Shown here in pieces: positions 1 through 64,000 of a stretch of DNA of 64,000 nucleotides (positions are counted from its first letter, which is position 1; each line of letters begins with the position of its first letter). Under the pieces are notes generated by a model that did not search any database, was not told the DNA's origin, and worked only from the letters and a program-made list of their open reading frames with translations. The stretch is from Flintibacter sp. KGMB00164 (GTDB taxonomy: Bacteria; Bacillota; Clostridia; Oscillospirales; Oscillospiraceae). The position numbers and the translations under genes were made by a program. The DNA is taken from assembly GCF_008727735.1 (NCBI RefSeq), contig NZ_CP044227.1:186001-250000 (forward strand), written 5' to 3'.

Positions 1-38
1 TGTTAATTTGCAGATGAATATCTTTTGCCAAATCCACG

Positions 39-875
39 TCATCCCTTCATGCCCGTCATTGCAATGCCTTGGACAAAGTATTTTTGTGCGAAACAATAGG
101 CAATAAAAATGGGCAAAATTGTTAACACACCGCCTGCCATCAGGACATTATGCTCAATAACATGGGAGCCCATAAAGGTTGCAAGTCCCGCGGGCAGCGT
201 CCGCATCTCTGTTCTGGTAGTCAAAATCAAGGGGTACAGCAAGTCGTTCCAGTTATACATAAAGTGGAAAATTGCCAATGAAATGACTGCGGGTTTACAC
301 AGCGGAAGCATGATTTTTCTAAAAATTTTAAATTCGCTGCAGCCGTCTAGGCGCGCGGCTTCTTCCAGCCCCTTTGGAAGAGTTACAAAAAACTGCCGCA
401 TCATAAAAATACCAAATGCGTTTGTAGCTCTAGGCAAAATCAAGCCGATATATGTGTTGAGAAGATTCAGCTTGAACATTTCATAGAACAGCGGCACCAT
501 AATCACTTGGAAGGGAATCATCAGAGTTGCCAACACCAAGGCAAACAAGAAATTTTTCCCTTTAAACTGCAATCTGGCAAACGCATACCCGGCCATTGTA
601 TCAAATGTAAGAGATACGATGGTTACGCCGCCTGCGAAGAGAAGAGTATTCCCATAGTAGCGCAGGAAGGGAATTCGGGACCAGATGTTCTCATATGCTT
701 CGGTGGTAAAGTTTCGCCACAAAAGCTTTGGCGGCCAGCTCATAATATCGGCTTCTGTTTTAAATGAAGAGCAAAGCATCCAGATAAACGGATAAAGAAT
801 GATCACTAAAAGAGCAATCAGAAGAATATATTTGATTATCTTTCCTATCGACACTTTTTTCATCTTGCATCCCAC
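39..875 (-). CDS. Carbohydrate ABC transporter permease (MalG/UgpE type)
   Basis: This 278-residue inner-membrane protein is one half of the channel of a sugar ABC importer (CUT1 family). It has about six hydrophobic segments and the cytoplasmic EAA loop in its C-terminal half (EEAARLDGCSEF), the site that docks the ATPase. The N-terminus is short and basic, as usual for MalG-type subunits. Its start abuts the end of the other permease, so the two are translationally coupled. The operon order is binding protein, MalF-type, MalG-type. No ATPase gene follows before the window edge, so a shared MsmK/UgpC-type ATPase encoded elsewhere is likely. The substrate is probably a glycoside or oligosaccharide, judging from the GH2 enzyme nearby. 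Confidence 0.9.
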   Translation of the reverse strand: MGCKMKKVSIGKIIKYILLIALLVIILYPFIWMLCSSFKTEADIMSWPPKLLWRNFTTEAYENIWSRIPFLRYYGNTLLFAGGVTIVSLTFDTMAGYAFARLQFKGKNFLFALVLATLMIPFQVIMVPLFYEMFKLNLLNTYIGLILPRATNAFGIFMMRQFFVTLPKGLEEAARLDGCSEFKIFRKIMLPLCKPAVISLAIFHFMYNWNDLLYPLILTTRTEMRTLPAGLATFMGSHVIEHNVLMAGGVLTILPIFIAYCFAQKYFVQGIAMTGMKG

Positions 876-1769
876 CTACGACAATTGGTCTTCGTCCTGT
901 CTCATATACTTGAAAAGAACCAAGGAAACACTGAGTGTAAGGATCAACATTACCACAGCAACTGCCGAAGCGTAGCCAATATCGCTTTTGCCAATTGCAT
1001 TATTGTAGATATACTGTACGACAGTTTCCGTTCGGAAAAGCGGCCCGCCATTGGTCATGACGTATACCTGATCGAATATCTGGAACGAAGAGATTACGCT
1101 GTTTACGGTAACAAATGTCAGAGTAGGCATGAGCATGGGGATGGTAATGTGCGTTAGTTTGACCCGAGAAGATGCTCCATCTAGATCGGCAGCTTCATAG
1201 TATGACTCCGGAATACCCTGTAACCCAGCAACCAGAATGACCATATTAAAGCCAAGGTTTTTCCACAATCCAACGCCAATCACTGTGGGCATTGCAAGTG
1301 TTGGACTATTCAGCAAATCCGGCATGTGAATTCCAATTTTGCTTAAATAGTAGCTAATAATGCTGATATCCTTGTTAAGCAAAAAAGACCACACAATGGA
1401 AATTACAGTCATGGAGCAAATGGCAGGAAGAAAATACACAGATTTCAGAAAATTGTTGAATTTTGTCTGGTGTCTCAATGCCACAGCAACCAAAAGAGCC
1501 AAGATGACCTGGGCCGGTACCACGCAAACGGTGTAATAAATGGTGTTTCCGAATGCATTCCAGAAGCGGTCATCTGTAAACATATTGATGTAATTTGTAA
1601 AACCGACAAATGTCATGTTTTTAAACATCAAATTTGTTTCCAAGAAGCTGAAGACAAATGATGCCAGCAAGGGAATAAATACGAATAGGGTAAAGATAAT
1701 CATGGACGGGGCAAGGAACATCATCCCGGCTCGAGCCTGAAGTTTTTTTTGCGACACAGCCTTCTTCAT
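876..1769 (-). CDS. Carbohydrate ABC transporter permease (MalF/UgpA type)
   Basis: This 297-residue membrane protein is the partner permease of the sugar importer. A hydrophobic N-terminal segment (MFLAPSMIIFTLFVFIPLL) begins a six-helix layout. The EAA loop is visible as YEAADLDGASSRVKL in the C-terminal third. The length is normal for CUT1 MalF-like subunits that lack the large MalF periplasmic insertion. It lies between the binding protein, 66 bases upstream across a hairpin, and the second permease, which follows with no gap. It probably responds to the LacI-type repressor encoded at 3522-4499. Confidence 0.9.
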   Translation of the reverse strand: MKKAVSQKKLQARAGMMFLAPSMIIFTLFVFIPLLASFVFSFLETNLMFKNMTFVGFTNYINMFTDDRFWNAFGNTIYYTVCVVPAQVILALLVAVALRHQTKFNNFLKSVYFLPAICSMTVISIVWSFLLNKDISIISYYLSKIGIHMPDLLNSPTLAMPTVIGVGLWKNLGFNMVILVAGLQGIPESYYEAADLDGASSRVKLTHITIPMLMPTLTFVTVNSVISSFQIFDQVYVMTNGGPLFRTETVVQYIYNNAIGKSDIGYASAVAVVMLILTLSVSLVLFKYMRQDEDQLS

Positions 1770-1794
1770 TCTACATCACATACTCCTTTAAAAT

Positions 1795-1827
1795 ACTACC
1801 AGAGAAGTGGGACCCTTCTCTGGTAGT
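1795..1827 (-). terminator. Hairpin between binding protein and permease genes
   Basis: Arms 1795-1807 and 1815-1827 pair perfectly over 13 bases around a 7-base loop. On the minus strand the stem follows the binding-protein stop and leads into a T-rich stretch just before the permease ribosome site. This fits a partial terminator or an mRNA-stabilising stem that keeps binding protein in excess over permeases. Confidence 0.6.
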
Positions 1828-1835
1828 GGATGATA

Positions 1836-3122
1836 CTAGTTACCCGTTAATGCATCGATCTGTTCTGCCGCCCGGTCCAGTACTTCCTGCACATCGGCGT
1901 CGGACAGGAGGATTTCTTCAATTGCGGGGGTAATGATATCAACATCAATTTCATTGAAGCAGGTCAGCTGCTGCAGATAGAAGTGCGCATATTCAGTGGC
2001 ATCGGAGAATGCAGCAACGTTGGGATTTTCGCTCAGGCGGCTATCCGAGGCAACGGACGTGTTGGTGAGCGGATAACCCACCTCCAAAGACCATTTGACC
2101 TGTGCATCAGCGCTGTTCCAGTACTTAAAGAAGTCGTATACGCCTTCCTTATTTTTGCTGTCAGCAGTCATGACCATGGATACACCTGTACCTAGGGTAG
2201 CCTGACCGGCAGGACCCGCAGGGCAGGCAGCAATGCCATAGTTGATTCCGGCAGCATCGAAAGTACCAGTTGCCCAGGGGCCGCAGAAATACATACCCAG
2301 CTTTCCAGCGGCAAACAGATTATCAATATCGGCGCCGGACATAGCGGCAGGAGCAATACCATCTTCTTTGATAAGCTTTGCCCAACGGGTAATGGTCTCA
2401 ACGTTCTCCTGGCTGTTGATTACTGCCTTGCCGTCTTCACCAATAATATCGCCGCCGCCGGCCCAGAGCATAATGGGCCACATTTGGATGGTGTTGTTGG
2501 TGGCCAGACCGAAGCCATACTGCTGCTCTCCGTTGACTTCCTTGGTCAGGGCCAAAGCCATGGATTCCAGTTCATCCCAGGTGGTAGGAGGCGATTCAGG
2601 ATCCAAACCGGCTTCAGCAAAGAGATCCTTGTTATAATAGAGCAGAAGAGTCGCCATGTTACAGGGAACGCCATAGTATTCGCCGTTATACTTCAGGTTT
2701 TCCTCCATGACGGCAGGAATATTATTTGCATCCAAGCCCCCGGTTTCATACAGATCGTTGATGACAGCCAGCGCGCCCGATTCAGCATAGCTTGGGATAT
2801 ATTCTGTGTTGAATGCAATGATATCGGGACCCTCGCCTACAGGCAGTGAAGTTGCCAGCTTCTGATACAGGCTGTCCCAAGACATAATCTCAACCTGAAC
2901 TTCGACATTCAGTGTATTGGTGGCATTGTAATCAGCTACGATCTCTTTCAGAACATCACCATCCGTGCCGGTAAAGCCATTCCAGAAGGTGATAACGGTT
3001 TTTTCTCCATCCTGCTGGGAAACACCTGAATTGCCATCGGACGTTTCCCCACCAGTGCTGCAGCCAACGAGTAAAGATACCATGAGAGCAAGGCAAAGCA
3101 AGAGTGTGATATGCTTTTTCAT
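1836..3122 (-). CDS. Sugar-binding lipoprotein of ABC transporter
   Basis: This 428-residue extracytoplasmic solute-binding protein (SBP family 1) captures the sugar for the two permeases downstream. The start is set at the MKKH codon because a typical lipoprotein signal follows, with a basic N-terminus, hydrophobic core and LLVGC lipobox (Cys21). A Ser/Gly/Asp linker comes next. The mature part has family landmarks such as VITFWNGFTG, GEGPDIIAFNTEY and YYNKDLFAEAG. An in-frame extension 14 codons upstream exists but would bury the signal peptide. The long leader upstream carries operator-like sites. The substrate cannot be read from sequence. Confidence 0.93.
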   Translation of the reverse strand: MKKHITLLLCLALMVSLLVGCSTGGETSDGNSGVSQQDGEKTVITFWNGFTGTDGDVLKEIVADYNATNTLNVEVQVEIMSWDSLYQKLATSLPVGEGPDIIAFNTEYIPSYAESGALAVINDLYETGGLDANNIPAVMEENLKYNGEYYGVPCNMATLLLYYNKDLFAEAGLDPESPPTTWDELESMALALTKEVNGEQQYGFGLATNNTIQMWPIMLWAGGGDIIGEDGKAVINSQENVETITRWAKLIKEDGIAPAAMSGADIDNLFAAGKLGMYFCGPWATGTFDAAGINYGIAACPAGPAGQATLGTGVSMVMTADSKNKEGVYDFFKYWNSADAQVKWSLEVGYPLTNTSVASDSRLSENPNVAAFSDATEYAHFYLQQLTCFNEIDVDIITPAIEEILLSDADVQEVLDRAAEQIDALTGN

Positions 3123-3521
3123 TGGGCGTCCCTCCATAAATTTAAATTCTGTTATTACAATCATTCATCAGCTTAGTCCCAATCTGCTGAATCCTGATTT
3201 ATAACCATAGTTTGTTCTCCAAATCGTATGTATTTTAGAGAATGGGTGGGGTTGCTGTTGCAAATCGCAGAGAAACTACAGGTGAGATTTGTAACTTTAC
3301 GTGAATCAAGTGAAGAATCTCTTGTTAGTATTCAGTTCACAGTGAGATATGATTTTGATAGGAGTGTAAATTAGATGAAATTCTACTCCATTTTCAGTAA
3401 TTGAAATGTTTGCTGGGAAGCAGAATACAAGCTGGAAAAATATATAAAATTGGAAAATCTTAACGTTACGAATTCTGACTTAAAATTTTGCTCTTTTGGG
3501 TAAGAGCAAAATTTCATGATT
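3123..3521. promoter_or_regulatory. Leader/promoter region of ABC operon with two operator-like sites
   Basis: This 0.4-kb AT-rich stretch between the repressor gene and the binding-protein gene contains no convincing ORF. It holds GTAACTTTAC at 3291-3300, one base from the GTAACGTTAC site of the neighbouring LacI-type genes, and TAACGTTA at 3461-3468, the 8-base core of the same site. Both would let the adjacent repressor control the ABC operon on the minus strand. I could not assign a clear -35/-10 pair. Confidence 0.55.
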
Positions 3522-4499
3522 TCATAATGTGTTCCCATCAACAATGGAACATGGGACAAAAATATCTCCCATATTCGGTTGATCGGCATCGATCTGGGCA
3601 ACCAATTCTTTTACAGCAGTCTGACCTTTTAATCGAAATTCCTGACGGACCGTTGTCAAGCGATACACTGAGTTTGGATAGGACAGATTATCGTCAAACC
3701 CTGTTACTGCAATCGGACCGGGCACGCCATACCCTAACACGGATAAGGTATCGATTACCTGCGTTGCCAGGACATCATTCCAGCAAATGATTGCATCACA
3801 ACCAGAAGAAATTGACTGCCTAAGCTGCTCTTCCACCATAGAGCCGTTTGGTCCGCAGCAAAATGCAGCTAGTTTTTGTCCGGGGATTTTTTTGTCAACA
3901 GCTTCACAATATCCTTTGTAGCGAAGAAGTTCCTCTGTGGTAGCTGTTTCATAGCAGAAATATGCGGGACGATGTCGCCCTCTCTCAATAACATGCTCGG
4001 TCATTTTTTTGATCCACATTTTTCCGTCCGAATTTACCTGGAGGACGGGTGCGGCAGTATGAGATGAAAGCATGACACATTTGCAATTTCGCTTAGTCAG
4101 TACCCTTGCTACGGCATCTAAATGATTGCCTAAAAGCAAGTAGCCGTCGCTGAAGCTGCCGATGAGCCGTTCAATCTCGTCGTCATCAATATTCTGAGAA
4201 TCAACCAACTTTACCAGGACATCGTAATTAAACGACCTCGCTCCGGCGAGGATTCCCAAAAACTCAGCAGAAAATGTATTTCCACTTTCAATATTCTCGC
4301 TGGTGATAACCATAATGGTATTAGACTTACCGTTTCTTATGCCCTGAGCCAGCTTGTTTGGCACATAGCATAATTGTTTTGCGGCCAGATAAACTTTCTT
4401 TCTGGTTTCTTCTTTTACTTCAGGTCTGTTATTCAGTGCATATGACGCTGTCGTGGGAGATACCCCAGCCAGCTTTGCCACTTCTTTAATCGTTGCCAT
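3522..4499 (-). CDS. LacI family transcriptional regulator
   Basis: This 325-residue repressor has the diagnostic N-terminal HTH and hinge (MATIKEVAKLAGVSPTTASY, then ALNNRPEVKEETR), followed by a periplasmic-binding-protein-like sugar-sensing domain. The start is placed at MATIKEV. An upstream in-frame extension of 75 codons overlaps the promoter and operator and is not protein-like. Sites with the core TAACGTTA lie in its own leader, in the GH2 promoter and upstream of the ABC operon. Local control with autoregulation is therefore inferred. The likely inducer is the transported glycoside or its product. Confidence 0.93.
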   Translation of the reverse strand: MATIKEVAKLAGVSPTTASYALNNRPEVKEETRKKVYLAAKQLCYVPNKLAQGIRNGKSNTIMVITSENIESGNTFSAEFLGILAGARSFNYDVLVKLVDSQNIDDDEIERLIGSFSDGYLLLGNHLDAVARVLTKRNCKCVMLSSHTAAPVLQVNSDGKMWIKKMTEHVIERGRHRPAYFCYETATTEELLRYKGYCEAVDKKIPGQKLAAFCCGPNGSMVEEQLRQSISSGCDAIICWNDVLATQVIDTLSVLGYGVPGPIAVTGFDDNLSYPNSVYRLTTVRQEFRLKGQTAVKELVAQIDADQPNMGDIFVPCSIVDGNTL

Positions 4500-4509
4500 A
4501 GCATTCCTC

Positions 4510-4519
4510 GTAACGTTAC
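4510..4519. promoter_or_regulatory. LacI-type operator in the repressor's own leader
   Basis: GTAACGTTAC is a perfect 10-base palindrome centred at 4514/4515, eleven bases upstream of the repressor start codon. It shares its core with the site at 4764-4779. A repressor bound here would block its own transcription. Confidence 0.75.
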
Positions 4520-4727
4520 AATTTTCTTCATTATACTTACGAAAGTGTGAAGTCGTCAATTCGCATTTCTTGCAAAAAATAGGCTCTGAATTTAACGCTT
4601 TTGACGAAAAAATATTGCTTTCCTTTTTTATAAGCACAGGAATTTTGGCTTGTAAATTGTATGGCGTCATAAAAAACATTGTAAATGATGTATTAAATGC
4701 AAGGGTATCTTTTAGCGAATACATGGA

Positions 4728-4756
4728 TTGACAGGATATTTTGACAGTTATAAAAT
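4728..4756 (+). promoter_or_regulatory. Promoter of the GH2 gene
   Basis: A perfect -35 box TTGACA (4728-4733), a 17-base spacer and the -10 box TAAAAT (4751-4756) face the GH2 gene. The operator at 4764-4779 would cover the transcription start. A second TTGACA at 4741 and a TATAAT at 4756 overlap but are not well spaced with each other. Confidence 0.7.
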
Positions 4757-4763
4757 ATAATAA

Positions 4764-4779
4764 ATCGTAACGTTACGAT
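4764..4779. promoter_or_regulatory. LacI-type operator of the GH2 gene
   Basis: ATCGTAACGTTACGAT is a perfect 16-base palindrome with the central CG typical of LacI-family operators. It lies seven bases after the -10 box of the GH2 promoter, a classic repressor position, and is the best copy of the motif in the window. Confidence 0.85.
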
Positions 4780-4876
4780 GAAATTTTATAGTCGTTCTGT
4801 TGCTTTGTATCCAATCTAAAGAGTACAAGGAGATCGTCGGGCGAAATGCCGTCCGGCCCTTCAAGGAGGATATGGT

Positions 4877-6628
4877 ATGAACAAATTAGAAATTCCAATG
4901 GAACATCCCCGCCCGGCAGTATTCCGCAAAGATTGGGAAAGTCTGAATGGCATTTGGCAATTTGCTTTTGATGACCAGGACAAAGGCCTTTCGGAACACT
5001 GGGAGCGAAAATCACTGGACGCAACGATCCACGTCCCCTATTGCTATCAATCTGTGCGCAGTGGAGTTTGTGATCAGACATATCATCCGTATGTTTGGTA
5101 TCGGCGCCAATTGGAATTCAAAAAATCCTGGAGAGGGAAAAAAGTGCTGCTTCATTTTGAAGGAGTAGACTATCAGTATGATTTGTGGATCAATGATGCA
5201 CATGTTGGGCATCACCGTGGCGGAAGTGTTCGCGGTACATTTGAAATCTCCAATTGGCTCCACGAAGGAAGCAATACCATTTGCTTGCGCGTTGCAGATG
5301 AACAAGACTGGAGCAAGCCGCAGGGTAAGCAAGCCCCCGTGTCTACAGTAGACCGCTGCTGGTATACGCAAACAACGGGTATTTGGAAAAGTGTATGGCT
5401 GGAAATTGTGCCCGAGATATACTTGTCTTCCATTAGAATTACCCCGGATATTGATCGAAGAGAGATTACGTTGGATCTGGAACTCAATCGCCATGTTGTA
5501 GGAACAAAAATTCATATTGAGGTTAGGTACCATAATCAGCTGGTATGTCAAAAAATGCTGATGCCTCAAGCAAAACGCGTTTTGGAACTGATATCGGTTG
5601 AATCGTTGGACTACGTAGATGAGCTGCACTATTGGACACCGGAGCGGCCGGAATTGTTTGACCTGTATATCACAGTAGAAAACTCGTCTGGTACATATGA
5701 TTTTGTACAAACTTACTTTGGCATGCGGAAAATAGAAGCCAGAAATGGTCAAATATATTTGAATAATAAGCCATATTATTTACGGCTGGTTTTAGACCAG
5801 GGATATTGGCAGGATAGCCTGATGACACCGCCTGGAAACACAAGCTTGAAAGAAGATATCCTCCTTACGAAAGCTTTTGGCTTCAATGGTGCAAGAAAAC
5901 ATCAGAAGATAGAGGATGAACGTTACTATTATTGGGCGGATCAATTGGGATTGTTGGTATGGGCAGAAATGCCGAGCAGCTATGCGTTTTGTGCCCATGA
6001 GGTAACCTCGTTTATGGGAGAATGGGTGTCGGTAGTGACACAACTATATAACTATCCCAGCATCATGACGTGGGTGCCCTTTAATGAGTCATGGGGCATT
6101 CGAAATATATTGTTTGATTCAATGCAGCAGAATTTTGCAGAATCGGCATATCACATTACGAAAGCATTAGACAGTACACGTCTGGTTAGTACAAACGATG
6201 GCTGGGAGCAGGTAACCTCGGATCTCTGCGGCGTTCACGACTATTATGACAATGCAGCCTCCTTTCAAAAAAAGTATCATGACATGGATAGCCTCCTTCA
6301 AAAAGATGCACAGGGCAGAAAAATCTATGCAGCAGGATACTCTTTTTGTGGCCAGCCCATTATTCTTTCTGAATATGGAGGTATTGCCTGCGGCCAATCT
6401 CAAAACGGTGCCTGGGGATATAATCAAGCGGCTGACAGCGGAGTTGAATTGCTGGAGAGAATCTGCAACATTACTGTGCCAATCCTGGAAAATAAGCAAA
6501 TTGCAGGTTATTGTTATACGCAGCTGACGGATGTGATGCAGGAGATTAACGGCCTGGCTGACGCAAACCACAGACCCAAGTTTGACCCTGCACAGGGGCG
6601 GAAAATCTTTGAAAAGACAATTGAGTAA
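4877..6628 (+). CDS. Glycoside hydrolase family 2 (beta-galactosidase/glucuronidase-like)
   Basis: This is a 583-residue retaining beta-glycosidase without a signal peptide, so probably cytosolic. The N-terminal jelly-roll sugar-binding domain (HPRPAVFRKDWESLNGIWQF) is followed by an immunoglobulin-like domain and a TIM barrel. The general acid/base is seen as Asn403-Glu404 (VPFNESWG) and the probable nucleophile is Glu499 (ILSEYGG). It is short compared with about 1,000-residue LacZ and resembles small clostridial GH2 enzymes. Specificity (galactoside, glucuronide or mannoside) cannot be decided. The ribosome site AAGGAGG lies just before the ATG. It is co-controlled with the sugar ABC operon by the LacI-type repressor, so it likely cleaves the imported glycoside. 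Confidence 0.9.
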   Translation: MNKLEIPMEHPRPAVFRKDWESLNGIWQFAFDDQDKGLSEHWERKSLDATIHVPYCYQSVRSGVCDQTYHPYVWYRRQLEFKKSWRGKKVLLHFEGVDYQYDLWINDAHVGHHRGGSVRGTFEISNWLHEGSNTICLRVADEQDWSKPQGKQAPVSTVDRCWYTQTTGIWKSVWLEIVPEIYLSSIRITPDIDRREITLDLELNRHVVGTKIHIEVRYHNQLVCQKMLMPQAKRVLELISVESLDYVDELHYWTPERPELFDLYITVENSSGTYDFVQTYFGMRKIEARNGQIYLNNKPYYLRLVLDQGYWQDSLMTPPGNTSLKEDILLTKAFGFNGARKHQKIEDERYYYWADQLGLLVWAEMPSSYAFCAHEVTSFMGEWVSVVTQLYNYPSIMTWVPFNESWGIRNILFDSMQQNFAESAYHITKALDSTRLVSTNDGWEQVTSDLCGVHDYYDNAASFQKKYHDMDSLLQKDAQGRKIYAAGYSFCGQPIILSEYGGIACGQSQNGAWGYNQAADSGVELLERICNITVPILENKQIAGYCYTQLTDVMQEINGLADANHRPKFDPAQGRKIFEKTIE

Positions 6629-6995
6629 TAATGGATAAGGTCTACAAGAATTTGAGCCGAAATAGAGTGTCAGAGATCAAGTGCAGGATGATCCAGCGCC
6701 GTGCGGTATCCGCCTTTCCAATTGAATCTATGATTTTACACATGAATGATGTAAGTTTTGGGTTTTAACAGGTGAAGAATTAGAGTGCCAAGATGAAATA
6801 TTGAAATATAAATACGCAGAGTTTTGTACTGGAAAGAAAAGTGCAAAGCTCTGCGTATTTATGTATGTAGATCAGTTTAAAAATACGGTTTATGCTGCTG
6901 TAAAATAGGAAGGCATGGAACCAGCGCCTAAATATTTGTTGCGTACTTAGAATTATGTCGTATTATAGTATTAAGAGGGGCTGGGAGGTATCGGT
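6629..6995. other. Intergenic region with a long hairpin
   Basis: No convincing gene is present. A 45-codon frame at 6631-6768 has no ribosome site or recognisable similarity. The main feature is the hairpin at 6810-6860. The rest is AT-rich and includes the leader of the acyltransferase gene, with GGGAGG before its ATG. Confidence 0.6.
6810..6860 (+). terminator. Long hairpin, probable terminator region after the GH2 gene
   Basis: Arms 6810-6829 and 6841-6860 pair over 20 bases with two G-U wobbles (core AAATACGCAGAG / CTCTGCGTATTT) around an 11-base loop. No clean T-run follows, so it may end transcription weakly or protect the transcript end. Confidence 0.55.
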
Positions 6996-8021
6996 ATGAA
7001 ACAGCGCATCCTGTATCTGGACTTTCTTCGTTGTTTGGCGATCATCTTCGTGATTATTCTGCACAGCATTATGGCTACGCTGGAAAACCCTGCGTTTTAT
7101 CAGCATCCCTCCTGGTATCTGTGTATGCTTGTGGAACCCTTTGACCGCACCGGTGTGCCACTGTTTTTTATGATCAGCGGATTTTTGCTCCTCAGCAGCC
7201 CCAAAACAGAGCACCTCTGGGAATTTTATAGGCGGAACATTCCGAAACTGGTAATTCCTTTGACGGCATGGAGCCTTATTTACTATGTTGCTGAGGCGTG
7301 TTACAGACAGCACCCCATAGACCTGCATGATTTCCTGAGTCGCTTTCTGAATCAGGGTGTGACCTACCACATGTGGTTTGTCTATGCCCTTCTGGGAATC
7401 TATCTGCTCTGCCCGTTTTTGAAACGTATGGTAGACCAGTGTACTTCGCGGCAGCTTGTCTTTTTGTGGGTTCTTATTTTATTTCCAACCACACTGCGGC
7501 CCATCTTAAATCATATCCTCCCTGTTTATATCCATTTGTTTAACCCCCTGTTGGAGGGCTACATAGGGTATTTCCTGTTGGGATACCTGTTGGGCGGCGC
7601 GGAGTTTCCCAGAGCTTCCCGCATGCTGATCTATCTGGGGGGCCTGGCAGGTTACGGAGCCTGTCTGTTGGGCAATCTGGCCCAGGCGTCTTCCGGGGGA
7701 ATATCTCTTCCCATGAACGGCGGATATATGCTCAACCACTATCTGCTGGCGGCAGGGATCTTTGTGTTTTTCCGCACTTGGTTTGAGAAGCACGCGGACC
7801 GGCTGGAGAAATTCTCTCACCCTCTGACAGAAGCATCCAATTTGGTATTTGGCGTATACTGGATCCATGTTCTGATCTTAAATGTGTTTACCGCGGTGTT
7901 TCTGGAGAATGCTGCACTTCTCCCCTACCTTTTGCTTCGGAGCGGCTGCACGATCCTGCTGTCCTTCCTGTTTGCGGCCATTGTTTCTTGCGTTCCTGTT
8001 TTGCGCCGCGTCCTGATGTAA
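6996..8021 (+). CDS. Acyltransferase family 3 membrane protein
   Basis: This 341-residue polytopic membrane protein opens with the family signature [18 protein letters not shown], whose histidine is typical of the acyl-transfer site of acyltransferase-3 proteins. About ten hydrophobic helices follow, including [12 protein letters not shown] and [15 protein letters not shown]. These enzymes O-acylate sugars, peptidoglycan or exported glycans at the membrane. There is no SGNH domain, unlike OatA-type proteins. It is monocistronic, flanked by hairpins, with a GGGAGG ribosome site, so no substrate hint comes from neighbours. Confidence 0.85.
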
Positions 8022-8030
8022 GCAAAAGAG

Positions 8031-8076
8031 AATGAAAGCGCCCTGCCGGTCAAAAGGCCGGCAGGGCGCTTTCATT
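8031..8076. terminator. Strong bidirectional hairpin terminator
   Basis: Perfect 19-base arms at 8031-8049 and 8058-8076 surround an 8-base loop, ending in GCGCTTTCATT on the plus strand. It sits after the acyltransferase gene and, from the other side, 95 bases beyond the M20 gene. Confidence 0.8.
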
Positions 8077-8171
8077 CGTATCTGTGTAGTGTTTTTGCTG
8101 CAGATTCACACATGGTTTTGTGTTTGGGTAATCAGCGGCAAACGTAGAATGACAGGAACGTATGCTGCGGT

Positions 8172-9347
8172 TCAGCGCCCCAGTTCCTGCTTGCGTTGGC
8201 GAAACTCCTCACGAATTTCCTTTAACAGTTCTGGCTGTTCCAGCATGTCTCCACAGGCCGCCGCCAGAACCTTGGCGGCAATGAGCAGCGCCTGGTGCAT
8301 TTCTTCGCTTTTTCCGGCCTGGACATATTCCATGCTGTGGGCTACGCAGTGCTCCGGCACAAAGGCAACCCGGATACAGGAGCCGGGAATGCGGTACATC
8401 ACATTGCCGAAATCAGTGGAACCTGTTTTTTCCCGGGCAGGGCGGATGGTAGGGGCGTTGAGGGCCTGCGCCTTTTCCATAAGCAGCTGATTGAGACGCA
8501 GCACGGGGATCTTACTGTCAAAGGGTAGGTCTTCCACCAGTTCTCCTTGGGTTCCGCTCATCAGACCGGCGCCGGCAATAATATCCCGGAACCGCTCTAC
8601 TACAGTGTCCAGATAGGCGCGGTTATAGGAGCGCAGCGTCACCGTGCCCTCTGCCAGGGCAGGGACTACATTGTCCGCGCCGCCGCCGTTGGTGATTGTA
8701 TAGTGCATCCGGGTGTCCTCGCGAACATGTTCCCTCATGTATTCGACTCCCTGGAAGGCAAGCATCAGACCATCCAAAGCGCTGCGGCCCTCCTCTGGGG
8801 CCATGGCTGCGTGGGCACTGCGGCCATGGAAACGGACCTTGAAGCTGGACAGGGCGAGACTTTTGATGTCAGTGGTGGTAGTTTGTCCGGCGTGGAACAT
8901 CAGGGCAACGTCCAGTTCCTCAAAGCAGCCGTTTTTCTGCATCACGATTTTGCCGCCAATACTCTCCTCGGCAGGTGTACCGTAGACCGTGATGGTGAAG
9001 GGCTTGTCGTCTGCCATATCCTTCAGAGCCAATGCGGCGCCAAGAATAGCCGGACCTTGGGCGTGATGGCCGCAGCCGTGGCCCAGATCGGGCAAGGCGT
9101 CATACTCACAAAGCAAGCCGAAGTTAGGACCGCCGGCACCGTTGGACCAGGTGGCGCGGAAAGCGGTTTCCAAGCCGCCCACCCCCTTCTCCACGCGGAA
9201 GCCTGCCCGTTCCAGGAAGGCGGTAAGTACTTCGCAGGCATGGTACTCCCGGCCGCTCAGCTCGGGATGGTCAAAAATATCATCGGAAATGGCACACAGT
9301 TCTGCGGCAGCCTGGTCGATCCGATGATACAGCTGCTTATTTGTCAT
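8172..9347 (-). CDS. M20 family amidohydrolase
   Basis: This 391-residue cytosolic metallo-amidohydrolase is of the hippurate/N-acyl-amino-acid hydrolase type. Metal-site landmarks are visible: EYDALPDLGHGCGHH (Asp83, His90-Gly-Cys92, His94/His95), the catalytic PAEE (Glu127/Glu128) and the FHAG histidine. A lid/dimerisation domain follows (SALSSFKVRFHGRSAHAA). It probably releases an amino acid from an N-acyl or dipeptide-like substrate. It is the last gene of a YfcC, M28-like, M20 operon (24-base gap upstream), suggesting that the transporter delivers its substrate. An AGGAGG site precedes the ATG. Confidence 0.9.
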   Translation of the reverse strand: MTNKQLYHRIDQAAAELCAISDDIFDHPELSGREYHACEVLTAFLERAGFRVEKGVGGLETAFRATWSNGAGGPNFGLLCEYDALPDLGHGCGHHAQGPAILGAALALKDMADDKPFTITVYGTPAEESIGGKIVMQKNGCFEELDVALMFHAGQTTTTDIKSLALSSFKVRFHGRSAHAAMAPEEGRSALDGLMLAFQGVEYMREHVREDTRMHYTITNGGGADNVVPALAEGTVTLRSYNRAYLDTVVERFRDIIAGAGLMSGTQGELVEDLPFDSKIPVLRLNQLLMEKAQALNAPTIRPAREKTGSTDFGNVMYRIPGSCIRVAFVPEHCVAHSMEYVQAGKSEEMHQALLIAAKVLAAACGDMLEQPELLKEIREEFRQRKQELGR

Positions 9348-9371
9348 ATCTATGGGACCTCCTATGTTCTG

Positions 9372-11063
9372 TCAGAAAGACTGGATCTTGTTGGTCAGTA
9401 TGGTCAATTCATCGATCATGCGGTTCTTCTGGCGAATGAAATCGGTGAATAGGAACAGGTATTCTTCCGCCCCCATGGTTTCTCTTCGTTTACCCTTGAC
9501 GCAGCAAAGCCGTGGAAACAGTCCGCTGGCAGAGAAGGCTAGATCTTGGTCGTAAGGAGAGCCATAGCTCTGCTTGAGCCGGTTCATGGTTCCGCACACC
9601 ACACGGACCAGACGGTTCCAGCGGGCGTCCTCCTCCTGACAGTCTTCTGCTACCTGCCGGACCGCAGCCCAAAGGGAGGCCACCTGATCCAGTACAGGAG
9701 CAAAATCAAAGCATACGTCGCAATGCTTGGCGCAGTCTTCCAGCGTTTGTACTGTCTGGGAGAAGTACTCTTCCAGGGCAAAGGGGAGGCGGCGTTCTGC
9801 AGCCAGACGGTAGGCACTTAAATAGAACATCCTGGCATCCCGGGCTAACACGGTCGGGTCTACTTTATCCAGCGTGTCCTCTGCCGTGTGCCACCACGGG
9901 GTTCCGGGGCCGGGAGTAGCCGTCTGTTTTTCTTCCGGTCTGCATACGGAGCGGCTGTAGAAATGGAAGGGGATGCCGGTGCCCCAGAACGACTGGTCTG
10001 CCCCCCGTCCGATGGAAAAAAAGTCTACTTCTGTGCCGGGAGCGGCCGCAGCCGCAGTTTCCAGGAAAAACTTCCGACCCTCTGCCCCGGTGGTATGAAT
10101 GCCTTCCCGGTTTGCACCCCGATTGCCCAACAGATCGGCAGTAATGTGGGCGACGCAGTGAGTGTGGAGCTGAAGCCAATGCTGGTCACAGTACCAGGTG
10201 GAACCAGCATACCGGCCATTGGAGTGGCCAGTCCACCAGACAATTCGTACTCCTCGTTCCAGTTCCTCCCGGTGCACCCAGAAGCACCGGGCCATCTCAA
10301 TGGCGGTGGCGTTGGCAGCGCAGTTGTCTGTGGCGCCAAGAAACCAGGTATCATAGTGGCAGGAGAGAAGTACAAATTCCTCCGTACGTCCCGGAATGTC
10401 GGCCACTGGCATGGTTACCGGAAATACCCCGGTCTCCACCTGTACCTGCAGTGTGGCCTCCAGACGCTGACTCTCCAGACGCTGGATCAAAGCTTGTCCA
10501 TCTCCTCCGCTGATGCCGGCAATGGGAATGGTGGGAAGAAGCAGAGAGGAATCTTGGGTGGGAGTACCCCATACACCGCTGGCGGTGTCTTCGTGAATGC
10601 TGGGTTCTCCGCTTTCCCAAACCTGAATCAGGCCTAGTACACCGTGGCGTTCCAGCCGCTTGATGTATCGTTCATCAAAGCCGTGTCCGACTACGATCTT
10701 GCCTCGGAAGCTCTCCAACTGGGCCTCCCACTGGACCAAGTCCGGCTGCTTGTCCAGGCAGTGAGGGTCGAAAACCAGTTCTCCGGTCACTCCCTCCGGG
10801 CGGTTGGCGGAAAAAGAACGGGGACGGGAGGAAATGACGGTGCCGTCGGACAGGGTGAGGCAGCTGGTAATTGGATTGCTTAAAAATTCCTCGAAATGCT
10901 CTTCGTGGCAGGGCAGGCCGATTTGCTTCAGCTGCTGGAGTATATAGGTGCTGGCCTGCCGGGCAGCAGGGCTGCCCGACAGTTTGTCCAGCTTACTGAG
11001 ATATGTCAGATGCTCCCAGATCCGATCCTGATCCAGTTGGAGTGCGATCTCGCTGTATGTCAT
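9372..11063 (-). CDS. M28-like metallopeptidase with unusual active-site loop
   Basis: This 563-residue protein has an M28 aminopeptidase-like core with an inserted PA-type region (about residues 90-220). The first metal ligands appear as SCHYDTWFLGATDN (His236, Asp238, Asp246). Where classical M28 enzymes carry the Glu-Glu pair, this protein reads WWTGHSNGRYAGSTWY (residues 276-291), without the acidic pair. It may belong to a divergent M28 subgroup or have altered catalysis. A C-terminal helical extension follows. It has no signal peptide. It lies between the YfcC permease and M20 genes with short gaps and an AAGGAGG site. Confidence 0.75.
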   Translation of the reverse strand: MTYSEIALQLDQDRIWEHLTYLSKLDKLSGSPAARQASTYILQQLKQIGLPCHEEHFEEFLSNPITSCLTLSDGTVISSRPRSFSANRPEGVTGELVFDPHCLDKQPDLVQWEAQLESFRGKIVVGHGFDERYIKRLERHGVLGLIQVWESGEPSIHEDTASGVWGTPTQDSSLLLPTIPIAGISGGDGQALIQRLESQRLEATLQVQVETGVFPVTMPVADIPGRTEEFVLLSCHYDTWFLGATDNCAANATAIEMARCFWVHREELERGVRIVWWTGHSNGRYAGSTWYCDQHWLQLHTHCVAHITADLLGNRGANREGIHTTGAEGRKFFLETAAAAAPGTEVDFFSIGRGADQSFWGTGIPFHFYSRSVCRPEEKQTATPGPGTPWWHTAEDTLDKVDPTVLARDARMFYLSAYRLAAERRLPFALEEYFSQTVQTLEDCAKHCDVCFDFAPVLDQVASLWAAVRQVAEDCQEEDARWNRLVRVVCGTMNRLKQSYGSPYDQDLAFSASGLFPRLCCVKGKRRETMGAEEYLFLFTDFIRQKNRMIDELTILTNKIQSF

Positions 11064-11097
11064 GCAAAAACCTCCTTCTGACGGGTTTTGCGTTCAC

Positions 11098-12498
11098 TTA
11101 ATAGCCGATGGCAGAGGCGATGAGCATAAAGATGGCGCCTACTACAAACCAAATGCCGAACAGGGGCAGCATGAACTTGAGCCACTTCTCATAGGGAATT
11201 TTGGCCGCGGACAGGTATCCCATGGTAGCCGAGGAGGTGGGCAGGATGGAATTGGAGAAACCGTCGCCCATCTGGAAAGCCAGCACGGCAGTTTGACGGC
11301 TCATGCCTACCAGGTCGGCAATGGGAGCCATAATGGGCATCACAACGACGGCCTGTCCGGAGCCGGAGGTGATCAGTACATTGATAAGATTCTGAACTAC
11401 GTACATGCCAAGCACCTGGACCGGACCGCTGAGGTTCATGACTACCTGAGACAAAGCATTGATAACGGTGTCAATAATCTGTCCATCGGCCATGACCAGA
11501 GAGATGCCGCGGGCAAAGCCTACGATCAGCGCACCGCCGGTGATGCCCTTGGCGCCCTGGCTGAAAACAGAGGCAATCTTGTTGGGGCCATAACCGGCAA
11601 TGAGGCCGCCTACCACGCCCATAACCAGGAAGATAGCAGTCATCTCTTCGTACCAGAAGTCCATCTGGCTTACGCCGTAGATCAGGGCGACAAAGGCAAC
11701 CAGGACGGTGAGGAGGATGAGAACATGCCGGGTGGTCATCTCAACGGTCTGGCTCTCCTCTTCATACTCATATTCGCTGCCCAATCCGTAGACGATGCTG
11801 CGAGTAGGATCGGCCTTTACCCGGTTGGCGTAGCGGATGATGTAGGCGCTGCTTACTGCAACCAGCACGACCAGCAGTGCAACACGAAGGCCCGCGCCGG
11901 AAAACAGGGGAACTTCTGCGATCTCCTGGGCCACACCTACGTTAAAGGAGTTGAGTACGCCGGCAGTAAATCCGCAAGCGGCACCCATAGCGATCATGGC
12001 AGTGCCGGTTACCCGGTCAAAGCCCATTGGGAGTACGACGGAAATACCGATTGGGACAAAGATGCACACCTCGGTGGACATGCCCATAGTGGTACCAAAG
12101 ATGGCGAAGAGCACCATAAAGAAAATAATGACCAGATTTTTTCGCTTCCCGCAAATCTGGGCCACTTTGCAGCTCAGGGCAGTGATGGCGCCGGTAGAGT
12201 GAATGATTTCAAAGGCGCCGCCGATCATCAGCAGGAAAATGACGATGTCGGCCGCATCTACCATGGACTGGTACATGATTCCCGGCACTCTCAGCAGACT
12301 GACTGGGGTCTGTTCCACCCGATGGTAGGAATCCGCTACCACAATGGTGTTGCCGGTGACAGGGTCTTCTGTTCTGTCAAATTCGCCTGCCGGAACCACA
12401 TAGGTGAGCAGCGCGGTAATACAGACCAGAATTACCATGATAACCAGTGCGTGAGGTGCGCGGAACCCTCTCTTTTTTGCTTTTGTTTCTGCTGCCAT
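11098..12498 (-). CDS. YfcC family permease (DcuC/AbgT-like carrier)
   Basis: This 466-residue membrane carrier has about 12 helices and starts with the basic, Lys-rich cytosolic stretch and LTYVVPAGEFDR typical of YfcC proteins. The repeated motif GMSTEVCIFVPIGISVVLP and the GFTAGVLNSFNVGVAQEIAEVP loop are characteristic. YfcC relatives are predicted to move amino acids, peptides or C4-dicarboxylates, and no substrate is established. It is the first gene of an operon with two peptidase-like enzymes, which argues for a peptide or N-acylated amino acid. A second YfcC gene lies at 47350-48840. Confidence 0.87.
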   Translation of the reverse strand: MAAETKAKKRGFRAPHALVIMVILVCITALLTYVVPAGEFDRTEDPVTGNTIVVADSYHRVEQTPVSLLRVPGIMYQSMVDAADIVIFLLMIGGAFEIIHSTGAITALSCKVAQICGKRKNLVIIFFMVLFAIFGTTMGMSTEVCIFVPIGISVVLPMGFDRVTGTAMIAMGAACGFTAGVLNSFNVGVAQEIAEVPLFSGAGLRVALLVVLVAVSSAYIIRYANRVKADPTRSIVYGLGSEYEYEEESQTVEMTTRHVLILLTVLVAFVALIYGVSQMDFWYEEMTAIFLVMGVVGGLIAGYGPNKIASVFSQGAKGITGGALIVGFARGISLVMADGQIIDTVINALSQVVMNLSGPVQVLGMYVVQNLINVLITSGSGQAVVVMPIMAPIADLVGMSRQTAVLAFQMGDGFSNSILPTSSATMGYLSAAKIPYEKWLKFMLPLFGIWFVVGAIFMLIASAIGY

Positions 12499-13319
12499 AG
12501 GAACACTCTCCTCACTATCTTATTTTTCCAACGGGATGTGTTGGAAAGTTTACGCCTTTAACATAGTGAAGATTTATTATTACGTCAAATATATTATTTT
12601 AAATATAATATTAGCTAAAATCTAATGTTATGCATTTGAAAAGGGATAAAAAGTGCGGGGAGTGAAATGTGTTTTCTGATGAGATATGCCATGGATAAAA
12701 GGGGGCGAAAGAATGCAAAACATTTTATTGTTTGACGCAGATAGATTGCGGCTATTCTGAGGCGGAAAGAAAGCGTTGCTGGGATGATTTTGCTGGAAAG
12801 AGATGTGTCATGGGGGTGCTGCAATATGTAAAATAGGCAAATGAAGTAAGTCGGTTTATAGAAAGTGCTGATTAAAATTTAAAAGGCCAAAACTAAAACA
12901 TACGAAGATGAATGGGAAAAATTGTTCAATATATCCACTCATAGAACAACGGAGTGCATCGAGAATAATTGGGGACGCGGCATCTAAAGTACTATGCTCT
13001 GCCGGAAGCAGTGGTGACGTTTTACACATAGGACACGGAGCGTATATAACAGCAAAGATACGGCAGGTGTTCTGGGAAACTGCGCCCGAAAACCATGGAA
13101 AAGGTTTATGTTTGAGGGCGGAAATAAACAATTTTGTGCCGAAATATAAAGAGAGCCTTGAAATCGAAAGATTTCAAGGCTCTTCTTGTTGTATGTCTTA
13201 ACACGGTCAGGATATCGGTATATTTGCTGAAAAGTAAGATCTGTGTGCTTTCCTGCAGGCAGTGGAACCCAGGAGCGGAATGTACCGGCAGAGAAATGCA
13301 GCGATGTTCAAACAGCGGC
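12499..13319. other. Non-coding interval, 0.8 kb
   Basis: This long, AT-rich interval separates two minus-strand units. Short overlapping frames at 12856-13131 (minus) and 12908-13201 (plus) lack ribosome sites and recognisable motifs. The only clear element is the hairpin at 13152-13183. The right part of 12499-12620 should hold the YfcC promoter, but I could not assign boxes. A decayed gene is possible. Confidence 0.5.
13152..13183 (-). terminator. Hairpin terminator after gntR
   Basis: Arms AGAGCCTTGAAATC (13152-13165) and GATTTCAAGGCTCT (13170-13183) pair perfectly over 14 bases around a GAAA tetraloop. It lies 137 bases beyond the GntR gene, with moderately T-rich flanks on both strands. 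Confidence 0.65.
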
Positions 13320-14000
13320 TCAATCCACAAAATATTCCGGATGGATTTGATGCAGTTCATCCTTCTCAAGATTGTGGCGGGTGAGATGGCGGGTCATGAG
13401 CATCTCGGCCATTTCGGCATCTCTGCGGCGCAGGGCATAGAGAATGTCTTCGTGGTCCTGGATGGTGTACTGGCTCATGCCCGAAGTGGCGGAAATAATG
13501 CGCAGGCGGTCAAATTGCAGCATATCCCGTTTTACCACATCGTAAGTACGAGATTTGTTTACTGCTTGGAAGAGCAGTTTGTGGAAGTCATCATCCAGGC
13601 TCAGGAAGGTTTCCGATTCATCTGTCTGTGCACACTGCCGCTGGGCGTTCAGGTTTGTTTCCAGTGCGTCCAGGTACTCTTGAGAGATGCCCTGCTGACA
13701 GGCCAGCTTAAGGATAGCAACCTCCACCACCAGGCGCAGGAACTTGGATTCCTCGATGCGCTCATAGCTGATCTTGGTCACATAGCTCCCCCGCTGGGGG
13801 ATGATCTCCACCAGATCCATGCGGGACAGTTCGATGAGTGCCTCGCGGATGGGGGTGCGGGAAAGAGAGAGCGCGGCGGACAGCTCGTTTTCACTGATGG
13901 AGCTTCCCGGCGGCAGCTGCAGCGTCTGAATATTATACATCAAGACCCGAATGGCGTAGGAACGTGCATTTTCTCTGGGGAGCTTTGGAAGAAGTTTCAT
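13320..14000 (-). CDS. GntR family regulator (FCD subfamily), hexuronate cassette 1
   Basis: This 226-residue regulator has an N-terminal winged HTH (residues about 15-75, with LPPGSSISENELSAALSLSR and TPIREAL) and a helical, metal-containing FCD effector domain, as in UxuR/ExuR/LldR. It sits downstream of the zinc dehydrogenase gene, and that unit diverges from the TRAP-uxuA-uxuB operon. A 12-base motif (ATACTACCATAC) occurs in its leader and in the divergent promoter region, so it probably represses the cassette until a hexuronate or aldonate binds. The ribosome site is GAGAGGGG before the ATG. Confidence 0.92.
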   Translation of the reverse strand: MKLLPKLPRENARSYAIRVLMYNIQTLQLPPGSSISENELSAALSLSRTPIREALIELSRMDLVEIIPQRGSYVTKISYERIEESKFLRLVVEVAILKLACQQGISQEYLDALETNLNAQRQCAQTDESETFLSLDDDFHKLLFQAVNKSRTYDVVKRDMLQFDRLRIISATSGMSQYTIQDHEDILYALRRRDAEMAEMLMTRHLTRHNLEKDELHQIHPEYFVD

Positions 14001-14062
14001 GGAAGATCCCCTCTCCGGTTATATGGTATATGATTGGCGGAGTGGTCCGCAAAAAAATCCAT

Positions 14063-14074
14063 ATACTAGCATAC
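14063..14074. promoter_or_regulatory. Candidate GntR operator upstream of gntR
   Basis: ATACTAGCATAC matches 11 of 12 bases of the motif found twice in the divergent promoter at 15.2-15.4 kb. It lies about 63 bases before the gntR start, consistent with autoregulation. Confidence 0.4.
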
Positions 14075-14107
14075 CACTTCAGCAGGGGAAATGCCAGACC
14101 TTCTTTT

Positions 14108-15130
14108 TTAGAAGTCGAAAGTAAGAACGATCTTTCGAATGGAGGGATCCCGGGTATCCAGGAAATCAAAGGCCTCCTGGGCTTTGGTCAGGGGGAAGGT
14201 GTGGGAGACGGAGCCGGAGAGATTCAGCGTGCCCGCGTGGATCATCTCAATGGCCTTGCCGAACATTTTGTTTTGCAGGCGGGAACCCCGTACATCCAGC
14301 TCCTTGGAGGTGATGAGGAACTGATTGACCTCGGTGGGAGCAGTGGAGAAGCCCATGGTGATCACACGGCCAGCGTTGCCGGTAGCCTTGAGCAGATTGA
14401 GCAGAGAGTCCTTGACGCAGGCGGCGTCAATGGAGACCGTGGCGCCGCGGCCGTGGGTGTACTCCAGCACCTTTTCCAAGAAGTCCTCCTTCTGGGTGTT
14501 GATGGTGTACTTAGCGCCGGCGGCCTTGGCCTCAGCCAGCTTGTCGTCCATGATGTCGGCGACAATGATGTGGCTGCACATCTGACGGGCAATACGCAGA
14601 ATGGAGCTGCCCAGAGCTCCCGCGCCATAGAGCAGAAGCATGTCCTCCTGCTCCAGCTGAGCCCGGGTGCAGGACTGGATGGCAATGGTTGTGGGCTCAA
14701 TCATGACCGCGTCCACATCGGACAGCTGGTCGGGCAGAATGTAACAGTCGCTCTCGGGTACGGCAATAAACTCCCGGTAACCGCCGTCAATGTGCACACC
14801 CCGCACAGCTAGGTGATCGCACACATTACCGCGGCCCTTCCGGCAGGGATAGCACTCGCCGCAGCTAGTGACCTGGTTGACGATGACCCGGTCCCCTACC
14901 TTAAGATTCTGGACGTTGGGGCCGACCTGATCTACCACGCCTACGATCTCGTGGCCGATGATGCGGGGGTAAGTGGCGGCGGCGTTGGTGCCGTGGTAGA
15001 TACCCACGTCAGAACCGCAGATACCGGCGGCGGTCATGCGAACCAGGACGTTATCCTTTTCATTGATAACCGGCTTTTCTACTTCAATCAGCTCCAGCTG
15101 CTCAGGCTTTACAATTCGGACCGCTTTCAT
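14108..15130 (-). CDS. Zinc-dependent medium-chain dehydrogenase (LgoD/RspB-like)
   Basis: This is a 340-residue cytosolic NAD(P)-dependent alcohol/polyol dehydrogenase. It shows the catalytic zinc site (GICGSDVGIYHG, then GHEIVG), the structural zinc Cys cluster (CGECYPCRKGRGNVC) and the Rossmann glycine loop (GAGALGSSILRIA). It resembles E. coli LgoD and RspB, which oxidise L-galactonate and L-gulonate at C5. In a cassette with UxuB and UxuA, the fitting reaction would be L-gulonate to D-fructuronate. That substrate is an inference from context. It lies in one unit with gntR and diverges from the TRAP operon. The AAGGAG site supports this start. Confidence 0.88.
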   Translation of the reverse strand: MKAVRIVKPEQLELIEVEKPVINEKDNVLVRMTAAGICGSDVGIYHGTNAAATYPRIIGHEIVGVVDQVGPNVQNLKVGDRVIVNQVTSCGECYPCRKGRGNVCDHLAVRGVHIDGGYREFIAVPESDCYILPDQLSDVDAVMIEPTTIAIQSCTRAQLEQEDMLLLYGAGALGSSILRIARQMCSHIIVADIMDDKLAEAKAAGAKYTINTQKEDFLEKVLEYTHGRGATVSIDAACVKDSLLNLLKATGNAGRVITMGFSTAPTEVNQFLITSKELDVRGSRLQNKMFGKAIEMIHAGTLNLSGSVSHTFPLTKAQEAFDFLDTRDPSIRKIVLTFDF

Positions 15131-15458
15131 AACTAAGACTCCTTTTCATAATTGCATTATGATGATTGTGCTCAGACATAAAACATAGAGATTCAGAAAG
15201 GGGGAAGCTCGTGTTAGTTTGTGAGAGGAGCACGAGGCAACTTGTATGGTAGTATGGTAATATGAAGGCGCAAAACTGTCAATGAGAATCTGGATAAAAA
15301 AGTTAAAATGGGTAAAACGCACAAAATACAAGCAAAAAACTCGTAGGATATGCCGAGTTGAAAAATAATTAAATATATACTACCATACAAGCCAGAGGAG
15401 ACGAGGCAATAACCAGCGTTGTTACCGAGGGGAAGCAGCGGTAGGAGGAAAAATCGAT
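15131..15458. promoter_or_regulatory. Divergent promoter region of cassette 1 with inverted GntR-type sites
   Basis: This AT-rich 0.33-kb interval contains the 15-mer CTTGTATGGTAGTAT at 15241-15255 and its exact reverse complement at 15377-15391. The copies face the dehydrogenase (114 bases from its start) and the TRAP operon (about 70 bases from its start). The right copy overlaps a TATACT -10-like box at 15376-15381. They are the best candidates for binding sites of the GntR protein at 13320-14000. Confidence 0.6.
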
Positions 15459-16484
15459 ATGAAATTAAAAGAGCTGGCAAAGAAAGGACTCTGCCTTTGC
15501 CTGAGCGCGGCCACCCTGGCCGGGGTGTGCAGCTTGAGCGGATGCTCCGGCAGCGAGGAGAGCGGCGGAAAGCTTGTAAAGCTGTCTGTCTGTGTGTCGG
15601 ACATGACCCCGGCGGCCCGCGCCCTGAAAGAAGTATTTGAGCCCCGGGTGGAGGAACTGACCGGCGGGCGCTACAACGTCCAGGTCTATACCTCCGGCGT
15701 TCTGGGTGCGGAGAAGGTCACCTATGACTACACCCGCAGCGGCATCATTGAGCTTTGCATGGTGGGTACCCCCATGTGGTCGGAGACCCCCAAGATGTCT
15801 ATTCCCGATTTCCCCTTTGTTTTCCGGGATGTGGAACACGCCCGCCGGTGCTACCAGGGTGAACTGGGAGACTACATCGCAGAGGATATCGAGTCCAGCC
15901 AGCCGGTGCAGCTCATGTCCTGGTTCCCCAACGGCGCCCGTGTGTTTACCTCCAATAAGAAACTGACCAGTCTGGAGGACTTTAAGGGCCAGAAGCTGAG
16001 AATGCCCAACAACCCCATCCATGTCCGTCTGGCTGAGAGCCTGGGCGCCAACGTGGTCATCATGGATATGGGCGAGGTGTTTACCGCCTTGGAGCAGGGC
16101 GTGGCCGACGGTCAGGACAACCCCTTGGCTACCGTGCGTAATGAGGGTTGGTACGAGGTGCAGGACTATGCTTACCTCACCAACCACATCATCGCTTCTT
16201 TGGAACTGTTTGCCAGTGATGAGTTCTGGGATTCCCTGAGCGAGGAAGACCAGAAGAGTTTTGCTCAGGCCGCTGAGGAGGCCTCTGACTATGCCTGGGA
16301 TCTGTACATTGAGCAGCTGGAGGACGACGAGCAGTTTATGAAGGACGAGGGGCTGACTGTCACCGAGATGAGCGAGGAAGAGCGTCAGCAGATGCTGGAG
16401 ATGATCCAGCCCGTCTACGACTATCTGGACTCCCAGTATGAGTGGGCCCCCGAAGTCCGCCAGATGATTGCGGACATTGAGTGA
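15459..16484 (+). CDS. dctP: TRAP transporter substrate-binding lipoprotein (DctP), cassette 1
   Basis: This 341-residue solute-binding protein has a lipoprotein signal ending in LSGC (Cys29) and a DctP fold. Family landmarks include GGRYNVQVYTSGVLG, the substrate-clamp region (KLRMPNNPIHVRLAESLGANV, where the arginine usually binds a carboxylate) and TALEQGVADGQDNPLAT. TRAP binding proteins bring acidic sugars such as hexuronates and aldonates to the membrane subunits. It is first in the operon with dctQ, dctM, uxuA and uxuB and ends 5 bases before the GTG of dctQ. The ligand is inferred, not read. Confidence 0.92.
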   Translation: MKLKELAKKGLCLCLSAATLAGVCSLSGCSGSEESGGKLVKLSVCVSDMTPAARALKEVFEPRVEELTGGRYNVQVYTSGVLGAEKVTYDYTRSGIIELCMVGTPMWSETPKMSIPDFPFVFRDVEHARRCYQGELGDYIAEDIESSQPVQLMSWFPNGARVFTSNKKLTSLEDFKGQKLRMPNNPIHVRLAESLGANVVIMDMGEVFTALEQGVADGQDNPLATVRNEGWYEVQDYAYLTNHIIASLELFASDEFWDSLSEEDQKSFAQAAEEASDYAWDLYIEQLEDDEQFMKDEGLTVTEMSEEERQQMLEMIQPVYDYLDSQYEWAPEVRQMIADIE

Positions 16485-16495
16485 GGTGAGTGAAG

Positions 16496-17083
16496 ATGAA
16501 AAACGCGACAATGGATAAGTTGTTTAAAGGAATCGACTATCTTACCGGTATTCTGACCGGTCTGATGGTGCTGTTCGTATTCATGAACGTGGTTCTGCGC
16601 ACCTGCTTCAACTCCGGCCTGACCTGGTCTGAGGAGCTGTCCCGTTACCTGTTTGTCTTTGTTACCTATGTGGGCGCTATCAGCGCCATGCGCGTCAACG
16701 GCCATCTGGGCGTGGACACCCTGATCTCCCGGGTTCCCCGCCCCCTGCAGATGGTGATGTATGTGGTTTCTCAGCTGGTGATCGCGGCGCTGATGTGTAT
16801 CCTGGTCCACGGTTCGGGTAAGATGGTTCTGCAGAACACCGAGTCCCGCACCGCCGCTCTGGGCATCTCTTATGCGTTGCTCTACTCTGTGGGCATCATC
16901 ACCGGCGTGTCCATTGCAGCTATGGCGGTTGCCAACATTGTGTATGCCGTGACCCATCCCTCCGAGATCTCCAGCATCGTGTCCATGACCACCGATGAGG
17001 ACGAAATCATGGCTGAGACGGGCAGCGAGGATCTCTCCGATGAGGAGTATGCCAAGCGCCTGAACGAAGAGGGAGGTAAGTAA
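16496..17083 (+). CDS. dctQ: TRAP transporter small permease (DctQ), cassette 1
   Basis: This 195-residue four-helix membrane subunit links the binding protein to the large permease. Hydrophobic segments and the conserved TWSEELSRYLFVFVTYVGA motif identify DctQ. A GTG two codons upstream is in frame, but the ATG is better spaced from the GAGGTGAG site that overlaps the end of dctP. The C-terminal tail is longer and more acidic than usual (TDEDEIMAETGSEDLSDEEY), reaching into the cytosol. Confidence 0.9.
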   Translation: MKNATMDKLFKGIDYLTGILTGLMVLFVFMNVVLRTCFNSGLTWSEELSRYLFVFVTYVGAISAMRVNGHLGVDTLISRVPRPLQMVMYVVSQLVIAALMCILVHGSGKMVLQNTESRTAALGISYALLYSVGIITGVSIAAMAVANIVYAVTHPSEISSIVSMTTDEDEIMAETGSEDLSDEEYAKRLNEEGGK

Positions 17084-17086
17084 GCA

Positions 17087-18370
17087 ATGACACTTGTGGT
17101 ATTTTTGGCCGCCCTGGTAGGCGGTATGCTCATCGGAATTCCGGTGTGTTTTGCTCTGATGTTCAGCGGCGTTTGTATGATGCTGTTCCTGGATGGATTC
17201 AATTCTCAGATCCTGGCCCAGAACCTGTTTTCCGGTGCCGACTCCTTCTCCATGATGGCCGTCCCCTTCTTCATTATGGCCGGCGAGTTCATGAACCGGG
17301 GCGGCATTACCAAGCGGATCGTCAACACCGCCAACGCCCTGGTGGGCTCGGTGCGGGGCGGTCTGGGCTACGTATCCATTCTGGCCATCCTGGTGTTTGC
17401 CAGCATGGTAGGTTCCGCCGTAGCCTCCACCGCCTTCCTGGGCGCCATCCTCATTCCCATGATGGTGCGGGCCGGCTATAAGCGGGACACCTGCACCGGC
17501 CTGATCGCCGCGGGCAACATCCTCTCCCCCATCATGCCCCCCTCCGTGCCCATGATCGTGTTCGGCGTGCAGGCGGGTGTGTCGGTCACTGAGCTGTTTA
17601 TGGGCGGCATCGCCCCCGCCTGCTACCTGTCCATTTCTCTGTGCATCCTGTGGTTCTTTGTGGCCAAGCGGGACAAGCTGCCCACCGCGCCCCGCCAGAG
17701 CGCCAAAGAGGTGCTCAAGGCCATTGTGGACGGCCTGTGGGCGCTGGCTCTGCCTCTGTTTATCCTGTGGGGCTTGCGCAGCGGAAAGTTTACCCCCACC
17801 GAGGCCGGTGTGATTGCGGCGGTGTACGCCCTGTTTGTGGGCCTGGTGGTCTACCGGGAGCTGAAGCTTTCCATGCTGATGGAATGCCTGGTCTCTGCGG
17901 CCAAGTCCTCTTCCATTATTATGTTCCTGGCTGCGGCGGCCATGGTGTCCTCCTGGATGATGACGGTGGCCAATGTTCCCGCCATTGTCACCAGCATTCT
18001 GGCTCCCTTCATCGAGCACCCCACCCTGCTCATGCTGGTCACCTGCGGCATCGTTCTGCTGGTAGGCACCTCCATGGACGTGACTCCTACCATCATGATC
18101 CTTACCCCCGTGCTGATGCCTGCCGTCAAGGCCGCCGGCATCAACACCGGATACTTTGGCGTGGTGTTCATCCTCATGTGTGTGCTGGGTCTGCTGACCC
18201 CTCCCGTGGGCACCGTGCTCAACGTGGCCTGCGGCGCCGGCAAGATCAACATGGAGCGTATGGTCAAGGCCGTGTGGCCCTTCCTGCTGGCTGAAGTGAT
18301 CATTCTGCTGCTGATGATCCTGTTCCCCGCCATCGTGATCGTACCCATGAATTTCTTTACCGGCGGCTGA
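17087..18370 (+). CDS. dctM: TRAP transporter large permease (DctM), cassette 1
   Basis: This 427-residue sodium-coupled membrane subunit has about 12 helices. Characteristic stretches are VPFFIMAGEFMNRGGIT, the GNILSPIMPPSVPMIVFG hairpin and the second repeat GTSMDVTPTIMILTPVLMP with LLTPPVGTVLN. It forms the translocation path for the sugar acid captured by DctP. It starts three bases after dctQ stops. A 60-base gap separates it from uxuA. Confidence 0.93.
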   Translation: MTLVVFLAALVGGMLIGIPVCFALMFSGVCMMLFLDGFNSQILAQNLFSGADSFSMMAVPFFIMAGEFMNRGGITKRIVNTANALVGSVRGGLGYVSILAILVFASMVGSAVASTAFLGAILIPMMVRAGYKRDTCTGLIAAGNILSPIMPPSVPMIVFGVQAGVSVTELFMGGIAPACYLSISLCILWFFVAKRDKLPTAPRQSAKEVLKAIVDGLWALALPLFILWGLRSGKFTPTEAGVIAAVYALFVGLVVYRELKLSMLMECLVSAAKSSSIIMFLAAAAMVSSWMMTVANVPAIVTSILAPFIEHPTLLMLVTCGIVLLVGTSMDVTPTIMILTPVLMPAVKAAGINTGYFGVVFILMCVLGLLTPPVGTVLNVACGAGKINMERMVKAVWPFLLAEVIILLLMILFPAIVIVPMNFFTGG

Positions 18371-18430
18371 TGACCACCGGACCCAATATGAAATAAAAGT
18401 CGTATGTTTAAGATAGGAGAGTAAATTACT

Positions 18431-19507
18431 ATGGAAATGACTATGCGCTGGTACGGCAAGGATTATGACACCGTTACCCTGGAGCAGATTCGCCAGACCG
18501 GCTATGTGAAGGGAATCATCAGCACCCTGTACAACAAGCTGCCCGGTGAAGTGTGGGAGCTGGATGAGATTCTGGCTCTGAAGAAAGAGGTAGAGGACGC
18601 CGGTCTGCACCTGGCGGGCATCGAGAGTGTCAACGTCAGCGACGCCATCAAGACCGGCGGCCCCGACCGGGACAAGGACATTGCCGCCTACATCAAGACC
18701 CTGGAGAACCTGGGCAAGGCGGACATCCATCTGGTGTGCTACAACTTCATGCCTGTGTTTGACTGGACACGTACCGAGCTGGACCGCAAGCGCGAGGACG
18801 GCTCCACCGTCATGGCCTACAACCAGGACGTCATCGACCGCATGGACCCCAAGAAGATGTTTGACGCCATCAAAAACGACATGAACGGCACTGTCATGCC
18901 CGGCTGGGAGCCGGAGCGTATGGCCAAGGTCCAGGAGCTGTTTGAGATGTACAAGGACATCGACGAGGATAAGCTGTTCGATAACCTGAAGTATTTCCTG
19001 GAGGCCATTATGCCGGTGTGTGATCAGTACAACATCAACATGGCCATCCATCCCGACGACCCTGCCTGGAGTGTGTTCGGTCTGCCCCGTATCATCTCCA
19101 GCCAGGCCAAGCTCAAGCGCATGATGGACATGGTGCCCAACCCCCACAACGGCGTCACCTTCTGCATGGGCTCCTACGGCACCAACCTGAACAACGACCT
19201 CATCGCCACCGTGCGCATGCTCAAGGGCCGCATCCACTTCGCCCACATCCGCAACCTGCGCTTCAACGACGGCATGCGGGACTTTGAGGAGAGTGCTCAC
19301 CTCAGCGAGGACGGCACCTTCGACATGCACGGCGTGATGAAGGCCCTGTACGAGACCGGCTTTGACGGTCCCATCCGTCCCGACCACGGCCGGATGATCT
19401 GGGGCGAGAAGGCCATGCCCGGCTACGGCCTGTATGACCGCGCCCTGGGTGCGGCCTACCTGTGCGGCCTTTGGGAGTCCATCCGCAAGGACGCCCGGAA
19501 TCTTTAA
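18431..19507 (+). CDS. uxuA: Mannonate dehydratase
   Basis: This 358-residue cytosolic TIM-barrel enzyme dehydrates D-mannonate to 2-keto-3-deoxygluconate (KDG). It opens with MRWYGKDYDTVTLEQIRQTG and KGIISTLYNKLPGEVW, near-universal in UxuA. Metal and substrate residues lie in MAIHPDDPAW, TFCMGSYGTNL, HFAHIRNL and RPDHGRMIWGE. The family needs Mn2+ or Fe2+. It is between the TRAP genes and uxuB. A GGAGAG site ten bases upstream favours the first ATG over one two codons later. Confidence 0.96.
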   Translation: MEMTMRWYGKDYDTVTLEQIRQTGYVKGIISTLYNKLPGEVWELDEILALKKEVEDAGLHLAGIESVNVSDAIKTGGPDRDKDIAAYIKTLENLGKADIHLVCYNFMPVFDWTRTELDRKREDGSTVMAYNQDVIDRMDPKKMFDAIKNDMNGTVMPGWEPERMAKVQELFEMYKDIDEDKLFDNLKYFLEAIMPVCDQYNINMAIHPDDPAWSVFGLPRIISSQAKLKRMMDMVPNPHNGVTFCMGSYGTNLNNDLIATVRMLKGRIHFAHIRNLRFNDGMRDFEESAHLSEDGTFDMHGVMKALYETGFDGPIRPDHGRMIWGEKAMPGYGLYDRALGAAYLCGLWESIRKDARNL

Positions 19508-19524
19508 TGAGGATGTGAGCGGAT

Positions 19525-21138
19525 ATGAAGCTGACGTTAGAAGGATTAAAGGATCAGGCCGCCTGGCAGGCGGCGGGGATCGCGCTGCCCGGCTATGATG
19601 TGGCCCAGGTGGCCCAGCGCACCAAGCAGGCTCCCGTGTGGGTCCATTTCGGTGCGGGCAATATTTTCCGGATCTTTATCGGCGGACTGGCCGATCAGCT
19701 CCTGTCCTCCGGCGCGGCGGACAAGGGCATCACCTGTGTGGAGACCTTTGACTTTGACGTGGTGGACAAGATCTATCACCCCTACGACAATCTGGTCCTG
19801 GCCGTCACCCTCAATGCCGACGGCAGCACCGACAAGCGGGTGCTGGGCTCCCTCACCGAGGCCATCAAGGCCCAGAGCAATGTGGCCCAGGAGTGGGACC
19901 GTCTGAAAGAGATCTTTGCCAACCCCGGCCTGCAGATGATCTCCTTCACCATCACCGAGAAGGGCTATGCCCTGAAGAACGCCCAGGGGGACTTCTTCCC
20001 CTTCATCCAGGCGGACATCGACAACGGGCCTGAAAAGCCCGGCTCCGCTATGGCTGTGGTGTGTGCCCTGCTCTTCCACCGTTATGGCAGCGGCAAGGCT
20101 CCTCTGGCCGTAGTGTCCATGGACAACTGCTCCCACAACGGCGAGAAGCTGCGCAGTTCCATCCTGACCATGGCTCAGGCCTGGCAGGAGAAGGGCTTTG
20201 TGGATCAGGACTTTGTGGATTACGTATCTGACGAGACCCAGATCTCCTTCCCCTGGTCCATGATCGACAAGATCACCCCCCGACCTGCCGACTCCGTCTG
20301 CCAGGACCTGGCTGCCTTGGGTGTGGAGGGCATGGTCCCTGTGGTCACCTCCAAGAACACCTACATCGCCCCCTTCGTCAACGCTGAGGGGCCCCAGTAC
20401 CTGGTCATCGAGGACCGCTTCCCCAACGGGCGGCCCGCCCTGGAGAAGGCCGGCGTGTACTTTACCGACCGGGACACCGTCAACAAGGTAGAGCGGATGA
20501 AGGTGACCACATGCCTCAACCCCCTGCACACCGCCCTGGCGGTATATGGCTGCGTGTTGGGTTATACCCTGATTGCCGACGAGATGAAGGATCCCCAGCT
20601 GAACAAGCTGGTCCACCAGATTGGTCCGGTGGAGGGCATGCCCGTGGTCACCGATCCCGGCATCCTCTCCCCCAAGGCCTTTGTGGATGAGGTTCTCCAG
20701 GTGCGTATCCCCAACCCCTTTATGCCGGACACCCCCCAGCGTATTGCCACCGATACCTCTCAGAAGGTGGGCATTCGCTACGGTGAGACCATTAAGGCCT
20801 ACGTAGAGAAGTACGGCGATGCCAAAAAGCTGGTGGCCATCCCCCTGGCCATTGCCGGCTGGTGCCGCTACCTGCTGGGCGTGGACGATCAGGGCAATGC
20901 CTTTGAGCGTTCCGCCGATCCCATGCTTCCTCTGCTCACCGAGCAGCTGGCAGGTGTGGAAGTGGGCAAGCCTGAGAGCTACCAGGGTCAGCTCAAGAAC
21001 ATCCTCTCCAACGCCAACATCTTCGGTGTGGACCTGTACCAGGCGGGCATCGGCAGCCGCATAGAGGAGATGTTTGTGGAGGAACTGGCCGGACCTGGTG
21101 CGGTGCGGGCGGTTCTGAAAAAGTATCTGGGCGAGTAA
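19525..21138 (+). CDS. uxuB: Fructuronate reductase (mannitol dehydrogenase family)
   Basis: This 537-residue NAD-dependent polyol dehydrogenase reduces D-fructuronate to D-mannonate, the step before UxuA. The Rossmann N-terminus (WVHFGAGNIFRIFIGGLAD) and the catalytic Lys-Asn-His motif (MKVTTCLNPLHTALA) are clear. It lies 17 bases after uxuA. A hairpin terminator follows, so it ends the TRAP-uxuA-uxuB operon. No uronate isomerase (UxaC) is present to supply fructuronate, leaving import of fructuronate/mannonate, the neighbouring zinc dehydrogenase, or UxaC elsewhere. Confidence 0.94.
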   Translation: MKLTLEGLKDQAAWQAAGIALPGYDVAQVAQRTKQAPVWVHFGAGNIFRIFIGGLADQLLSSGAADKGITCVETFDFDVVDKIYHPYDNLVLAVTLNADGSTDKRVLGSLTEAIKAQSNVAQEWDRLKEIFANPGLQMISFTITEKGYALKNAQGDFFPFIQADIDNGPEKPGSAMAVVCALLFHRYGSGKAPLAVVSMDNCSHNGEKLRSSILTMAQAWQEKGFVDQDFVDYVSDETQISFPWSMIDKITPRPADSVCQDLAALGVEGMVPVVTSKNTYIAPFVNAEGPQYLVIEDRFPNGRPALEKAGVYFTDRDTVNKVERMKVTTCLNPLHTALAVYGCVLGYTLIADEMKDPQLNKLVHQIGPVEGMPVVTDPGILSPKAFVDEVLQVRIPNPFMPDTPQRIATDTSQKVGIRYGETIKAYVEKYGDAKKLVAIPLAIAGWCRYLLGVDDQGNAFERSADPMLPLLTEQLAGVEVGKPESYQGQLKNILSNANIFGVDLYQAGIGSRIEEMFVEELAGPGAVRAVLKKYLGE

Positions 21139-21212
21139 CGTATCCCCTTGGTACAGACTCTCTATTGCAAATTGCAGCGATCAAAGAAATAGTTGTGCGG
21201 TGAGTACCGCAA

Positions 21213-21260
21213 AAAACGCCTACCTCTCCCTGTCATTTAGCGGGGGAAGGTAGGCGTTTT
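21213..21260. terminator. Bidirectional terminator after uxuB
   Basis: Arms AAAACGCCTACC (21213-21224) and GGTAGGCGTTTT (21249-21260) pair perfectly, with further pairing inside. T-runs on each strand suit both uxuB and the minus-strand gene ending at 21298. Confidence 0.8.
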
Positions 21261-21297
21261 CGGTTTAAGGCCAAATTTTTAGTTGAATCTTTGAAAA

Positions 21298-21729
21298 TCA
21301 GAATTTTTTTCTTATAATTCTGCTTTCCGCTGCCTGCTGCAGGCGCTTGGCCAGCTCTGGATCCGCGTCTTCAAATTGGGAGTACAATTCTACCGCCTGG
21401 TTGACAAGATCCATGGAGCTGGCTACCAAAGCCAGCTTGGGCGTTGCTTCCAGCGCGTCCAGCAGACCCTGGGCAAAGGCATCGCTGGGCTGCTGAACAC
21501 ATTCGCGGGCAAAGGACTTTACCGCATTGTGAGGGCGCAGACTTGCAGCGCCGAGAGCAAAGACACAAAGTCCAATCATGACAAGCAGCAAACAAACCGT
21601 GTTCATACTGCTGCCCACGGCCAAACGTATCAGCAGGCCTGCCGCGGCAATCAGTCCGCCTGCCAGTTCAAAACGCCTGGCAGCGCCGCGGTACCGTTTA
21701 TAGTAGGAATGCTCCACTTGAGCGGACAT
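21298..21729 (-). CDS. Small two-helix membrane protein, unknown function
   Basis: This 143-residue protein is not recognised. The start is placed at MSAQVEHSYYKRYRG, because upstream in-frame codons overlap the GntR gene. A basic N-terminus is followed by two hydrophobic helices (LAGGLIAAAGLLIRLAVG and TVCLLLVMIGLCVFALGAA) and a soluble helical C-terminal half ending in a basic tail. It lies 23 bases after the cassette 2 GntR gene on the same strand, so it is probably co-transcribed with it. A role in uronate sensing or transport is only a guess. Confidence 0.65.
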   Translation of the reverse strand: MSAQVEHSYYKRYRGAARRFELAGGLIAAAGLLIRLAVGSSMNTVCLLLVMIGLCVFALGAASLRPHNAVKSFARECVQQPSDAFAQGLLDALEATPKLALVASSMDLVNQAVELYSQFEDADPELAKRLQQAAESRIIRKKF

Positions 21730-21752
21730 AAACTCACAGCCTTTCAAGACGG

Positions 21753-22421
21753 TCAAAAGATATCCGGTGCACTGTTTTGCAGAATGGTGGCCAAGGAAGA
21801 CTCCTTGGAATACCGCAGGTGCTCTGTCATAGCCAGGGCAGCCTGTTCCCAATCTTGCTTCAGACAAGCATCGGCGATCTGTGCATGCTCCATCATGGTC
21901 TGGTCAATACGGGACTGGATAAACTGTCCACTCATAATACGCAGCCGAATGTTTTGGGTGCGGATGCGGTCGTACAGGTCCAGCAGGTAGTCATTTTTCA
22001 GACCGGATATGAGATAAGAATGAAACTCATCATCCAGAGCATAGAAGTCGGATACTTGATTCTCACCGGAGACATGGGCGTGGAAGATTTGAGAAAACCG
22101 GGAGATTTCCTCCAAGTCCAGTTCGCTGTGACATGTGCGTATTACATAGGGCTCTACCAGCAGACGTACCTCAAAAATCTGATGGATGTCATTGATGGAA
22201 ATGCCAGAGACCATGATTCCCCGTTTAGGGAATACCTTTAAAAGCCCCTCCTGAGCTAAGCGGCCGATTGCCTCACGCACCGGGGTACGTGAAAATCCCA
22301 GTTCCTCTTGAAGCTGAGACTCGCTGATCATTTGGTTAGGGGCAAATTCACAAAGAGCAATTTTCTGCCGGATAAACTGGTAGGCTTGGTTTTGCATGGA
22401 AGAACCTTGTTTAGAGGACAT
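21753..22421 (-). CDS. GntR family regulator (FCD subfamily), hexuronate cassette 2
   Basis: This 222-residue regulator has a winged HTH with APNQMISESQLQEELGFSR and TPVREAIGRL, then an FCD ligand domain with the metal-binding histidine pattern (DDEFHSYL, MMEHAQIADACL, MTEHLRYS). The start MSSKQG is preferred because an AAGGAG lies 7 bases upstream. It diverges from the ADH-TRAP-uxaB-uxaA operon and probably represses it. It is a distant paralogue of the cassette 1 GntR protein. Confidence 0.92.
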   Translation of the reverse strand: MSSKQGSSMQNQAYQFIRQKIALCEFAPNQMISESQLQEELGFSRTPVREAIGRLAQEGLLKVFPKRGIMVSGISINDIHQIFEVRLLVEPYVIRTCHSELDLEEISRFSQIFHAHVSGENQVSDFYALDDEFHSYLISGLKNDYLLDLYDRIRTQNIRLRIMSGQFIQSRIDQTMMEHAQIADACLKQDWEQAALAMTEHLRYSKESSLATILQNSAPDIF

Positions 22422-22737
22422 GGAGAAGCTCCTTCTATACATATCGATATTGATTTAATGATAATGAAATTCTCCTTGTTTTTCAAGAGAAATTCCAAAG
22501 GTTTTCCTGGAAGGACCTGAGGGAGAGTTGATGAAAACTCGGCTGTTGTGATATTAACTATATTAAACTAGATGAAATTATTAACAATGACAAAAATCGG
22601 CTTCATTTAAAAAGAATAATTGACAAATCAAAACAACGGGCATAGAATCAAAGCGTAATCAATCTTGTATACTACTTGGATACAAGTGATATGCAAGAAA
22701 AATAGGGGAAAACAAGTTGGATTTGGAGGGACTTGAA
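22422..22737. promoter_or_regulatory. Divergent promoter region of cassette 2 with candidate operator
   Basis: This AT-rich interval contains TTGTATACTA (22665-22674), which fits the TnGTnnnACnA-like pattern of FCD-type GntR sites. It also has an inverted repeat CTTGTAT (22664-22670) / ATACAAG (22680-22686). The site is 52-74 bases before the dehydrogenase start and shares the words TATACTAC and ATACAAG with the cassette 1 sites. Confidence 0.5.
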
Positions 22738-23763
22738 ATGAAAGCAATTTGCATCCAGGAACCGGGAAAGGTGGAAATCCAGGACATCGAGAAACCGGTC
22801 CGCAAGCCTGGCGAGGCACTGCTGAAAATGCTCTACGGCGGTATCTGCGGCAGTGACCTGGGTTCTTATCGCGGAGCGAACGCTTACGTATCCTATCCCC
22901 GTATTCCGGGCCATGAGCTGGCAGCTGAAATTGTGGAGATCGATGACAATGACCGCGGTCTGAAGCCCGGCATGATCGTGACCTGCAACCCCTACTTCAA
23001 TTGCGGCACTTGTTATTCCTGCCGCCGGGGCCTGGTGAATGCCTGCACCGATAACCAGACCATGGGCGTTCAGCGTGAGGGTGGCTTTGCGGAATACATC
23101 ACCATGCCTATTGAGCGGATCTATGACGGCAAGGGCCTGCCTGCCAAGACTCTGGCCCTCATCGAGCCGTTCTGCATCAGCTACCACGGCGTGTCCCGGG
23201 CCAATGTGCAAAAGGGCGAGCGGGTGCTGGTAGTGGGCGCGGGCACCATCGGTGTTCTGGCTGCTGTAGCCGCTAAGGCCAAGGGCGCCGAGGTAACGAT
23301 CTGTGACGTAGCCGAGGATAAGCTGAACTACGCTTACGAGACCTTTGGCCTGAACCACAAGCTGCTCAACAGCTCCCCTGAGGCCTTTGAGAAGGGAGTC
23401 AGCGAGCTGACCGGCGGCGATGGCTTTGATGTGACTATCGAGGCGGTGGGCCTGCCCAACACCTTCCAGAACTGCATTGATGCGGTGTGCTTTGGTGGCC
23501 GCGTGGTTCTGATCGGTGTATCCAAGCGCAATATCGACGACTTCTTCTTCACCATCATCCAGAAGAAGGAATTGAACGTCTTTGGTTCCCGCAACGCCAT
23601 GAAGAAGGATTTCCTGGAGCTGATTGACCTGGTCAAGGCCGGTGGTGTAGATTTGGAGAAGATCGTCACCAATACATATAAGATGGAGGATGCGCCCAAA
23701 GCGTTTGAGGAGTTTTCTCAGAATGCCGGAAAGATGCTGAAGGTTGTCATTGACTTCACCTGA
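22738..23763 (+). CDS. Zinc-dependent medium-chain dehydrogenase (LgoD/RspB-like)
   Basis: This 341-residue dehydrogenase is paralogous to the one in cassette 1. The catalytic zinc site (GGICGSDLGSYRG, GHELAAE), the structural zinc cysteines (CGTCYSCRRGLVNAC) and the Rossmann loop (VVGAGTIGVLAAVAAKAKGA) are intact. The stretches PRIPGHE, ALIEPFCIS and FGSRNAMKKDF resemble LgoD, the L-galactonate 5-dehydrogenase that yields D-tagaturonate. That product is exactly the substrate of UxaB downstream, so L-galactonate oxidation is an attractive inference. GGAGGG before this ATG rules out the seven-codon upstream extension. Confidence 0.88.
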   Translation: MKAICIQEPGKVEIQDIEKPVRKPGEALLKMLYGGICGSDLGSYRGANAYVSYPRIPGHELAAEIVEIDDNDRGLKPGMIVTCNPYFNCGTCYSCRRGLVNACTDNQTMGVQREGGFAEYITMPIERIYDGKGLPAKTLALIEPFCISYHGVSRANVQKGERVLVVGAGTIGVLAAVAAKAKGAEVTICDVAEDKLNYAYETFGLNHKLLNSSPEAFEKGVSELTGGDGFDVTIEAVGLPNTFQNCIDAVCFGGRVVLIGVSKRNIDDFFFTIIQKKELNVFGSRNAMKKDFLELIDLVKAGGVDLEKIVTNTYKMEDAPKAFEEFSQNAGKMLKVVIDFT

Positions 23764-23819
23764 TGGATCGGGGAAGTAACATATTACATCATCAATTTAA
23801 GGAAGAGAGGAAAACTGAG

Positions 23820-24872
23820 ATGAAATTTACATGGAAAAAGAGAGTGGCGGCTGCAATGCTGGGCGGAGCTATGGTAATGAGTCTGACTGCCTGCGGCGGC
23901 GACAACAGTTCTGATGGTGGCAATGCTGCCTCCGGAAACAATGGCGATGTGATCGAACTGCAGATCGGCTTTGAGAACTCCATCTCCGAGCCCATCGGTC
24001 AGGGTATTGAGAAGTGGGCTGAGCTGCTGGAGGAGGCCTCCGGAGGCACCATGACCATTACCCCCTACCCTGACAGCCAGCTGGGCAGCAAAAACGAGCT
24101 GATCGACTCCATGCTGCTGGGCGAGCCTGTGTGTACGCTGGCTGACGGCGCTTTCTATGCCGACTACGGTGTGCCTGATTTTGGTATTGTGTTTGGTCCC
24201 TTCCTGTTTGACGATTGGGATCAGTGCTGGACTCTGATTGAGTCCGACTGGTATGCTGACCAGTGCGCTCAGCTGGAGGAGAAGGGCCTGAAGATCATTT
24301 CTTCTAACTGGAAGTACGGCGCTCGCCACACCCTCACGGTTGATCCTGTGGAGACGGTGGATGACCTGGCCGGCATGAAGATCCGTGTGCCCAACAACCA
24401 GATCCAGTCCTACGGCTTTGACGTGCTGGGCGCCACCTCCACTGGTATGGACCTGGGCGATGTGTACTCCGCTCTGCAGACCAAGGCCATTGACGGCGCT
24501 GAGAACCCTCTGGCTACTCTGTACGGCCGCAAGCTGCACGAGGTAGCTAAGAACCTGATCCTGGATGGTCACGTGCTGAACTTCACCACTTGGGTTTGTT
24601 CCGCCGACTGGTTCAACAGCCTGACCGAGCAGCAGCAGCAGTGGCTGATTGAGACCGGTGAAGAGGCTGGCTTCTACAACAACGACGTGCTGGATGAGCA
24701 GGAGGCTGAGTACCTGCAGCTGATGAAGGACGAGGGCGTCAACGTGGTGGAGCCCACTGAGGAAGTGCTGGATGGCTTCCGTGAGAAGGCTCAGGCTTTC
24801 TATGAGATGGGCGATACCTTCGGTTGGTCTGACGGCCTGTATGAGACGGTCTGCGAGGCTATGGGCAAGTAA
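23820..24872 (+). CDS. dctP: TRAP transporter substrate-binding lipoprotein (DctP), cassette 2
   Basis: This 350-residue lipoprotein has the signal MKFTWKKRVAAAMLGGAMV and the lipobox SLTAC (Cys25), followed by an Asn/Gly/Ser linker. DctP landmarks include ITPYPDSQLGSKNELIDSM, MKIRVPNNQIQSYGFDVLGA with the carboxylate-binding arginine, and ALQTKAIDGAENPLATL. The start is placed at the MKFT codon, the first with a signal peptide and a ribosome site. It follows the dehydrogenase gene closely. A GC-rich hairpin separates it from dctQ, likely raising its relative expression. Confidence 0.92.
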   Translation: MKFTWKKRVAAAMLGGAMVMSLTACGGDNSSDGGNAASGNNGDVIELQIGFENSISEPIGQGIEKWAELLEEASGGTMTITPYPDSQLGSKNELIDSMLLGEPVCTLADGAFYADYGVPDFGIVFGPFLFDDWDQCWTLIESDWYADQCAQLEEKGLKIISSNWKYGARHTLTVDPVETVDDLAGMKIRVPNNQIQSYGFDVLGATSTGMDLGDVYSALQTKAIDGAENPLATLYGRKLHEVAKNLILDGHVLNFTTWVCSADWFNSLTEQQQQWLIETGEEAGFYNNDVLDEQEAEYLQLMKDEGVNVVEPTEEVLDGFREKAQAFYEMGDTFGWSDGLYETVCEAMGK

Positions 24873-24902
24873 CCTTTTCATACCGAGCAAAAAGAAATGA
24901 CG

Positions 24903-24938
24903 TGCCGGCGGCGGGAACAGCCATACCCGCTGCCGGCA
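24903..24938 (+). terminator. Intra-operon hairpin between dctP and dctQ
   Basis: Arms 24903-24915 and 24926-24938 (TGCCGGCGGCGGG / CCCGCTGCCGGCA) pair over 13 bases with one wobble around a 10-base loop. No T-run follows, so an mRNA-stabilising or attenuating stem behind the binding-protein gene is more likely than full termination. Confidence 0.65.
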
Positions 24939-24960
24939 TCATAAAGAAGGAGGAAACTTT

Positions 24961-25461
24961 ATGAATCCAGGTAACAAGCTGAAGAACGTGCTTTGCAACT
25001 TGGATACCATTGTCGCGTCTATCGTGCTTGCAATTTTGATTATACTCACCTTTGCAGGCGTTCCCTTCCGTTATATTCTGGGCGCCCCCTTTACCTGGCT
25101 GGAGGAAGTCCAGCTGGCCTGCATGGTCTGGATCGTGTTTGCCGCAGCCGGCGCTGCCTTCCGGGCGGGCAATCAGGTGGCCATTGAGATGATTGTAGAC
25201 CTGATGCCCAAAAAGATGCAGAAGGCGGTCACTGTGTTCATCTCTGTGGTGGTACTGGCTGTGGTAGGCTATCTGTTCTACCAGAGTCTGGGCTATATCA
25301 ACGTGTTTCTGAAGAGCGGCCGTGCCACCCCCATGCTGAAGATCCCCTATGCGCTTATCTATGGCATTGCCCCGGTGTCCTATGTGCTGATGGTAATCAG
25401 CTACTTCTATGCCTTGATCAAGGGCGTAAAATCTGAGGCAAAGGAGGCCCTTGACCTATGA
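24961..25461 (+). CDS. dctQ: TRAP transporter small permease (DctQ), cassette 2
   Basis: This 166-residue four-helix membrane subunit contains FTWLEEVQLACMVWIVFAAAGAAFR, the typical DctQ second-helix region. It overlaps dctM by four bases (ATGA), so the two subunits are translationally coupled. An AAGGAGG site precedes the ATG, just after the hairpin behind dctP. Its C-terminus is short, unlike the acidic tail of the cassette 1 DctQ. Confidence 0.91.
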   Translation: MNPGNKLKNVLCNLDTIVASIVLAILIILTFAGVPFRYILGAPFTWLEEVQLACMVWIVFAAAGAAFRAGNQVAIEMIVDLMPKKMQKAVTVFISVVVLAVVGYLFYQSLGYINVFLKSGRATPMLKIPYALIYGIAPVSYVLMVISYFYALIKGVKSEAKEALDL

Positions 25462-26750
25462 ATAGCATTTTGATTGCCGCTGCTGTGGTTATGCTGCTCC
25501 TGCTGTTTTTAAAGGTCCCCGTGTTTATCTCGGTCTTGGGCGGCGCTGCCGTTTACTTCGTCTTTAACCCCGGCGTGAACCCTATCGTCTTTGCCCAGCA
25601 GGCCATTACCGGTGTGGAGAGTATCTCCCTGCTGGCCATCCCCTTCTTTGTCTGTGCCGGTATTATGATGAACTATACCGGCGTTACCGCTCGAATCATG
25701 GGCTTTTGTGAGGTCCTGACCGGCCGTATGTATGGCGGTCTGGCGCAGGTGAACGTGCTGCTGTCCACTCTGATGGGCGGCCTGTCCGGCTCCAACCTGG
25801 CGGATGCGGCCATGGAAGCCAAGATGCTGGTTCCCGAGATGGAGAAGAAGGGCTTCTCCAAGGAGTTCTCTTCTGTCGTTACTGCTGCCTCGGCCATGAT
25901 TACTCCCCTGATTCCCCCGGGAATCTCCATGATTCTGTATGGCTGCATTGCCAACGTGTCCATCGGCGATCTGTTTATTTCAGGTATCGGCGTGGGCCTG
26001 CTGCTGTGCGTGTCCATGATGATCCTGGTTCGCTTTGTGTCCAAGAAGCGCGGCTACGCCCCCATGCGTACCACCCGCGTCTCCGGCGGCGAGTTTGTCC
26101 GGGCCCTGAAGCCCGCCATTCTGCCCCTGCTGCTCCCGGTTATTATCATCGGCGGCATTCGTATCGGTGTGTTCACCGCCACCGAGGCCGGCGCTGTGGC
26201 TATCGTATATGCTATGCTGCTGGGTGTGGTGTACCGGGAGATGCACTGGAAGGATATGGTTCAAGGCTTTAAGGAGACCGTGTGCACCACCTCTTCCATC
26301 ATGCTGATCGTGGCCGCCGCCGGTGTGTTCTCCTGGGTGCTGACCAAGGAGCGTATTCCCCAGCAGCTCACCGAGTGGATCGTGGCAACCATCGACAATA
26401 AGTATGTCTTCCTGCTGATTGTAAACATCTTCCTGCTCATTGTTGGCATGTTCATCGAGGGCAACGCCTCCATGATCATTCTGGTTCCCCTGCTGCACCC
26501 CATTGCTCAGGCCTACGGCATCAATGAGATCCAGTTTGCCATGACCTACATCTTCAACAACGCCATCGGCGCGCTGTCTCCCCCCATGGGCACCCTGATG
26601 TTTGTTACCTGCGGCATTACCGGATGTAAGACCGGCAAGTTCATTAAGGAAGCGGTTCCTTTCTATATTCTGCTGGTGATCAACCTGCTGCTGATTACTT
26701 ATGTCCCTGTGTTCTCCACCGGCATTCTGTCTCTGCTGGGCGGCAACTGA
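25458..26750 (+). CDS. dctM: TRAP transporter large permease (DctM), cassette 2
   Basis: This is a 430-residue polytopic membrane subunit of the TRAP transporter. Family features include IPFFVCAGIMMNYTGVTARI, the ITPLIPPGISMILYGC hairpin and the second repeat (GMFIEGNASMIILVPLLHP, ALSPPMGTLMFV). It works with the DctP and DctQ encoded just upstream and probably drives sodium-coupled uptake of a galacturonate- or galactonate-type acid. A hairpin lies between it and uxaB. Confidence 0.93.
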   Translation: MNSILIAAAVVMLLLLFLKVPVFISVLGGAAVYFVFNPGVNPIVFAQQAITGVESISLLAIPFFVCAGIMMNYTGVTARIMGFCEVLTGRMYGGLAQVNVLLSTLMGGLSGSNLADAAMEAKMLVPEMEKKGFSKEFSSVVTAASAMITPLIPPGISMILYGCIANVSIGDLFISGIGVGLLLCVSMMILVRFVSKKRGYAPMRTTRVSGGEFVRALKPAILPLLLPVIIIGGIRIGVFTATEAGAVAIVYAMLLGVVYREMHWKDMVQGFKETVCTTSSIMLIVAAAGVFSWVLTKERIPQQLTEWIVATIDNKYVFLLIVNIFLLIVGMFIEGNASMIILVPLLHPIAQAYGINEIQFAMTYIFNNAIGALSPPMGTLMFVTCGITGCKTGKFIKEAVPFYILLVINLLLITYVPVFSTGILSLLGGN

Positions 26751-26760
26751 TTAACCTGTT

Positions 26761-26791
26761 CCGGGCGTGGCGGGCTGTCCGCCATGCCCGG
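26761..26791 (+). terminator. Intra-operon hairpin between dctM and uxaB
   Basis: Arms CCGGGCGTGGCGG (26761-26773) and CCGCCATGCCCGG (26779-26791) pair with one wobble around a 5-base loop. There is no T-run. It may tune expression of enzymes relative to transporter or mark an mRNA-processing boundary. Confidence 0.6.
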
Positions 26792-26820
26792 CTGTGTACA
26801 TCGTTTGAGGTGAATCGATT

Positions 26821-28311
26821 ATGGAAAAGCTTAACTATGAAGTGCTGAAAAAGTCCGGCTACCAGGGCTATATCCTGGAGAAGGCGCCCGAGAAGATCCT
26901 CCAGTTCGGCGAGGGCAACTTCCTGCGCGCCTTTGTGGACTACTGGTTTGATATGTCCAATGAGAAAGTGGGCTGGAACGGCAAGGCCGTTCTGGTGCAG
27001 CCCATCGCTCCCGGCCTGGCCAAGCTGATCAATGAGCAGGAGGGGCTGTACACCCTGTACCTCCGCGGCCGGGAAAACGGTGAGAAGGTGGACCGCAAGC
27101 GCGTCATCTCCTCCGTCAGCCGCTGCCTGAATCCCTATGAGAAGGCCGACTACGATGCCATGATGGAAGTAGCCGTCTCCGATGATCTGGAGTACATCGT
27201 CTCCAACACCACCGAGGCCGGCATTGTGTACGATCCCGCCTGCCAGAAGGACGATTGTCCTCCCGCCTCCTTCCCCGCCAAGCTGACCCAGGTGCTCTAC
27301 AAGCGCTGGCAGGCGGGCAAGAAGCCGCTGGTCATCCTCTCCTGCGAGCTCATTGACAACAACGGCAAGGAGCTGGAGAAGTGTGTGGGCCAGTATATTC
27401 AGCAGTGGGATCTGGAGAAGGAGTTTGCCGACTGGTGCGGCCAGTGCACCTTCTGCTCCACTCTGGTAGACCGCATTGTCCCCGGCCGTGTGAAGGATCC
27501 TGAGGAGGCAAAGCGCCTGGAAGAGGAAAACGGCTATCACGATGAGCTCATCGACGTGGGCGAGGTCTTTGGCGTTTGGAACATCGAAGGCCCCGAGTGG
27601 CTGGCCGATCAGCTGCCCTTCCGGAAGGCCGGTCTCAACTGCATTGTGGTGCCCGATGTTACTCCTTATAAAAAGCGCAAGGTCCGTATCCTCAACGGTG
27701 CCCACACCGGCTTTGTGCTGGGCGCTTATCTGGCTGGATTTGATATCGTCCGGGACTGCATGCACAATGAGAACGTCAAGGGATTTATGAACAAGATGCT
27801 CCACGAGGAGGTCATCCCCACCCTGCCCCTGGACAAGCAGGATCTGGAGAACTTTGCCTCTGCTGTGGAGGACCGCTTCAACAACCCCTTTGTGGACCAC
27901 GAGCTCATGAGCATCTCCCTCAACTCCACCTCCAAGTGGAAGGCACGCAACATGCCCAGCTTCCTGGAATACATCCAGGAGAAGGGAGAGCTGCCTGTCT
28001 GCTTGACCATGAGCCTGGCCGCTTACATTGCTTTCTATTCCAACGACGTACAGGAGCTGACCGACAAGGGGCTGGTCTGCCGCCGTCCCAAGGGCAACAC
28101 CTACACCGTCTCCGATGACCGGTGGGCTCTGGAGTTCTACTGGGATCACAAGGATGACAGCGTAGAGGATCTGGTCCATGCCGTGCTGACCAATCAGCAG
28201 ATGTGGGATCAGGATCTGACCCAGATCGCCGGCCTGGAACAGGCTGTTGTGGATGACCTGAAGCTCATCCGTACCCAGGGTGCGGAAGCTGCTTACGCTT
28301 CCTGCCTGTGA
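26821..28311 (+). CDS. uxaB: Tagaturonate reductase (altronate oxidoreductase)
   Basis: This 496-residue NAD-dependent mannitol-dehydrogenase-family enzyme reduces D-tagaturonate to D-altronate. The N-terminal Rossmann loop (ILQFGEGNFLRAFVDYWFD) and the catalytic KVRILNGAHTGFVLGAYL, with Lys-Asn-His, are typical of UxaB rather than UxuB. It is followed 12 bases later by uxaA, the next step. The substrate could come from UxaC acting on galacturonate, not seen here, or from L-galactonate via the zinc dehydrogenase at 22738. Confidence 0.95.
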   Translation: MEKLNYEVLKKSGYQGYILEKAPEKILQFGEGNFLRAFVDYWFDMSNEKVGWNGKAVLVQPIAPGLAKLINEQEGLYTLYLRGRENGEKVDRKRVISSVSRCLNPYEKADYDAMMEVAVSDDLEYIVSNTTEAGIVYDPACQKDDCPPASFPAKLTQVLYKRWQAGKKPLVILSCELIDNNGKELEKCVGQYIQQWDLEKEFADWCGQCTFCSTLVDRIVPGRVKDPEEAKRLEEENGYHDELIDVGEVFGVWNIEGPEWLADQLPFRKAGLNCIVVPDVTPYKKRKVRILNGAHTGFVLGAYLAGFDIVRDCMHNENVKGFMNKMLHEEVIPTLPLDKQDLENFASAVEDRFNNPFVDHELMSISLNSTSKWKARNMPSFLEYIQEKGELPVCLTMSLAAYIAFYSNDVQELTDKGLVCRRPKGNTYTVSDDRWALEFYWDHKDDSVEDLVHAVLTNQQMWDQDLTQIAGLEQAVVDDLKLIRTQGAEAAYASCL

Positions 28312-28323
28312 GAGGAGACGGAC

Positions 28324-29805
28324 ATGACAAAGCTGATCCGAATCACCCCCCGGGATAACGTGGCGGTGGCGCTGCACCCGGTCAGCAAGGGCGAGACCTT
28401 GACCGTGGACGGCGTGACAGTAACCGCCCTGGAGGATATCCCCCAGGGACATAAGCTGGCCCTCTCCCCCATCGTGGAGGGAGAGGCCGTCGTGAAGTAC
28501 GGCTATCCCATCGGTCACGCCACGGCCGGGGTGGAGACCGGTATGTGGGTCCACACCCACAACATGCGCACCAATCTTTCCGGCGAGGAGGAGTACACCT
28601 ACCAGCCTGCCGTGCCGGAGGTCACCCCGGTCCCTGCCGAGACCTTCCAGGGCTACCGCCGCAAGGACGGCCGGGCCGCGGTCCGCAATGAGATCTGGAT
28701 CATCCCCACCGTGGGCTGCGTCAACGATGTGGCCAAGAAGCTGGTGGCCGACAACCAGGACCTGGTAAGCGGCAGCATTGATGGCCTGTATGCCTTCCCC
28801 CACCCCTATGGGTGCAGCCAGACTGGCGCCGATCATGCCCAGACCCGCAAGCTGCTGGCCGCCTTGGCCCGCCACCCCAACGCCGGCGCCGTCCTGGTGC
28901 TGAGCCTGGGCTGCGAGAACCTCCAGCACGACCAGTTTGTGGAGGAGCTTGGCCCCTATGATTCCGACCGGGTGAAGTTCCTCACCTGTCAGGAGGTGGA
29001 GGACGAGTTTGCCGCTGGGCGTCAGCTGCTGGAGCAGTGCGCCGCCTACGCCGGCCAGTTCCACCGGGAGCCCATTCCCGTCAGCGACCTGGTCATCGGC
29101 ATGAAGTGCGGCGGCTCCGACGGCCTGTCCGGCGTCACTGCCAACCCCACTGTGGGTGCCTTCAGCGATATGATGATCGCCCGGGGCGGCAGCACGGTGC
29201 TCACCGAGGTGCCGGAGATGTTCGGCGCGGAGGGCATGCTGCTGAGCCGCTGCGTCAGCCGCGAGGTCTTTGATAAAGCGGCCCACATGCTCAACAGCTT
29301 CAAGGATTACTTCCTGAGCCACCATGAGACGGTGTACGAGAACCCCTCCCCCGGCAACAAGCAGGGCGGCATCACCACCCTGGAGGACAAGTCCTGCGGC
29401 TGTGTCCAAAAGGGAGGCACCGCCCCCATCTCTGACGTGATTGGCTATGGTGAAGCGGTGACGGCCCACGGCCTGAACATGCTCTATGGTCCGGGCAACG
29501 ACCTGGTCTCGGCCACTGCCATGACCGCCGCCGGGGCGCACATTGTGCTCTTTACCACCGGCCGCGGCACCCCCTTCGGTGCCCCCGCCCCCACCATCAA
29601 GATCGCCAGCAACAGCCAGCTGGCCGCCAAGAAGTCGGGCTGGATCGACTTCGACGCCGGCCCGGTGGCCGACGGTGAGCCCATTCCCGATGCGGCCCAG
29701 CGCCTGTTTGATCTGGTGCTGCAGGTTGCATCCGGCAAGCAATCCAAAAGCGAGGAGTATGGGTTCCGGGAGATTGCCATCTTCAAAGATGGCGTTACCC
29801 TGTGA
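28324..29805 (+). CDS. uxaA: Altronate dehydratase
   Basis: This 493-residue full-length altronate dehydratase converts D-altronate to KDG. The N-terminal SAF domain (about 1-95) has LHPVSKGETL, VEGEAVVKYGYPIGHAT and WVHTHNMRTNL. The large GD_AH domain carries conserved cysteine motifs (VGCVNDVAKKLV, HPYGCSQTGADH, LSLGCENLQ, GMKCGGSDGLSG), consistent with an iron-dependent site. It is the last gene of cassette 2, and a strong terminator follows. The product enters the KDG kinase and KDPG aldolase steps encoded next. Confidence 0.96.
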   Translation: MTKLIRITPRDNVAVALHPVSKGETLTVDGVTVTALEDIPQGHKLALSPIVEGEAVVKYGYPIGHATAGVETGMWVHTHNMRTNLSGEEEYTYQPAVPEVTPVPAETFQGYRRKDGRAAVRNEIWIIPTVGCVNDVAKKLVADNQDLVSGSIDGLYAFPHPYGCSQTGADHAQTRKLLAALARHPNAGAVLVLSLGCENLQHDQFVEELGPYDSDRVKFLTCQEVEDEFAAGRQLLEQCAAYAGQFHREPIPVSDLVIGMKCGGSDGLSGVTANPTVGAFSDMMIARGGSTVLTEVPEMFGAEGMLLSRCVSREVFDKAAHMLNSFKDYFLSHHETVYENPSPGNKQGGITTLEDKSCGCVQKGGTAPISDVIGYGEAVTAHGLNMLYGPGNDLVSATAMTAAGAHIVLFTTGRGTPFGAPAPTIKIASNSQLAAKKSGWIDFDAGPVADGEPIPDAAQRLFDLVLQVASGKQSKSEEYGFREIAIFKDGVTL

Positions 29806-29825
29806 TTTCCCTCTCATAACACTGT

Positions 29826-29860
29826 GGACCCGTCTCGGAAAGAAGACGGGTCCAAATTTT
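29826..29860 (+). terminator. Terminator after uxaA
   Basis: Arms GGACCCGTCT (29826-29835) and AGACGGGTCC (29844-29853) pair perfectly, followed by AAATTTTTG. This is a standard intrinsic terminator on the plus strand. Confidence 0.85.
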
Positions 29861-29874
29861 TGACCCAAAAGCAG

Positions 29875-29911
29875 ACTGCGCGGAGAGAAGCCGATGTTTT
29901 CTCCGCGCAGT
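29875..29911. terminator. Second, bidirectional terminator between uxaA and KDG kinase
   Basis: Arms ACTGCGCGGAGA (29875-29886) and TCTCCGCGCAGT (29900-29911) pair perfectly. T-rich sequence follows on the plus strand, and AAAA precedes it, giving a short T-run on the minus strand six bases beyond the kinase stop. Confidence 0.75.
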
Positions 29912-29916
29912 TTTTC

Positions 29917-31005
29917 TTACCGCTTGATGTCGTAGTTCATATTCATCAGGTTGCGAATGGTGTCCACATCGTCGGTGATGTTGCCGTCGCCGTGGATGGT
30001 GTGCTTGATGGCGCTGCTGGCCACAGCGAAATTCAGGGTATCCATGGGGGAATAATGGTGCATCATGGCATAGATCAGTCCGCTGGCAAAGGCGTCGCCG
30101 CCCCCCACCCGGTCCAGAATGGTGAAGGTAAACAGGCGGCTTTCAAAGGTGTGGCCATCCAGCCACATGAAGGCCTTCAGACTGTTTTCGCTGCCGCTGT
30201 GGGCATAGCGTACATGGCGGGCGATACACTTGAGGTTGGGATAGCGCGCCACAAAGGCCTGGAAGATCATGTCCTGTTCCTCGTAGCTGGGGTGTAGTGG
30301 GACTCCGTCCTTCCAGTCCCCCTTACTGTGGTCCTTTTCGTCCCGCCACAGGTGGTAGGGCTCAATGCCCAGCAGGACATCCACATAGGGCAGACACTGG
30401 GTGCAGAAGTCCCGGGCCTCCTCCCAGCTCCACAGGGCGGAGCGGAAGTTGCCGTCAAAGCTGATCGTCATGCCTTTGTTCCGGGCGACCTTGAGGCAGT
30501 CTAGGACGAGCTGGGCACAGGAGGGGCTGAGTGCGGGGGTGATGCCGCTGAGATGGAGCCAGTCAAAGCCCTCCAGCAGTGCGTCCAGATCTACCTGGGA
30601 GAAATCGTATTCTGTGATGGCGCTGTGCTTGCGGTCATAGGTGACCTTACTGGAGCGGATGCCATAGCCCGTCTCCAGGTAGTAGGTGCCCAGCCGGTGG
30701 GTGGGGGTCTCCTCCGGAGTAGAGAGAATCATAGGGGTGCAGTGGACGTCGTTGCTGCGCAGCATGCGCACTGCGCTTTTGCCCAGGCTGTTGTTGGGCA
30801 CCACGCTGAAAAAGGTGGAGTCCACGCCAAGGTTGGCCAGAGAGAGGGCGATGTTGGCCTCGCTGCCGCCGTAGCTGGCTTCAAAGCCGGTGGACACCCG
30901 GATCTTCTCATAGTTGGGCGGGGTCAGGCGGAGCATGATCTCACCGATGGTAATGAATTTGCAGGGACTGTCACTGTGTCGAAGCAAAGGATTGCTGTGT
31001 TCCAT
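29917..31005 (-). CDS. kdgK: 2-keto-3-deoxygluconate kinase (PfkB family), copy 1
   Basis: This 362-residue ribokinase-fold sugar kinase is predicted to phosphorylate KDG to KDPG. The start MEHSNPLL is chosen because GGAGG lies five bases before it. Motifs include the N-terminal ITIGEIMLRLTPP, substrate glycines FEASYGGSEANIALSLANLG and the C-terminal anion-hole/catalytic DRVGGGDAFASGLIYA. It carries a longer insert (about residues 215-250) than the second kinase. It lies downstream of that kinase across a terminator with almost no room for its own promoter, so it likely relies on read-through. The two copies may prefer different sugars. Confidence 0.85.
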   Translation of the reverse strand: MEHSNPLLRHSDSPCKFITIGEIMLRLTPPNYEKIRVSTGFEASYGGSEANIALSLANLGVDSTFFSVVPNNSLGKSAVRMLRSNDVHCTPMILSTPEETPTHRLGTYYLETGYGIRSSKVTYDRKHSAITEYDFSQVDLDALLEGFDWLHLSGITPALSPSCAQLVLDCLKVARNKGMTISFDGNFRSALWSWEEARDFCTQCLPYVDVLLGIEPYHLWRDEKDHSKGDWKDGVPLHPSYEEQDMIFQAFVARYPNLKCIARHVRYAHSGSENSLKAFMWLDGHTFESRLFTFTILDRVGGGDAFASGLIYAMMHHYSPMDTLNFAVASSAIKHTIHGDGNITDDVDTIRNLMNMNYDIKR

Positions 31006-31035
31006 AGGTACCTCCGGAAGATTCATAAAAAATGG

Positions 31036-31070
31036 CCTTGGGGCCGGGCGTTTTACGCCCAGCCCCAAGG
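31036..31070 (-). terminator. Terminator between the two kinase genes
   Basis: Arms 31036-31050 and 31056-31070 pair over 15 bases with one mismatch around a 5-base loop. On the minus strand the stem is followed by CCATTTTTTATG, a good T-run. It should limit transcription from the aldolase-kinase unit into kinase copy 1. Confidence 0.8.
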
Positions 31071-31112
31071 CAAGGATAAAAAGGAATGAAGGAGAAAGTC
31101 AAACAATTGAAA

Positions 31113-32138
31113 TCAGCGCTGGATACGGCCGGAACCGTCGCCGCCGGCCAGCTTCTCCACCTCAGCGACGGTGACCATGTTGTAGTCACCCTCGATGGTG
31201 TGCTTCAGAGCGGAAGCGGCCACGGCAAACTCCACGGCCTCCTGGGTGGACTTTCCATTGAGCAGAGCGTAGATCAGACCGCCGCCGAAGCTGTCGCCGC
31301 CGCCCACGCGGTCGATGATGCGCAGCTCGTACTTCTTGGAGAAGCAGTACTCGTTGGAGGCCACATCATAGAGCATGGCGCTCCAGCCGTTGTCGGAAGC
31401 GGAGTGGGACTCACGCAGGGTGATGGCTACCTTCTCAAAGCCGAACTTGTCAGCCAGCTGCTTGGCCACGGACTTATAGCCCTCGTGGTTAATCTCGCCG
31501 GCGTAGATGTCGGTGGACTCGGCCTCAATGCCGAACACGTCCTTGGCGTCCTCCTCGTTGGAGATGCACACGTCCACGTACTGGCACAGCTCGGTCATAG
31601 CCTCCCGGGCCTGCTGACGGGTCCACAGCTTGCCGCGGTAGTTGAGGTCGCAGGAGATCTTCACGCCCCGCTCCTTGGCGGCCTTACAGGCCTGCTTGCA
31701 GGTCTCCACCAGGTTGGGACCCAGCGCGGGAGTGATGCCGGTGAAGTGGAACCAGTCCACGCCCTCAAAGATCTTGTCCCAGTCAAAGTCGCTGGGCTGG
31801 GACTCCTGGATGGCGGAGTGGGCGCGGTCGTAGATGCACACGCTGCCGCGCTGGGAGGCGCCCTTCTCGTTGAAGTAGATGCCCACACGGTCGCCGCCGC
31901 GGACGATCATGGAGGTGTCTACGCCGTAGCGGCGCAGGGAGTTGACCGCGGCCTGGCCGATGGCGTGGGCGGGCAGCTTGGTCACATAGGCGGCATCCAG
32001 ACCGTAGTTGGCCAGAGAGACGGCCACGTTGGCCTCGCCGCCGCCGAAGGTGAACTCCAGGTGATCGGCCTGGACAAAACGCTCATAGTTATAGGGCTGG
32101 AGCCGGATCATCAGCTCGCCGAAGGTAACAACTTTCAT
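31113..32138 (-). CDS. kdgK: 2-keto-3-deoxygluconate kinase (PfkB family), copy 2
   Basis: This 341-residue PfkB kinase starts MKVVTFGELMIRLQPYNYER and has FTFGGGEANVAVSLANYG and the catalytic DRVGGGDSFGGGLIYA. Its length and sequence fit bacterial KDG kinases. It lies 47 bases downstream of the KDPG aldolase gene and is almost certainly in the same KdgR-controlled operon. An AAGGAG site precedes the ATG. It joins both hexuronate branches to the Entner-Doudoroff lower pathway. Confidence 0.93.
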   Translation of the reverse strand: MKVVTFGELMIRLQPYNYERFVQADHLEFTFGGGEANVAVSLANYGLDAAYVTKLPAHAIGQAAVNSLRRYGVDTSMIVRGGDRVGIYFNEKGASQRGSVCIYDRAHSAIQESQPSDFDWDKIFEGVDWFHFTGITPALGPNLVETCKQACKAAKERGVKISCDLNYRGKLWTRQQAREAMTELCQYVDVCISNEEDAKDVFGIEAESTDIYAGEINHEGYKSVAKQLADKFGFEKVAITLRESHSASDNGWSAMLYDVASNEYCFSKKYELRIIDRVGGGDSFGGGLIYALLNGKSTQEAVEFAVAASALKHTIEGDYNMVTVAEVEKLAGGDGSGRIQR

Positions 32139-32185
32139 CGTGCTCTACTCCTTATCACAAACTCAAATAGAATGGTTTTGCTCGA

Positions 32186-33148
32186 TTATTTCTTTACCAG
32201 GTGTACGGCAAAGCCGGCCAGCTCGTCCTTGAGGTAGATGGCCTTGGTGTTGCCCTTGGCATCGGTCTTGCGGCTGGATTCATCGAAGGTCACACCCCGC
32301 AGACCCAGGTGGTAGACGGCCCGGTCCACGTTGTTGGTGCCGATGGCGATGTGGCCGTTGGCGCCGCGGCCGGGAGCCTTGTTGCACTCCACGGCGGAGC
32401 CGGCAAAGATGGAGGAGTTGCCGGGCTTGTACTCCAGATCAAACAGAGCGCACAGGGTCTTGGCGGTCTGCTCGGCCTGAGCCTCGTCGGCGCAGTTGAT
32501 GCCCACGTGGGCCAGAGAGAAGCCCAGCATGGTCTTGACGGCCTCTTTGCAGATGCGGGTGATCTCATCCCACTGCTCGCCCTCAATGAGATCCTTCTTT
32601 ACCATCCAGGTGCCGCCGCAGGCGATGATGCGGTCAAAGCCCAGGTAGTCCATCATGTTCTTGGTGTTCACGCCGCCGGTGGGCATCCAGCGCAGGTTGG
32701 TGTAGGGGCCGGCCAAAGCCTTCAGCTTGGCCACGCCGCCGTTCTGCTCGGCGGGGAAGAACTTCACCACGTCCAGACCCATGCTCATGGCCTGCTCCAT
32801 CTCGCCGGGGGTGGCGGTGCCGGGCATCATGACCACGCCCTTGTCCAGGACATAGCGGGTAATCTCAGGGTTGAAGCCGGGGCTGACGATAAACTGGGAA
32901 CCGGCGGCAATGGCCCGGTCGGCCTGCTCCTTGGTGAGCACGGTGCCGGCGCCCACCAGCATGTCGGGCACTTCGGCAACAATGCGGCGGATAGCTTCCT
33001 CGGCGGCAGCGGTGCGGAAGGTAACCTCGGCAGCGGGCAGGCCGCCCTTTACCAGAGCACGGGCAAGAGGTACCGCTTTCTCAGCGTCGTCAATGGCAAT
33101 GACAGGAATAATGCCAATGGAGAAAAAGCGCTTCTGCAGTTCGGTCAT
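32186..33148 (-). CDS. eda: KDPG aldolase fused to a VOC-like domain
   Basis: This 320-residue protein has two parts. Residues 1 to about 208 are a class I KDPG/KHG aldolase that splits KDPG to pyruvate and glyceraldehyde 3-phosphate. Glu41 (AAEVTFRT) and the Schiff-base Lys129 (DVVKFFPAEQ) are present, with GAGTVL and MPTGGVNTKN. Residues about 210-320 resemble a glyoxalase/VOC fold (LAHVGINCAD, GHIAIGTNNVDRAVYHLGLRG), absent from the usual 200-residue Eda. The second ATG (MTELQK) is better spaced from GGGGG than the first. A palindrome lies 18 bases before the gene. Confidence 0.92.
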   Translation of the reverse strand: MTELQKRFFSIGIIPVIAIDDAEKAVPLARALVKGGLPAAEVTFRTAAAEEAIRRIVAEVPDMLVGAGTVLTKEQADRAIAAGSQFIVSPGFNPEITRYVLDKGVVMMPGTATPGEMEQAMSMGLDVVKFFPAEQNGGVAKLKALAGPYTNLRWMPTGGVNTKNMMDYLGFDRIIACGGTWMVKKDLIEGEQWDEITRICKEAVKTMLGFSLAHVGINCADEAQAEQTAKTLCALFDLEYKPGNSSIFAGSAVECNKAPGRGANGHIAIGTNNVDRAVYHLGLRGVTFDESSRKTDAKGNTKAIYLKDELAGFAVHLVKK

Positions 33149-33165
33149 AAACATTTCCCCCTATA

Positions 33166-33180
33166 TTTCATAATATGAAA
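33166..33180. promoter_or_regulatory. KdgR-type operator, aldolase side
   Basis: TTTCATA-A-TATGAAA is a perfect 15-base palindrome with a central A, 18 bases upstream of the aldolase start. A near-identical site stands 18 bases upstream of the divergent IclR-type gene. It is the probable binding site of that regulator. Confidence 0.75.
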
Positions 33181-33295
33181 CGGTGTTCCGTAATTTGCAC
33201 TTTAATTATAAGCCATGCCAAATAAAAAACAAGATGGCGATTGTGCAAAAAATCACTTGCCCAAACTGTGGGAAACAGTTAAAATTGGGACATAG

Positions 33296-33310
33296 TTTCA
33301 TATTATAAAA
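33296..33310. promoter_or_regulatory. KdgR-type operator, regulator side
   Basis: TTTCATA-T-TATAAAA differs from a perfect palindrome at one arm position and is flanked by G and C, which extend the symmetry. It mirrors the site at 33166-33180 and suggests autoregulation of the IclR-type gene. Confidence 0.7.
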
Positions 33311-33327
33311 CGAGGGAGGAACCTGGC

Positions 33328-34119
33328 ATGGAAAAAGGGGGCGTTCAGTCTCTGGACCGGGCGTTTACACTGCTGGAACTGCTGTGCAAGAGCCCCGGAG
33401 GCATGGCGATTCACCAGATCACGGAGCTCACCGGCCTGCATAAAAGCACCGTCCACCGTATGCTGACGGCTATGGCAGAGCGGGGCTATGTGCGCAAAAT
33501 GGGCGATGGGGTGTACCGGGCAGGAATGCGTATCTGTGAGCTAAGCGACTATGTGCAGCAGAATCTGGATGTAGTGGAGCTGGCCAGGGAGCCTATGGAG
33601 CGGCTGAGCCGCCGCACGGGAGAGACGGTCCACCTGGTGGAGCGGGACGGCAATGAAGTGGTCTATATTTATAAGGTAGAGAGCATCCACGGCGCCATCC
33701 GCATGGTCTCCCGGATCGGTATGCGCCGCCCCATGTACTGTACCGGGATGGGAAAGGCCATTCTGGCGTTTCAGCCGGACAGCAAGGTGGTGGATTACTG
33801 GAAGGGAACAGAGCATGAGAGCTATACGGCCCATACCATTGTGCGGCAGGAGGCTTTTCTCCGGGAGATCCATGAGATCCGCTGCCAGGGCTATGCCCTG
33901 GACAACGAGGAGAACGAGCTGGGGGTGCGCTGTGTGGCGGCGGCGATTCCGGACTGGCAAGGAAATGTCAGCCACGCCCTATCCATTTCCGCACCTATCA
34001 GCCGGATGACCGATGAGCGTATCAATGCGCTGGTGCCGGAACTTATGGAGGTGCGCAACGAGATTGCATCTTATCTGGGGGCAGACTGCAAAAGCATTAC
34101 CCCGGAGACGAAATACTGA
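33328..34119 (+). CDS. kdgR: IclR family regulator, KdgR type
   Basis: This 263-residue regulator has an N-terminal winged HTH (SLDRAFTLLELLCK, HQITELTGLHKSTVHRMLTA) and a C-terminal IclR ligand-binding domain (ETVHLVERDGNEVVYI, MYCTGMGKAILAF). It diverges from the KDPG aldolase-KDG kinase operon and is flanked by a matching pair of palindromes. It is therefore the likely KDG-responsive repressor of the lower hexuronate pathway. The symbol rests on family and context. GGGAGGAAC precedes the ATG. Confidence 0.9.
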   Translation: MEKGGVQSLDRAFTLLELLCKSPGGMAIHQITELTGLHKSTVHRMLTAMAERGYVRKMGDGVYRAGMRICELSDYVQQNLDVVELAREPMERLSRRTGETVHLVERDGNEVVYIYKVESIHGAIRMVSRIGMRRPMYCTGMGKAILAFQPDSKVVDYWKGTEHESYTAHTIVRQEAFLREIHEIRCQGYALDNEENELGVRCVAAAIPDWQGNVSHALSISAPISRMTDERINALVPELMEVRNEIASYLGADCKSITPETKY

Positions 34120-34135
34120 GAGATTCAAACAGTAA

Positions 34136-34175
34136 AACAGGGCTTTGCACAGTTAGGTGTGTGCAAAGCCCTGTT
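34136..34175 (+). terminator. Terminator after kdgR
   Basis: Arms AACAGGGCTTTGCAC (34136-34150) and GTGCAAAGCCCTGTT (34161-34175) pair perfectly over 15 bases, followed by CTTATTTTT. It may also serve the convergent LysR gene ending at 34199. Confidence 0.85.
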
Positions 34176-34198
34176 CTTATTTTTCATCATGTAAAGTT

Positions 34199-35182
34199 TT
34201 AACGATAAATGTTATTTTCAGGACTTGCCGCTGAAAGCGGCGGTGCAATCGTGGCTGTTGGTGGCTTCCATAATGATGTAGTAGATCCAGTGGCTATCGG
34301 AAGCTCCCCACTCATCTGATCAAAGCAGTCCATCAGTTCCTGGGCGGAGGAGGTCAAAAACTTGTGCCGGTGCCAGACAATGTAGTTTTCCCGCTCAAAG
34401 GTTTCGTCACACAGCTCCTTGGTTGCCACCAAGCCGGACTGGACAGCACCGCTTACCAGACGCTCCGGCAGAAAGGAGATACCCAGCCCCAGATGTACCG
34501 CCTGGATGATGGCCTGGGTACTCACGCTCTCCATGGTGGGCACCAAGGGCAGTTCATGCATGGCAAAGACTCGTTCCACAAAGGCCCGTCCTACGCTTCC
34601 TTTATCCCGGAGCAGCAAAGGATCCTGTGCCAGATCCTTGAGCTCCAGGCGCTCCTGATGGGCTCTGGAGTCATCTGGCGGCAGGATGAGTACCAGCCGG
34701 TCGGGGGCGATGGCCCGTCGGGCCAGCTCCTCCTGCCCTACGCTTCCCTCCATCACGGCAAAGTCCAATTCGTTGTCCAGCAGAGCTTGCTGAAGGGCCG
34801 CGCCGTTGGACACCACGGAGCGGATCTGCAGGTTGGGGTGGGACTGCTGAAAGCGCATCAGCACCCGGGGCAGCAGGTCGGTACCCAGGGCGATGGTGGT
34901 CCCAACCCGGAGAAGCCCCAGCTGGTCCCAGTCCCGCAGGCCCTTCTCCATCTGGTCAAAGGAATCCACAATGTGGACCGCATAGGTGTAAAACATGGTA
35001 CCGGTCTGGGTGATGTAGAGCTTGCGGTTGATGCGCTCAAAGAGACGGATGCCGTAGTACGACTCGATCTCCTGGATGGCCCGGGTGACGGCGGGCTGGG
35101 TCATGCGCAGCTGTTGGGCGGCCTTGGTGATGTGCTGAGTCTGATAGACGGCCAGAAAAATTTTCATATGGCGGAGCGTCAT
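34199..35182 (-). CDS. LysR family transcriptional regulator
   Basis: This 327-residue regulator has the classic N-terminal HTH (MTLRHMKIFLAVYQTQHITK, QQLRMTQPAVTRAIQEIE) and a type 2 periplasmic-binding effector domain (LRVGTTIALGTDLLPRVLMRF). The C-terminal tail after about residue 300 is Ser/Thr/Pro-rich and longer than usual. It diverges from the two chromate-type transporter genes 108 bases away, the normal arrangement for a LysR activator and its target. The effector is unknown. Confidence 0.92.
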   Translation of the reverse strand: MTLRHMKIFLAVYQTQHITKAAQQLRMTQPAVTRAIQEIESYYGIRLFERINRKLYITQTGTMFYTYAVHIVDSFDQMEKGLRDWDQLGLLRVGTTIALGTDLLPRVLMRFQQSHPNLQIRSVVSNGAALQQALLDNELDFAVMEGSVGQEELARRAIAPDRLVLILPPDDSRAHQERLELKDLAQDPLLLRDKGSVGRAFVERVFAMHELPLVPTMESVSTQAIIQAVHLGLGISFLPERLVSGAVQSGLVATKELCDETFERENYIVWHRHKFLTSSAQELMDCFDQMSGELPIATGSTTSLWKPPTATIAPPLSAASPENNIYR

Positions 35183-35289
35183 GGCCTGGACCTCTTTTCA
35201 TGCTGATTTCATTATGGATCTGATAAAAAGATAGCATTTTACTCATTCATCCCGGGCAGATATAATGGAGGGGAAAGGAGCGGGATGCT

Positions 35290-35868
35290 ATGGCGCGGGA
35301 GGACAAAAAAGGGACCTTATTAAAGCTGTTTTTCAGTATGCTGTATATCAGTGCCTTCACCTTTGGGGGAGGCTTTGTCATCATTACCTTTATGAAGCGG
35401 AAATTTGTGGATGAGCTGGGCTGGATCGATGAGCAGGAGATGCTGGATCTCACCGCTCTGGCCCAGTCTTCCCCGGGAGCGATCGCCGTCAACGCAGCCA
35501 TCCTGGTTGGCTGGCGGGTGGGAGGATTTCTGGGCATGGTCACGGCGGTCATCGGCACCGTGCTGCCCCCCATCACCATTTTGTCGGTGATTTCCCTCTT
35601 TTACGCCGCCTTTGCCGCCAATCCCTATGTGGCGCTGGTTTTAAAGGGAATGCAGGCGGGCGTGGCGGCCGTCATTCTGGACGTGGTGTGGGGCTTGGGA
35701 GCCAACGTGGTGAAGACCAAGTCCTCCATCCACATGGTGGTAATGGCAGCTGCCTTTATCGCCACCTTTGTCTACGGCGTCAACGTGATCTACATCATTC
35801 TGGCCGCCGGACTGCTGGGTGTGGTGCTTGCCATGCTCCAGCGGAAGAAGGGAGGGGAACTCCAGTGA
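35290..35868 (+). CDS. Chromate transporter family protein, N-terminal-half type
   Basis: This 192-residue membrane protein is a short-chain ChrA-family subunit with about six helices. The signature FTFGGGFVIITFMKRKFVDELGWIDEQEMLDLTALAQ, followed by SSPGAIAVNAAILVGWRVGGF, is clear. Short ChrA proteins occur as adjacent gene pairs that together equal one full-length carrier. It overlaps the next gene by four bases, so the pair is made together. In anaerobes the physiological anion may be sulfate-like rather than chromate. Confidence 0.9.
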   Translation: MAREDKKGTLLKLFFSMLYISAFTFGGGFVIITFMKRKFVDELGWIDEQEMLDLTALAQSSPGAIAVNAAILVGWRVGGFLGMVTAVIGTVLPPITILSVISLFYAAFAANPYVALVLKGMQAGVAAVILDVVWGLGANVVKTKSSIHMVVMAAAFIATFVYGVNVIYIILAAGLLGVVLAMLQRKKGGELQ

Positions 35869-36434
35869 TTTACTTGCAGCTCTTCTGGAGCTTCCTCCAG
35901 ATCGGCCTGTTCTCTGTGGGAGGCGGCTATGCCGCCATGCCCCTCATTCAGGCCCAAACCGTTCAGCTTCACGGTTGGCTCACCATGAACGAGTTTACCG
36001 ACCTGGTCACCATTGCGGAAATGACCCCCGGCCCTATTGCCGTCAACTCGGCCACCTTTGTGGGCATCCGCATTGCCGGGCTGCCCGGGGCGCTGGTGGC
36101 CACTCTGGGGTGCATCTTCCCGTCCCTGTTCATCGTTTCCCTGCTGGCTTTTATCTACTATCGGTATAAAAATTTGTCCATTCTCCAGAGCGTACTGGCC
36201 AGCCTGCGCCCGGCAGTGGTGGCTCTCATCGCCTCAGCGGGTCTGTCCATCCTGATCCAGGTGGTCTTTGGCGGAGCAGAGATGGCCATTGTCAATGTCA
36301 ACTGGGTTGGCCTTGTGCTGTTTGCCGCCGCCTTTGCCGCTCTGCGGGGGCTGAAATGGAACCCCATCCTGGTGATGGTGCTGTGCGGCGTGGGCAACCT
36401 ACTGGTGGGACTGGTGCTGCAAACCATTGGCTGA
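35865..36434 (+). CDS. Chromate transporter family protein, second subunit
   Basis: This 189-residue membrane protein is the partner of the preceding gene, with QIGLFSVGGGYAAMPLIQAQ and TIAEMTPGPIAVNSATFVGIRIAG. The start is the GTG at 35865, overlapping the upstream stop as GTGA with GGAGGGG well placed. An in-frame extension back to 35688 lies inside the first gene and is not membrane-like. The pair probably forms a hetero-oligomeric anion transporter controlled by the divergent LysR protein. Confidence 0.9.
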   Translation: MIYLQLFWSFLQIGLFSVGGGYAAMPLIQAQTVQLHGWLTMNEFTDLVTIAEMTPGPIAVNSATFVGIRIAGLPGALVATLGCIFPSLFIVSLLAFIYYRYKNLSILQSVLASLRPAVVALIASAGLSILIQVVFGGAEMAIVNVNWVGLVLFAAAFAALRGLKWNPILVMVLCGVGNLLVGLVLQTIG

Positions 36435-36482
36435 ACCCTGTGAATCTGGTATACTAAGCAAAAGCCTCAGGGAGGGGAGACC

Positions 36483-37595
36483 ATGAAACAGCTTACCTTT
36501 TTAGTGAAACCGGCCTCCAGCCTGTGCGGCCTGCGCTGCCGCTACTGCTTTTATGAGGACGTGGCCCAGTGCCGGGAGACCCAGAGCATGGGCATCATGT
36601 CCCATGAGACGGCAGAGCACCTGCTGCGTGCCGCCGCCCAGGCGGCTGAGTCTGGGGACGTCATTCAGATCACCTTCCAGGGAGGCGAGCCCACCCTGGC
36701 GGGGCTGGACTTCTTCCGGGATTTTGTGGCCATGGAGGGGGAGCTCATCCCCTCCGGCGTTACGGTGAACCACTCCATCCAGACCAACGGCATGGCGGTC
36801 ACGGCGGAGTGGGCAGAGTTTTTCCAAACCAATCGTTTCCTGGTGGGCCTCTCGTTGGATGGCACCCGGGATCTTCACGACGCCCTGCGGGTGGACCCCC
36901 AGGGCAAGGGTACCTGGAACCGGGCGGTGGCGGCCTTACATGAACTGGACAAGGCGGGGGTGGAGACAAACCTTCTCTGTGTGGTCACCGGGCCCATGGC
37001 CCGCAGCCCTCAGAAGGTATACCAGTCCCTCAATAAATTGGGCAATCATCCCCTCCAGTTTATCCCCTGCCTAGACCCCCTGGAGGCTCCCCGGGGCAGT
37101 ATGCCCTACTCCCTCTCGCCCCAGCGCTACGGCCACTTTCTGTGCGGCCTGTTTGACTGCTGGTACCGGGACTGGCAGGCCGGGCGCTATGTGAGCATTC
37201 GCCTCTTTGACGATTACCTGCGCATTCTGGCCGGAATGGCTCCCAGCACCTGCGCCGCATCCGGCGCCTGCGGCAGCTACCTGGTGGTGGAGGGGGACGG
37301 AAGCCTGTACCCCTGCGACTTCTTTGTGCTGGACGAGTGGTATTTAGGAAACATCAATGAGACTGGAGTAACAGAGGCCATGAACAGTCCCCGGAGCCAG
37401 GAATTCTTGGCCCAGGGCCACACCCGGCCCCAGGCTTGCTCCTCCTGTCCCTATTTTGCCATCTGCCGGGGCGGCTGTCCCCGGGATTGGACGGCTTTCG
37501 GTCCCCAGGGGGAAAACTACTACTGCCCCGCCTTCCGGCAATTTTTCGACTATGCTCTGCCCCGCCTGCGCCAGGCGGCGGCAGCCCTGCGATAA
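36483..37595 (+). CDS. Anaerobic sulfatase-maturating enzyme (radical SAM, SPASM)
   Basis: This 370-residue radical SAM enzyme (anSME/AslB type) oxidises the active-site Cys or Ser of sulfatases to formylglycine without oxygen. The radical SAM cluster motif is Cys15-x3-Cys19-x2-Cys22 (SSLCGLRCRYC). ITFQGGEPTLAGLDFF follows, and a SPASM domain with further Fe-S cysteines closes the protein (CGSYLVVEGDGSLYPCDFF, CSSCPYFAICRGGCPRDW). Its likely client is the cysteine-type sulfatase at 38756-40108, whose operon converges on it. A GGAGGGG site and a terminator frame it as a single gene. Confidence 0.93.
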   Translation: MKQLTFLVKPASSLCGLRCRYCFYEDVAQCRETQSMGIMSHETAEHLLRAAAQAAESGDVIQITFQGGEPTLAGLDFFRDFVAMEGELIPSGVTVNHSIQTNGMAVTAEWAEFFQTNRFLVGLSLDGTRDLHDALRVDPQGKGTWNRAVAALHELDKAGVETNLLCVVTGPMARSPQKVYQSLNKLGNHPLQFIPCLDPLEAPRGSMPYSLSPQRYGHFLCGLFDCWYRDWQAGRYVSIRLFDDYLRILAGMAPSTCAASGACGSYLVVEGDGSLYPCDFFVLDEWYLGNINETGVTEAMNSPRSQEFLAQGHTRPQACSSCPYFAICRGGCPRDWTAFGPQGENYYCPAFRQFFDYALPRLRQAAAALR

Positions 37596-37598
37596 GTA

Positions 37599-37637
37599 AA
37601 AGCTCTGAGCGGTTCCTGTGGGGCCGCTCAGAGCTTT
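37599..37637. terminator. Bidirectional terminator between anSME and regulator
   Basis: Arms AAAGCTCTGAGCGG (37599-37612) and CCGCTCAGAGCTTT (37624-37637) pair perfectly over 14 bases. T-runs stand on both strands, so it ends both convergent genes. Confidence 0.88.
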
Positions 37638-37638
37638 T

Positions 37639-38742
37639 TTACAAGGTTCGGATAGAGGTGCCCTCATAAATTTTGGGCTTCATGACGTAGGTGTAGTTTT
37701 TGTCGTCGCAGTCCCGGCGCTCGATCATGGTCATCAGCCGGGTGGCCACCAGGCGGCCCATCTGCCTGCCCTGGTGGACGGAGCAGGTGATCCCCTCTGC
37801 CTCCCAGTCCGGCCCGGAGTAGTCAAAGCACACCAGGGAACAGTCCTCGGGCACCCGCTTGCCCTGCTCCTCCAGCACCCGGCGCACCAGGCGGTAGATC
37901 ATGTAGTTGCAGCACACGATGGCGGTGTACTTGGGCAGCCCCTTCAAGAAACGGTCGATGGAGCGGGCAAAGCGCTGATCGTGGGCCTCGTTGGAGACGC
38001 ACCACTTGATGTAGTCGTCCTGGAACTCCACCCCCCGCTTCTGCATGGCGGCGGCGGTACCTTGAAACTTCTCGATGCTCTGGTAGTTGTCGTAGACAAA
38101 GATCCCGGCGATGTGCCGGTGGCCCCGCTCGATAAGCAGGCCGATGAGCCGGTCGGCGCACTCCGTGTCGTTGACAATGACCCGGGGGCAGCGGAGATTT
38201 TTGTAGTAGTTGTTGTAGAAGATGACCGGGATATGCCGCCGGTAGATCTCCTTATAGCAGTCCAGATTGGGGTTTAACAGACTGGCCTTCACCCCGTCGA
38301 TGATGAACCCCTGAAAATTCTGGTGGACCACCGCCTGGAGACAGCTGCGCTCGTTGGAGAACTTGTTGTCGGTAAAGAACACCCGCAGGTCCACCTGATC
38401 GGCAGGCAGCACGCTTTTGATGCCCTCCAGCAGTTCGGAGTTGGCGTTGGTGTCCTGGCCCTGGAGAATGAGGCCGATTTTCAGCGGGGCGGAGCCGATG
38501 CCCAGCTCCCGGGACAGGGCGATCTCCTTGTTGATGTAGGTGCCGCTGCCCTTGACACGCCGCACCAGCCCCTCCTGGGCCATGCGATCCAGAGCGGCGC
38601 GCACCGTCTCACGGCTCATGTCCAACCGACGGCACAGTGCGTTTTCCGAGGGCAGCCTCAGGTTGCCGGAAAACTTGTTCTCGTCGATGTAGGCCATCAG
38701 CCAGCGGTAGACCTCTTCTGTCTTTTTTCCGGAGCCCGCCAA
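37639..38742 (-). CDS. GntR-HTH / LacI-type effector hybrid regulator
   Basis: This 367-residue regulator is of AraR-like architecture. An N-terminal GntR winged HTH (LRLPSENALCRRLDMSR, ETVRAALDRMAQEGLV) is joined to a LacI/periplasmic-binding-like domain (PLKIGLILQGQDTNANSELLEGI to the C-terminus). The start is uncertain. A TTG at 38742 has GAGGAG nine bases upstream and lies 13 bases after the sulfatase stop, whereas upstream codons run inside the sulfatase gene. It is the last gene of the tctCBA-sulfatase operon and probably controls it, sensing the imported or desulfated compound. Confidence 0.85.
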   Translation of the reverse strand: MAGSGKKTEEVYRWLMAYIDENKFSGNLRLPSENALCRRLDMSRETVRAALDRMAQEGLVRRVKGSGTYINKEIALSRELGIGSAPLKIGLILQGQDTNANSELLEGIKSVLPADQVDLRVFFTDNKFSNERSCLQAVVHQNFQGFIIDGVKASLLNPNLDCYKEIYRRHIPVIFYNNYYKNLRCPRVIVNDTECADRLIGLLIERGHRHIAGIFVYDNYQSIEKFQGTAAAMQKRGVEFQDDYIKWCVSNEAHDQRFARSIDRFLKGLPKYTAIVCCNYMIYRLVRRVLEEQGKRVPEDCSLVCFDYSGPDWEAEGITCSVHQGRQMGRLVATRLMTMIERRDCDDKNYTYVMKPKIYEGTSIRTL

Positions 38743-38755
38743 ACAAACCCACTCC

Positions 38756-40108
38756 TCAGTCCGTGATGGTGGGGCGGTATCCCTCCGCCTTTTCGATCCA
38801 GTCCAGCAGGCGCACGCGCATGTCTGCCTTGGCCTGAGCATAGGCCGGGTCGGCCACCACGTTGTTCAGCTGCCAGGGGTCGGCCTTCAGATCGTAGAGG
38901 AAGTCGTCGGCGTAGGTGTCCGACGCGGCGGCCTCACCGCCGTTGACGCCGGGGGCGTACACGGAATAGAGATAGTCCGGGGTGCGGGCACAGCGGCCCA
39001 CCCGGCTCTCGGAGATCTGGGCAAACACCTGATTAGGTCTATTATCCGTTCTTTTCTCCACCACGTCAAGGAGATTCTCCCCGATCATGGCCTCGCCCAC
39101 GTCCACGCCCGCCAGGGCCAGAATGGTCTTGGGCAGGCTCTCGGTGGAGACCAGCTCCTCCACCGCCACGCCGCCTTTGTAGGGGCCGCCGGCGATGACC
39201 AGGGGTACGTGGAGGGCGCCGTCGTGGCAGGTACGCTTATAGTCGTCGTAGCCGTTGAGGTGGCTGTCCCGGTTGCGGGTGAGGAAGTGGGAGCCGTGGT
39301 CGGAGGCAAAGATGATAACCGTGTTGTCGTAGAGCCCCTCCTTCTTCAGCCGCTCTACCAGCCGGCCCAGGTTCTCGTCCAGGCTGGCGCACTGGCCCAG
39401 GTAGTCGGGGTACTCCTCGGCGGCATTGCCCTTCAAAACCTCCAGGTCGTGGGGCAGGATAAAGTTTTTGTACTTCTCCTTGGAGCCCTCGGGGCCCTCG
39501 TAGTGGCCACGGTCGTTCTGGTGATGGGGCTCAATTTGGGAGATGGTCATGAAGAAGGGCTTCTGCTTGTCGTACTGGTCAAAGAACTCCAGAGCCAGGT
39601 CGGTCATGCAGTCGGCCCGATAGCCCTTGAAGTCGATGCGGTTGTTATTCTCGTCAAAGACATAGCCGTCGTAGCCGTGGGAGGTGAACTCCAGCACGTC
39701 GGCAGCCCGCCAGAAGCCGGTGTAACCGCCCCGCAGCTCCTTGGGGATGGCGGTGATGGTGTGGTCGATGGTGGGCTTTTTCTCTAGCTCGCCGTCGCTG
39801 GCCAGATGCCACTTGCCGATGTAGGCGGTCTCATAGCCCGCCTCCTCAATGTAGCTGCCCAGGGTTTTCACGTTGGAGGGCAGCATGATATTGTTGCGGA
39901 AGCAGCCCGTCTCGGTGGGGTATTTGCCCGTCTGGAACAGGGCGCGGCAGGGGCCGCACACCGGCTGGGGAGAAAAGGCGTTGTCAAACTTCACGCCCTC
40001 CCGGGCCAGCTGGTCCAGGTTGGGGGTGATGTTCAGAGGCTGGCCAAAGCAGCCGCAGGTGTCCCAGCGCTGCTGGTCGGTAAAGTAAAAGATGATATTG
40101 TATGCCAT
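38756..40108 (-). CDS. Cysteine-type sulfatase
   Basis: This 450-residue type I sulfatase hydrolyses a sulfate ester and has no signal peptide, so it is cytosolic. The formylglycine site is Cys51 in CGPCRALFQTGKYPT (C-x-P-C-R). Metal and sulfate ligands appear in YFTDQQRWD and FASDHGSHF. The ATG at 40108 follows the tctA stop by one base (TGATATG), so translation is coupled to the transporter. That coupling implies import of a sulfated organic acid by TctCBA followed by intracellular desulfation. Maturation would come from the anSME at 36483. The substrate is unknown. Confidence 0.93.
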   Translation of the reverse strand: MAYNIIFYFTDQQRWDTCGCFGQPLNITPNLDQLAREGVKFDNAFSPQPVCGPCRALFQTGKYPTETGCFRNNIMLPSNVKTLGSYIEEAGYETAYIGKWHLASDGELEKKPTIDHTITAIPKELRGGYTGFWRAADVLEFTSHGYDGYVFDENNNRIDFKGYRADCMTDLALEFFDQYDKQKPFFMTISQIEPHHQNDRGHYEGPEGSKEKYKNFILPHDLEVLKGNAAEEYPDYLGQCASLDENLGRLVERLKKEGLYDNTVIIFASDHGSHFLTRNRDSHLNGYDDYKRTCHDGALHVPLVIAGGPYKGGVAVEELVSTESLPKTILALAGVDVGEAMIGENLLDVVEKRTDNRPNQVFAQISESRVGRCARTPDYLYSVYAPGVNGGEAAASDTYADDFLYDLKADPWQLNNVVADPAYAQAKADMRVRLLDWIEKAEGYRPTITD

Positions 40109-40109
40109 A

Positions 40110-41630
40110 TCAGTTGTTCTCCTTCTGGGCCGCGGCGGCAATCTTGGCGGCCTTTTGTTCCTTCAGCTTGCCGCGGACGATGGCGGCCACAGCGATGATG
40201 ATGAGGGCCAGGAAGATCTTGCAGTAGATGCTCTGGAGGAAGATGCTGGCGTCGCCGTTGGAGATGAGCAGGGCCCGGCGGAAGTTGGTCTCGGTCATGC
40301 GGCCCAGCACCAGGCCCAGCAGGATGGGCACGGGAGGCAGGTCCAGCTTGCGCAGCACCCAGGCCAGGGCGCCGAACACCAGGGCCACCGCCACGTCGAA
40401 GTAGTTCTCGTTGACGGAGTAGGCTCCGGCAAAGCAGAAGATCACGATGATGGGGGTGAGGATTTCCTGGGGAATGGAGACTACCTTGGCAAACAGAGTG
40501 GTGAGGAACTTGCCCTGGATGAGCATGAAGATGTTGACCAGAATGAGGCCCAGCATGATGGCGTACATAATGTCGCCGTCGGTGGTGAAGAGGGACAATC
40601 CGGGGTTCAGGCCGTTGATCATCAGGGCGGAGAGCATGATGGCCACGGTACCGTCGCCGGGGATGCCCAGGGTAAGCAGGGGGATGAGGGTGGCGCCGGT
40701 GACGGCGTTGTTGGCCGACTCGGCGGCGGCGATGCCTTCCACAGAGCCCTTTCCAAACTCCTCGGGGTGCTTGGACAGGTTCTTGGCGGTGTTATAGCTG
40801 AACCAGGAGGCCTCGGAGGCGCCGGTGCCGGGGACGATGCCCACCATCACGCCGATGAGGGAGGACATAAGCACCGGGCGGATCATCCGCTTGAATTCCT
40901 GACGGGTGATCTTGCCGTCGTCATGCATCTTGGCGGTGTCCAGGCGCAGCTCGCCCAGCTTCTTTTCCGCCTTGGCCAGGATCTCCACCAGGGCGAACAG
41001 ACCGATGAGGCACACGGCCAGATCCAGGCCTAAGTACAAACGGGGGATGCCGAAGGTGAAGCGGTCATAGCTGGTCATGGGGTCGGTGCCCACGCAGGAG
41101 ATAAGAAGACCCAGGCAGGCGGAGACTAGACCACGGATGATGCTCTTGCCCGACACGCCGGCGATGATGGTCAGACCGAAGACGCAGACCATGAAGTACT
41201 CGGCGGTGCCCAGCTGAGCGGCGATCTTGGCCACCTGGGGCCCCAGGAACAGCAGCATCAGGGCGGAGAAAACGCCGCCGAAGGTGGAGGCGTACAGGGC
41301 GATTTTCAGCGCCGCCTTGGTGCGGCCCTGGCGGGAGAGCGGGTGGCCGTCCAGCATGGTGGCCGCGGCGTGGGGGGTGCCGGGGGTGTTGATGAGGATG
41401 GCGGACACGCTGCCGCCGTAGCCGCCGGCGCAGTAGATGCCCAGCAGGAACATCATGCCGGGGATGGCGGTCATGGTGTAGGTGACCGGCAGGAACAAAA
41501 TAACGCACAGAATGACGCTCAAACCGGGGATGGCGGCAAAGACCGAGCCCACAAACACGCCGATGTTGATCCACAGGATATTTTCCAGCGTGAAGAGAAG
41601 GCCGGTGGCCGGAACGATATATTGCAGCAT
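40110..41630 (-). CDS. tctA: Tripartite tricarboxylate transporter large permease
   Basis: This 506-residue membrane protein has 10-12 helices and TctA signatures: GVFVGSVFAAIPGLSVILCV, GIYCAGGYGGSVSAILINTPG, GTPHAAATMLDGHPLSRQGR and the repeat IVPGTGASEASWFSYN. It moves carboxylates in symport with protons or sodium, fed by TctC. A GAGGAGG site precedes the start, 18 bases after tctB. Coupling to the sulfatase gene suggests a sulfated carboxylate rather than citrate. Confidence 0.94.
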   Translation of the reverse strand: MLQYIVPATGLLFTLENILWINIGVFVGSVFAAIPGLSVILCVILFLPVTYTMTAIPGMMFLLGIYCAGGYGGSVSAILINTPGTPHAAATMLDGHPLSRQGRTKAALKIALYASTFGGVFSALMLLFLGPQVAKIAAQLGTAEYFMVCVFGLTIIAGVSGKSIIRGLVSACLGLLISCVGTDPMTSYDRFTFGIPRLYLGLDLAVCLIGLFALVEILAKAEKKLGELRLDTAKMHDDGKITRQEFKRMIRPVLMSSLIGVMVGIVPGTGASEASWFSYNTAKNLSKHPEEFGKGSVEGIAAAESANNAVTGATLIPLLTLGIPGDGTVAIMLSALMINGLNPGLSLFTTDGDIMYAIMLGLILVNIFMLIQGKFLTTLFAKVVSIPQEILTPIIVIFCFAGAYSVNENYFDVAVALVFGALAWVLRKLDLPPVPILLGLVLGRMTETNFRRALLISNGDASIFLQSIYCKIFLALIIIAVAAIVRGKLKEQKAAKIAAAAQKENN

Positions 41631-41648
41631 AAGATGGCCTCCTCTCGT

Positions 41649-42161
41649 TTAAAAGTCCACATGCAGGACGAACCGGAAGGCCGCCCAGATGGCTACCGCA
41701 AGGGTCAGGGTAATGACATAGTACGAGGGCTTTTTACAGCGGAAATAGACCAAAAAGCCCAGGCAGCAGAAGATGGCGCCCACCACAAACAGGTCGGTGT
41801 AGCGGCACAGCAGATAGGTCACCACCAAAATGGCCAGAATGACCAGAGCTTTCAGCTCAGTCTGCAGATTGATGACCTTCCAGTTCAAAGGCTGCTTGGT
41901 GATGAGCTTATAGATCTCCTTGGCCACCAGCATGGCGCAGCAGATCATCATGACCACCATCAGCAAGGTGGGGAAAGCCCGGCCATTGACGGTGTCCTTT
42001 TCCGAGATGGCCACCTGCTGAGGCAGAACATACAGGATGGCCAGGGCAAACAGGAAAAACAGCACACCCACAGTGAGGTCCACCGGGATGCGCAGCTCTT
42101 TTTTGCTCAGGCGCTCTCCCCAGCGGTCCATGCGGGCGTGAAATTCATTGACCCATTTCAT
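41649..42161 (-). CDS. tctB: Tripartite tricarboxylate transporter small permease
   Basis: This 170-residue four-helix membrane subunit has the TctB layout: a soluble N-terminus, then VDLTVGVLFFLFALAILYV, a loop with the typical RAFPTL motif (VNGRAFPTLLMVVMM) and two more helices. It sits between tctC and tctA with AAGGAGG before the ATG. It is needed for assembly of the transporter and has no known enzyme activity. Confidence 0.9.
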   Translation of the reverse strand: MKWVNEFHARMDRWGERLSKKELRIPVDLTVGVLFFLFALAILYVLPQQVAISEKDTVNGRAFPTLLMVVMMICCAMLVAKEIYKLITKQPLNWKVINLQTELKALVILAILVVTYLLCRYTDLFVVGAIFCCLGFLVYFRCKKPSYYVITLTLAVAIWAAFRFVLHVDF

Positions 42162-42198
42162 TCAGAAACCTCCTTCACACACCAAAATCACAGAAAAA

Positions 42199-42232
42199 GG
42201 GGATGGGAGGGATTTTACCCATCCCATCCCCC
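42199..42232 (-). terminator. Terminator-like hairpin between tctC and tctB
   Basis: GGGGATGGGA-rich and TCCCATCCCC-rich arms pair around a short loop. On the minus strand the stem is followed by TTTTTCTG. Partial termination here would leave the tctC binding protein more abundant than the membrane subunits. Confidence 0.7.
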
Positions 42233-42253
42233 AATTGTTACGGATTGGCAGGA

Positions 42254-43243
42254 TCAGCCGGCAACGAGATCCTTGTACTCGTTGACGATGCTCTTTACAT
42301 TTTCCACGTGGGCGTTCACGTCGTCCTGACTCATGGTGTCAACTTCCAGCAGCATGGTGTCCTGCAGCCAGGTGACCACTTCCTCGTCGGCCAGGATCTT
42401 GTCGTACAGCTCCTTGAGCTGGGCCACAGTTTCCTCATCGGTGCCGGCACGGGCCATGATGAAGCAGCGGTTGCGGAAGTAGGGATAACCCTTCTCGCCC
42501 ACACCCTCGACGCCGGCGAAGGGACCGTTCTCGATGGCCTTCTCATCAAAGGCGCACACGATGTTCACGCCGCCCTGCTGATAGGTCTCCAGGATCTGAG
42601 ACTGGTGGGAGACGGCGAACTGGGTCTCGCCCTTGGCCACGGCCTGGGCGGCCTCGGCGGCGGACTGGTAGGCAACCAGCTTCAGCTTGTCGCCGGCGCC
42701 CATCTTGCCGAACAGAGAGGCGGCCAGGAAGGCCTCGGAGCCCACAGCGCCGTTGACGGCCACGCTGATCTCATTGCCCTGAGCCACATAGGCCTCCAGG
42801 TCGGCGATGGTCTTGATGTTCAGGCTGGCCTCGGCGGACAGAACGAAGATGGAGGAATACAGGTTCTCCACGAAGACGAAATCGTCCTGGGTGAACTGCA
42901 GCTTGGCGGGATCGATGATGGAGGTAATGGACAGCAGGCCCTCACCCACGAAGACCAGCTCAGGGGCGTTGGCCTTGGTATCCATGACCCAGGTGTTTAC
43001 GGTGGCGGCGTCGCCGGCAATGGCCTCGGCCACCAGAGTGATGTTGTCGGAATACTGGGTGGATTTGGCCGCCGTCTTCTGGCTGACCATGGCTGCCACG
43101 CCGGAGGGAGCCCAGGGGCAGGTGACCTTCCAGCTGGAGCTCTTACCGGAACCGGAGCTGCCGCCGTTTCCGCCGCTGCAGCCGGCAAGCAGTCCAACTG
43201 TCATGGCCATTGCAAGAGTCATACTAAGTAGCCGCTTTTTCAT
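42254..43243 (-). CDS. tctC: Tripartite tricarboxylate transporter binding lipoprotein
   Basis: This 329-residue TctC-family solute-binding protein has a lipoprotein signal with LLAGC (Cys22) and a Gly/Ser linker. Family stretches include VTCPWAPSGVAAMVS, AGDAATVNTWVMD and the ligand loop around VNGAVGSEAFLAASLF. It is the first gene of the tctCBA-sulfatase-regulator operon. The ligand is probably an organic anion, possibly sulfated, inferred from the operon only. Confidence 0.93.
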   Translation of the reverse strand: MKKRLLSMTLAMAMTVGLLAGCSGGNGGSSGSGKSSSWKVTCPWAPSGVAAMVSQKTAAKSTQYSDNITLVAEAIAGDAATVNTWVMDTKANAPELVFVGEGLLSITSIIDPAKLQFTQDDFVFVENLYSSIFVLSAEASLNIKTIADLEAYVAQGNEISVAVNGAVGSEAFLAASLFGKMGAGDKLKLVAYQSAAEAAQAVAKGETQFAVSHQSQILETYQQGGVNIVCAFDEKAIENGPFAGVEGVGEKGYPYFRNRCFIMARAGTDEETVAQLKELYDKILADEEVVTWLQDTMLLEVDTMSQDDVNAHVENVKSIVNEYKDLVAG

Positions 43244-43594
43244 TCTATTCGCTCCTTTTCAATTTGTATCATTTATCCAGTTTTTAGGCATCATATCGCG
43301 CCTGTTGTATTTAATTTACCATCTGAGGACTGCATAATTCAACAAGTCTTAAGAAAAATACGATAAAGTTGTATGGTTATAGTGCAATTTTTCAAATGCT
43401 GTATTGTAATTTAAAATTGTTTGTGCAACTTAAATAATTTCAGCCAAAAAAATTATGCAAGGTCCCATGGAGCAAGTTTACAGATACAAAAATAGACCCG
43501 CTGCGGATTGCAGCGGGCCTTGGAGAGAGGTTGAGATCCGGGCAGAATCTGCACCGGAGAATGAAGTTTTTCAAAGACAACATAGGCCAGGAAT
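43244..43594. other. Promoter region of the tct operon plus antiporter terminator
   Basis: The left two thirds are very AT-rich and should hold the tctC promoter on the minus strand, but I could not fix the boxes. The right part holds the hairpin at 43497-43517. No gene is supported here. Confidence 0.55.
43497..43517 (-). terminator. Terminator after the antiporter gene
   Basis: Arms CCCGCTGC (43497-43504) and GCAGCGGG (43510-43517) pair around a 5-base loop, followed on the minus strand by TCTATTTTTG. It ends the cation/proton antiporter transcript 78 bases beyond the stop. Confidence 0.78.
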
Positions 43595-44896
43595 TTAAGG
43601 CGTGTGGATATCCTGACATTTCTTGCGCTGGAGATTATGCTCAAAGGTCAGCATGGCCTGGGCGGCCTCCTCAAAGTTGCGGACCTCCTCATAATCGTCC
43701 ACCAGCTTGCTGTAAATAAGGTCCTTCTCTTCCCCTGCTTTCTTTTTGGGATATACCGCCCGGAGCATGATGGGGGTGATAACGGTGGTAACCACCACCA
43801 TCAGGACAATGGGGGCCAAAAATACCTGACTCATGATGCCGCTGGCGATCCCCTTGTTTGCCACGATCAGCGCCACCTCGCCGCGGGATACCATGCCCAC
43901 GCCGATGCGCAGGGATTCTGCCGGGGTATACCGGCACACCCGGGCGCACAAACCGCAGCCGATGATTTTGGTGATGATGGCCACCAGGGTGATCAGCAGC
44001 GTCAGAAGCAAGGTTTTCAGGCCAAAGTCGTTCAGCGACACCTGCAGTCCCACGCTGGCAAAGAAAATGGGCGAGAGGAACATGTAGGACAGGGTCTCAC
44101 AGCGGGCGTTGATGTAGGTGGCCCGTGTGGTGTTGGAGATCATCAGACCGGCAAAAAAGGCGCCGATGATTCCGGCAACGCCGAAGACGGTCTCGGCGAT
44201 GTAGGCATAGAAGAAACAGAAGGCCAGAGAAATGACGGCAAAGCGGCGCCGGTTCCAACCGGCGGAGTCCATCCACTTTTGAATCAGGTAATGGACCACC
44301 TTTCCCAGCGCGGCTGTGACCGCGAAGAAAAGGAACACCTTGAGCAGGACAATGCCAATCTGGGCGGTCTGGTTGGAGGCGCCGGTAATAAAGGTCAGCA
44401 GCACCAGACCCAGAACGTCGTCAATGAGGGCGGCGCCCAAGATGGCGCTGCCGGAGCGGGTAGAGAGCTTCCCCATCTCTTTTAATGTCTCTACACTGAT
44501 GGAGACGGAGGTGGCGGTCAGCACAGTGCCCAGGAAGACGTTCTCCCAGAAGGAACCGGCCCCTTGGTTATAAAAGCAGCCGATGGCAAAGCCGCCGATC
44601 CACGGGACACAGACGCCGCATACCGCGATCCAAAAGGAGGCGGCGCCCGAGCGCTTGAGTTCATGGATATCGGTCTGCAGGCCTGCGCCGAACATCAGGA
44701 CGATCACGCCCAGTTCGGCGGCCTGAGTCAAAAACTCGGTAGGCTCCAGCAGGCCGAGAACCGCCGGGCCAAAGATCATGCCGGCGATCAGGGAGCCCAC
44801 CACCTGAGGCAGGTCCACCCGCTTGGTCAGCATGGCAAATACTTTTGTGGTCAACAGGATCAGTGCCACATCCAGAATAAAACGATACGACTGCAT
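43595..44896 (-). CDS. Cation:proton antiporter (CPA2, KefB/Na+:H+ type)
   Basis: This 433-residue protein has 12-13 membrane helices and no C-terminal TrkA/RCK domain. Motifs include [20 protein letters not shown], the paired-aspartate-type helix [18 protein letters not shown], and [16 protein letters not shown]. It exchanges Na+ or K+ for protons and supports pH and ion homeostasis. Its C-terminal tail of about 50 residues is soluble. It follows the M20 amidohydrolase gene by 36 bases on the same strand and may share its transcript. A sodium-driven YfcC or TRAP carrier would profit from it. Confidence 0.9.
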
Positions 44897-44932
44897 ACGA
44901 CTCCTTCCCTCACCTGAACAGCGAAAGAGGAA

Positions 44933-46165
44933 TTATACCTCTTCCGACTGGTGCATTTCCACGGTTTTCCGGTGCTCCTCCCTGGCCTGCTGACACAGCT
45001 TGTCATCCAGACACAGATCAATGGCGCTGTACGTGTAGGCCCGCACAACTTTTTCCATGAGCTTGTTTGCACGGGGGGAGTTGACCAGCGCCAGAGCGCT
45101 TTTTTCGTGGACTACCACAGGGTCGCCCTCGCCTTCCAGGGCGATCTCGCAGTATACGGTGGGGCAGATGTAGCTGACGTTGCCGATGTCGGAGGAGCCG
45201 GAGCCGGGATATTGCTCCTCGGGGACAAAGCCTCCAATGCCCAGATCCTCAAAGTGATGCTGACACAGGGAGGTCAGGCATTTTACGTTGATCATATCAT
45301 CAAAGGGGTTCTCGTAGTCCCGGTATTTCAGACCGGCGCCGGTGGCTAACGAGGCGCCTTCGGCGATTTTCAGCAGCCGTCTGCGCATTTCGGCCAGATA
45401 TCCCTTGGTTTTGGCCCGGATGCTGAACCGGCACTGGGCAAACTCCGGGATGGTGTTGGTGGCCGTGCCGCCGTGGGTAATGATCCCGTGGACGCGGGCG
45501 CTCTGGGGAAGCTGCTGGCGCATGGCGTTGACGCTGTTGAACATGATGATGACCGCGTCCAGGGCGTTGATCCCCTTCTCGGGGTTCTGGGCGGCGTGGG
45601 CAGGGAAGCCGTGGAAATCAAACTCCAGGGAGTTCATGGCCAGAGAAAGAGTCTCCAGCGAGTTAAATTCGTCCAGATGGGCCTGGAAAACAAAGTCCAC
45701 CCCCTGGAACACTCCGGCCTGGATCAGGTCATATTTGGCTCCAAAGGTCTCCTCCGCGGGAGCGCCGATGACCTGGATGCGGCAGCCCAGCTTGTCCGCA
45801 GCACCCCGCATACAGATGGCGCAGGCGCACATGGAGGCGGCGATCCAGTTGTGTCCGCAGGCGTGTCCCGGACCGCCGTTGGGGCCAAAGCCAGGCAGGG
45901 CGTCGTACTCGGCGACGAAGGCAATGGTCAGGCCGGTGCCGGTTCCATACTGGGCCATAAAGGCAGTGGGGAGCTGTACCGCAGGGTTCGACACGGAAAA
46001 GCCATACTTTTTCAGTACCTGGGTCAGATACGTAGCAGACTGGATCTCCTCTCCCCCCACTTCGGGATGTCGGAAAATATAGTCTGAGATTTCCTCGAAA
46101 GAATCCTTATGTGCCTGATACTGTGCATCTACGGTTTGATACAGGCTGTCCCTTGTTAATTCCAC
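44933..46165 (-). CDS. M20 family amidohydrolase (AbgB/peptidase T-like)
   Basis: This 410-residue metallo-amidohydrolase has the metal site VAEYDALPGFGPNGGPGHACGH, catalytic APAEETFGAK and the dimer-lid FDFHGFPAHAAQNPEKGINALD. These resemble p-aminobenzoyl-glutamate hydrolase subunits and N-acyl amino acid hydrolases. The start is unclear: GTG at 46165 is eight bases from GAGGTG and is preferred, while TTG at 46168 and GTG at 46174 are also in frame. It lies downstream of an RpiR gene that diverges from a YfcC carrier, so its substrate may enter through that carrier. Confidence 0.87.
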   Translation of the reverse strand: MELTRDSLYQTVDAQYQAHKDSFEEISDYIFRHPEVGGEEIQSATYLTQVLKKYGFSVSNPAVQLPTAFMAQYGTGTGLTIAFVAEYDALPGFGPNGGPGHACGHNWIAASMCACAICMRGAADKLGCRIQVIGAPAEETFGAKYDLIQAGVFQGVDFVFQAHLDEFNSLETLSLAMNSLEFDFHGFPAHAAQNPEKGINALDAVIIMFNSVNAMRQQLPQSARVHGIITHGGTATNTIPEFAQCRFSIRAKTKGYLAEMRRRLLKIAEGASLATGAGLKYRDYENPFDDMINVKCLTSLCQHHFEDLGIGGFVPEEQYPGSGSSDIGNVSYICPTVYCEIALEGEGDPVVVHEKSALALVNSPRANKLMEKVVRAYTYSAIDLCLDDKLCQQAREEHRKTVEMHQSEEV

Positions 46166-46276
46166 CAAAAACACCTCGTCCCTTTCGGAATTTTTTTGTT
46201 TCTACGTGAGACGAGTATAGCACAGCCCTTCAAAGAAAGTAAATAATAAAATTTAGAATAAATTATATGAATTTTT

Positions 46277-47101
46277 TTATTCGAACAGAGCCTGGTATTC
46301 CTTCATAGCCTGAGTGGCCCGATCCTGGTTCAATTCAAAGATGCGCAGCAGCAGTCCGTTGCAAAATGCCATGGGCAGCACATAGGAGTTGAAGAAGGTA
46401 TCTGCCCGCTCGTTGATCACTGCAAACAGATCTGCGCCTAACTGTTTTGCCGTAATCTCTGAGTCGGTGAGGGTCAGCAGCGTGGCCTGTTTGCGGTGGG
46501 CGTAGCGGCTCACCCACCGCTCGCTCTCGGTCATGGTGGGAAACGCTACCATAAATACGCAGTCCTCGGGAGACAGCAGGAACATCTTTTCCCGCAGGGC
46601 CAGGCCCTCTTCAGTGACAGCGATGCAGTTAATCCCCATGATATTCAGATAATTCTTCAAAAAATCGACCACAACTTCATCTGAGCCGCATCCAGTTAAA
46701 TAAAGGCGACGGCAGTGAATAATTTGTTCCGCCATCTTTGTAAGGATATCCTGCGGGAGATGGTGGAGAAAAGATTGGATATCTAAGTTCAAGTTGTGGA
46801 AATAGGAATGGACATAGTCGTTGTCCCGGTCCATCAAGGGCAACGAGGCATACACCCGCTGGGCAGGGACATACTCCTTGCGGATCTCCCGCTTATACTC
46901 TAAAAATCCGTGGAAGCCCAGGGCTTTTGCAAAACGGATCACCGCAGTGTTGCTTACACCCGACAGCTGGGCCAGCTCCGAGGAGGAGAGCAAAATGGAC
47001 TGCTGATAGTTGTCGATGATATATTTAGCAACTTTTTTCTCCTGTGAGGAGAGCGTATCGTATTTTTCTTTGATGTGCTGCTTCATTGTTTCGTGTTCCA
47101 T
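46277..47101 (-). CDS. RpiR/MurR family regulator
   Basis: This 274-residue regulator has an N-terminal RpiR HTH (KYDTLSSQEKKVAKYIIDNY, SSSELAQLSGVSNTAVIRFA) and a C-terminal SIS sugar-phosphate-type domain (ILTKMAEQIIHCRRLYLTGCGSDEV). The MEHETMK start has GAGG six bases upstream, whereas the longer reading runs into AT-rich promoter DNA. It diverges from the YfcC carrier and precedes the M20 gene. A perfect palindrome beside the divergent promoter is its likely target. SIS domains usually bind phosphosugars, which fits poorly with peptide-type neighbours. Confidence 0.9.
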   Translation of the reverse strand: MEHETMKQHIKEKYDTLSSQEKKVAKYIIDNYQQSILLSSSELAQLSGVSNTAVIRFAKALGFHGFLEYKREIRKEYVPAQRVYASLPLMDRDNDYVHSYFHNLNLDIQSFLHHLPQDILTKMAEQIIHCRRLYLTGCGSDEVVVDFLKNYLNIMGINCIAVTEEGLALREKMFLLSPEDCVFMVAFPTMTESERWVSRYAHRKQATLLTLTDSEITAKQLGADLFAVINERADTFFNSYVLPMAFCNGLLLRIFELNQDRATQAMKEYQALFE

Positions 47102-47243
47102 AGCCGTCCTCACCACAAAATAAATTTTTTTATTTATTATAGCACTATTTTCCTCCGGCTTAAATATTTTTTCTTTTCTGCCGTCATGTTGCAAAGCAGA
47201 AGTGATTTTTAAAATTCAATTTTATCTATTTTGAATAATTCTA

Positions 47244-47272
47244 TTGACAGTGAAGAAAAAAAGCCTTAATAT
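47244..47272 (+). promoter_or_regulatory. Promoter of the YfcC gene
   Basis: TTGACA (47244-47249), a 17-base spacer and TAATAT (47267-47272) form a good sigma-A promoter 78 bases before the YfcC start. A GAATAATT-CTATT stretch at 47233-47245 overlaps the -35 box and resembles half of the downstream palindrome. Confidence 0.65.
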
Positions 47273-47276
47273 ACGA

Positions 47277-47298
47277 GTGTGAATAATTTTATTCACAC
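47277..47298. promoter_or_regulatory. Probable RpiR operator
   Basis: Ten-base arms GTGTGAATAA (47277-47286) and TTATTCACAC (47289-47298) form a perfect palindrome around TT, four bases after the -10 box of the YfcC promoter. A protein bound here would block initiation. The divergent RpiR gene is the obvious source. Confidence 0.8.
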
Positions 47299-47349
47299 AG
47301 TACAAAAAGAGGCACTGTGATGCCGTTTTATTTGTCGGAGGTGTGTGTT

Positions 47350-48840
47350 ATGAAGCCCAATACGGAACGTCCCAGCTCAGCAGATCCCGCTCCCGATGCG
47401 CCCCAGACCCTTCCCGACCCCACACAGAAGTGGCAGTTTATCTCCAATCTGCATCCCCTGTCTATTGTATTTGTCATTATCGTTCTTTTTGCGCTCCTGA
47501 CTTACGTGATCCCGGGTGGAGCCTATGACCGCTATGAGGTGCCCATCAGCGCCCTGGGCGGCGAGACCCGTGAGGTTCTGGATCCGGAGTCCTTCCACTA
47601 TATCCCCTCAAATCCCCAGGGCTTCCAGCAGCTTTGGACTGCATTTTATAACGGTGCGGTGGAGGCTGCGGATATCAGCTTTCTGATCATGATCTGCTCC
47701 GGTGCTTTTACTGCAATTATTGCTACCGGGGTTGTTACCCAAGGCATCCACTCGCTGGTAAAACGGTTTGGCGACAAGTCCTATGCCATTATTCCTATCT
47801 GTGTGTTTGCCTTTGGACTGGCGGGCGCCGCGGCCGGACTCTACGAGGAGACCATCCCCTTTATTCTGGTGTTGGTCCCGCTGACCGTCTCCATGGGATT
47901 TGATTCCATGGTGGGACTGATGGTGGTGCACTTTGCTGTGGGCTTTGGTGCATCTACCCCATTTTTAAACCCGTTCAATCTGGGTGTGGGACAGGCTCTG
48001 GCGGAAGTGCCCATGATGTCCGGCATTGTGGTCCGCTTTATTTTGTGGGTCATTATGATGACGCTGACCTCTGCCTATATCCTGCGCTATGCCTTTAAGA
48101 TCAAGGCAAATCCCACGCTGTCTATTTGTTATGAATCAGACTGCAAAAAACGAGAAATGTATAGTGCCTCTGCTCTGGGAGAACTGGAGGGTATGAGTAA
48201 GCGGGCCATTCTGTCATTGCTGTTAGTGCTGGCTGGGTTTGCGCTGGTGGTCTATGGCGTGCTGCAGCACGGCTGGTGGTTTGGTGAGATCGCCTCGGTG
48301 TTTCTGTACATGGGCATTATCATTCCTCTGGTAGGCGGTTTGTCTGTCAATGAAATGATTACTAAGTTTATGGAAGGAATGGCCTCTGCTCTTTCTGCTG
48401 TTTTAATGATTAGCGCTTCCCGTGTTATCAGTGCTATCTTGATGAATAGCAATACAATGGATACTATTTTGCACGCACTCTCCGGATCTCTAACCGAAAT
48501 GCCCAAGATTATATCTGTTCTGGTCATGTTTGGTATCTCCGCGATCGGTATGCTGCTGGTCCAGAGCATGTCCGGGCTGGCGGCTACACTGATGCCGATT
48601 ATGAGCCCTCTGTCTGATTTGCTTGGAATTCCCCGTCAAGTTATGGTGTCCAGTTATGTATTTGGCTCTGGCGCGCTGGGTGGACTGATGCCGTGGGAAG
48701 GAATCAACTATGCCATGAGCAACCTGGCGGGCGTTGACTTCTGGGGCTATCTGAAGGAGTTGACAAAGTTCACATTCATGGTTTATATCCCCTTCTCTAT
48801 CATTTCTCTGATTTGCATGACCGTATTTAACTTTACTTAA
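47350..48840 (+). CDS. YfcC family permease (second copy)
   Basis: This is a 496-residue carrier with about 12 helices. The first helix reads LHPLSIVFVIIVLFALLTYVIPGGAYDR, matching the YfcC pattern of the copy at 11098-12498. The loop GASTPFLNPFNLGVGQALAEVP and the GLYEETIPFILVLVPL motif are conserved too. An N-terminal Pro-rich cytosolic stretch of about 35 residues precedes helix 1. The start MKPNTE has GGAGGTG upstream. It is followed, after a hairpin, by an M32 carboxypeptidase gene. Peptide or acyl-amino-acid uptake is inferred. Confidence 0.87.
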   Translation: MKPNTERPSSADPAPDAPQTLPDPTQKWQFISNLHPLSIVFVIIVLFALLTYVIPGGAYDRYEVPISALGGETREVLDPESFHYIPSNPQGFQQLWTAFYNGAVEAADISFLIMICSGAFTAIIATGVVTQGIHSLVKRFGDKSYAIIPICVFAFGLAGAAAGLYEETIPFILVLVPLTVSMGFDSMVGLMVVHFAVGFGASTPFLNPFNLGVGQALAEVPMMSGIVVRFILWVIMMTLTSAYILRYAFKIKANPTLSICYESDCKKREMYSASALGELEGMSKRAILSLLLVLAGFALVVYGVLQHGWWFGEIASVFLYMGIIIPLVGGLSVNEMITKFMEGMASALSAVLMISASRVISAILMNSNTMDTILHALSGSLTEMPKIISVLVMFGISAIGMLLVQSMSGLAATLMPIMSPLSDLLGIPRQVMVSSYVFGSGALGGLMPWEGINYAMSNLAGVDFWGYLKELTKFTFMVYIPFSIISLICMTVFNFT

Positions 48841-48875
48841 ATGCAGATATGCTGTAGATAAGATTTCAAAATTTA

Positions 48876-48911
48876 GGTCCGTAGTCTGCAGTCAAAAGCA
48901 GACTGCGGACC
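48876..48911 (+). terminator. Hairpin between YfcC and M32 genes
   Basis: Arms 48876-48889 and 48898-48911 (GGTCCGTAGTCTGC / GCAGACTGCGGACC) pair over 14 bases with one wobble. The following T-run is weak, so termination may be partial. Confidence 0.65.
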
Positions 48912-48931
48912 TTGTCAATATAAAATGGATA

Positions 48932-48950
48932 TTCTAAAATTTTATTAGAA
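48932..48950. promoter_or_regulatory. Inverted repeat upstream of the M32 gene
   Basis: TTCTAA (48932-48937) and TTAGAA (48945-48950) flank AATTTTA, 37 bases before the M32 start. It shares the word AATTTTATT with the RpiR-site palindrome, so co-regulation is possible but weakly supported. Confidence 0.35.
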
Positions 48951-48987
48951 ATTAAGTGCAAAATTTCATGAACAGGGGGAATATGCT

Positions 48988-50481
48988 ATGACAAAAACTA
49001 TGCAGAAGCTGCGAGATATCCAAAAAAAGTTGTATGCATTTCAGTATGCGGCAAATCTGATTGATTTTGACTCACAAGCCGTGGCTCCCAGTGAGGGGTA
49101 TCCTGGCCGGGGTGAGGCGTTGGAAGTTTTAAGTGGATTGAAGTATGAAATCATTGCTGATCCAGCACTACCCGAGATGCTGCAGCAAGCGCGCAAGGAT
49201 CCTTTGAACGAGCAGCAAGCGGCTGAAGTGAGAGAATTACAGCGCATGTACGATGAGATCAGCAAAATCCCGGCGGAAGAATATGCGGCATTTGTAAAAC
49301 TGACCACTGAGTCTGTCAATGCTTGGGAGAAAGCGAAAGCGGCCAGTGACTTTTCCGTGTTTGCGCCGTATTTGGAGAAGATCGTGGATTACCGGCGTCG
49401 TACGGCGGCATATTTTGATCCGGATAAGAAGCCCTATGATGTATGGCTGGATCAGTATGAAAAAGGCTTATCCATGGTTCAGTGTGACCAATTCTTTGCT
49501 CAGTTGAAGGCCAAAATACAGCCTTTGGTGCAGGCGATCGTACAAAAGGGTGCGGGTGCTTCCTGCGATTTTTTAAACAATACCTGGCCGGTAGAGGGGC
49601 AGAAAAAGCTGTCAGAAGCCGTGATGACGATCATGGGGGTGGATCACGGACACTGTGTGCTGGGAGAAAGCGAACATCCCTTTACTCAAGAGTTATATAA
49701 AGGAGATGTGAGAATCACCACACACTACTATGAAAATGACTTGCTCAGCAACCTGTACTCTGTGATCCATGAGTGCGGCCATGCCCTGTATGAGCTTCAC
49801 ATGGCGGACCGGCTGCAGTATACCTGTCTATCCGGCGGTGCTTCTATGAGCTTGCACGAAAGTCAAAGCCGGCTGTGCGAAAATTATCTTGGGCGTAGTC
49901 TTCCATTTATTCGGAACTTGTGGCCCGTTTTGCAGCAGCACTTCCCACAGCAGCTTGAACACGTTACTCCGGAGGAATTTTACAAAGCGGCGAATCAATG
50001 CCAGCCAAGCCTAATTCGGACAGAGGCAGATGAGGTTACCTATTGTCTGCATATTATGGTGCGGTATGAGCTGGAAAAGCGCCTGTTAGACGGTTCGCTG
50101 ACAGTGGCAGAGCTTCCCAAGGCATGGAATGCCATGATGAAGGAGCTGTTGGGTGTGGATGTGCCCGATGATGCCCGGGGAGTTTTGCAGGATATCCACT
50201 GGGCGGAAGGAAGCTTCGGCTACTTCCCCAGCTATGCGCTAGGTACAGCCTATGGCGCCCAAATTTTGGCCGAGATGTATAAGACTCTGGATGTGAATGG
50301 GTTGCTGGAGGCTGGCGATTGGGGCCCGATCAATGACTGGCTGGAGAAAAAGATCTGGCAGTACGGGAAAGAAAAAACCCCGGATCAATTGCTGTACAGT
50401 GCATGCGGTGCGGAGTTTGATCCTCAAATTTATACCGATTATCTGGTGAAAAAATACTCCGCAATTTATGATCTTTCCTGA
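48988..50481 (+). CDS. M32 family metallocarboxypeptidase
   Basis: This 497-residue cytosolic carboxypeptidase is of Taq type and removes C-terminal residues from peptides. The zinc motif is His261-Glu-Cys-Gly-His265 (VIHECGHALYEL), and the third ligand lies in His290-Glu291 (MSLHESQSRLCEN), the two hallmark M32 motifs. Length is normal. It follows the YfcC carrier and its hairpin and is followed by a strong terminator. Codon use is slightly AT-richer than in the hexuronate genes. Degrading peptides brought in by the carrier is an inference. Confidence 0.95.
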   Translation: MTKTMQKLRDIQKKLYAFQYAANLIDFDSQAVAPSEGYPGRGEALEVLSGLKYEIIADPALPEMLQQARKDPLNEQQAAEVRELQRMYDEISKIPAEEYAAFVKLTTESVNAWEKAKAASDFSVFAPYLEKIVDYRRRTAAYFDPDKKPYDVWLDQYEKGLSMVQCDQFFAQLKAKIQPLVQAIVQKGAGASCDFLNNTWPVEGQKKLSEAVMTIMGVDHGHCVLGESEHPFTQELYKGDVRITTHYYENDLLSNLYSVIHECGHALYELHMADRLQYTCLSGGASMSLHESQSRLCENYLGRSLPFIRNLWPVLQQHFPQQLEHVTPEEFYKAANQCQPSLIRTEADEVTYCLHIMVRYELEKRLLDGSLTVAELPKAWNAMMKELLGVDVPDDARGVLQDIHWAEGSFGYFPSYALGTAYGAQILAEMYKTLDVNGLLEAGDWGPINDWLEKKIWQYGKEKTPDQLLYSACGAEFDPQIYTDYLVKKYSAIYDLS

Positions 50482-50505
50482 TCTGAAATCCAAATAGAAC
50501 GCAAA

Positions 50506-50539
50506 AAAGGTGCTGTAAGCGTTGTGTTACAGCACCTTT
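50506..50539. terminator. Terminator between M32 and MATE genes
   Basis: Arms AAAGGTGCTGTAA (50506-50518) and TTACAGCACCTTT (50527-50539) pair perfectly over 13 bases, with A-run and T-run flanks. It can serve the convergent M32 and MATE transcripts. Confidence 0.83.
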
Positions 50540-50583
50540 CTATTAGATATGCTTTCAGAGTCGGAAACTGCGGAAAAGCGGCT

Positions 50584-51921
50584 TTATGCTTTGGCGGGCT
50601 GCTCTTCCGTGCGGGTGATGCCCAGGGCAACCAATAAGGTTAAAACCTCGGCAAAAGGAACGGCAAGCCAGACACCGTTGAGTTCCAGCAGCTTGGGGAG
50701 CAACGTCAAAAACAGAAGCAGCAGGGCAAAGGAGCGCAGAAAAGTGATGATGCCGGACAGGTGTCCCTTTCCATAGGCCATAAAGCGGATGGCGCAGAAG
50801 ATGCTGATGCCCGAGAAGAGAAAGCCAAGTCCGTACAGCCGCATCCCGGAGACAGCCAGAGTGTAGACACTGCTTTGCGGCTGGGCAAAGAAGCTCACCC
50901 CCAGCGGAGCCAGAAAATAGGTCATGGCATATAAAACAAAGGGAGCAACCGTAAAGAAGCGCCGGGCATAGGACTCCAAAACCCGGCAGACATCCCGCTG
51001 CCCGTCACCGTAGGCGTAGCCAAGGGGCGGTGCGATACCCATGGAGAACCCAAAGTAGATGCCGATGACCAGAAATTGCAGATACATGATGATAGAGACC
51101 GCCGCAATGCCGTCCTCTCCGGCGAAGACCATGGCGGTGCGGTTAAATACCACCGTGGTAATGGCAATGGCCAGCTGATTGACACATTCTGAGACGCCAT
51201 TGACCATACAGCGGGAGGCCAGAGAGGACGTCAGACCGTGGGTAGTAAAGCGAAAGATTTTCTTCCGCGCGGCAAAATAGAATACGCCCATGCAGAAGGA
51301 AAGAAGCAGTCCCAGAATAGTTGCTGCGGCAGCACCCTGGATGCCCATGTCCAGCCGGGCCACCAGCAGATAGTCCAGCACAATGTTGCAGATCCCGCCG
51401 GCCAGCGCGGTCAGAAAGCTGTATGTAGGCGCCCCGTCCACCCGAATGAAATAGGTGAACAATTCCTTGCCGATGACCAGCGGAGCGCCCATCAACCACC
51501 AGATCGCGTAGGTTTGACAGTCTGCCATGGTGGCGGGGGTAGCCCCCAGCCAGTCCAGCACAGGAGACAGATTCAGTCCAAAAAGCAGGGAGATCCCGCA
51601 TCCCAGAAGAAGAGAACAAATAAGACTGACAGAAAAGGCACGGTTGGCCTCCTCCTCTCTCCTGGAGCCGATGAGCAGAGCGGCCACCGCACTGCCGCCG
51701 GTGGCAAAGATCAGGGCGATGCCGTACAGTACATTAACAATGGGGTATACGATGTTGATGGCAGCCAGCGCGTTGGTGCCAACATAGGAGGAGACAAAAA
51801 TGCCGTCCACAATGGTATATAATGTATTGAACAAGGAAGTCAGGTAGGTTGGGACGATAAAACGCAGAACCGCGCGAAACCGGACCTCACTTGCAGAAGA
51901 AAATATCAAGGTTTTTTCCAT
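50584..51921 (-). CDS. MATE family efflux protein
   Basis: This 445-residue, 12-helix multidrug and toxin exporter has the MATE openings VLRFIVPTYLTSLFNTLYTIVDGIFVSSYVG and NIVYPIVNVLYGIALIFATGGSAVAALLIG. Export is driven by a Na+ or H+ gradient. The start MEKTLIF has GGAGGG upstream. It is expressed from a MerR-type promoter with a 19-base spacer shared with the divergent MerR gene, so expression should be drug- or ligand-induced. A CAT-like acetyltransferase accompanies the MerR gene. Confidence 0.92.
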   Translation of the reverse strand: MEKTLIFSSASEVRFRAVLRFIVPTYLTSLFNTLYTIVDGIFVSSYVGTNALAAINIVYPIVNVLYGIALIFATGGSAVAALLIGSRREEEANRAFSVSLICSLLLGCGISLLFGLNLSPVLDWLGATPATMADCQTYAIWWLMGAPLVIGKELFTYFIRVDGAPTYSFLTALAGGICNIVLDYLLVARLDMGIQGAAAATILGLLLSFCMGVFYFAARKKIFRFTTHGLTSSLASRCMVNGVSECVNQLAIAITTVVFNRTAMVFAGEDGIAAVSIIMYLQFLVIGIYFGFSMGIAPPLGYAYGDGQRDVCRVLESYARRFFTVAPFVLYAMTYFLAPLGVSFFAQPQSSVYTLAVSGMRLYGLGFLFSGISIFCAIRFMAYGKGHLSGIITFLRSFALLLLFLTLLPKLLELNGVWLAVPFAEVLTLLVALGITRTEEQPAKA

Positions 51922-51940
51922 TCCAATCCCTCCGGATGTC

Positions 51941-51971
51941 ATTGTAAACCTTCAAGGCCCTTGAAGGTCAA
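51941..51971 (-). promoter_or_regulatory. MerR-type promoter and operator of the MATE gene
   Basis: On the minus strand TTGACC (51971-51966) and TACAAT (51946-51941) are separated by 19 bases, the long spacer that MerR activators correct by DNA twisting. A perfect palindrome fills the spacer, with ten-base arms ACCTTCAAGG and CCTTGAAGGT around one base (51948-51968). This is a textbook MerR-regulated promoter. Confidence 0.92.
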
Positions 51972-52014
51972 GCGGACATATGATACGATAACAACCACTG
52001 AGATAGGTGATGTT

Positions 52015-52824
52015 ATGGAAAAAACGTTTCAAATTGGAGAGATTGCCCGCTTTTTTGATCTGGCCCCATCCACGCTGCGGTATTGGGAAGAATGTGGGAT
52101 TTTAGCGCCGGACAAAAATAAGGAGAATCAGTACCGGACCTATTCCGTATCCGACCTGATGGCCATTTCCGATGCTGTGTTTTATAAGAGCCTGGGGCTC
52201 CCCCTCAAGCAGATTCGGGACATGGAACAAACAACGCCCGGTCAGCACAGGGAGTTGCTGGAGGAGAAAATGGGCGAACTGGTGGCATTGCAGGAGCAGG
52301 TGCGGCTGCGGATGGAAAAACTACGCTGCCATCTGGCGGCCATTGACGAGGTGGAGCGGTTAAGAACGCGGCCTTACGCCATTGAGGATATTGATACGGA
52401 ATGTATCGTCTCCTTTGACCTGATTGAGCAGGACAAGCTGCGCCAGTACATCGGAAATCCGTATCTCTATTCCCGGGTACAGCACTCCTGTTGTTTGCAG
52501 CAGGAGCACCGGGGACTGACGGTGCCGACAGAGCAGCTGGACCAGTTCCCGCCCGAGCAGATTTTGTGGCAGAATTGCGGCGGCACCTATGCCGCATGCC
52601 TGATGAGAGAAGAACATACCCAGCCCTACAAAAATAACCTGCAGCAGCAGCTTGCCCATATCCAGAAGTCGTACCGGACGGGAGCCATCATCAGCCGGTT
52701 TTTGCTGTGTGCCCGGGAAGATGGAGAGTTATATGACTTTTACAAGACCTTTGTGGAGGTCTTCCCCAAGGAATGGGACGGGCAGGCAGAGTCCCAATAC
52801 AGTATTTTTCTAAAGGAGAATTGA
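52015..52824 (+). CDS. MerR family regulator with C-terminal effector domain
   Basis: This 269-residue regulator has a MerR HTH and wing (FQIGEIARFFDLAPSTLRYWEE, then NQYRTYSVSDLMAISD), a coiled dimerisation helix (REL...LRMEKLRCHLAAIDEV) and a C-terminal domain of about 150 residues, the right size for a GyrI-like ligand domain. The start MEKTFQ is the first codon directly before the HTH. It diverges from the MATE gene and is two bases from the acetyltransferase gene. It probably activates the MATE promoter when a small toxic molecule binds. Confidence 0.92.
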   Translation: MEKTFQIGEIARFFDLAPSTLRYWEECGILAPDKNKENQYRTYSVSDLMAISDAVFYKSLGLPLKQIRDMEQTTPGQHRELLEEKMGELVALQEQVRLRMEKLRCHLAAIDEVERLRTRPYAIEDIDTECIVSFDLIEQDKLRQYIGNPYLYSRVQHSCCLQQEHRGLTVPTEQLDQFPPEQILWQNCGGTYAACLMREEHTQPYKNNLQQQLAHIQKSYRTGAIISRFLLCAREDGELYDFYKTFVEVFPKEWDGQAESQYSIFLKEN

Positions 52825-52826
52825 CC

Positions 52827-53507
52827 ATGGATTATCAAGAGATCGATCTGGAGACCTGGCCCCGCAAGGAGCACTATCTCCATTTCACCAAACAGGCAAA
52901 GTGCTTTGTGTCCATCACAAAGGACGTGGACGTCACCAAGCTTCGGGCTGCGGCAAAAACCTGCGGCAGAAGCTTTTACATTGCCTTTTTATATGTGATC
53001 TGCAAGGTAATCAACCGGCACAGCGAATTTAAGCTGGCCTATCTGCCTCAGGAGGAAAAGCTGGTGCAATGGGATGAGGTCCTCCCCTCCCATTTGGTCT
53101 TCCACGAAGAGAATGAGACCTTTACCTGCATCTGGTCCCGGTGGGAGCCGGACTTTGAAGCGTTCTACCGCGGGTGCCAGGAAGATATCGCGGCGGGCAA
53201 GGAGTACCGAGGCTACCGTGTGCCGGGGATGCCGGAGAATACATTCTGCGTCTCCTGCCTGCCGTGGATCAAGTATTCTGCCTTGGATATTAACCTCTGC
53301 GGGGACGGCCTGTTTTTGGCGCCCATGATCAGCTGGGGAAAAGCGGAGCTGGACGGCGGCCGCATGAGAATGCCCCTCTCCTTTGAAATCCATCATGGAG
53401 CGGCAGATGGCTTCCATATTGCCCGCTTTTATGACGAGGTGGAGCAGGAAGCAGTTGCGCTGGCGGAGTATTTGTCGGCCTTTGGCGGGAAGAGTGTCTG
53501 CTGCTGA
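52827..53507 (+). CDS. CatA-like acetyltransferase
   Basis: This 226-residue enzyme of the type A chloramphenicol acetyltransferase family has the N-terminal IDLETWPRKEHYLHF, the central SFYIAFLYVICKVINRHSEF and the catalytic HHGAADG (His189-His190, Asp194). It would transfer acetyl from acetyl-CoA to a hydroxyl group and work as a cytosolic trimer. It starts two bases after the MerR stop, a tight operon. Many family members in gut anaerobes are untested, so chloramphenicol resistance is possible but unproven. Alternatively it modifies the compound that MerR senses and the MATE pump exports. Confidence 0.88.
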   Translation: MDYQEIDLETWPRKEHYLHFTKQAKCFVSITKDVDVTKLRAAAKTCGRSFYIAFLYVICKVINRHSEFKLAYLPQEEKLVQWDEVLPSHLVFHEENETFTCIWSRWEPDFEAFYRGCQEDIAAGKEYRGYRVPGMPENTFCVSCLPWIKYSALDINLCGDGLFLAPMISWGKAELDGGRMRMPLSFEIHHGAADGFHIARFYDEVEQEAVALAEYLSAFGGKSVCC

Positions 53508-53538
53508 CAGCAGACGATATAGCGACCAAAAGAGAGAA

Positions 53539-53570
53539 AAGCGTACCGGAAAAGATGATCCGGTACGCTT
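53539..53570 (+). terminator. Terminator after the CAT-like gene
   Basis: Arms AAGCGTACCGGA (53539-53550) and TCCGGTACGCTT (53559-53570) pair perfectly over 12 bases, followed by a TTTT run on the plus strand. Confidence 0.88.
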
Positions 53571-53617
53571 TTTTCAAAATATAGCGTGTACTGAGGGGGA
53601 AAATGAGAAGACAGGGG

Positions 53618-54889
53618 TTAGCTGTTTTGGTTCATCTGCTCAAAGGCGGCGCACTTTAAACAGCAGCAAAACACATCCATGGCCTGCTGAAGTTCAGACA
53701 CAGAGGGATACGAGGGCGCAATGCGAATATTCTGATCCTTTGGGTCGATGCCATAGGGGAAGGTGGCCCCTGCGTTGGTCATGATCACGCCGGCCTGCCT
53801 GCAGAGCTGAATCGTGCGTTTAGCCAGTCCGGGAAGGGTGTTTACTGAGACAAAGTAGCCCCCTTTGGGGCGATTCCAGGTGGCCAGTCCCAAGGGTGCG
53901 ATTTCCTTCTCCAGGGTGCTTGTTACCACATCAAACCGTTGCTTTAAAATCTCGGCATGCTGCTTCATGAGGTCTAAAACATGGGGCTTGTCTTTCAGAT
54001 ACCGAACATGCCGCAGCTGATTAACCTTATCATAGCTGATGACCTGGACATCCAGCAGTCGGAGCATATACTCCATATTTGCCTGGCTGCAGGCAAAGCA
54101 TGCCACACCAGCACCCGGGATGGTAATTTTGGAGGTGGAAGCATATTCAAATACCATGTCCGGATTTCCGTTTTGTGCGCAGAGACTTATGATATCGGCA
54201 AAGGGGAGGAATTCCCCCTCAAACTCATGTACGCAATAAGCGTTGTCCCACATCAGCAGAAAATCCGGAGCGGCAGGTTTCATAGCGGCCAGGCGCTGGA
54301 CGGTTTGGGCAGAATAGACGATTCCATCCGGATTGGAGTATTTCGGAACGTTCCACATTCCTTTCACACACGGATCCTGAATCAGCTGGTCCACCACATC
54401 CATGTCGGGGCCTTCCGGCGTCATAGGTACGGTAATCAGTTCAAATCCGAAAGACTCTGTGATCTTAAAATGCCGGTCATAGCCGGGAGCGGGACAGAGC
54501 CATTTGAGCCCCTTTTGTTGACTCCAGGGCCGTTCGCTGTGCAGCAGACCGTGGGTCATGGCCTTTGCAATGGTATCATACATCAGGGTCAGACTGGAGT
54601 TACCGCCCACGAATACCTGTTCAGGAAGACAGCCAAGCAGCTCTGCGAAGAGACTTCTTGCGCTGGATAAGCCGGCAATCTCGCCATAGTTCCGGGCGTC
54701 GATGCCGTCGTCAAAGCACTCTGCGGGGTCAGTCAATGCGGTGAGAAGGCCGGAAACCAAGTCCAGCTGCTGCCGGCCGGGTTTACCCCGCGCCATGTTC
54801 AGCTTGAGCCCTTGGTTCATCCAATCCTGATACTCTGCCTGGGCTAAGCTGCATTGGGTCAGGACATCACTGGAACAGACTGTATGCAT
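53618..54889 (-). CDS. Type Ic aspartate aminotransferase-like enzyme
   Basis: This 423-residue PLP enzyme belongs to the Asp_aminotransf (subgroup Ic) family, distinct from classical AspC. Visible landmarks are LNMARGKPGRQQLDL, GNSSLTLMYDTIAKAM, WNVPKYSNPDGIVYS, DNAYCVHEF and the Schiff-base lysine in EYASTSKITIPGAG. It would transfer an amino group between aspartate or glutamate and a keto acid. It lies at the end of the OPT-DUF917-racemase gene run, 91 bases after the racemase, with GAGGTG before the ATG. That position suggests it handles the amino acid released by that pathway. Confidence 0.9.
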   Translation of the reverse strand: MHTVCSSDVLTQCSLAQAEYQDWMNQGLKLNMARGKPGRQQLDLVSGLLTALTDPAECFDDGIDARNYGEIAGLSSARSLFAELLGCLPEQVFVGGNSSLTLMYDTIAKAMTHGLLHSERPWSQQKGLKWLCPAPGYDRHFKITESFGFELITVPMTPEGPDMDVVDQLIQDPCVKGMWNVPKYSNPDGIVYSAQTVQRLAAMKPAAPDFLLMWDNAYCVHEFEGEFLPFADIISLCAQNGNPDMVFEYASTSKITIPGAGVACFACSQANMEYMLRLLDVQVISYDKVNQLRHVRYLKDKPHVLDLMKQHAEILKQRFDVVTSTLEKEIAPLGLATWNRPKGGYFVSVNTLPGLAKRTIQLCRQAGVIMTNAGATFPYGIDPKDQNIRIAPSYPSVSELQQAMDVFCCCLKCAAFEQMNQNS

Positions 54890-54980
54890 ATCAACACCTC
54901 ATATTCTCAGACATTGCTCATAACAGTGAGTATAACACCGAAGGAATATTCTGTTTTTCAAAGGGCTGGACCAATATAGT

Positions 54981-55649
54981 TCATTCGGTTCGAGCGTCTT
55001 TTCGAATCAGTTCGAAGAGGGTCATCAGACCCTCGCACATTACAGGGTCCAGCACGGGAAGGCCGGTTTCTCGTTCCAGGGCCGGAGCAATTTGAATGCT
55101 GGACATCCCGGTACAGCTTAGAGCGATGACGTCTGCGCCCAGCTGCTTTTGCCGCTGTGCCTGCTCCACGGTGGCGGAATACCCCTGGGGCGTCATCAGG
55201 TCGAGGACGCTCTCGACGCCCTTGCCGCGGGCGTTATCTACAATATGATCGCCAAAGACTCGCCGATAACCGGCCGGAACATCCTCGGTGATTCCCAGCA
55301 CAGCGGGGTGGCTGCCATAGAACATGCATAGGGCAGCAGTACTCTCCCCAGCCCCGATGACCGGGATGGGAACTGCCTGGCGCGCTTGTGCAACTCCGGG
55401 GTCTCCGGCACAGCTGACAATGATCGCGTCAAAGCCCTCTTGCCACATTTCTTTTGCCATAGCCACCACCTTGGGAACGCCTAAGGCCATAGACTGGTCG
55501 TCGTGGATTCCCTCCGGCTGGTCTGGGATACAACGGGATTCGACCTGCAGCATGGGGAAATACTGTTCGATCAGCGCCCCGTGCATCTGCATCAGCTGGG
55601 TGTCATCTGTGGTCAATACGCGGATCAGGCCAACTCTGTATTTCTTCAT
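54981..55649 (-). CDS. Asp/Glu/hydantoin racemase family protein
   Basis: This 222-residue protein has the two-cysteine racemase fold. The first catalytic cysteine is in AIIVSCAGDPGV and the second in VIALSCTGMSSI, with the VIGAGESTAALCM loop between. Family members racemise aspartate, glutamate or hydantoins, or act as decarboxylases. A hydantoin-type role fits the DUF917 neighbour. GGGGAG lies six bases before the ATG. It is 17 bases after the unrecognised Cys-rich gene, in the same operon. Confidence 0.85.
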   Translation of the reverse strand: MKKYRVGLIRVLTTDDTQLMQMHGALIEQYFPMLQVESRCIPDQPEGIHDDQSMALGVPKVVAMAKEMWQEGFDAIIVSCAGDPGVAQARQAVPIPVIGAGESTAALCMFYGSHPAVLGITEDVPAGYRRVFGDHIVDNARGKGVESVLDLMTPQGYSATVEQAQRQKQLGADVIALSCTGMSSIQIAPALERETGLPVLDPVMCEGLMTLFELIRKDARTE

Positions 55650-55666
55650 ATCATACTCCCCTGCCT

Positions 55667-56524
55667 TTATGACATTTTAATGGAATGAAAAATAGTCTGC
55701 TTGTTGGCGTATGCGCAGGAGCGGTGCTGGCTGCAGCCGGAACAGGGATAGGTACATTCCGCTAAGCTGTCTGCATCCACAGGCGGCTGGGACGGAAGGG
55801 CTTTGATCTGTTCTACCAGGTGGAGGACTTTTTCCACTTCTTCCTGCTCCCCTTCAATCTGAATCGCTACGGAGGCTTCTGCACCGGAAAATCCACCTTT
55901 GGCAAAAACCAAAGCGTTTACACGGGCATAGGACTCAATGGCCTGGGACTCGGTCAGAACTTCTCCCGGTATGGGGGCAAGGCTGCAGGCCATGCCATAG
56001 GAAAAATTACACTTTTTTCTGGAAATCTGCGGGCTCAACCGGGTCAGATCCCCTGGGATGAGCTTCATCACACTGGTCAGAATCAAGGTGCGGATCCCTT
56101 CCGTATAGAGGAAGGGCATGCAGGTCCCATAGCCGCCCCCACCGGAGCTGCCGATCAGCAGTGCGGCATGGCCAAACGCATCCAGTGCGTTTGCTCCGGT
56201 TACAAACAGATCATCAGGTCCCATTGCTTGCAGGGTTTGCTCCAGACAGGAATCAACATTTCGGATTTCTCCCCGCTCATAGAGCAGAAAATGGGCGCCC
56301 TGGCTCTCAGCGTAGGATCGTTTCATCCCGTTTTTTGTAATTCGTCCGCAGATACGCATAGGGGTGTCAGCCAACAGCGCAGTCAGACAGGAGACAGTGG
56401 AGGAGCCTTTGAACAGGATTTTTCCCTGGGAGAGGTAGGGGGCGAACAGACTGCTGTCCAGGATGCAGCGGGCAATCAGCCATTGGCATTGCGTGCCCCA
56501 GAGGGTGAACTGTGCGACCGCCAT
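55667..56524 (-). CDS. Unrecognised protein with C-terminal cysteine cluster
   Basis: I do not recognise this 285-residue protein. It is soluble, with no signal peptide, and alternates hydrophobic strands with loops, including a glycine-rich GSSGGGGYGT segment and TLILTSVMKLIPGDLT. The C-terminus carries four cysteines spaced C-x3-C-x2-C-x5-C (CTYPCSGCSQHRSC), able to bind an Fe-S cluster or zinc, plus a second loose set (KKCNFSYGMAC). The ATG at 56524 is chosen over an upstream TTG because GAGGAGG is spaced six bases from it. It lies tightly between the M29-like and racemase genes, so it is probably a working part of that pathway. Confidence 0.8.
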   Translation of the reverse strand: MAVAQFTLWGTQCQWLIARCILDSSLFAPYLSQGKILFKGSSTVSCLTALLADTPMRICGRITKNGMKRSYAESQGAHFLLYERGEIRNVDSCLEQTLQAMGPDDLFVTGANALDAFGHAALLIGSSGGGGYGTCMPFLYTEGIRTLILTSVMKLIPGDLTRLSPQISRKKCNFSYGMACSLAPIPGEVLTESQAIESYARVNALVFAKGGFSGAEASVAIQIEGEQEEVEKVLHLVEQIKALPSQPPVDADSLAECTYPCSGCSQHRSCAYANKQTIFHSIKMS

Positions 56525-56537
56525 GGACAACCTCCTC

Positions 56538-57479
56538 TCAGATCTGGAAAGCTCCGTCCTTCAGAACCAGGACATCATCCAGGTAGAGCGTAGGATTTTT
56601 GATGATTCCGTCGATGTGGCAGTCCGCTTTATTTGTCCCGCCAAATCCGATGTTGGTTCCAAAGGCAATGTGCACGGTCTGATAGGCCTTCTCATCCTCC
56701 AGAATCACGCCGGTCAGTCTGGCGGCGTAGTTGGTGCCGATGCCCAGCTCACACAGGGTGGCATTGCGCTCATTGTTCAGCAGGAAGCCCACCTTTTCAG
56801 CCTCGGCGCCCTGGATGCTCTGCAGTTTTCCGTCCTTGACCTGCACCTGAAGGGGGGACTCCAGCAGACCGATGCCCACCATGGAGCCGTCAATGATCAT
56901 AGAACCGTTGGAGCCGCTTTCCAGAGGGGCGATGTAGGCCTCGCCGGAGGGAAGATTTCCGGCCTGGCCCTTTTCCCGGTACACGCCGGGGCTGGGAATG
57001 CCGGGGCGGCCGGCCAGATCCAGAGTCAGTACATGGCCGTCTTTTTCGATGCGGGCGGTAGAGGCCTGGGTCAGCATCTCAGTGACCCGGTTGGTCAGCT
57101 CCATTACGGTATCGTAATCCGCGGTCATAGCGCCCTGACGGAACATATCCTCCGTGATATTGGGCATGGTGGCGATCCGCGCCCCGGCCTTTGCCGCTTC
57201 GATCTTGGCGCGGGTATGGGTGATGGAGGTGCTCATGGGGCACAAAACCACATCGGCGGCCTTCATGGCAGCGGCAATGGAGGCGGGAGGCTCCTGCCCG
57301 GATACCTCGCGGGGGGACATGGTTACCAGCATGGCGTCCGCGCCCAGTTCCTTAGCTGCTTGATACAGTGCCTGGCCGATCTGAAACTTTTCGTCGTCCG
57401 TCACCACCAGTACCGTCTCCCCCGCTTTTACATCCATGCAGGAAGTCAGTACACGGGTTCCGATTTCTACCAGATTCAT
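56538..57479 (-). CDS. M29/NicX-like metalloenzyme (aminopeptidase-type)
   Basis: This 313-residue protein is related to M29 aminopeptidases (AmpS/PepS) and NicX-type dioxygenases. Expected metal ligands are visible in the C-terminal third: CELGIGTNYAARLTG (Glu), ILEDEKAYQTVHIAFG (Glu, His) and KADCHIDGII (His-x-Asp). It is shorter than the 400-residue M29 peptidases, mostly in the N-terminal part, so peptidase activity is uncertain. The start MNLVEI has GAGG upstream. It sits between AroM and the unrecognised gene, and the set may split an amide bond of the imported compound. Confidence 0.82.
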   Translation of the reverse strand: MNLVEIGTRVLTSCMDVKAGETVLVVTDDEKFQIGQALYQAAKELGADAMLVTMSPREVSGQEPPASIAAAMKAADVVLCPMSTSITHTRAKIEAAKAGARIATMPNITEDMFRQGAMTADYDTVMELTNRVTEMLTQASTARIEKDGHVLTLDLAGRPGIPSPGVYREKGQAGNLPSGEAYIAPLESGSNGSMIIDGSMVGIGLLESPLQVQVKDGKLQSIQGAEAEKVGFLLNNERNATLCELGIGTNYAARLTGVILEDEKAYQTVHIAFGTNIGFGGTNKADCHIDGIIKNPTLYLDDVLVLKDGAFQI

Positions 57480-57493
57480 AATATACCTCGCTT

Positions 57494-58165
57494 TCAAGAT
57501 AACAGTTCCATCAAAACTCGGGTGGCCAGGGTGCGGGACAAAATGACTGGCTTTCCCGAGATTTCATGGAACTTGGCTTTCATTTCCGCACTGTATCCAA
57601 TGCAGTCCATCACCACCAGGTCTACGTCCATTTCCGCTGCCTGGCGGGCTGCCCGGTCCAGCTCCTCGGGGCTTCCGTAGGGAGAGGCGGGAATCACGGT
57701 GACTTGGGAAACATATTCCTTCCATTTGCTCTCCGATTGGGCCACCTGCTGGGGCGTGGGAGTGACGACGGCGATCCTGCTCCGGCTGGCCAGAGCGGGA
57801 ACCAGGCCGTTGAGGACCTTGCAGGGGAAAATCAGAGGCACCTTGGAGTGAAATACGGCAGGAAAATCTCCAGTGCAGAGGAACAGAATTATTTCTACAC
57901 CCTGCTGCTCCAGCTGGTCAATGCAATTTTGCAGTCTGGGGAGAATATAACGCTCGGCAAAGACGGCGGAGCTTCCGTCCCGCAGGCGGGAGATCAATAC
58001 ATAGTCGTCTGGGCCGGGCTGAAAGGCTTCGATCTCCTCCCGGGTCAGCCCATCCAAACCGCCGGCCTGGAGAAGCTCCACCTGGTCCCCCAGCAGGGGG
58101 AGAATGTCCTGGGTCACGTCGGTTCTGGGAGATTGGCCGATGGTGATAGCGCCCACTTTGATCAT
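57494..58165 (-). CDS. aroM: AroM family protein
   Basis: This 223-residue protein matches AroM, which has a racemase-like fold of unknown activity. The opening VGAITIGQSPRTDVTQDILP is diagnostic. Cysteines in IILFLCTGDFP and VVMDCIGYSA occupy the two racemase catalytic positions. The ATG follows AAGGAGGG by a rather long 12-base spacer. It precedes the M29-like gene by 14 bases. With the hydantoin-racemase-like gene, the operon carries two members of this superfamily, hinting at handling of both enantiomers of a chiral intermediate. Confidence 0.87.
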   Translation of the reverse strand: MIKVGAITIGQSPRTDVTQDILPLLGDQVELLQAGGLDGLTREEIEAFQPGPDDYVLISRLRDGSSAVFAERYILPRLQNCIDQLEQQGVEIILFLCTGDFPAVFHSKVPLIFPCKVLNGLVPALASRSRIAVVTPTPQQVAQSESKWKEYVSQVTVIPASPYGSPEELDRAARQAAEMDVDLVVMDCIGYSAEMKAKFHEISGKPVILSRTLATRVLMELLS

Positions 58166-58193
58166 AATAGTAGAAGACCCTCCTTGTTGCAAA

Positions 58194-58222
58194 ATGCGGC
58201 CCTGGATGGACCAGGGCCGCAT
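58194..58222 (-). terminator. Intra-operon hairpin between DUF1177 and aroM
   Basis: Arms ATGCGGCCCTGG (58194-58205) and CCAGGGCCGCAT (58211-58222) pair perfectly around a 5-base loop. On the minus strand TTTTGCAA follows. It may attenuate transcription of the distal genes. Confidence 0.65.
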
Positions 58223-58227
58223 AGCTG

Positions 58228-59166
58228 TTATTGTTTGCCGAAGCCCTGGAAGTGACTCATATCGCCATAGAGCGCCTGAATGCGGGCAAACTCCTCCTTG
58301 TCGTAGAAGGACAGCTCACCGCGGCCAAAGGCTTTGGCGGCCTCCAGCATAAAGCGGGCGGCTTCCTCGATGTCGGCAAAGTGGCTGGCGCCGGTGGCGC
58401 AACCGGGCACCGGGGTCTGGGTGGCAATGGCCACGCCTACCACCGGGGCTTTGGTGGCGGTGGCGGGCTGCAGGATGCTGTTGAGGTGGTACAGGTCGTT
58501 GCCATAGGGGGTGATATCCTGCTGGGAGAGGGGGAAGACATGGGCGGGCTTGCCCAGGGTGATCTCCATGAGGTCCACCAGGTCGCTGCTGACCTTCAGA
58601 ATGTAGCCCTGCATGACGGTGGGAGAGATGGAGAAGTCCCGGGTGTTGATGATCTTATTGCCCTTGGTGGTGTCCACAGAGAGGATGGCGTCCAGCTCGT
58701 CGGTGACCTCCTCCCGGTTGACCTGAGCCATCTCCACCGGGGAGTCCATGAAGGGAACGGGGGTGTGAGGACGGGTGGGGGCGTTGGGGCAGACGTGGGT
58801 GGAGATGAACACATCTCCCTCCAGATGGTCGCCCTTTACCTTCATGTCCAACAGCTTGGCAGCCACCGACAGAGCGCACAGAGCGCCGTCGCCGTCGGAG
58901 ACAAAGCCGATGCGCTCAGGACGGGCGCCCAGGCCGCCCAGACGGCCCAGCAGGCCGATGGTGGGGGCGCTGCCGCCGGAGGACTTGCCCCGAGTGCCGG
59001 GGATGCGCACCTTCACCATGTCGGTTTTTCCCTTGGGACCCTGGAGGGCGTAGACCTCAATATTGGCCTGGGGATCGATGGCGCGCAGGTACTGCTCCAC
59101 GGCTGTGCCGGAGGCGGAGGGAGAATCGAGAATGTCGATGAGTTCAATTACTTGCTTGATAAGCAT
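58228..59166 (-). CDS. DUF1177 family protein
   Basis: This 312-residue protein matches DUF1177, whose function is not established. It is soluble, with conserved stretches KTDMVKVRIPGTRGKSSGG, SVDTTKGNKIINTRDFSISP and LHRHPHTPVPFMDSP-like histidine-bearing text around residue 130 (STHVCPNAPTRPHTPVPF). Cys and His there could form a metal site. It is next to DUF917 and AroM genes, a grouping often seen beside OPT transporters. AGGAGG precedes the ATG. A role in turnover of the imported compound is inferred from context only. Confidence 0.85.
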   Translation of the reverse strand: MLIKQVIELIDILDSPSASGTAVEQYLRAIDPQANIEVYALQGPKGKTDMVKVRIPGTRGKSSGGSAPTIGLLGRLGGLGARPERIGFVSDGDGALCALSVAAKLLDMKVKGDHLEGDVFISTHVCPNAPTRPHTPVPFMDSPVEMAQVNREEVTDELDAILSVDTTKGNKIINTRDFSISPTVMQGYILKVSSDLVDLMEITLGKPAHVFPLSQQDITPYGNDLYHLNSILQPATATKAPVVGVAIATQTPVPGCATGASHFADIEEAARFMLEAAKAFGRGELSFYDKEEFARIQALYGDMSHFQGFGKQ

Positions 59167-59189
59167 GGGAAAAACCTCCTGTCAATGAA

Positions 59190-60275
59190 TTAAAAGTCAA
59201 CGTGAGCCAGCATGGGACGGTGGATGATGCCCTCCACCTCGGCCAGCAGTTCCTTGTCAAACATGGGGGCGGACAGTTTCAGGTTGCGATAGCTGGTGCG
59301 GATGAGATAGATCTCCTGCCCCGGCGCCAGATCGGAAGTGGGGGTGGGACGTCCGGTCTGGGCGTCAAAGGTCATGATGAGATCGGGGAAGGTGCCCATT
59401 CGCTCTCCGTCGGGGCCGTCTACTGTCATATACTCGTTCCAGAAGGACATCTCATAGCCGCACACCTTTACGGTGCCCACGTCAAAGCCGCCCTCGCTGC
59501 GCAGCTGATAGTCCTCTACGGTGCCGCGGGTGAGTACCTGGCCGCCTAAAAAGTCGGCCACAGCATGTACGGCGTAGTCCACGGAACGCTCCAGGCCCTG
59601 CGCATAGCACCGGCCTGTTTCAATGGCGTGGGAAAGTCCGCCCAGAGCGCTGTTTTCCCGCAGAAACTGGGCGGATACCGGGTTGCGCACCACGGCGACC
59701 AGACCGCCCGCCTCCACGGCGGAAGCCCGTACCAGCTTGGAACAGTGGGTGATGGAGCCAGTGACGGTGCACTCCACATGGCGGCCCAGCTCCTCCCGGC
59801 CGCCCACGCAGGTCATGGTGGTGACATAGCTGGGGTCCCGGTGAAGGTTCAGGCTGCCCATAACTCCGGTGGGGTGCGCCCGTCCGTTGCAGGGGGCATC
59901 CAGTAAGGGGATGCCCAACACGGAGGCCTGGAGCCAGCCGTTAAAGGTGGAACCGCCGCCGTTTTCGTTGGTGACAATGCCGCCCGGCTTCAGACCGGTT
60001 TTTTGTGTGAACAGCTCCACGCAGCGCAGCAGGTCTACGGGACTGACATACTTCTCCTTGGCAGCCGGGGCACCTACCATAGAGGCAGTGACAATGATGG
60101 CGTCGGGGTCTACCGCGTCAATGGGGGTCAAGTGCAGGTCGCTGAACTCAACGGCCAGGTTGCCGGTCTGCGCGCCGGTGTCCGCCGAGCCGCCTCCGCC
60201 GCCGCCCAGGATGGAACCTCCTAGGGCAGCCCAGCTTACCGACTGGGCAGTGAGACGGGTGGAGTTTGTTTGCAT
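59190..60275 (-). CDS. DUF917 family protein (S-methyl thiohydantoin desulfurase-like)
   Basis: This 361-residue protein belongs to DUF917, a family now linked to thiohydantoin desulfuration and distantly to hydantoinases. The N-terminus has WAALGGSILGGGGGGSADTG, the hallmark Gly-rich opening. VTASMVGAPAAKEKYVSP and NGRAHPTGVMGSL with conserved histidine follow. The start MQTNSTRL has AAGGAAG upstream, and the longer frame runs into the OPT gene region. It is second in the operon, right after the OPT importer, so it probably acts first on the incoming molecule. The exact substrate is unknown. Confidence 0.87.
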   Translation of the reverse strand: MQTNSTRLTAQSVSWAALGGSILGGGGGGSADTGAQTGNLAVEFSDLHLTPIDAVDPDAIIVTASMVGAPAAKEKYVSPVDLLRCVELFTQKTGLKPGGIVTNENGGGSTFNGWLQASVLGIPLLDAPCNGRAHPTGVMGSLNLHRDPSYVTTMTCVGGREELGRHVECTVTGSITHCSKLVRASAVEAGGLVAVVRNPVSAQFLRENSALGGLSHAIETGRCYAQGLERSVDYAVHAVADFLGGQVLTRGTVEDYQLRSEGGFDVGTVKVCGYEMSFWNEYMTVDGPDGERMGTFPDLIMTFDAQTGRPTPTSDLAPGQEIYLIRTSYRNLKLSAPMFDKELLAEVEGIIHRPMLAHVDF

Positions 60276-60309
60276 GGTTACCGCTTCCTTTCCAAGATCA
60301 TAAAACCTG

Positions 60310-61890
60310 TTACATGAGCATAGAACGGATGAGATTGCTGAAGAAGCCGTACAGGCCGTCGCCGGCAATCAGACCGGAGTCACGCACTTCCATAAATTCG
60401 GTGCCGAAGATGAGACGCACTACCACAGCCAGCAGCACGCCGATACCGTAGATGGGGTTATTCAGCAGCAGGCCGGTGGCAAAGAGGACGCCCACCATCT
60501 TGGTGCCGAAGATGATCTGGATGATGGCGCCGGGGATGGCCCACAGCAGCAGCTCCTGCAGCAGGCTGGGGTTCGCGCCGGCCTGAGCGGCAGCGGCGAA
60601 GGTATAGCTGATGGGAGGCATAATGTCCTGGGAGAGATACATGTTGGCGAACATCAGCACCACCAGGATGCCGATGATGCCGCCCAGCATCTCTACCTTT
60701 ACCTGCTCCTTACGGCCCTGGATCTCACGGGCGGGATCGGCACCCTTGCCGCGGAGAATCCAGCCGGTCTTCAGGTCATAGCCCATGTCGGCAAAGCAGG
60801 GGCCCACGGAGCTGACATAGCCGGTGAGAATGGCAACAGGCAGAGCGGGGAAGCCCATGAGAATACCCAGAGTCATGAAAATGGTGGTGATGGCAAAGGC
60901 GGGGAACCAGCCCGAGTGCATGGCGGCCATGCCTACCAGCACCATGGCCACGGCGGAGGAGAAGCCGGCCCACAGCACCCACAGCACGGACATGCCCAGA
61001 GGCATCTGGGTGAAAATGCCGGTCAGCGCACCGACAATGGCGGCGCCGCCCACAAACAGGCCCAGAGCCAAAGCGAGACTCTTCTTGGCAGAGTCCTGGG
61101 AGACAGTGATCTCCATCTTCTGGGCAGAAGCGCTCTTGTGGCCGCGGAGCACAGTGATGATAGACTGGACCAGGGCCACCATGCCCGCACCGATCATGAC
61201 GCCGGAGGGGATGTTGGAAGCACCCATGTTAAAGCCGAAGAGCTGCTCGGAGTAGCCGCGGAGGATCAGGCCGATGCCCAGACCGGTCATGGCAATGATA
61301 TCGGCAATAAATACGATGCCGATACCGGCCACCGGCAGCTTGAAGTAGCTGCCCACAACGCCGACCACCAGGCCCTCCAGCAGACGGCGGCCCTTTTTGC
61401 CACCCTCGTCGCCGGCCTGAATGGCGGTAGCGGTAGCCACTCCGGGAGGCCAGGCGCCCTGGGCGGGGAAGATGGCAGAGTCATAGATGCGGCCGATGAT
61501 GTAGATAGAGACCGAGGTGCCGATCATACATCCGATGCCCATCATCAGAATGGAGGAGGCCTCCCCCATCAGGAAAAGCATGGCCACAGCGATAAAGCCG
61601 CAGTTGGCCGCAGAGAATCCAGCTGCCGAAGCAATGGTCTGAAGCAAGTTCTGGCGCTCCAGATTGCAGTATTTCAGACAGGCATTCAGGGGGATGCGGG
61701 CCACCAGCATGGCTACGATGGCTCCCAGCAGGGATGTGTTTGGTGTCGTTCCCAATTTGCCGATGATGTTCATACATACGGCGCCTACCAAAAAGGCGAT
61801 GAGAATTCCGGGGATCAAGGTTCCGGGCTCAAAAGCCGAGATGTAGGTCTCTTGTTTGTACTGCTTCTTGCGTTCTTCCTTTGTTTGCAT
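60310..61890 (-). CDS. OPT/YSL family oligopeptide transporter
   Basis: This is a 526-residue membrane protein with about 13-15 helices. OPT landmarks are TLIPGILIAFLVGAVCMNII, the KYCNLERQNLLQTIASAAGFSAAN stretch, GAWPPGVATATAIQAGD (the conserved P-P-G loop) and GASNIPSGVMIGAGMVALVQ. Such carriers import oligopeptides, metal chelates or modified peptides with protons. The start MQTKEERKK has GAGGAGGG six bases upstream. It is the first gene after the IclR gene, and its leader holds two IclR-type candidate sites. It defines the input of the DUF917-racemase pathway. Confidence 0.9.
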   Translation of the reverse strand: MQTKEERKKQYKQETYISAFEPGTLIPGILIAFLVGAVCMNIIGKLGTTPNTSLLGAIVAMLVARIPLNACLKYCNLERQNLLQTIASAAGFSAANCGFIAVAMLFLMGEASSILMMGIGCMIGTSVSIYIIGRIYDSAIFPAQGAWPPGVATATAIQAGDEGGKKGRRLLEGLVVGVVGSYFKLPVAGIGIVFIADIIAMTGLGIGLILRGYSEQLFGFNMGASNIPSGVMIGAGMVALVQSIITVLRGHKSASAQKMEITVSQDSAKKSLALALGLFVGGAAIVGALTGIFTQMPLGMSVLWVLWAGFSSAVAMVLVGMAAMHSGWFPAFAITTIFMTLGILMGFPALPVAILTGYVSSVGPCFADMGYDLKTGWILRGKGADPAREIQGRKEQVKVEMLGGIIGILVVLMFANMYLSQDIMPPISYTFAAAAQAGANPSLLQELLLWAIPGAIIQIIFGTKMVGVLFATGLLLNNPIYGIGVLLAVVVRLIFGTEFMEVRDSGLIAGDGLYGFFSNLIRSMLM

Positions 61891-61966
61891 TGTGGTCCCT
61901 CCTCGGTAATATGCTTCTATCCTCCATCCCTCTTTTTGTGAGGGAATGAACGAACACAGGAAATGG

Positions 61967-61983
61967 TTTCCGATATCCGGAAA
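61967..61983. promoter_or_regulatory. Candidate IclR operator 1 upstream of the OPT gene
   Basis: TTTCCGATATCCGGAAA has six-base inverted arms (TTTCCG/CGGAAA). It lies 77 bases before the OPT start and matches 14 of 17 bases of the site at 62039-62055. Confidence 0.55.
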
Positions 61984-62038
61984 ACACAGGGAGCAAAATA
62001 AGGCGCAACGCGCCATAGATTTCAATAATAAGAAAATA

Positions 62039-62055
62039 TTTTCTATATGCGGAAA
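62039..62055. promoter_or_regulatory. Candidate IclR operator 2 upstream of the OPT gene
   Basis: TTTTCTATATGCGGAAA repeats the site at 61967-61983 with three changes. It overlaps the perfect palindrome AGAAAATATTTTCT (62031-62044). Confidence 0.5.
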
Positions 62056-62094
62056 AATAAAAGGAAAACAAAGCGGGCGTATGCCCGTTTTGCT

Positions 62095-62853
62095 TTATTC
62101 CATACTTGGAAAGGCACCCATAGCCAGATTGATTTGTTCCGCTACCTCTCCAAACTTGCGCACCAGAGTCTGCTTGCTCTGGTCGGTGAGTTCGGAGATA
62201 TAGCCGCCTGTGCTGATGGCCCCCACGAGATTTCGGCTGCGGTCAAACAAGGGGAAACCCAATCCGAAACGGCCAGGGGTAAGGGTCCCCTCACTGAAGT
62301 CATAGCCGCAAGCGGCGATCTCCTCCAACTTGGCTTCCAGTGCTTGACGTGCAGAGCCGTGCATGGATAACCCGTCCATATAGCGCTGCTGCTCATGAGG
62401 CGGCAAAAAGGCCAGCAGCACACGGTTCGAGGCACCTTTGTGCATGGGATAGATCCCGCCGGAACGCACAGAGTTGGAAGTATCCCGGATGGAACCAATT
62501 TTTTCAATGCAAATACTGCGTCCGGCACAGGGAATCGTCAGAATACAGTGTTCGCCGGTGCGCTCGTAGTAGTCCCACATGTAGTACTGGGCGATCCGCT
62601 TGACTTCCCGGTTATCCAGGCTTTGTGCCCCGATGAGAAGCGCCTTGTCACCCAGAAAATACCGCTTTCCTCCCGGCTCCTGCTGCAAAAAACCAGAAGC
62701 AGTAAGGGTATATAAAAGCCGGTAGACCACGGTGGTGCTCATATTGCATTGTCGGGCCACTTCACTCAATGTAAGCCCGGGAAATAAGCCGATCAGTTCC
62801 AGAATTTCCAAGGATCGACCCACAGTCTGCAGATAACTGCTGTTTTCCCCCAT
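62095..62853 (-). CDS. IclR family regulator of the OPT/DUF917 operon
   Basis: This 252-residue regulator has the IclR HTH (LQTVGRSLEILELIGLFPGL, TLSEVARQCNMSTTVVYRLLYTLTASGFL) and the C-terminal ligand domain (KGASNRVLLAFLPPHEQQRYMDG, GISTGGYISEL-type end read as VGAISTGGYISEL). It stands first on the same strand as the OPT operon, about 200 bases upstream. Related ATAT-centred inverted repeats lie in its own promoter and in that gap. It may repress or activate the operon in response to the imported compound or a breakdown product. Confidence 0.9.
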   Translation of the reverse strand: MGENSSYLQTVGRSLEILELIGLFPGLTLSEVARQCNMSTTVVYRLLYTLTASGFLQQEPGGKRYFLGDKALLIGAQSLDNREVKRIAQYYMWDYYERTGEHCILTIPCAGRSICIEKIGSIRDTSNSVRSGGIYPMHKGASNRVLLAFLPPHEQQRYMDGLSMHGSARQALEAKLEEIAACGYDFSEGTLTPGRFGLGFPLFDRSRNLVGAISTGGYISELTDQSKQTLVRKFGEVAEQINLAMGAFPSME

Positions 62854-62888
62854 TCTAAAATCATCGCTTTCCTATTTTAGAAAATTAT

Positions 62889-62905
62889 TTATCTATATCG
62901 GATAA
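62889..62905. promoter_or_regulatory. Candidate IclR operator upstream of iclR
   Basis: TTATCTATATCGGATAA is an inverted repeat centred on ATAT, 36 bases before the iclR start. It shares 11 of 17 positions with the site at 61967-61983, pointing to autoregulation. Confidence 0.45.
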
Positions 62906-63112
62906 ATTTACTATATCGAAGATTGGAACAGGTGTCAATCGCAATCTGCATATTTAAACAGAGAAAATTGAATGATTCAATTTGGCAAAAATGCTGAGCG
63001 TTCTGCGCGTTTACAGGATCGGACACCAGTAAATCTGCTTTAATTTGAGGTGGAAAGAATGTAGTCCAGCGGCAGCATGATTGCCATGGTTTATGCCAGA
63101 ATTGAAAAATGG

Positions 63113-64000
63113 TCAAATTTTCTCAAATTCCTCCACTTCGGTGACGAAAATAGTGGCTCCGCCAACCACAACCTCGGTGTTGGCAGTAACTGAATGTGCG
63201 GGCAGCTGCATGGTGGACGGAATGTTTTCTACCCGCTTGGAACAGTTGGCACGGATGATCTCAATGGCAGGCTTGACCCGGTCGGCTTCAGTTCCAATGA
63301 TCAGTGTCGTGTTGCCCCAGCTGAGGAATCCGCCGGAAGAGGCCATTTTCGTAAAGTAGTATCCACCCTCGCTGAGAGCACGGCACACTTCGTCCGAGTC
63401 TTTCTTGCTGATAATGGCGGTAATCATCTTCATGGAAATACGTCCTTTCTGCTTCTGCTTGGAGTCTCTGGCGCCGTAGAGCTGCCATTCTCTGCGCTGG
63501 CGCAGGTAGAGCAGCAAGCCAACACTTCCGGTTACCGTTTCGGCAATGGGGAACGCGCCCCAGGAGTAGCCCAGGCCAAACTGGGAAAGTCCCCAGAAAA
63601 TTGGAATTAGGCAAAAAATCTGTCGGGTCAGAGCCAGAATCACACTAGGAATGGCCTTGCCGATGGCCTGGAAAAATACCGGCGTCATCAAGGAGGGAAC
63701 GGCGGGAAGAAAGCTCAGCCCAATGATACGGAAGGCCGGGACGCCGATCTCCAAAACTCGGACGTCTTGAGAGAAAATAGACAGCAGACGATCGGGAATC
63801 AGTTCAAAACAGGCTACTCCTATCAGCATAAAGCTCATGGCCAGAAGAGTGGCATCCACCAGGACAGCTTGGCAGCGACGGTAATTTCCCTTGGCATTGG
63901 TATAGCTCAATAGGGGAACAATGCAGGTTTGAAGTCCGGCCATGGGGATAAAGAAGAACGACTGCACCTTATAGTAGAGTCCCAGTACTGTGACTGCCTC
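63113..64000 (-). CDS. MATE protein C-terminal part fused to PII-like c-di-AMP receptor domain (partial)
   Basis: This frame is open from the window edge at 64000 down to 63113, so the true start lies outside. The first part is the C-terminal third of a MATE exporter (VQSFFFIPMAGLQTCIVPLLSY, TPVFFQAIGKAIPSVILALTRQ). After a basic linker (about 63430-63480) the frame continues without a stop into a roughly 105-residue domain starting MKMITAIISKKDSDEVCRAL. It resembles DarA/PstA cyclic-di-AMP-binding PII-like proteins (GGYYFTKMASSGGFLSWGNTTL, VVVGGATIFVTEVEEFEKI). AAAGGACG before that inner ATG could also give a separate small protein. Confidence 0.78.
   Translation of the reverse strand, partial: EAVTVLGLYYKVQSFFFIPMAGLQTCIVPLLSYTNAKGNYRRCQAVLVDATLLAMSFMLIGVACFELIPDRLLSIFSQDVRVLEIGVPAFRIIGLSFLPAVPSLMTPVFFQAIGKAIPSVILALTRQIFCLIPIFWGLSQFGLGYSWGAFPIAETVTGSVGLLLYLRQRREWQLYGARDSKQKQKGRISMKMITAIISKKDSDEVCRALSEGGYYFTKMASSGGFLSWGNTTLIIGTEADRVKPAIEIIRANCSKRVENIPSTMQLPAHSVTANTEVVVGGATIFVTEVEEFEKI

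Follow-up and report, generated by a model that had tools for sequence, protein, structure and literature searches.

A conserved gene module around DUF1177 and AroM, tentatively a mobile catabolic operon for peptidase-resistant peptide-type compounds

Several of the families considered here have been reported before in clusters near CDO genes, the closest described setting. As given in the passages of PMC11055893 (Nat Commun 2024) that treat them, CDO-like clusters that lack CDPS show an enrichment of hydantoin racemase (PF01177), DUF917, AroM and OPT, and also of oligopeptide ABC transporters and peptidases, whereas DUF1177, M29 and the family that we call CysR are not among the families named there, and E. 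coli aroM adjoins aroL rather than standing in such an operon. Among single enzymes, the thiohydantoin and S-methyl thiohydantoin desulfurases show full-length homology to the DUF917 protein described below (residues 7-351), and 2eq5, a 'hydantoin racemase' by annotation, matches the profile of the Rac family very closely, at 328 bits.

The window, a 64,000-nucleotide stretch of the Flintibacter sp. KGMB00164 genome, holds on its minus strand (53618-62853) a run of nine genes that begins with an IclR regulator and ends with a type Ic aspartate aminotransferase (Table 1). With intergenic gaps in bases, as they follow from starts set by the best ribosome sites, the order is IclR-204-OPT-34-DUF917-23-DUF1177-62-AroM-14-M29-13-CysR-17-Rac-91-aminotransferase, Rac being the Asp/Glu racemase, and the same-strand genes named in the earlier note all lie where it had put them. 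Adenylating, ligase, tRNA-dependent synthase or exporter genes are absent from the nine, and neither Rfam nor tRNA scans found anything in the window. Unlike the CDO-like clusters, this genome has no match to cyclodipeptide-oxidase B (CDOB, PF19585), and the core here is DUF1177 and AroM with M29 and CysR; among 48 DUF1177 genomes 3 have CDOB, which in two of them lies beside DUF1177 and with a nitroreductase-type CDOA partner.

Table 1. Features of the gene run and its flanks (positions within the window).
Feature	Position	Strand	Basis
Promoter-like site TTGACA-17-TATAGT, upstream of IclR	62910..62938	-	11/12 consensus positions, consensus match only
IclR-family regulator, 252 aa	62095..62853	-	IclR_C, HTH_IclR profiles
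Terminator-like hairpin after IclR	62074..62087	-	consensus match only
Candidate regulator site 1, TTTTCTATATGCGGAAA	62039..62055	-	palindromic, before OPT
Candidate regulator site 2, TTTCCGATATCCGGAAA	61967..61983	-	near-perfect palindrome, before OPT
OPT-family importer, 526 aa	60310..61890	-	PF03169
DUF917 / S-Me-THD-like enzyme, 361 aa	59190..60275	-	domain profiles
DUF1177, 312 aa, predicted Zn-exopeptidase-type fold	58228..59166	-	PF06675 and model
AroM, 223 aa, Asp/Glu-racemase-like	57494..58165	-	family profile, Cys97 and Cys188
M29-like metallo-hydrolase, 313 aa	56538..57479	-	Peptidase_M29 profile, metal-ligand positions
CysR, new family, 285 aa, C-terminal C-x6-C-x2-H-x2-C	55667..56524	-	no family match
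Rac, Asp/Glu racemase family enzyme, 222 aa	54981..55649	-	family profile, Cys80 and Cys179
Type Ic aspartate aminotransferase, 423 aa, downstream neighbour	53618..54889	-	AAT type Ic profile
Terminator-like hairpin closing the run, after the aminotransferase	53537..53572	-	consensus match only

Evaluating 398 genomes of the phylum, we found DUF1177 in 46, AroM in 45 and both in 37 (Fisher p 1e-35). Counted with profiles built from matches in the same neighbourhoods and seeded by the window's proteins, on gene calls that were simple ORF picks (in the survey of 48 neighbourhoods two DUF1177 loci came out otherwise than in the full ORF list, one being L079, whose DUF1177, CysR and Rac were masked by a longer shadow ORF and then recovered) and with loci L084-L132, found via CysR, left out of the frequencies, OPT, DUF917, DUF1177, AroM, Rac and M29 stood together in 14 of 45 other DUF1177 neighbourhoods of the phylum sample, and 6 of these 14 loci also held CysR. 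Singly, AroM was present in 27, Rac in 25, the M29-like gene in 18, OPT in 15 and CysR in 8 of the 45, while 14 of the 45 had none of the six partner families on the same strand. The earlier note had named rare co-occurrence beforehand as grounds for giving up its scheme; the survey, once run, did not refute it, and OPT through Rac is a real conserved module. Gene order differs from locus to locus, much of the set is kept together in other bacteria and a salt-loving archaeon, and the module has spread to plasmids of distant hosts. Cultured carriers include Desulfosporosinus metallidurans and Acetomicrobium hydrogeniformans, with a partial set in Moorella mulderi, and the genome of the model archaeon Haloferax volcanii matches DUF917, DUF1177 and AroM.

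The aminotransferase fared otherwise. Its profile score is 588.7 (AAT type Ic, cut-off 435). Of 48 neighbourhoods only that of the window has it, and full-length homologues are present in 36 of 60 relatives, of which only this genome and a second one of the genus (G426) carry DUF1177, with aminotransferase and module on different contigs in the latter. We thus rejected it as a conserved module member and gave up the transamination step proposed earlier; as a general neighbour, it may use aspartate released at the end.

The regulator (IclR_C 66.8 bits, cut-off 24; HTH_IclR 43.8 bits) does head the set together with specific candidate sites. The pattern TTTYCNATATNCGGAAA, drawn up after both sites had been seen, has exact matches in the 2.92 Mb genome at sites 1 and 2 only, both before OPT, where IclR would bind; a third match with one mismatch (C1:254483) was set aside as it lies inside an ORF. 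In G426 the one exact match lies upstream of the OPT gene.

Importer and hydrolase-like genes together suit a peptide-type compound that is taken up and hydrolysed, as had been proposed. The OPT protein scores 55.6 bits with PF03169 (cut-off 25.8), and elsewhere dipeptide-type SBP_bac_5/oligo_HPY ABC importers stand in for it (11 of 48 neighbourhoods), swaps that keep the peptide theme and that we counted for the explanation preferred below. The M29-like protein scores 29.7 bits with Peptidase_M29 (cut-off 27) through a match to its C-terminal part only, and at 313 aa it is shorter than the solved chains of the M29 aminopeptidases (408-418 aa). It has in common with AmpS, AmpT and PepS five positions that we take to be the metal ligands, Glu180, Glu244, His270, His288 and Asp290, invariant in 14 of 14 sequences. 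Its profile scores the dioxygenase NicX above PepS (65.7 against 47.2 bits), but a NicX-type dioxygenase with a mononuclear iron site was rejected, as NicX has other residues where this protein retains Glu180 and Glu244.

The predicted fold of DUF1177 (PF06675, 444.9 bits, cut-off 25) is a Zn-exopeptidase one of the M28/M20/M17 kind, the model (mean pLDDT 83.5, two stretches below 50) matching Vibrio aminopeptidase 3b35 with a Foldseek E of 2.6e-8 and TM of 0.53/0.56. Sequence comparison lent this fold no support: hhalign against six M20 peptidases aligned only a 31-column stretch at a probability of 1%, and the DUF1177 profile had no credible match among PDB sequences. The DUF1177 gene from Klebsiella had no megablast match in E. 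coli genomes, and a literature search on DUF1177 found no related paper. CysR likewise had no match in Pfam (up to E 10) or NCBIfam, and nothing credible among PDB sequences, either singly or as a profile; its model (pLDDT 93.1) weakly resembles the NagB/RpiA fold, with R15P isomerase and RpiA as best matches (E 4e-4, TM only 0.2-0.35) among four at E <= 0.001, one of which is an aminotransferase.

In the two-cysteine type of the Asp/Glu racemase superfamily, the two conserved cysteines are catalytic. Judged from their alignments, the two members of this fold claimed earlier hold up, since each keeps two invariant cysteines: Rac (Asp_Glu_race, 89.3 bits, cut-off 31) has Cys80/Cys179 in 13 of 13 sequences, and AroM (PF07302, 273.7 bits, cut-off 23.8) has Cys97/Cys188 in 16 of 16. 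The window's AroM scores 217 against the PRK10481 cut-off of 198, as a relative of E. coli AroM, and 2eq5 comes from Pyrococcus horikoshii.

A link of DUF917 to thiohydantoin chemistry seems right as far as the side of the family goes. Both S-Me-THD domains score well above their cut-offs (N-terminal 72.7, C-terminal 82.7 bits, cut-offs 27 and 27), and the thiohydantoin-desulfurase model gives 267-304 bits for four module DUF917s against 54-102 for three from other settings. The window's protein falls below both curated cut-offs, however, at 272.9 bits for thiohydantoin desulfurase NF058529 (equivalog cut-off 440) and 253 for S-methyl thiohydantoin desulfurase NF058532 (450), and its operon lacks ergothioneine-type partner genes; a literature search found no paper joining thiohydantoin, desulfurase and ergothioneine. 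DUF917 distances track those of DUF1177 (rho 0.70) and CysR (rho 0.77), correlations in which joint transfer and common descent are not told apart. Because 26 of the 45 neighbourhoods (12 of the 45 being stretches below 13 kb) and two plasmid versions are without DUF917, leaving 19 with it, a scheme that always needs this enzyme is not supported as stated. The earlier interpretation stands in part, for the conserved unit, uptake and hydrolysis, the side of the DUF917 family, the two racemase-fold enzymes and the regulator with its candidate sites, and falls for the aminotransferase step and the constant need for DUF917.

We favour, tentatively and at somewhat under an even chance, a mobile catabolic operon for peptidase-resistant small peptide-type compounds, most likely 2,5-diketopiperazines or similar hydantoin-type rings. 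We infer substrate, reaction order, stereochemistry and repression as follows: OPT would bring the compound into the cell, DUF917 would act on the ring by hydrolysis, or by sulfur loss in a thio form, Rac and AroM may adjust stereochemistry, and DUF1177 and the M29-like enzyme would cleave a linear dipeptide or an N-acyl amino acid, with CysR perhaps adding an isomerase-, transferase- or hydrolase-type step and the IclR protein repressing the operon through the sites before OPT until substrate arrives. In favour of this reading we count the conservation of the set, the genome-level link of DUF1177 with AroM, the importer swaps, the peptidase genes added at other loci (M20, PepE, ArgE/DapE, AstE/AspA), the CDOB genes next to DUF1177, the DUF1177 fold prediction, the invariant M29 positions and cysteine pairs, and the families enriched in CDO clusters that lack CDPS. 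In the portions of PMC3852281 on these compounds, diketopiperazines resisted the peptidases tested and were degraded by three strains picked for hydrolysing other cyclic amides; against the reading, two recombinant D-hydantoinases, another enzyme family, cut none of nine diketopiperazines there. Also against it, the nearest DUF917 enzymes that have a name work on thiohydantoins, whose ring has five members, and the 26 DUF917-free neighbourhoods, the 14 with no partner family, the missing CDOB, the lack of sequence support for the DUF1177 fold and the low TM values of CysR point the same way.

A serious possibility, though on the unlikely side, is that the substrate is a linear dipeptide of odd stereochemistry or linkage (D-Asp, iso-Asp, other D- or beta-linked forms from aged protein or cell wall), handled by a core of importer, DUF1177, AroM, racemase and dipeptidase, DUF917 being added where the compound is cyclised, for example to a succinimide. 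PepE is an aspartyl dipeptidase, and the two plasmid versions, from Klebsiella and Sodalis, read IclR-OPT-DUF1177-AroM-PepE-racemase, with PepE above its curated cut-off (327.3 against 156). Among the added peptidase genes, ArgE/DapE in Paenibacillus and AstE/AspA in Salinigranum, with M20 clusters in 7 + 7 neighbourhoods, the AstE/AspA-type enzyme fits this too, as does the aspartate aminotransferase closing the window's run. Yet among the loci searched PepE was found at these 2 enterobacterial ones only, DUF917 is present in 19 of 45 neighbourhoods (and by definition in all 14 six-family loci) with distances that track DUF1177 and CysR, and the two loci with cyclodipeptide-oxidase genes point to rings.

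A free (thio)hydantoin derivative of an amino acid as substrate, for instance an ergothioneine breakdown product as suggested earlier, we consider improbable, for all the desulfurase-model scores of the module DUF917s and the closeness of Rac to the annotated racemase 2eq5. The curated cut-off of 440 is missed, the operon has no ergothionase- or urocanase-type gene, and the genome's urocanase/aromatic-lyase homologues lie far off at 2.50-2.51 Mb; moreover, a free hydantoin would call for neither a peptide-type importer nor as many as three peptidases. Ergothioneine breakdown as a required setting was rejected, as among 18 picked DUF1177 genomes 9 had no urocanase homologue and 8 no aromatic-lyase homologue. 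Still less probable is a non-catabolic set, one for making or recycling a signal or metabolite derived from peptides: CDO-like clusters may make secondary metabolites, a point left open in the relevant passages of PMC11055893, but the nine genes lack the synthesis and export types listed above, and behind an importer stand enzymes that, where identified, resemble hydrolases or isomerases. Accidental neighbourhood without a common pathway, for which varying gene order and the 14 partnerless DUF1177 genes might speak, has next to no weight overall given association at genome and neighbourhood level and spread to plasmids of distant hosts, being refuted for OPT, DUF917, DUF1177, AroM, Rac and M29 and standing for the aminotransferase.

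Taken to its full extent, the catabolic reading would mean an undescribed, horizontally spread pathway through which cyclic dipeptides sustain anaerobes and some archaea, in which DUF917 opens the diketopiperazine without ATP, DUF1177 is a new metallo-exopeptidase family for the odd dipeptides released, AroM and Rac epimerise dipeptides or carbamoyl amino acids, and CysR represents a new enzyme family of NagB fold common to hydantoinase- and amidohydrolase-type catabolic clusters; this extended form we hold to be speculative and rather unlikely. With the module, four unexplained families (DUF1177, AroM, module-type DUF917 and CysR) can be placed in a single testable pathway. Should the operon act on a ring-form dipeptide, a route would be named for a class of compounds with a little-known breakdown, as the portions of PMC3852281 concerned with it put it.

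Nine genes in the window, encoding an IclR regulator, an OPT transporter, DUF917, DUF1177, AroM, an M29-like metallo-hydrolase (M29), a Cys-rich protein without a family that we named CysR, an Asp/Glu racemase (Rac) and a type Ic aspartate aminotransferase, form one run, within which we refer to the genes from OPT through Rac as the module. With starts set by ribosome-binding sequences, the gaps from OPT to Rac were 34, 23, 62, 14, 13 and 17 bases, while 204 bases separated IclR from OPT and 91 bases separated Rac from the aminotransferase. A window scan placed a promoter-like site before IclR and terminator-like hairpins 3' of IclR and 3' of the aminotransferase. The genome is a single contig of 2.92 Mb, of which the window covers 186001-250000, and the operon is adjoined in it by genes for a chloramphenicol-acetyltransferase-family protein, a MerR-type regulator and a MATE-family transporter.

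Window positions of the gene run and of the genes adjoining it
Feature	Position	Strand	Evidence
Nine genes, IclR to aminotransferase	53618-62853	minus	
Chloramphenicol-acetyltransferase-family gene	52812-53507	plus	profile match, PF00302, 189.5 bits
MerR-type regulator	51961-52824	plus	
MATE-family transporter	50584-51942	minus	

The earlier note had proposed these families as a set, and a survey of the phylum bore this out for the module. DUF1177 was present in 46 of 398 phylum genomes, and in the 45 neighbourhoods outside the window its partners on or near the locus were AroM (27), Rac (25), DUF917 (19), M29 (18), OPT (15) and CysR (8), with OPT, DUF917, DUF1177, AroM, Rac and M29 all together in 14 and CysR added in 6 of those. 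At the genome level DUF1177 (46 genomes) and AroM (45) overlapped in 37 (Fisher p 1e-35). None of the six partners lay on the DUF1177 strand in another 14 of the 45, showing that DUF1177 is found in other settings too. Within the window's genus the module is an accessory set, since DUF1177 occurred in just 3 of 60 relatives, namely the window's genome and two others among the 37 genomes of its genus. Both genus relatives, which we compared alongside the 45 for 48 neighbourhoods in all, carried the module's gene families, with the order rearranged in one (L079), where IclR, OPT and two DUF917 genes are present; these two DUF917 genes, seen in the L079/L084 module, differ from each other and are 36% and 52% identical to that of the window. 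The other genus relative (L080) kept DUF1177-AroM-M29-CysR-Rac in the window's order before a contig end cuts it off. Over 66 distinct loci, pairwise distances of the module proteins were correlated (rho 0.26 to 0.77; of 500 permutations, 0 matched the observed rho for 19 of 21 protein pairs, and 1 and 4 did so for the other two), correlations that fit transfer and descent alike.

The aminotransferase, which the earlier note had counted in the set, falls outside it. Among the 48 neighbourhoods it stood at the DUF1177 locus in the window alone, full-length homologues occurred in 36 of 60 relatives of which just the window's genome and the same-genus relative G426 possessed DUF1177, and in G426 it lies on contig C21 with the module on C8. 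The regulatory claim of an IclR protein with matching candidate sites was supported: two 17-base palindrome-like candidate sites lie between IclR and OPT, and they are the genome's sole exact matches to a pattern derived from these two and the G426 site, itself the one exact match in G426 and upstream of its OPT gene. IclR also heads OPT in two Desulfosporosinus loci, one matching the pattern more weakly only (L105) and one with no match among those listed (L128), and on Klebsiella and Sodalis plasmids. A cluster of 500-580 aa proteins, whose single scanned member is a PucR-type regulator, replaces or accompanies IclR in 24 of 48 neighbourhoods.

Turning to the individual proteins, module DUF917s scored 273 (window), 267 and 276 (L084, a same-genus locus) and 304 bits (L105) against thiohydantoin-desulfurase models, nearer than three DUF917s of other settings (67, 91 and 119 bits at best) but below the models' cut-off of 440. 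Rac was very close to structure 2eq5, named hydantoin racemase (328 bits), and two cysteines were kept in every aligned sequence of Rac (13) and AroM (16). In M29, five positions aligned with metal ligands of AmpT, AmpS and PepS were kept in 14 of 14 sequences, including the first two glutamates that its best-scoring solved relative, NicX, lacks. In fold, the predicted DUF1177 model (mean pLDDT 83.5) resembled aminopeptidases and deacylases of the M28, M17 and M20 types, the best match having E 2.6e-8 and TM 0.53; comparing profiles with those of six M20 sequences lent this no support. For CysR (pLDDT 93.1), which carries a C-x6-C-x2-H-x2-C motif, the best fold matches were ribose-1,5-bisphosphate and ribose-5-phosphate isomerases at low TM (0.2-0.35), and four matches had E <= 0.001, one an aminotransferase; our own reading of these, rather than a result, is that CysR may have a distant NagB/RpiA-type fold.

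Locus variants offered clues to the substrate. An SBP_bac_5-type ABC importer gene (11 of 48 neighbourhoods) and two M20 peptidase clusters (7 of 48 each) were found, identified from one or two scanned members per cluster. Five of seven plasmid records with DUF1177 were examined: Klebsiella and Sodalis plasmids carry IclR-OPT-DUF1177-AroM-PepE-racemase, a Paenibacillus plasmid carries IclR, a dipeptide-type ABC importer, an ArgE/DapE deacylase, DUF1177 and AroM, and a Planococcus plasmid has DUF917 with hydantoinase genes close by. The Klebsiella pneumoniae plasmid (NZ_CP057460.1, 174946-180353), typed conjugative in PLSDB, has its DUF917-free module flanked by insertion-sequence genes. The fifth record, from the haloarchaeon Salinigranum rubrum, combines an ABC importer, DUF917, DUF1177, AroM, an M29-type aminopeptidase, a nitroreductase-family ORF, a racemase and an AstE/AspA-type enzyme; that ORF (L146, 11539-12396), which separates the M29-type gene from the racemase, is missing from the listed gene table. 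Of the 48 genomes with DUF1177, three had CDOB (PF19585), the small subunit of cyclodipeptide oxidase (CDO), and two of these three place it within 1-8 kb of DUF1177, together with a nitroreductase-type partner. All these variant partners point to peptides, and some of them to rings.

Scanned once with the CysR alignment, public genomes yielded 49 loci. The records that contain them are from Bacillota, Desulfobacterota-type, Synergistota-type, Chloroflexota, Spirochaetota-type, Armatimonadota and other groups, and gene picks showed DUF1177 at 20 of the loci and AroM at 23. At others the neighbours of CysR included hydantoinase B, isochorismatase-type amidases, amidohydrolases, MmgE/PrpD and flavin reductases; the role of CysR is thus not bound to DUF1177 alone. 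We infer that amide or cyclic-amide catabolism may be a recurring theme of CysR loci. Another recurrent arrangement (L103, L109, L114, L123, L131; CysR at about 10 kb) holds an amidohydrolase, an isochorismatase-type amidase, an old-yellow-enzyme-type reductase and further genes, a putative catabolic cluster, and three loci (L096, L098, L106) hold CysR and multiple paralogues each of DUF917, the M29-like protein and the racemase, while no DUF1177 or AroM match was seen there.

The gene association is already partly in print, because the available text of PMC11055893 reports CDO clusters without CDPS as enriched in PF01177, DUF917, AroM, and oligopeptide ABC and OPT transporters, also holding peptidases, and suggests hydantoin-like substrates; that text does not name the module's DUF1177, M29 and CysR. 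Searching open-licence literature (DUF1177, PF06675, PF07302, PF06032, dipeptidase/OPT/racemase), we found no description of the module among the matches listed, and as far as these searches reach, four things appear to be new: the module as a CDO-free unit, its core DUF1177-AroM pair, CysR as a family and the fold assigned to DUF1177.

As to function, ergothioneine breakdown, raised earlier as a setting, fails as a general one, with urocanase homologues absent from 9 and aromatic-lyase homologues from 8 of 18 picked DUF1177 genomes. The main rival, a linear dipeptide in which the stereochemistry or the linkage is unusual, is favored by the module versions without DUF917 and seems to us somewhat less likely than the reading that follows. 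We tentatively favor an operon that imports and hydrolyses small peptide-type compounds spared by normal peptidases, most likely diketopiperazine- or hydantoin-type rings. In PMC3852281, diketopiperazines were stable to peptidases, strains selected because they hydrolyse other cyclic amides degraded them, and two recombinant D-hydantoinases left nine of them uncut, so another ring-opening enzyme is wanted, for which DUF917 is a candidate. Under this scheme of ring import and hydrolysis, the ring itself would fall to DUF917, stereochemistry to the racemase pair (Rac, AroM), and the linear product to DUF1177 and M29.
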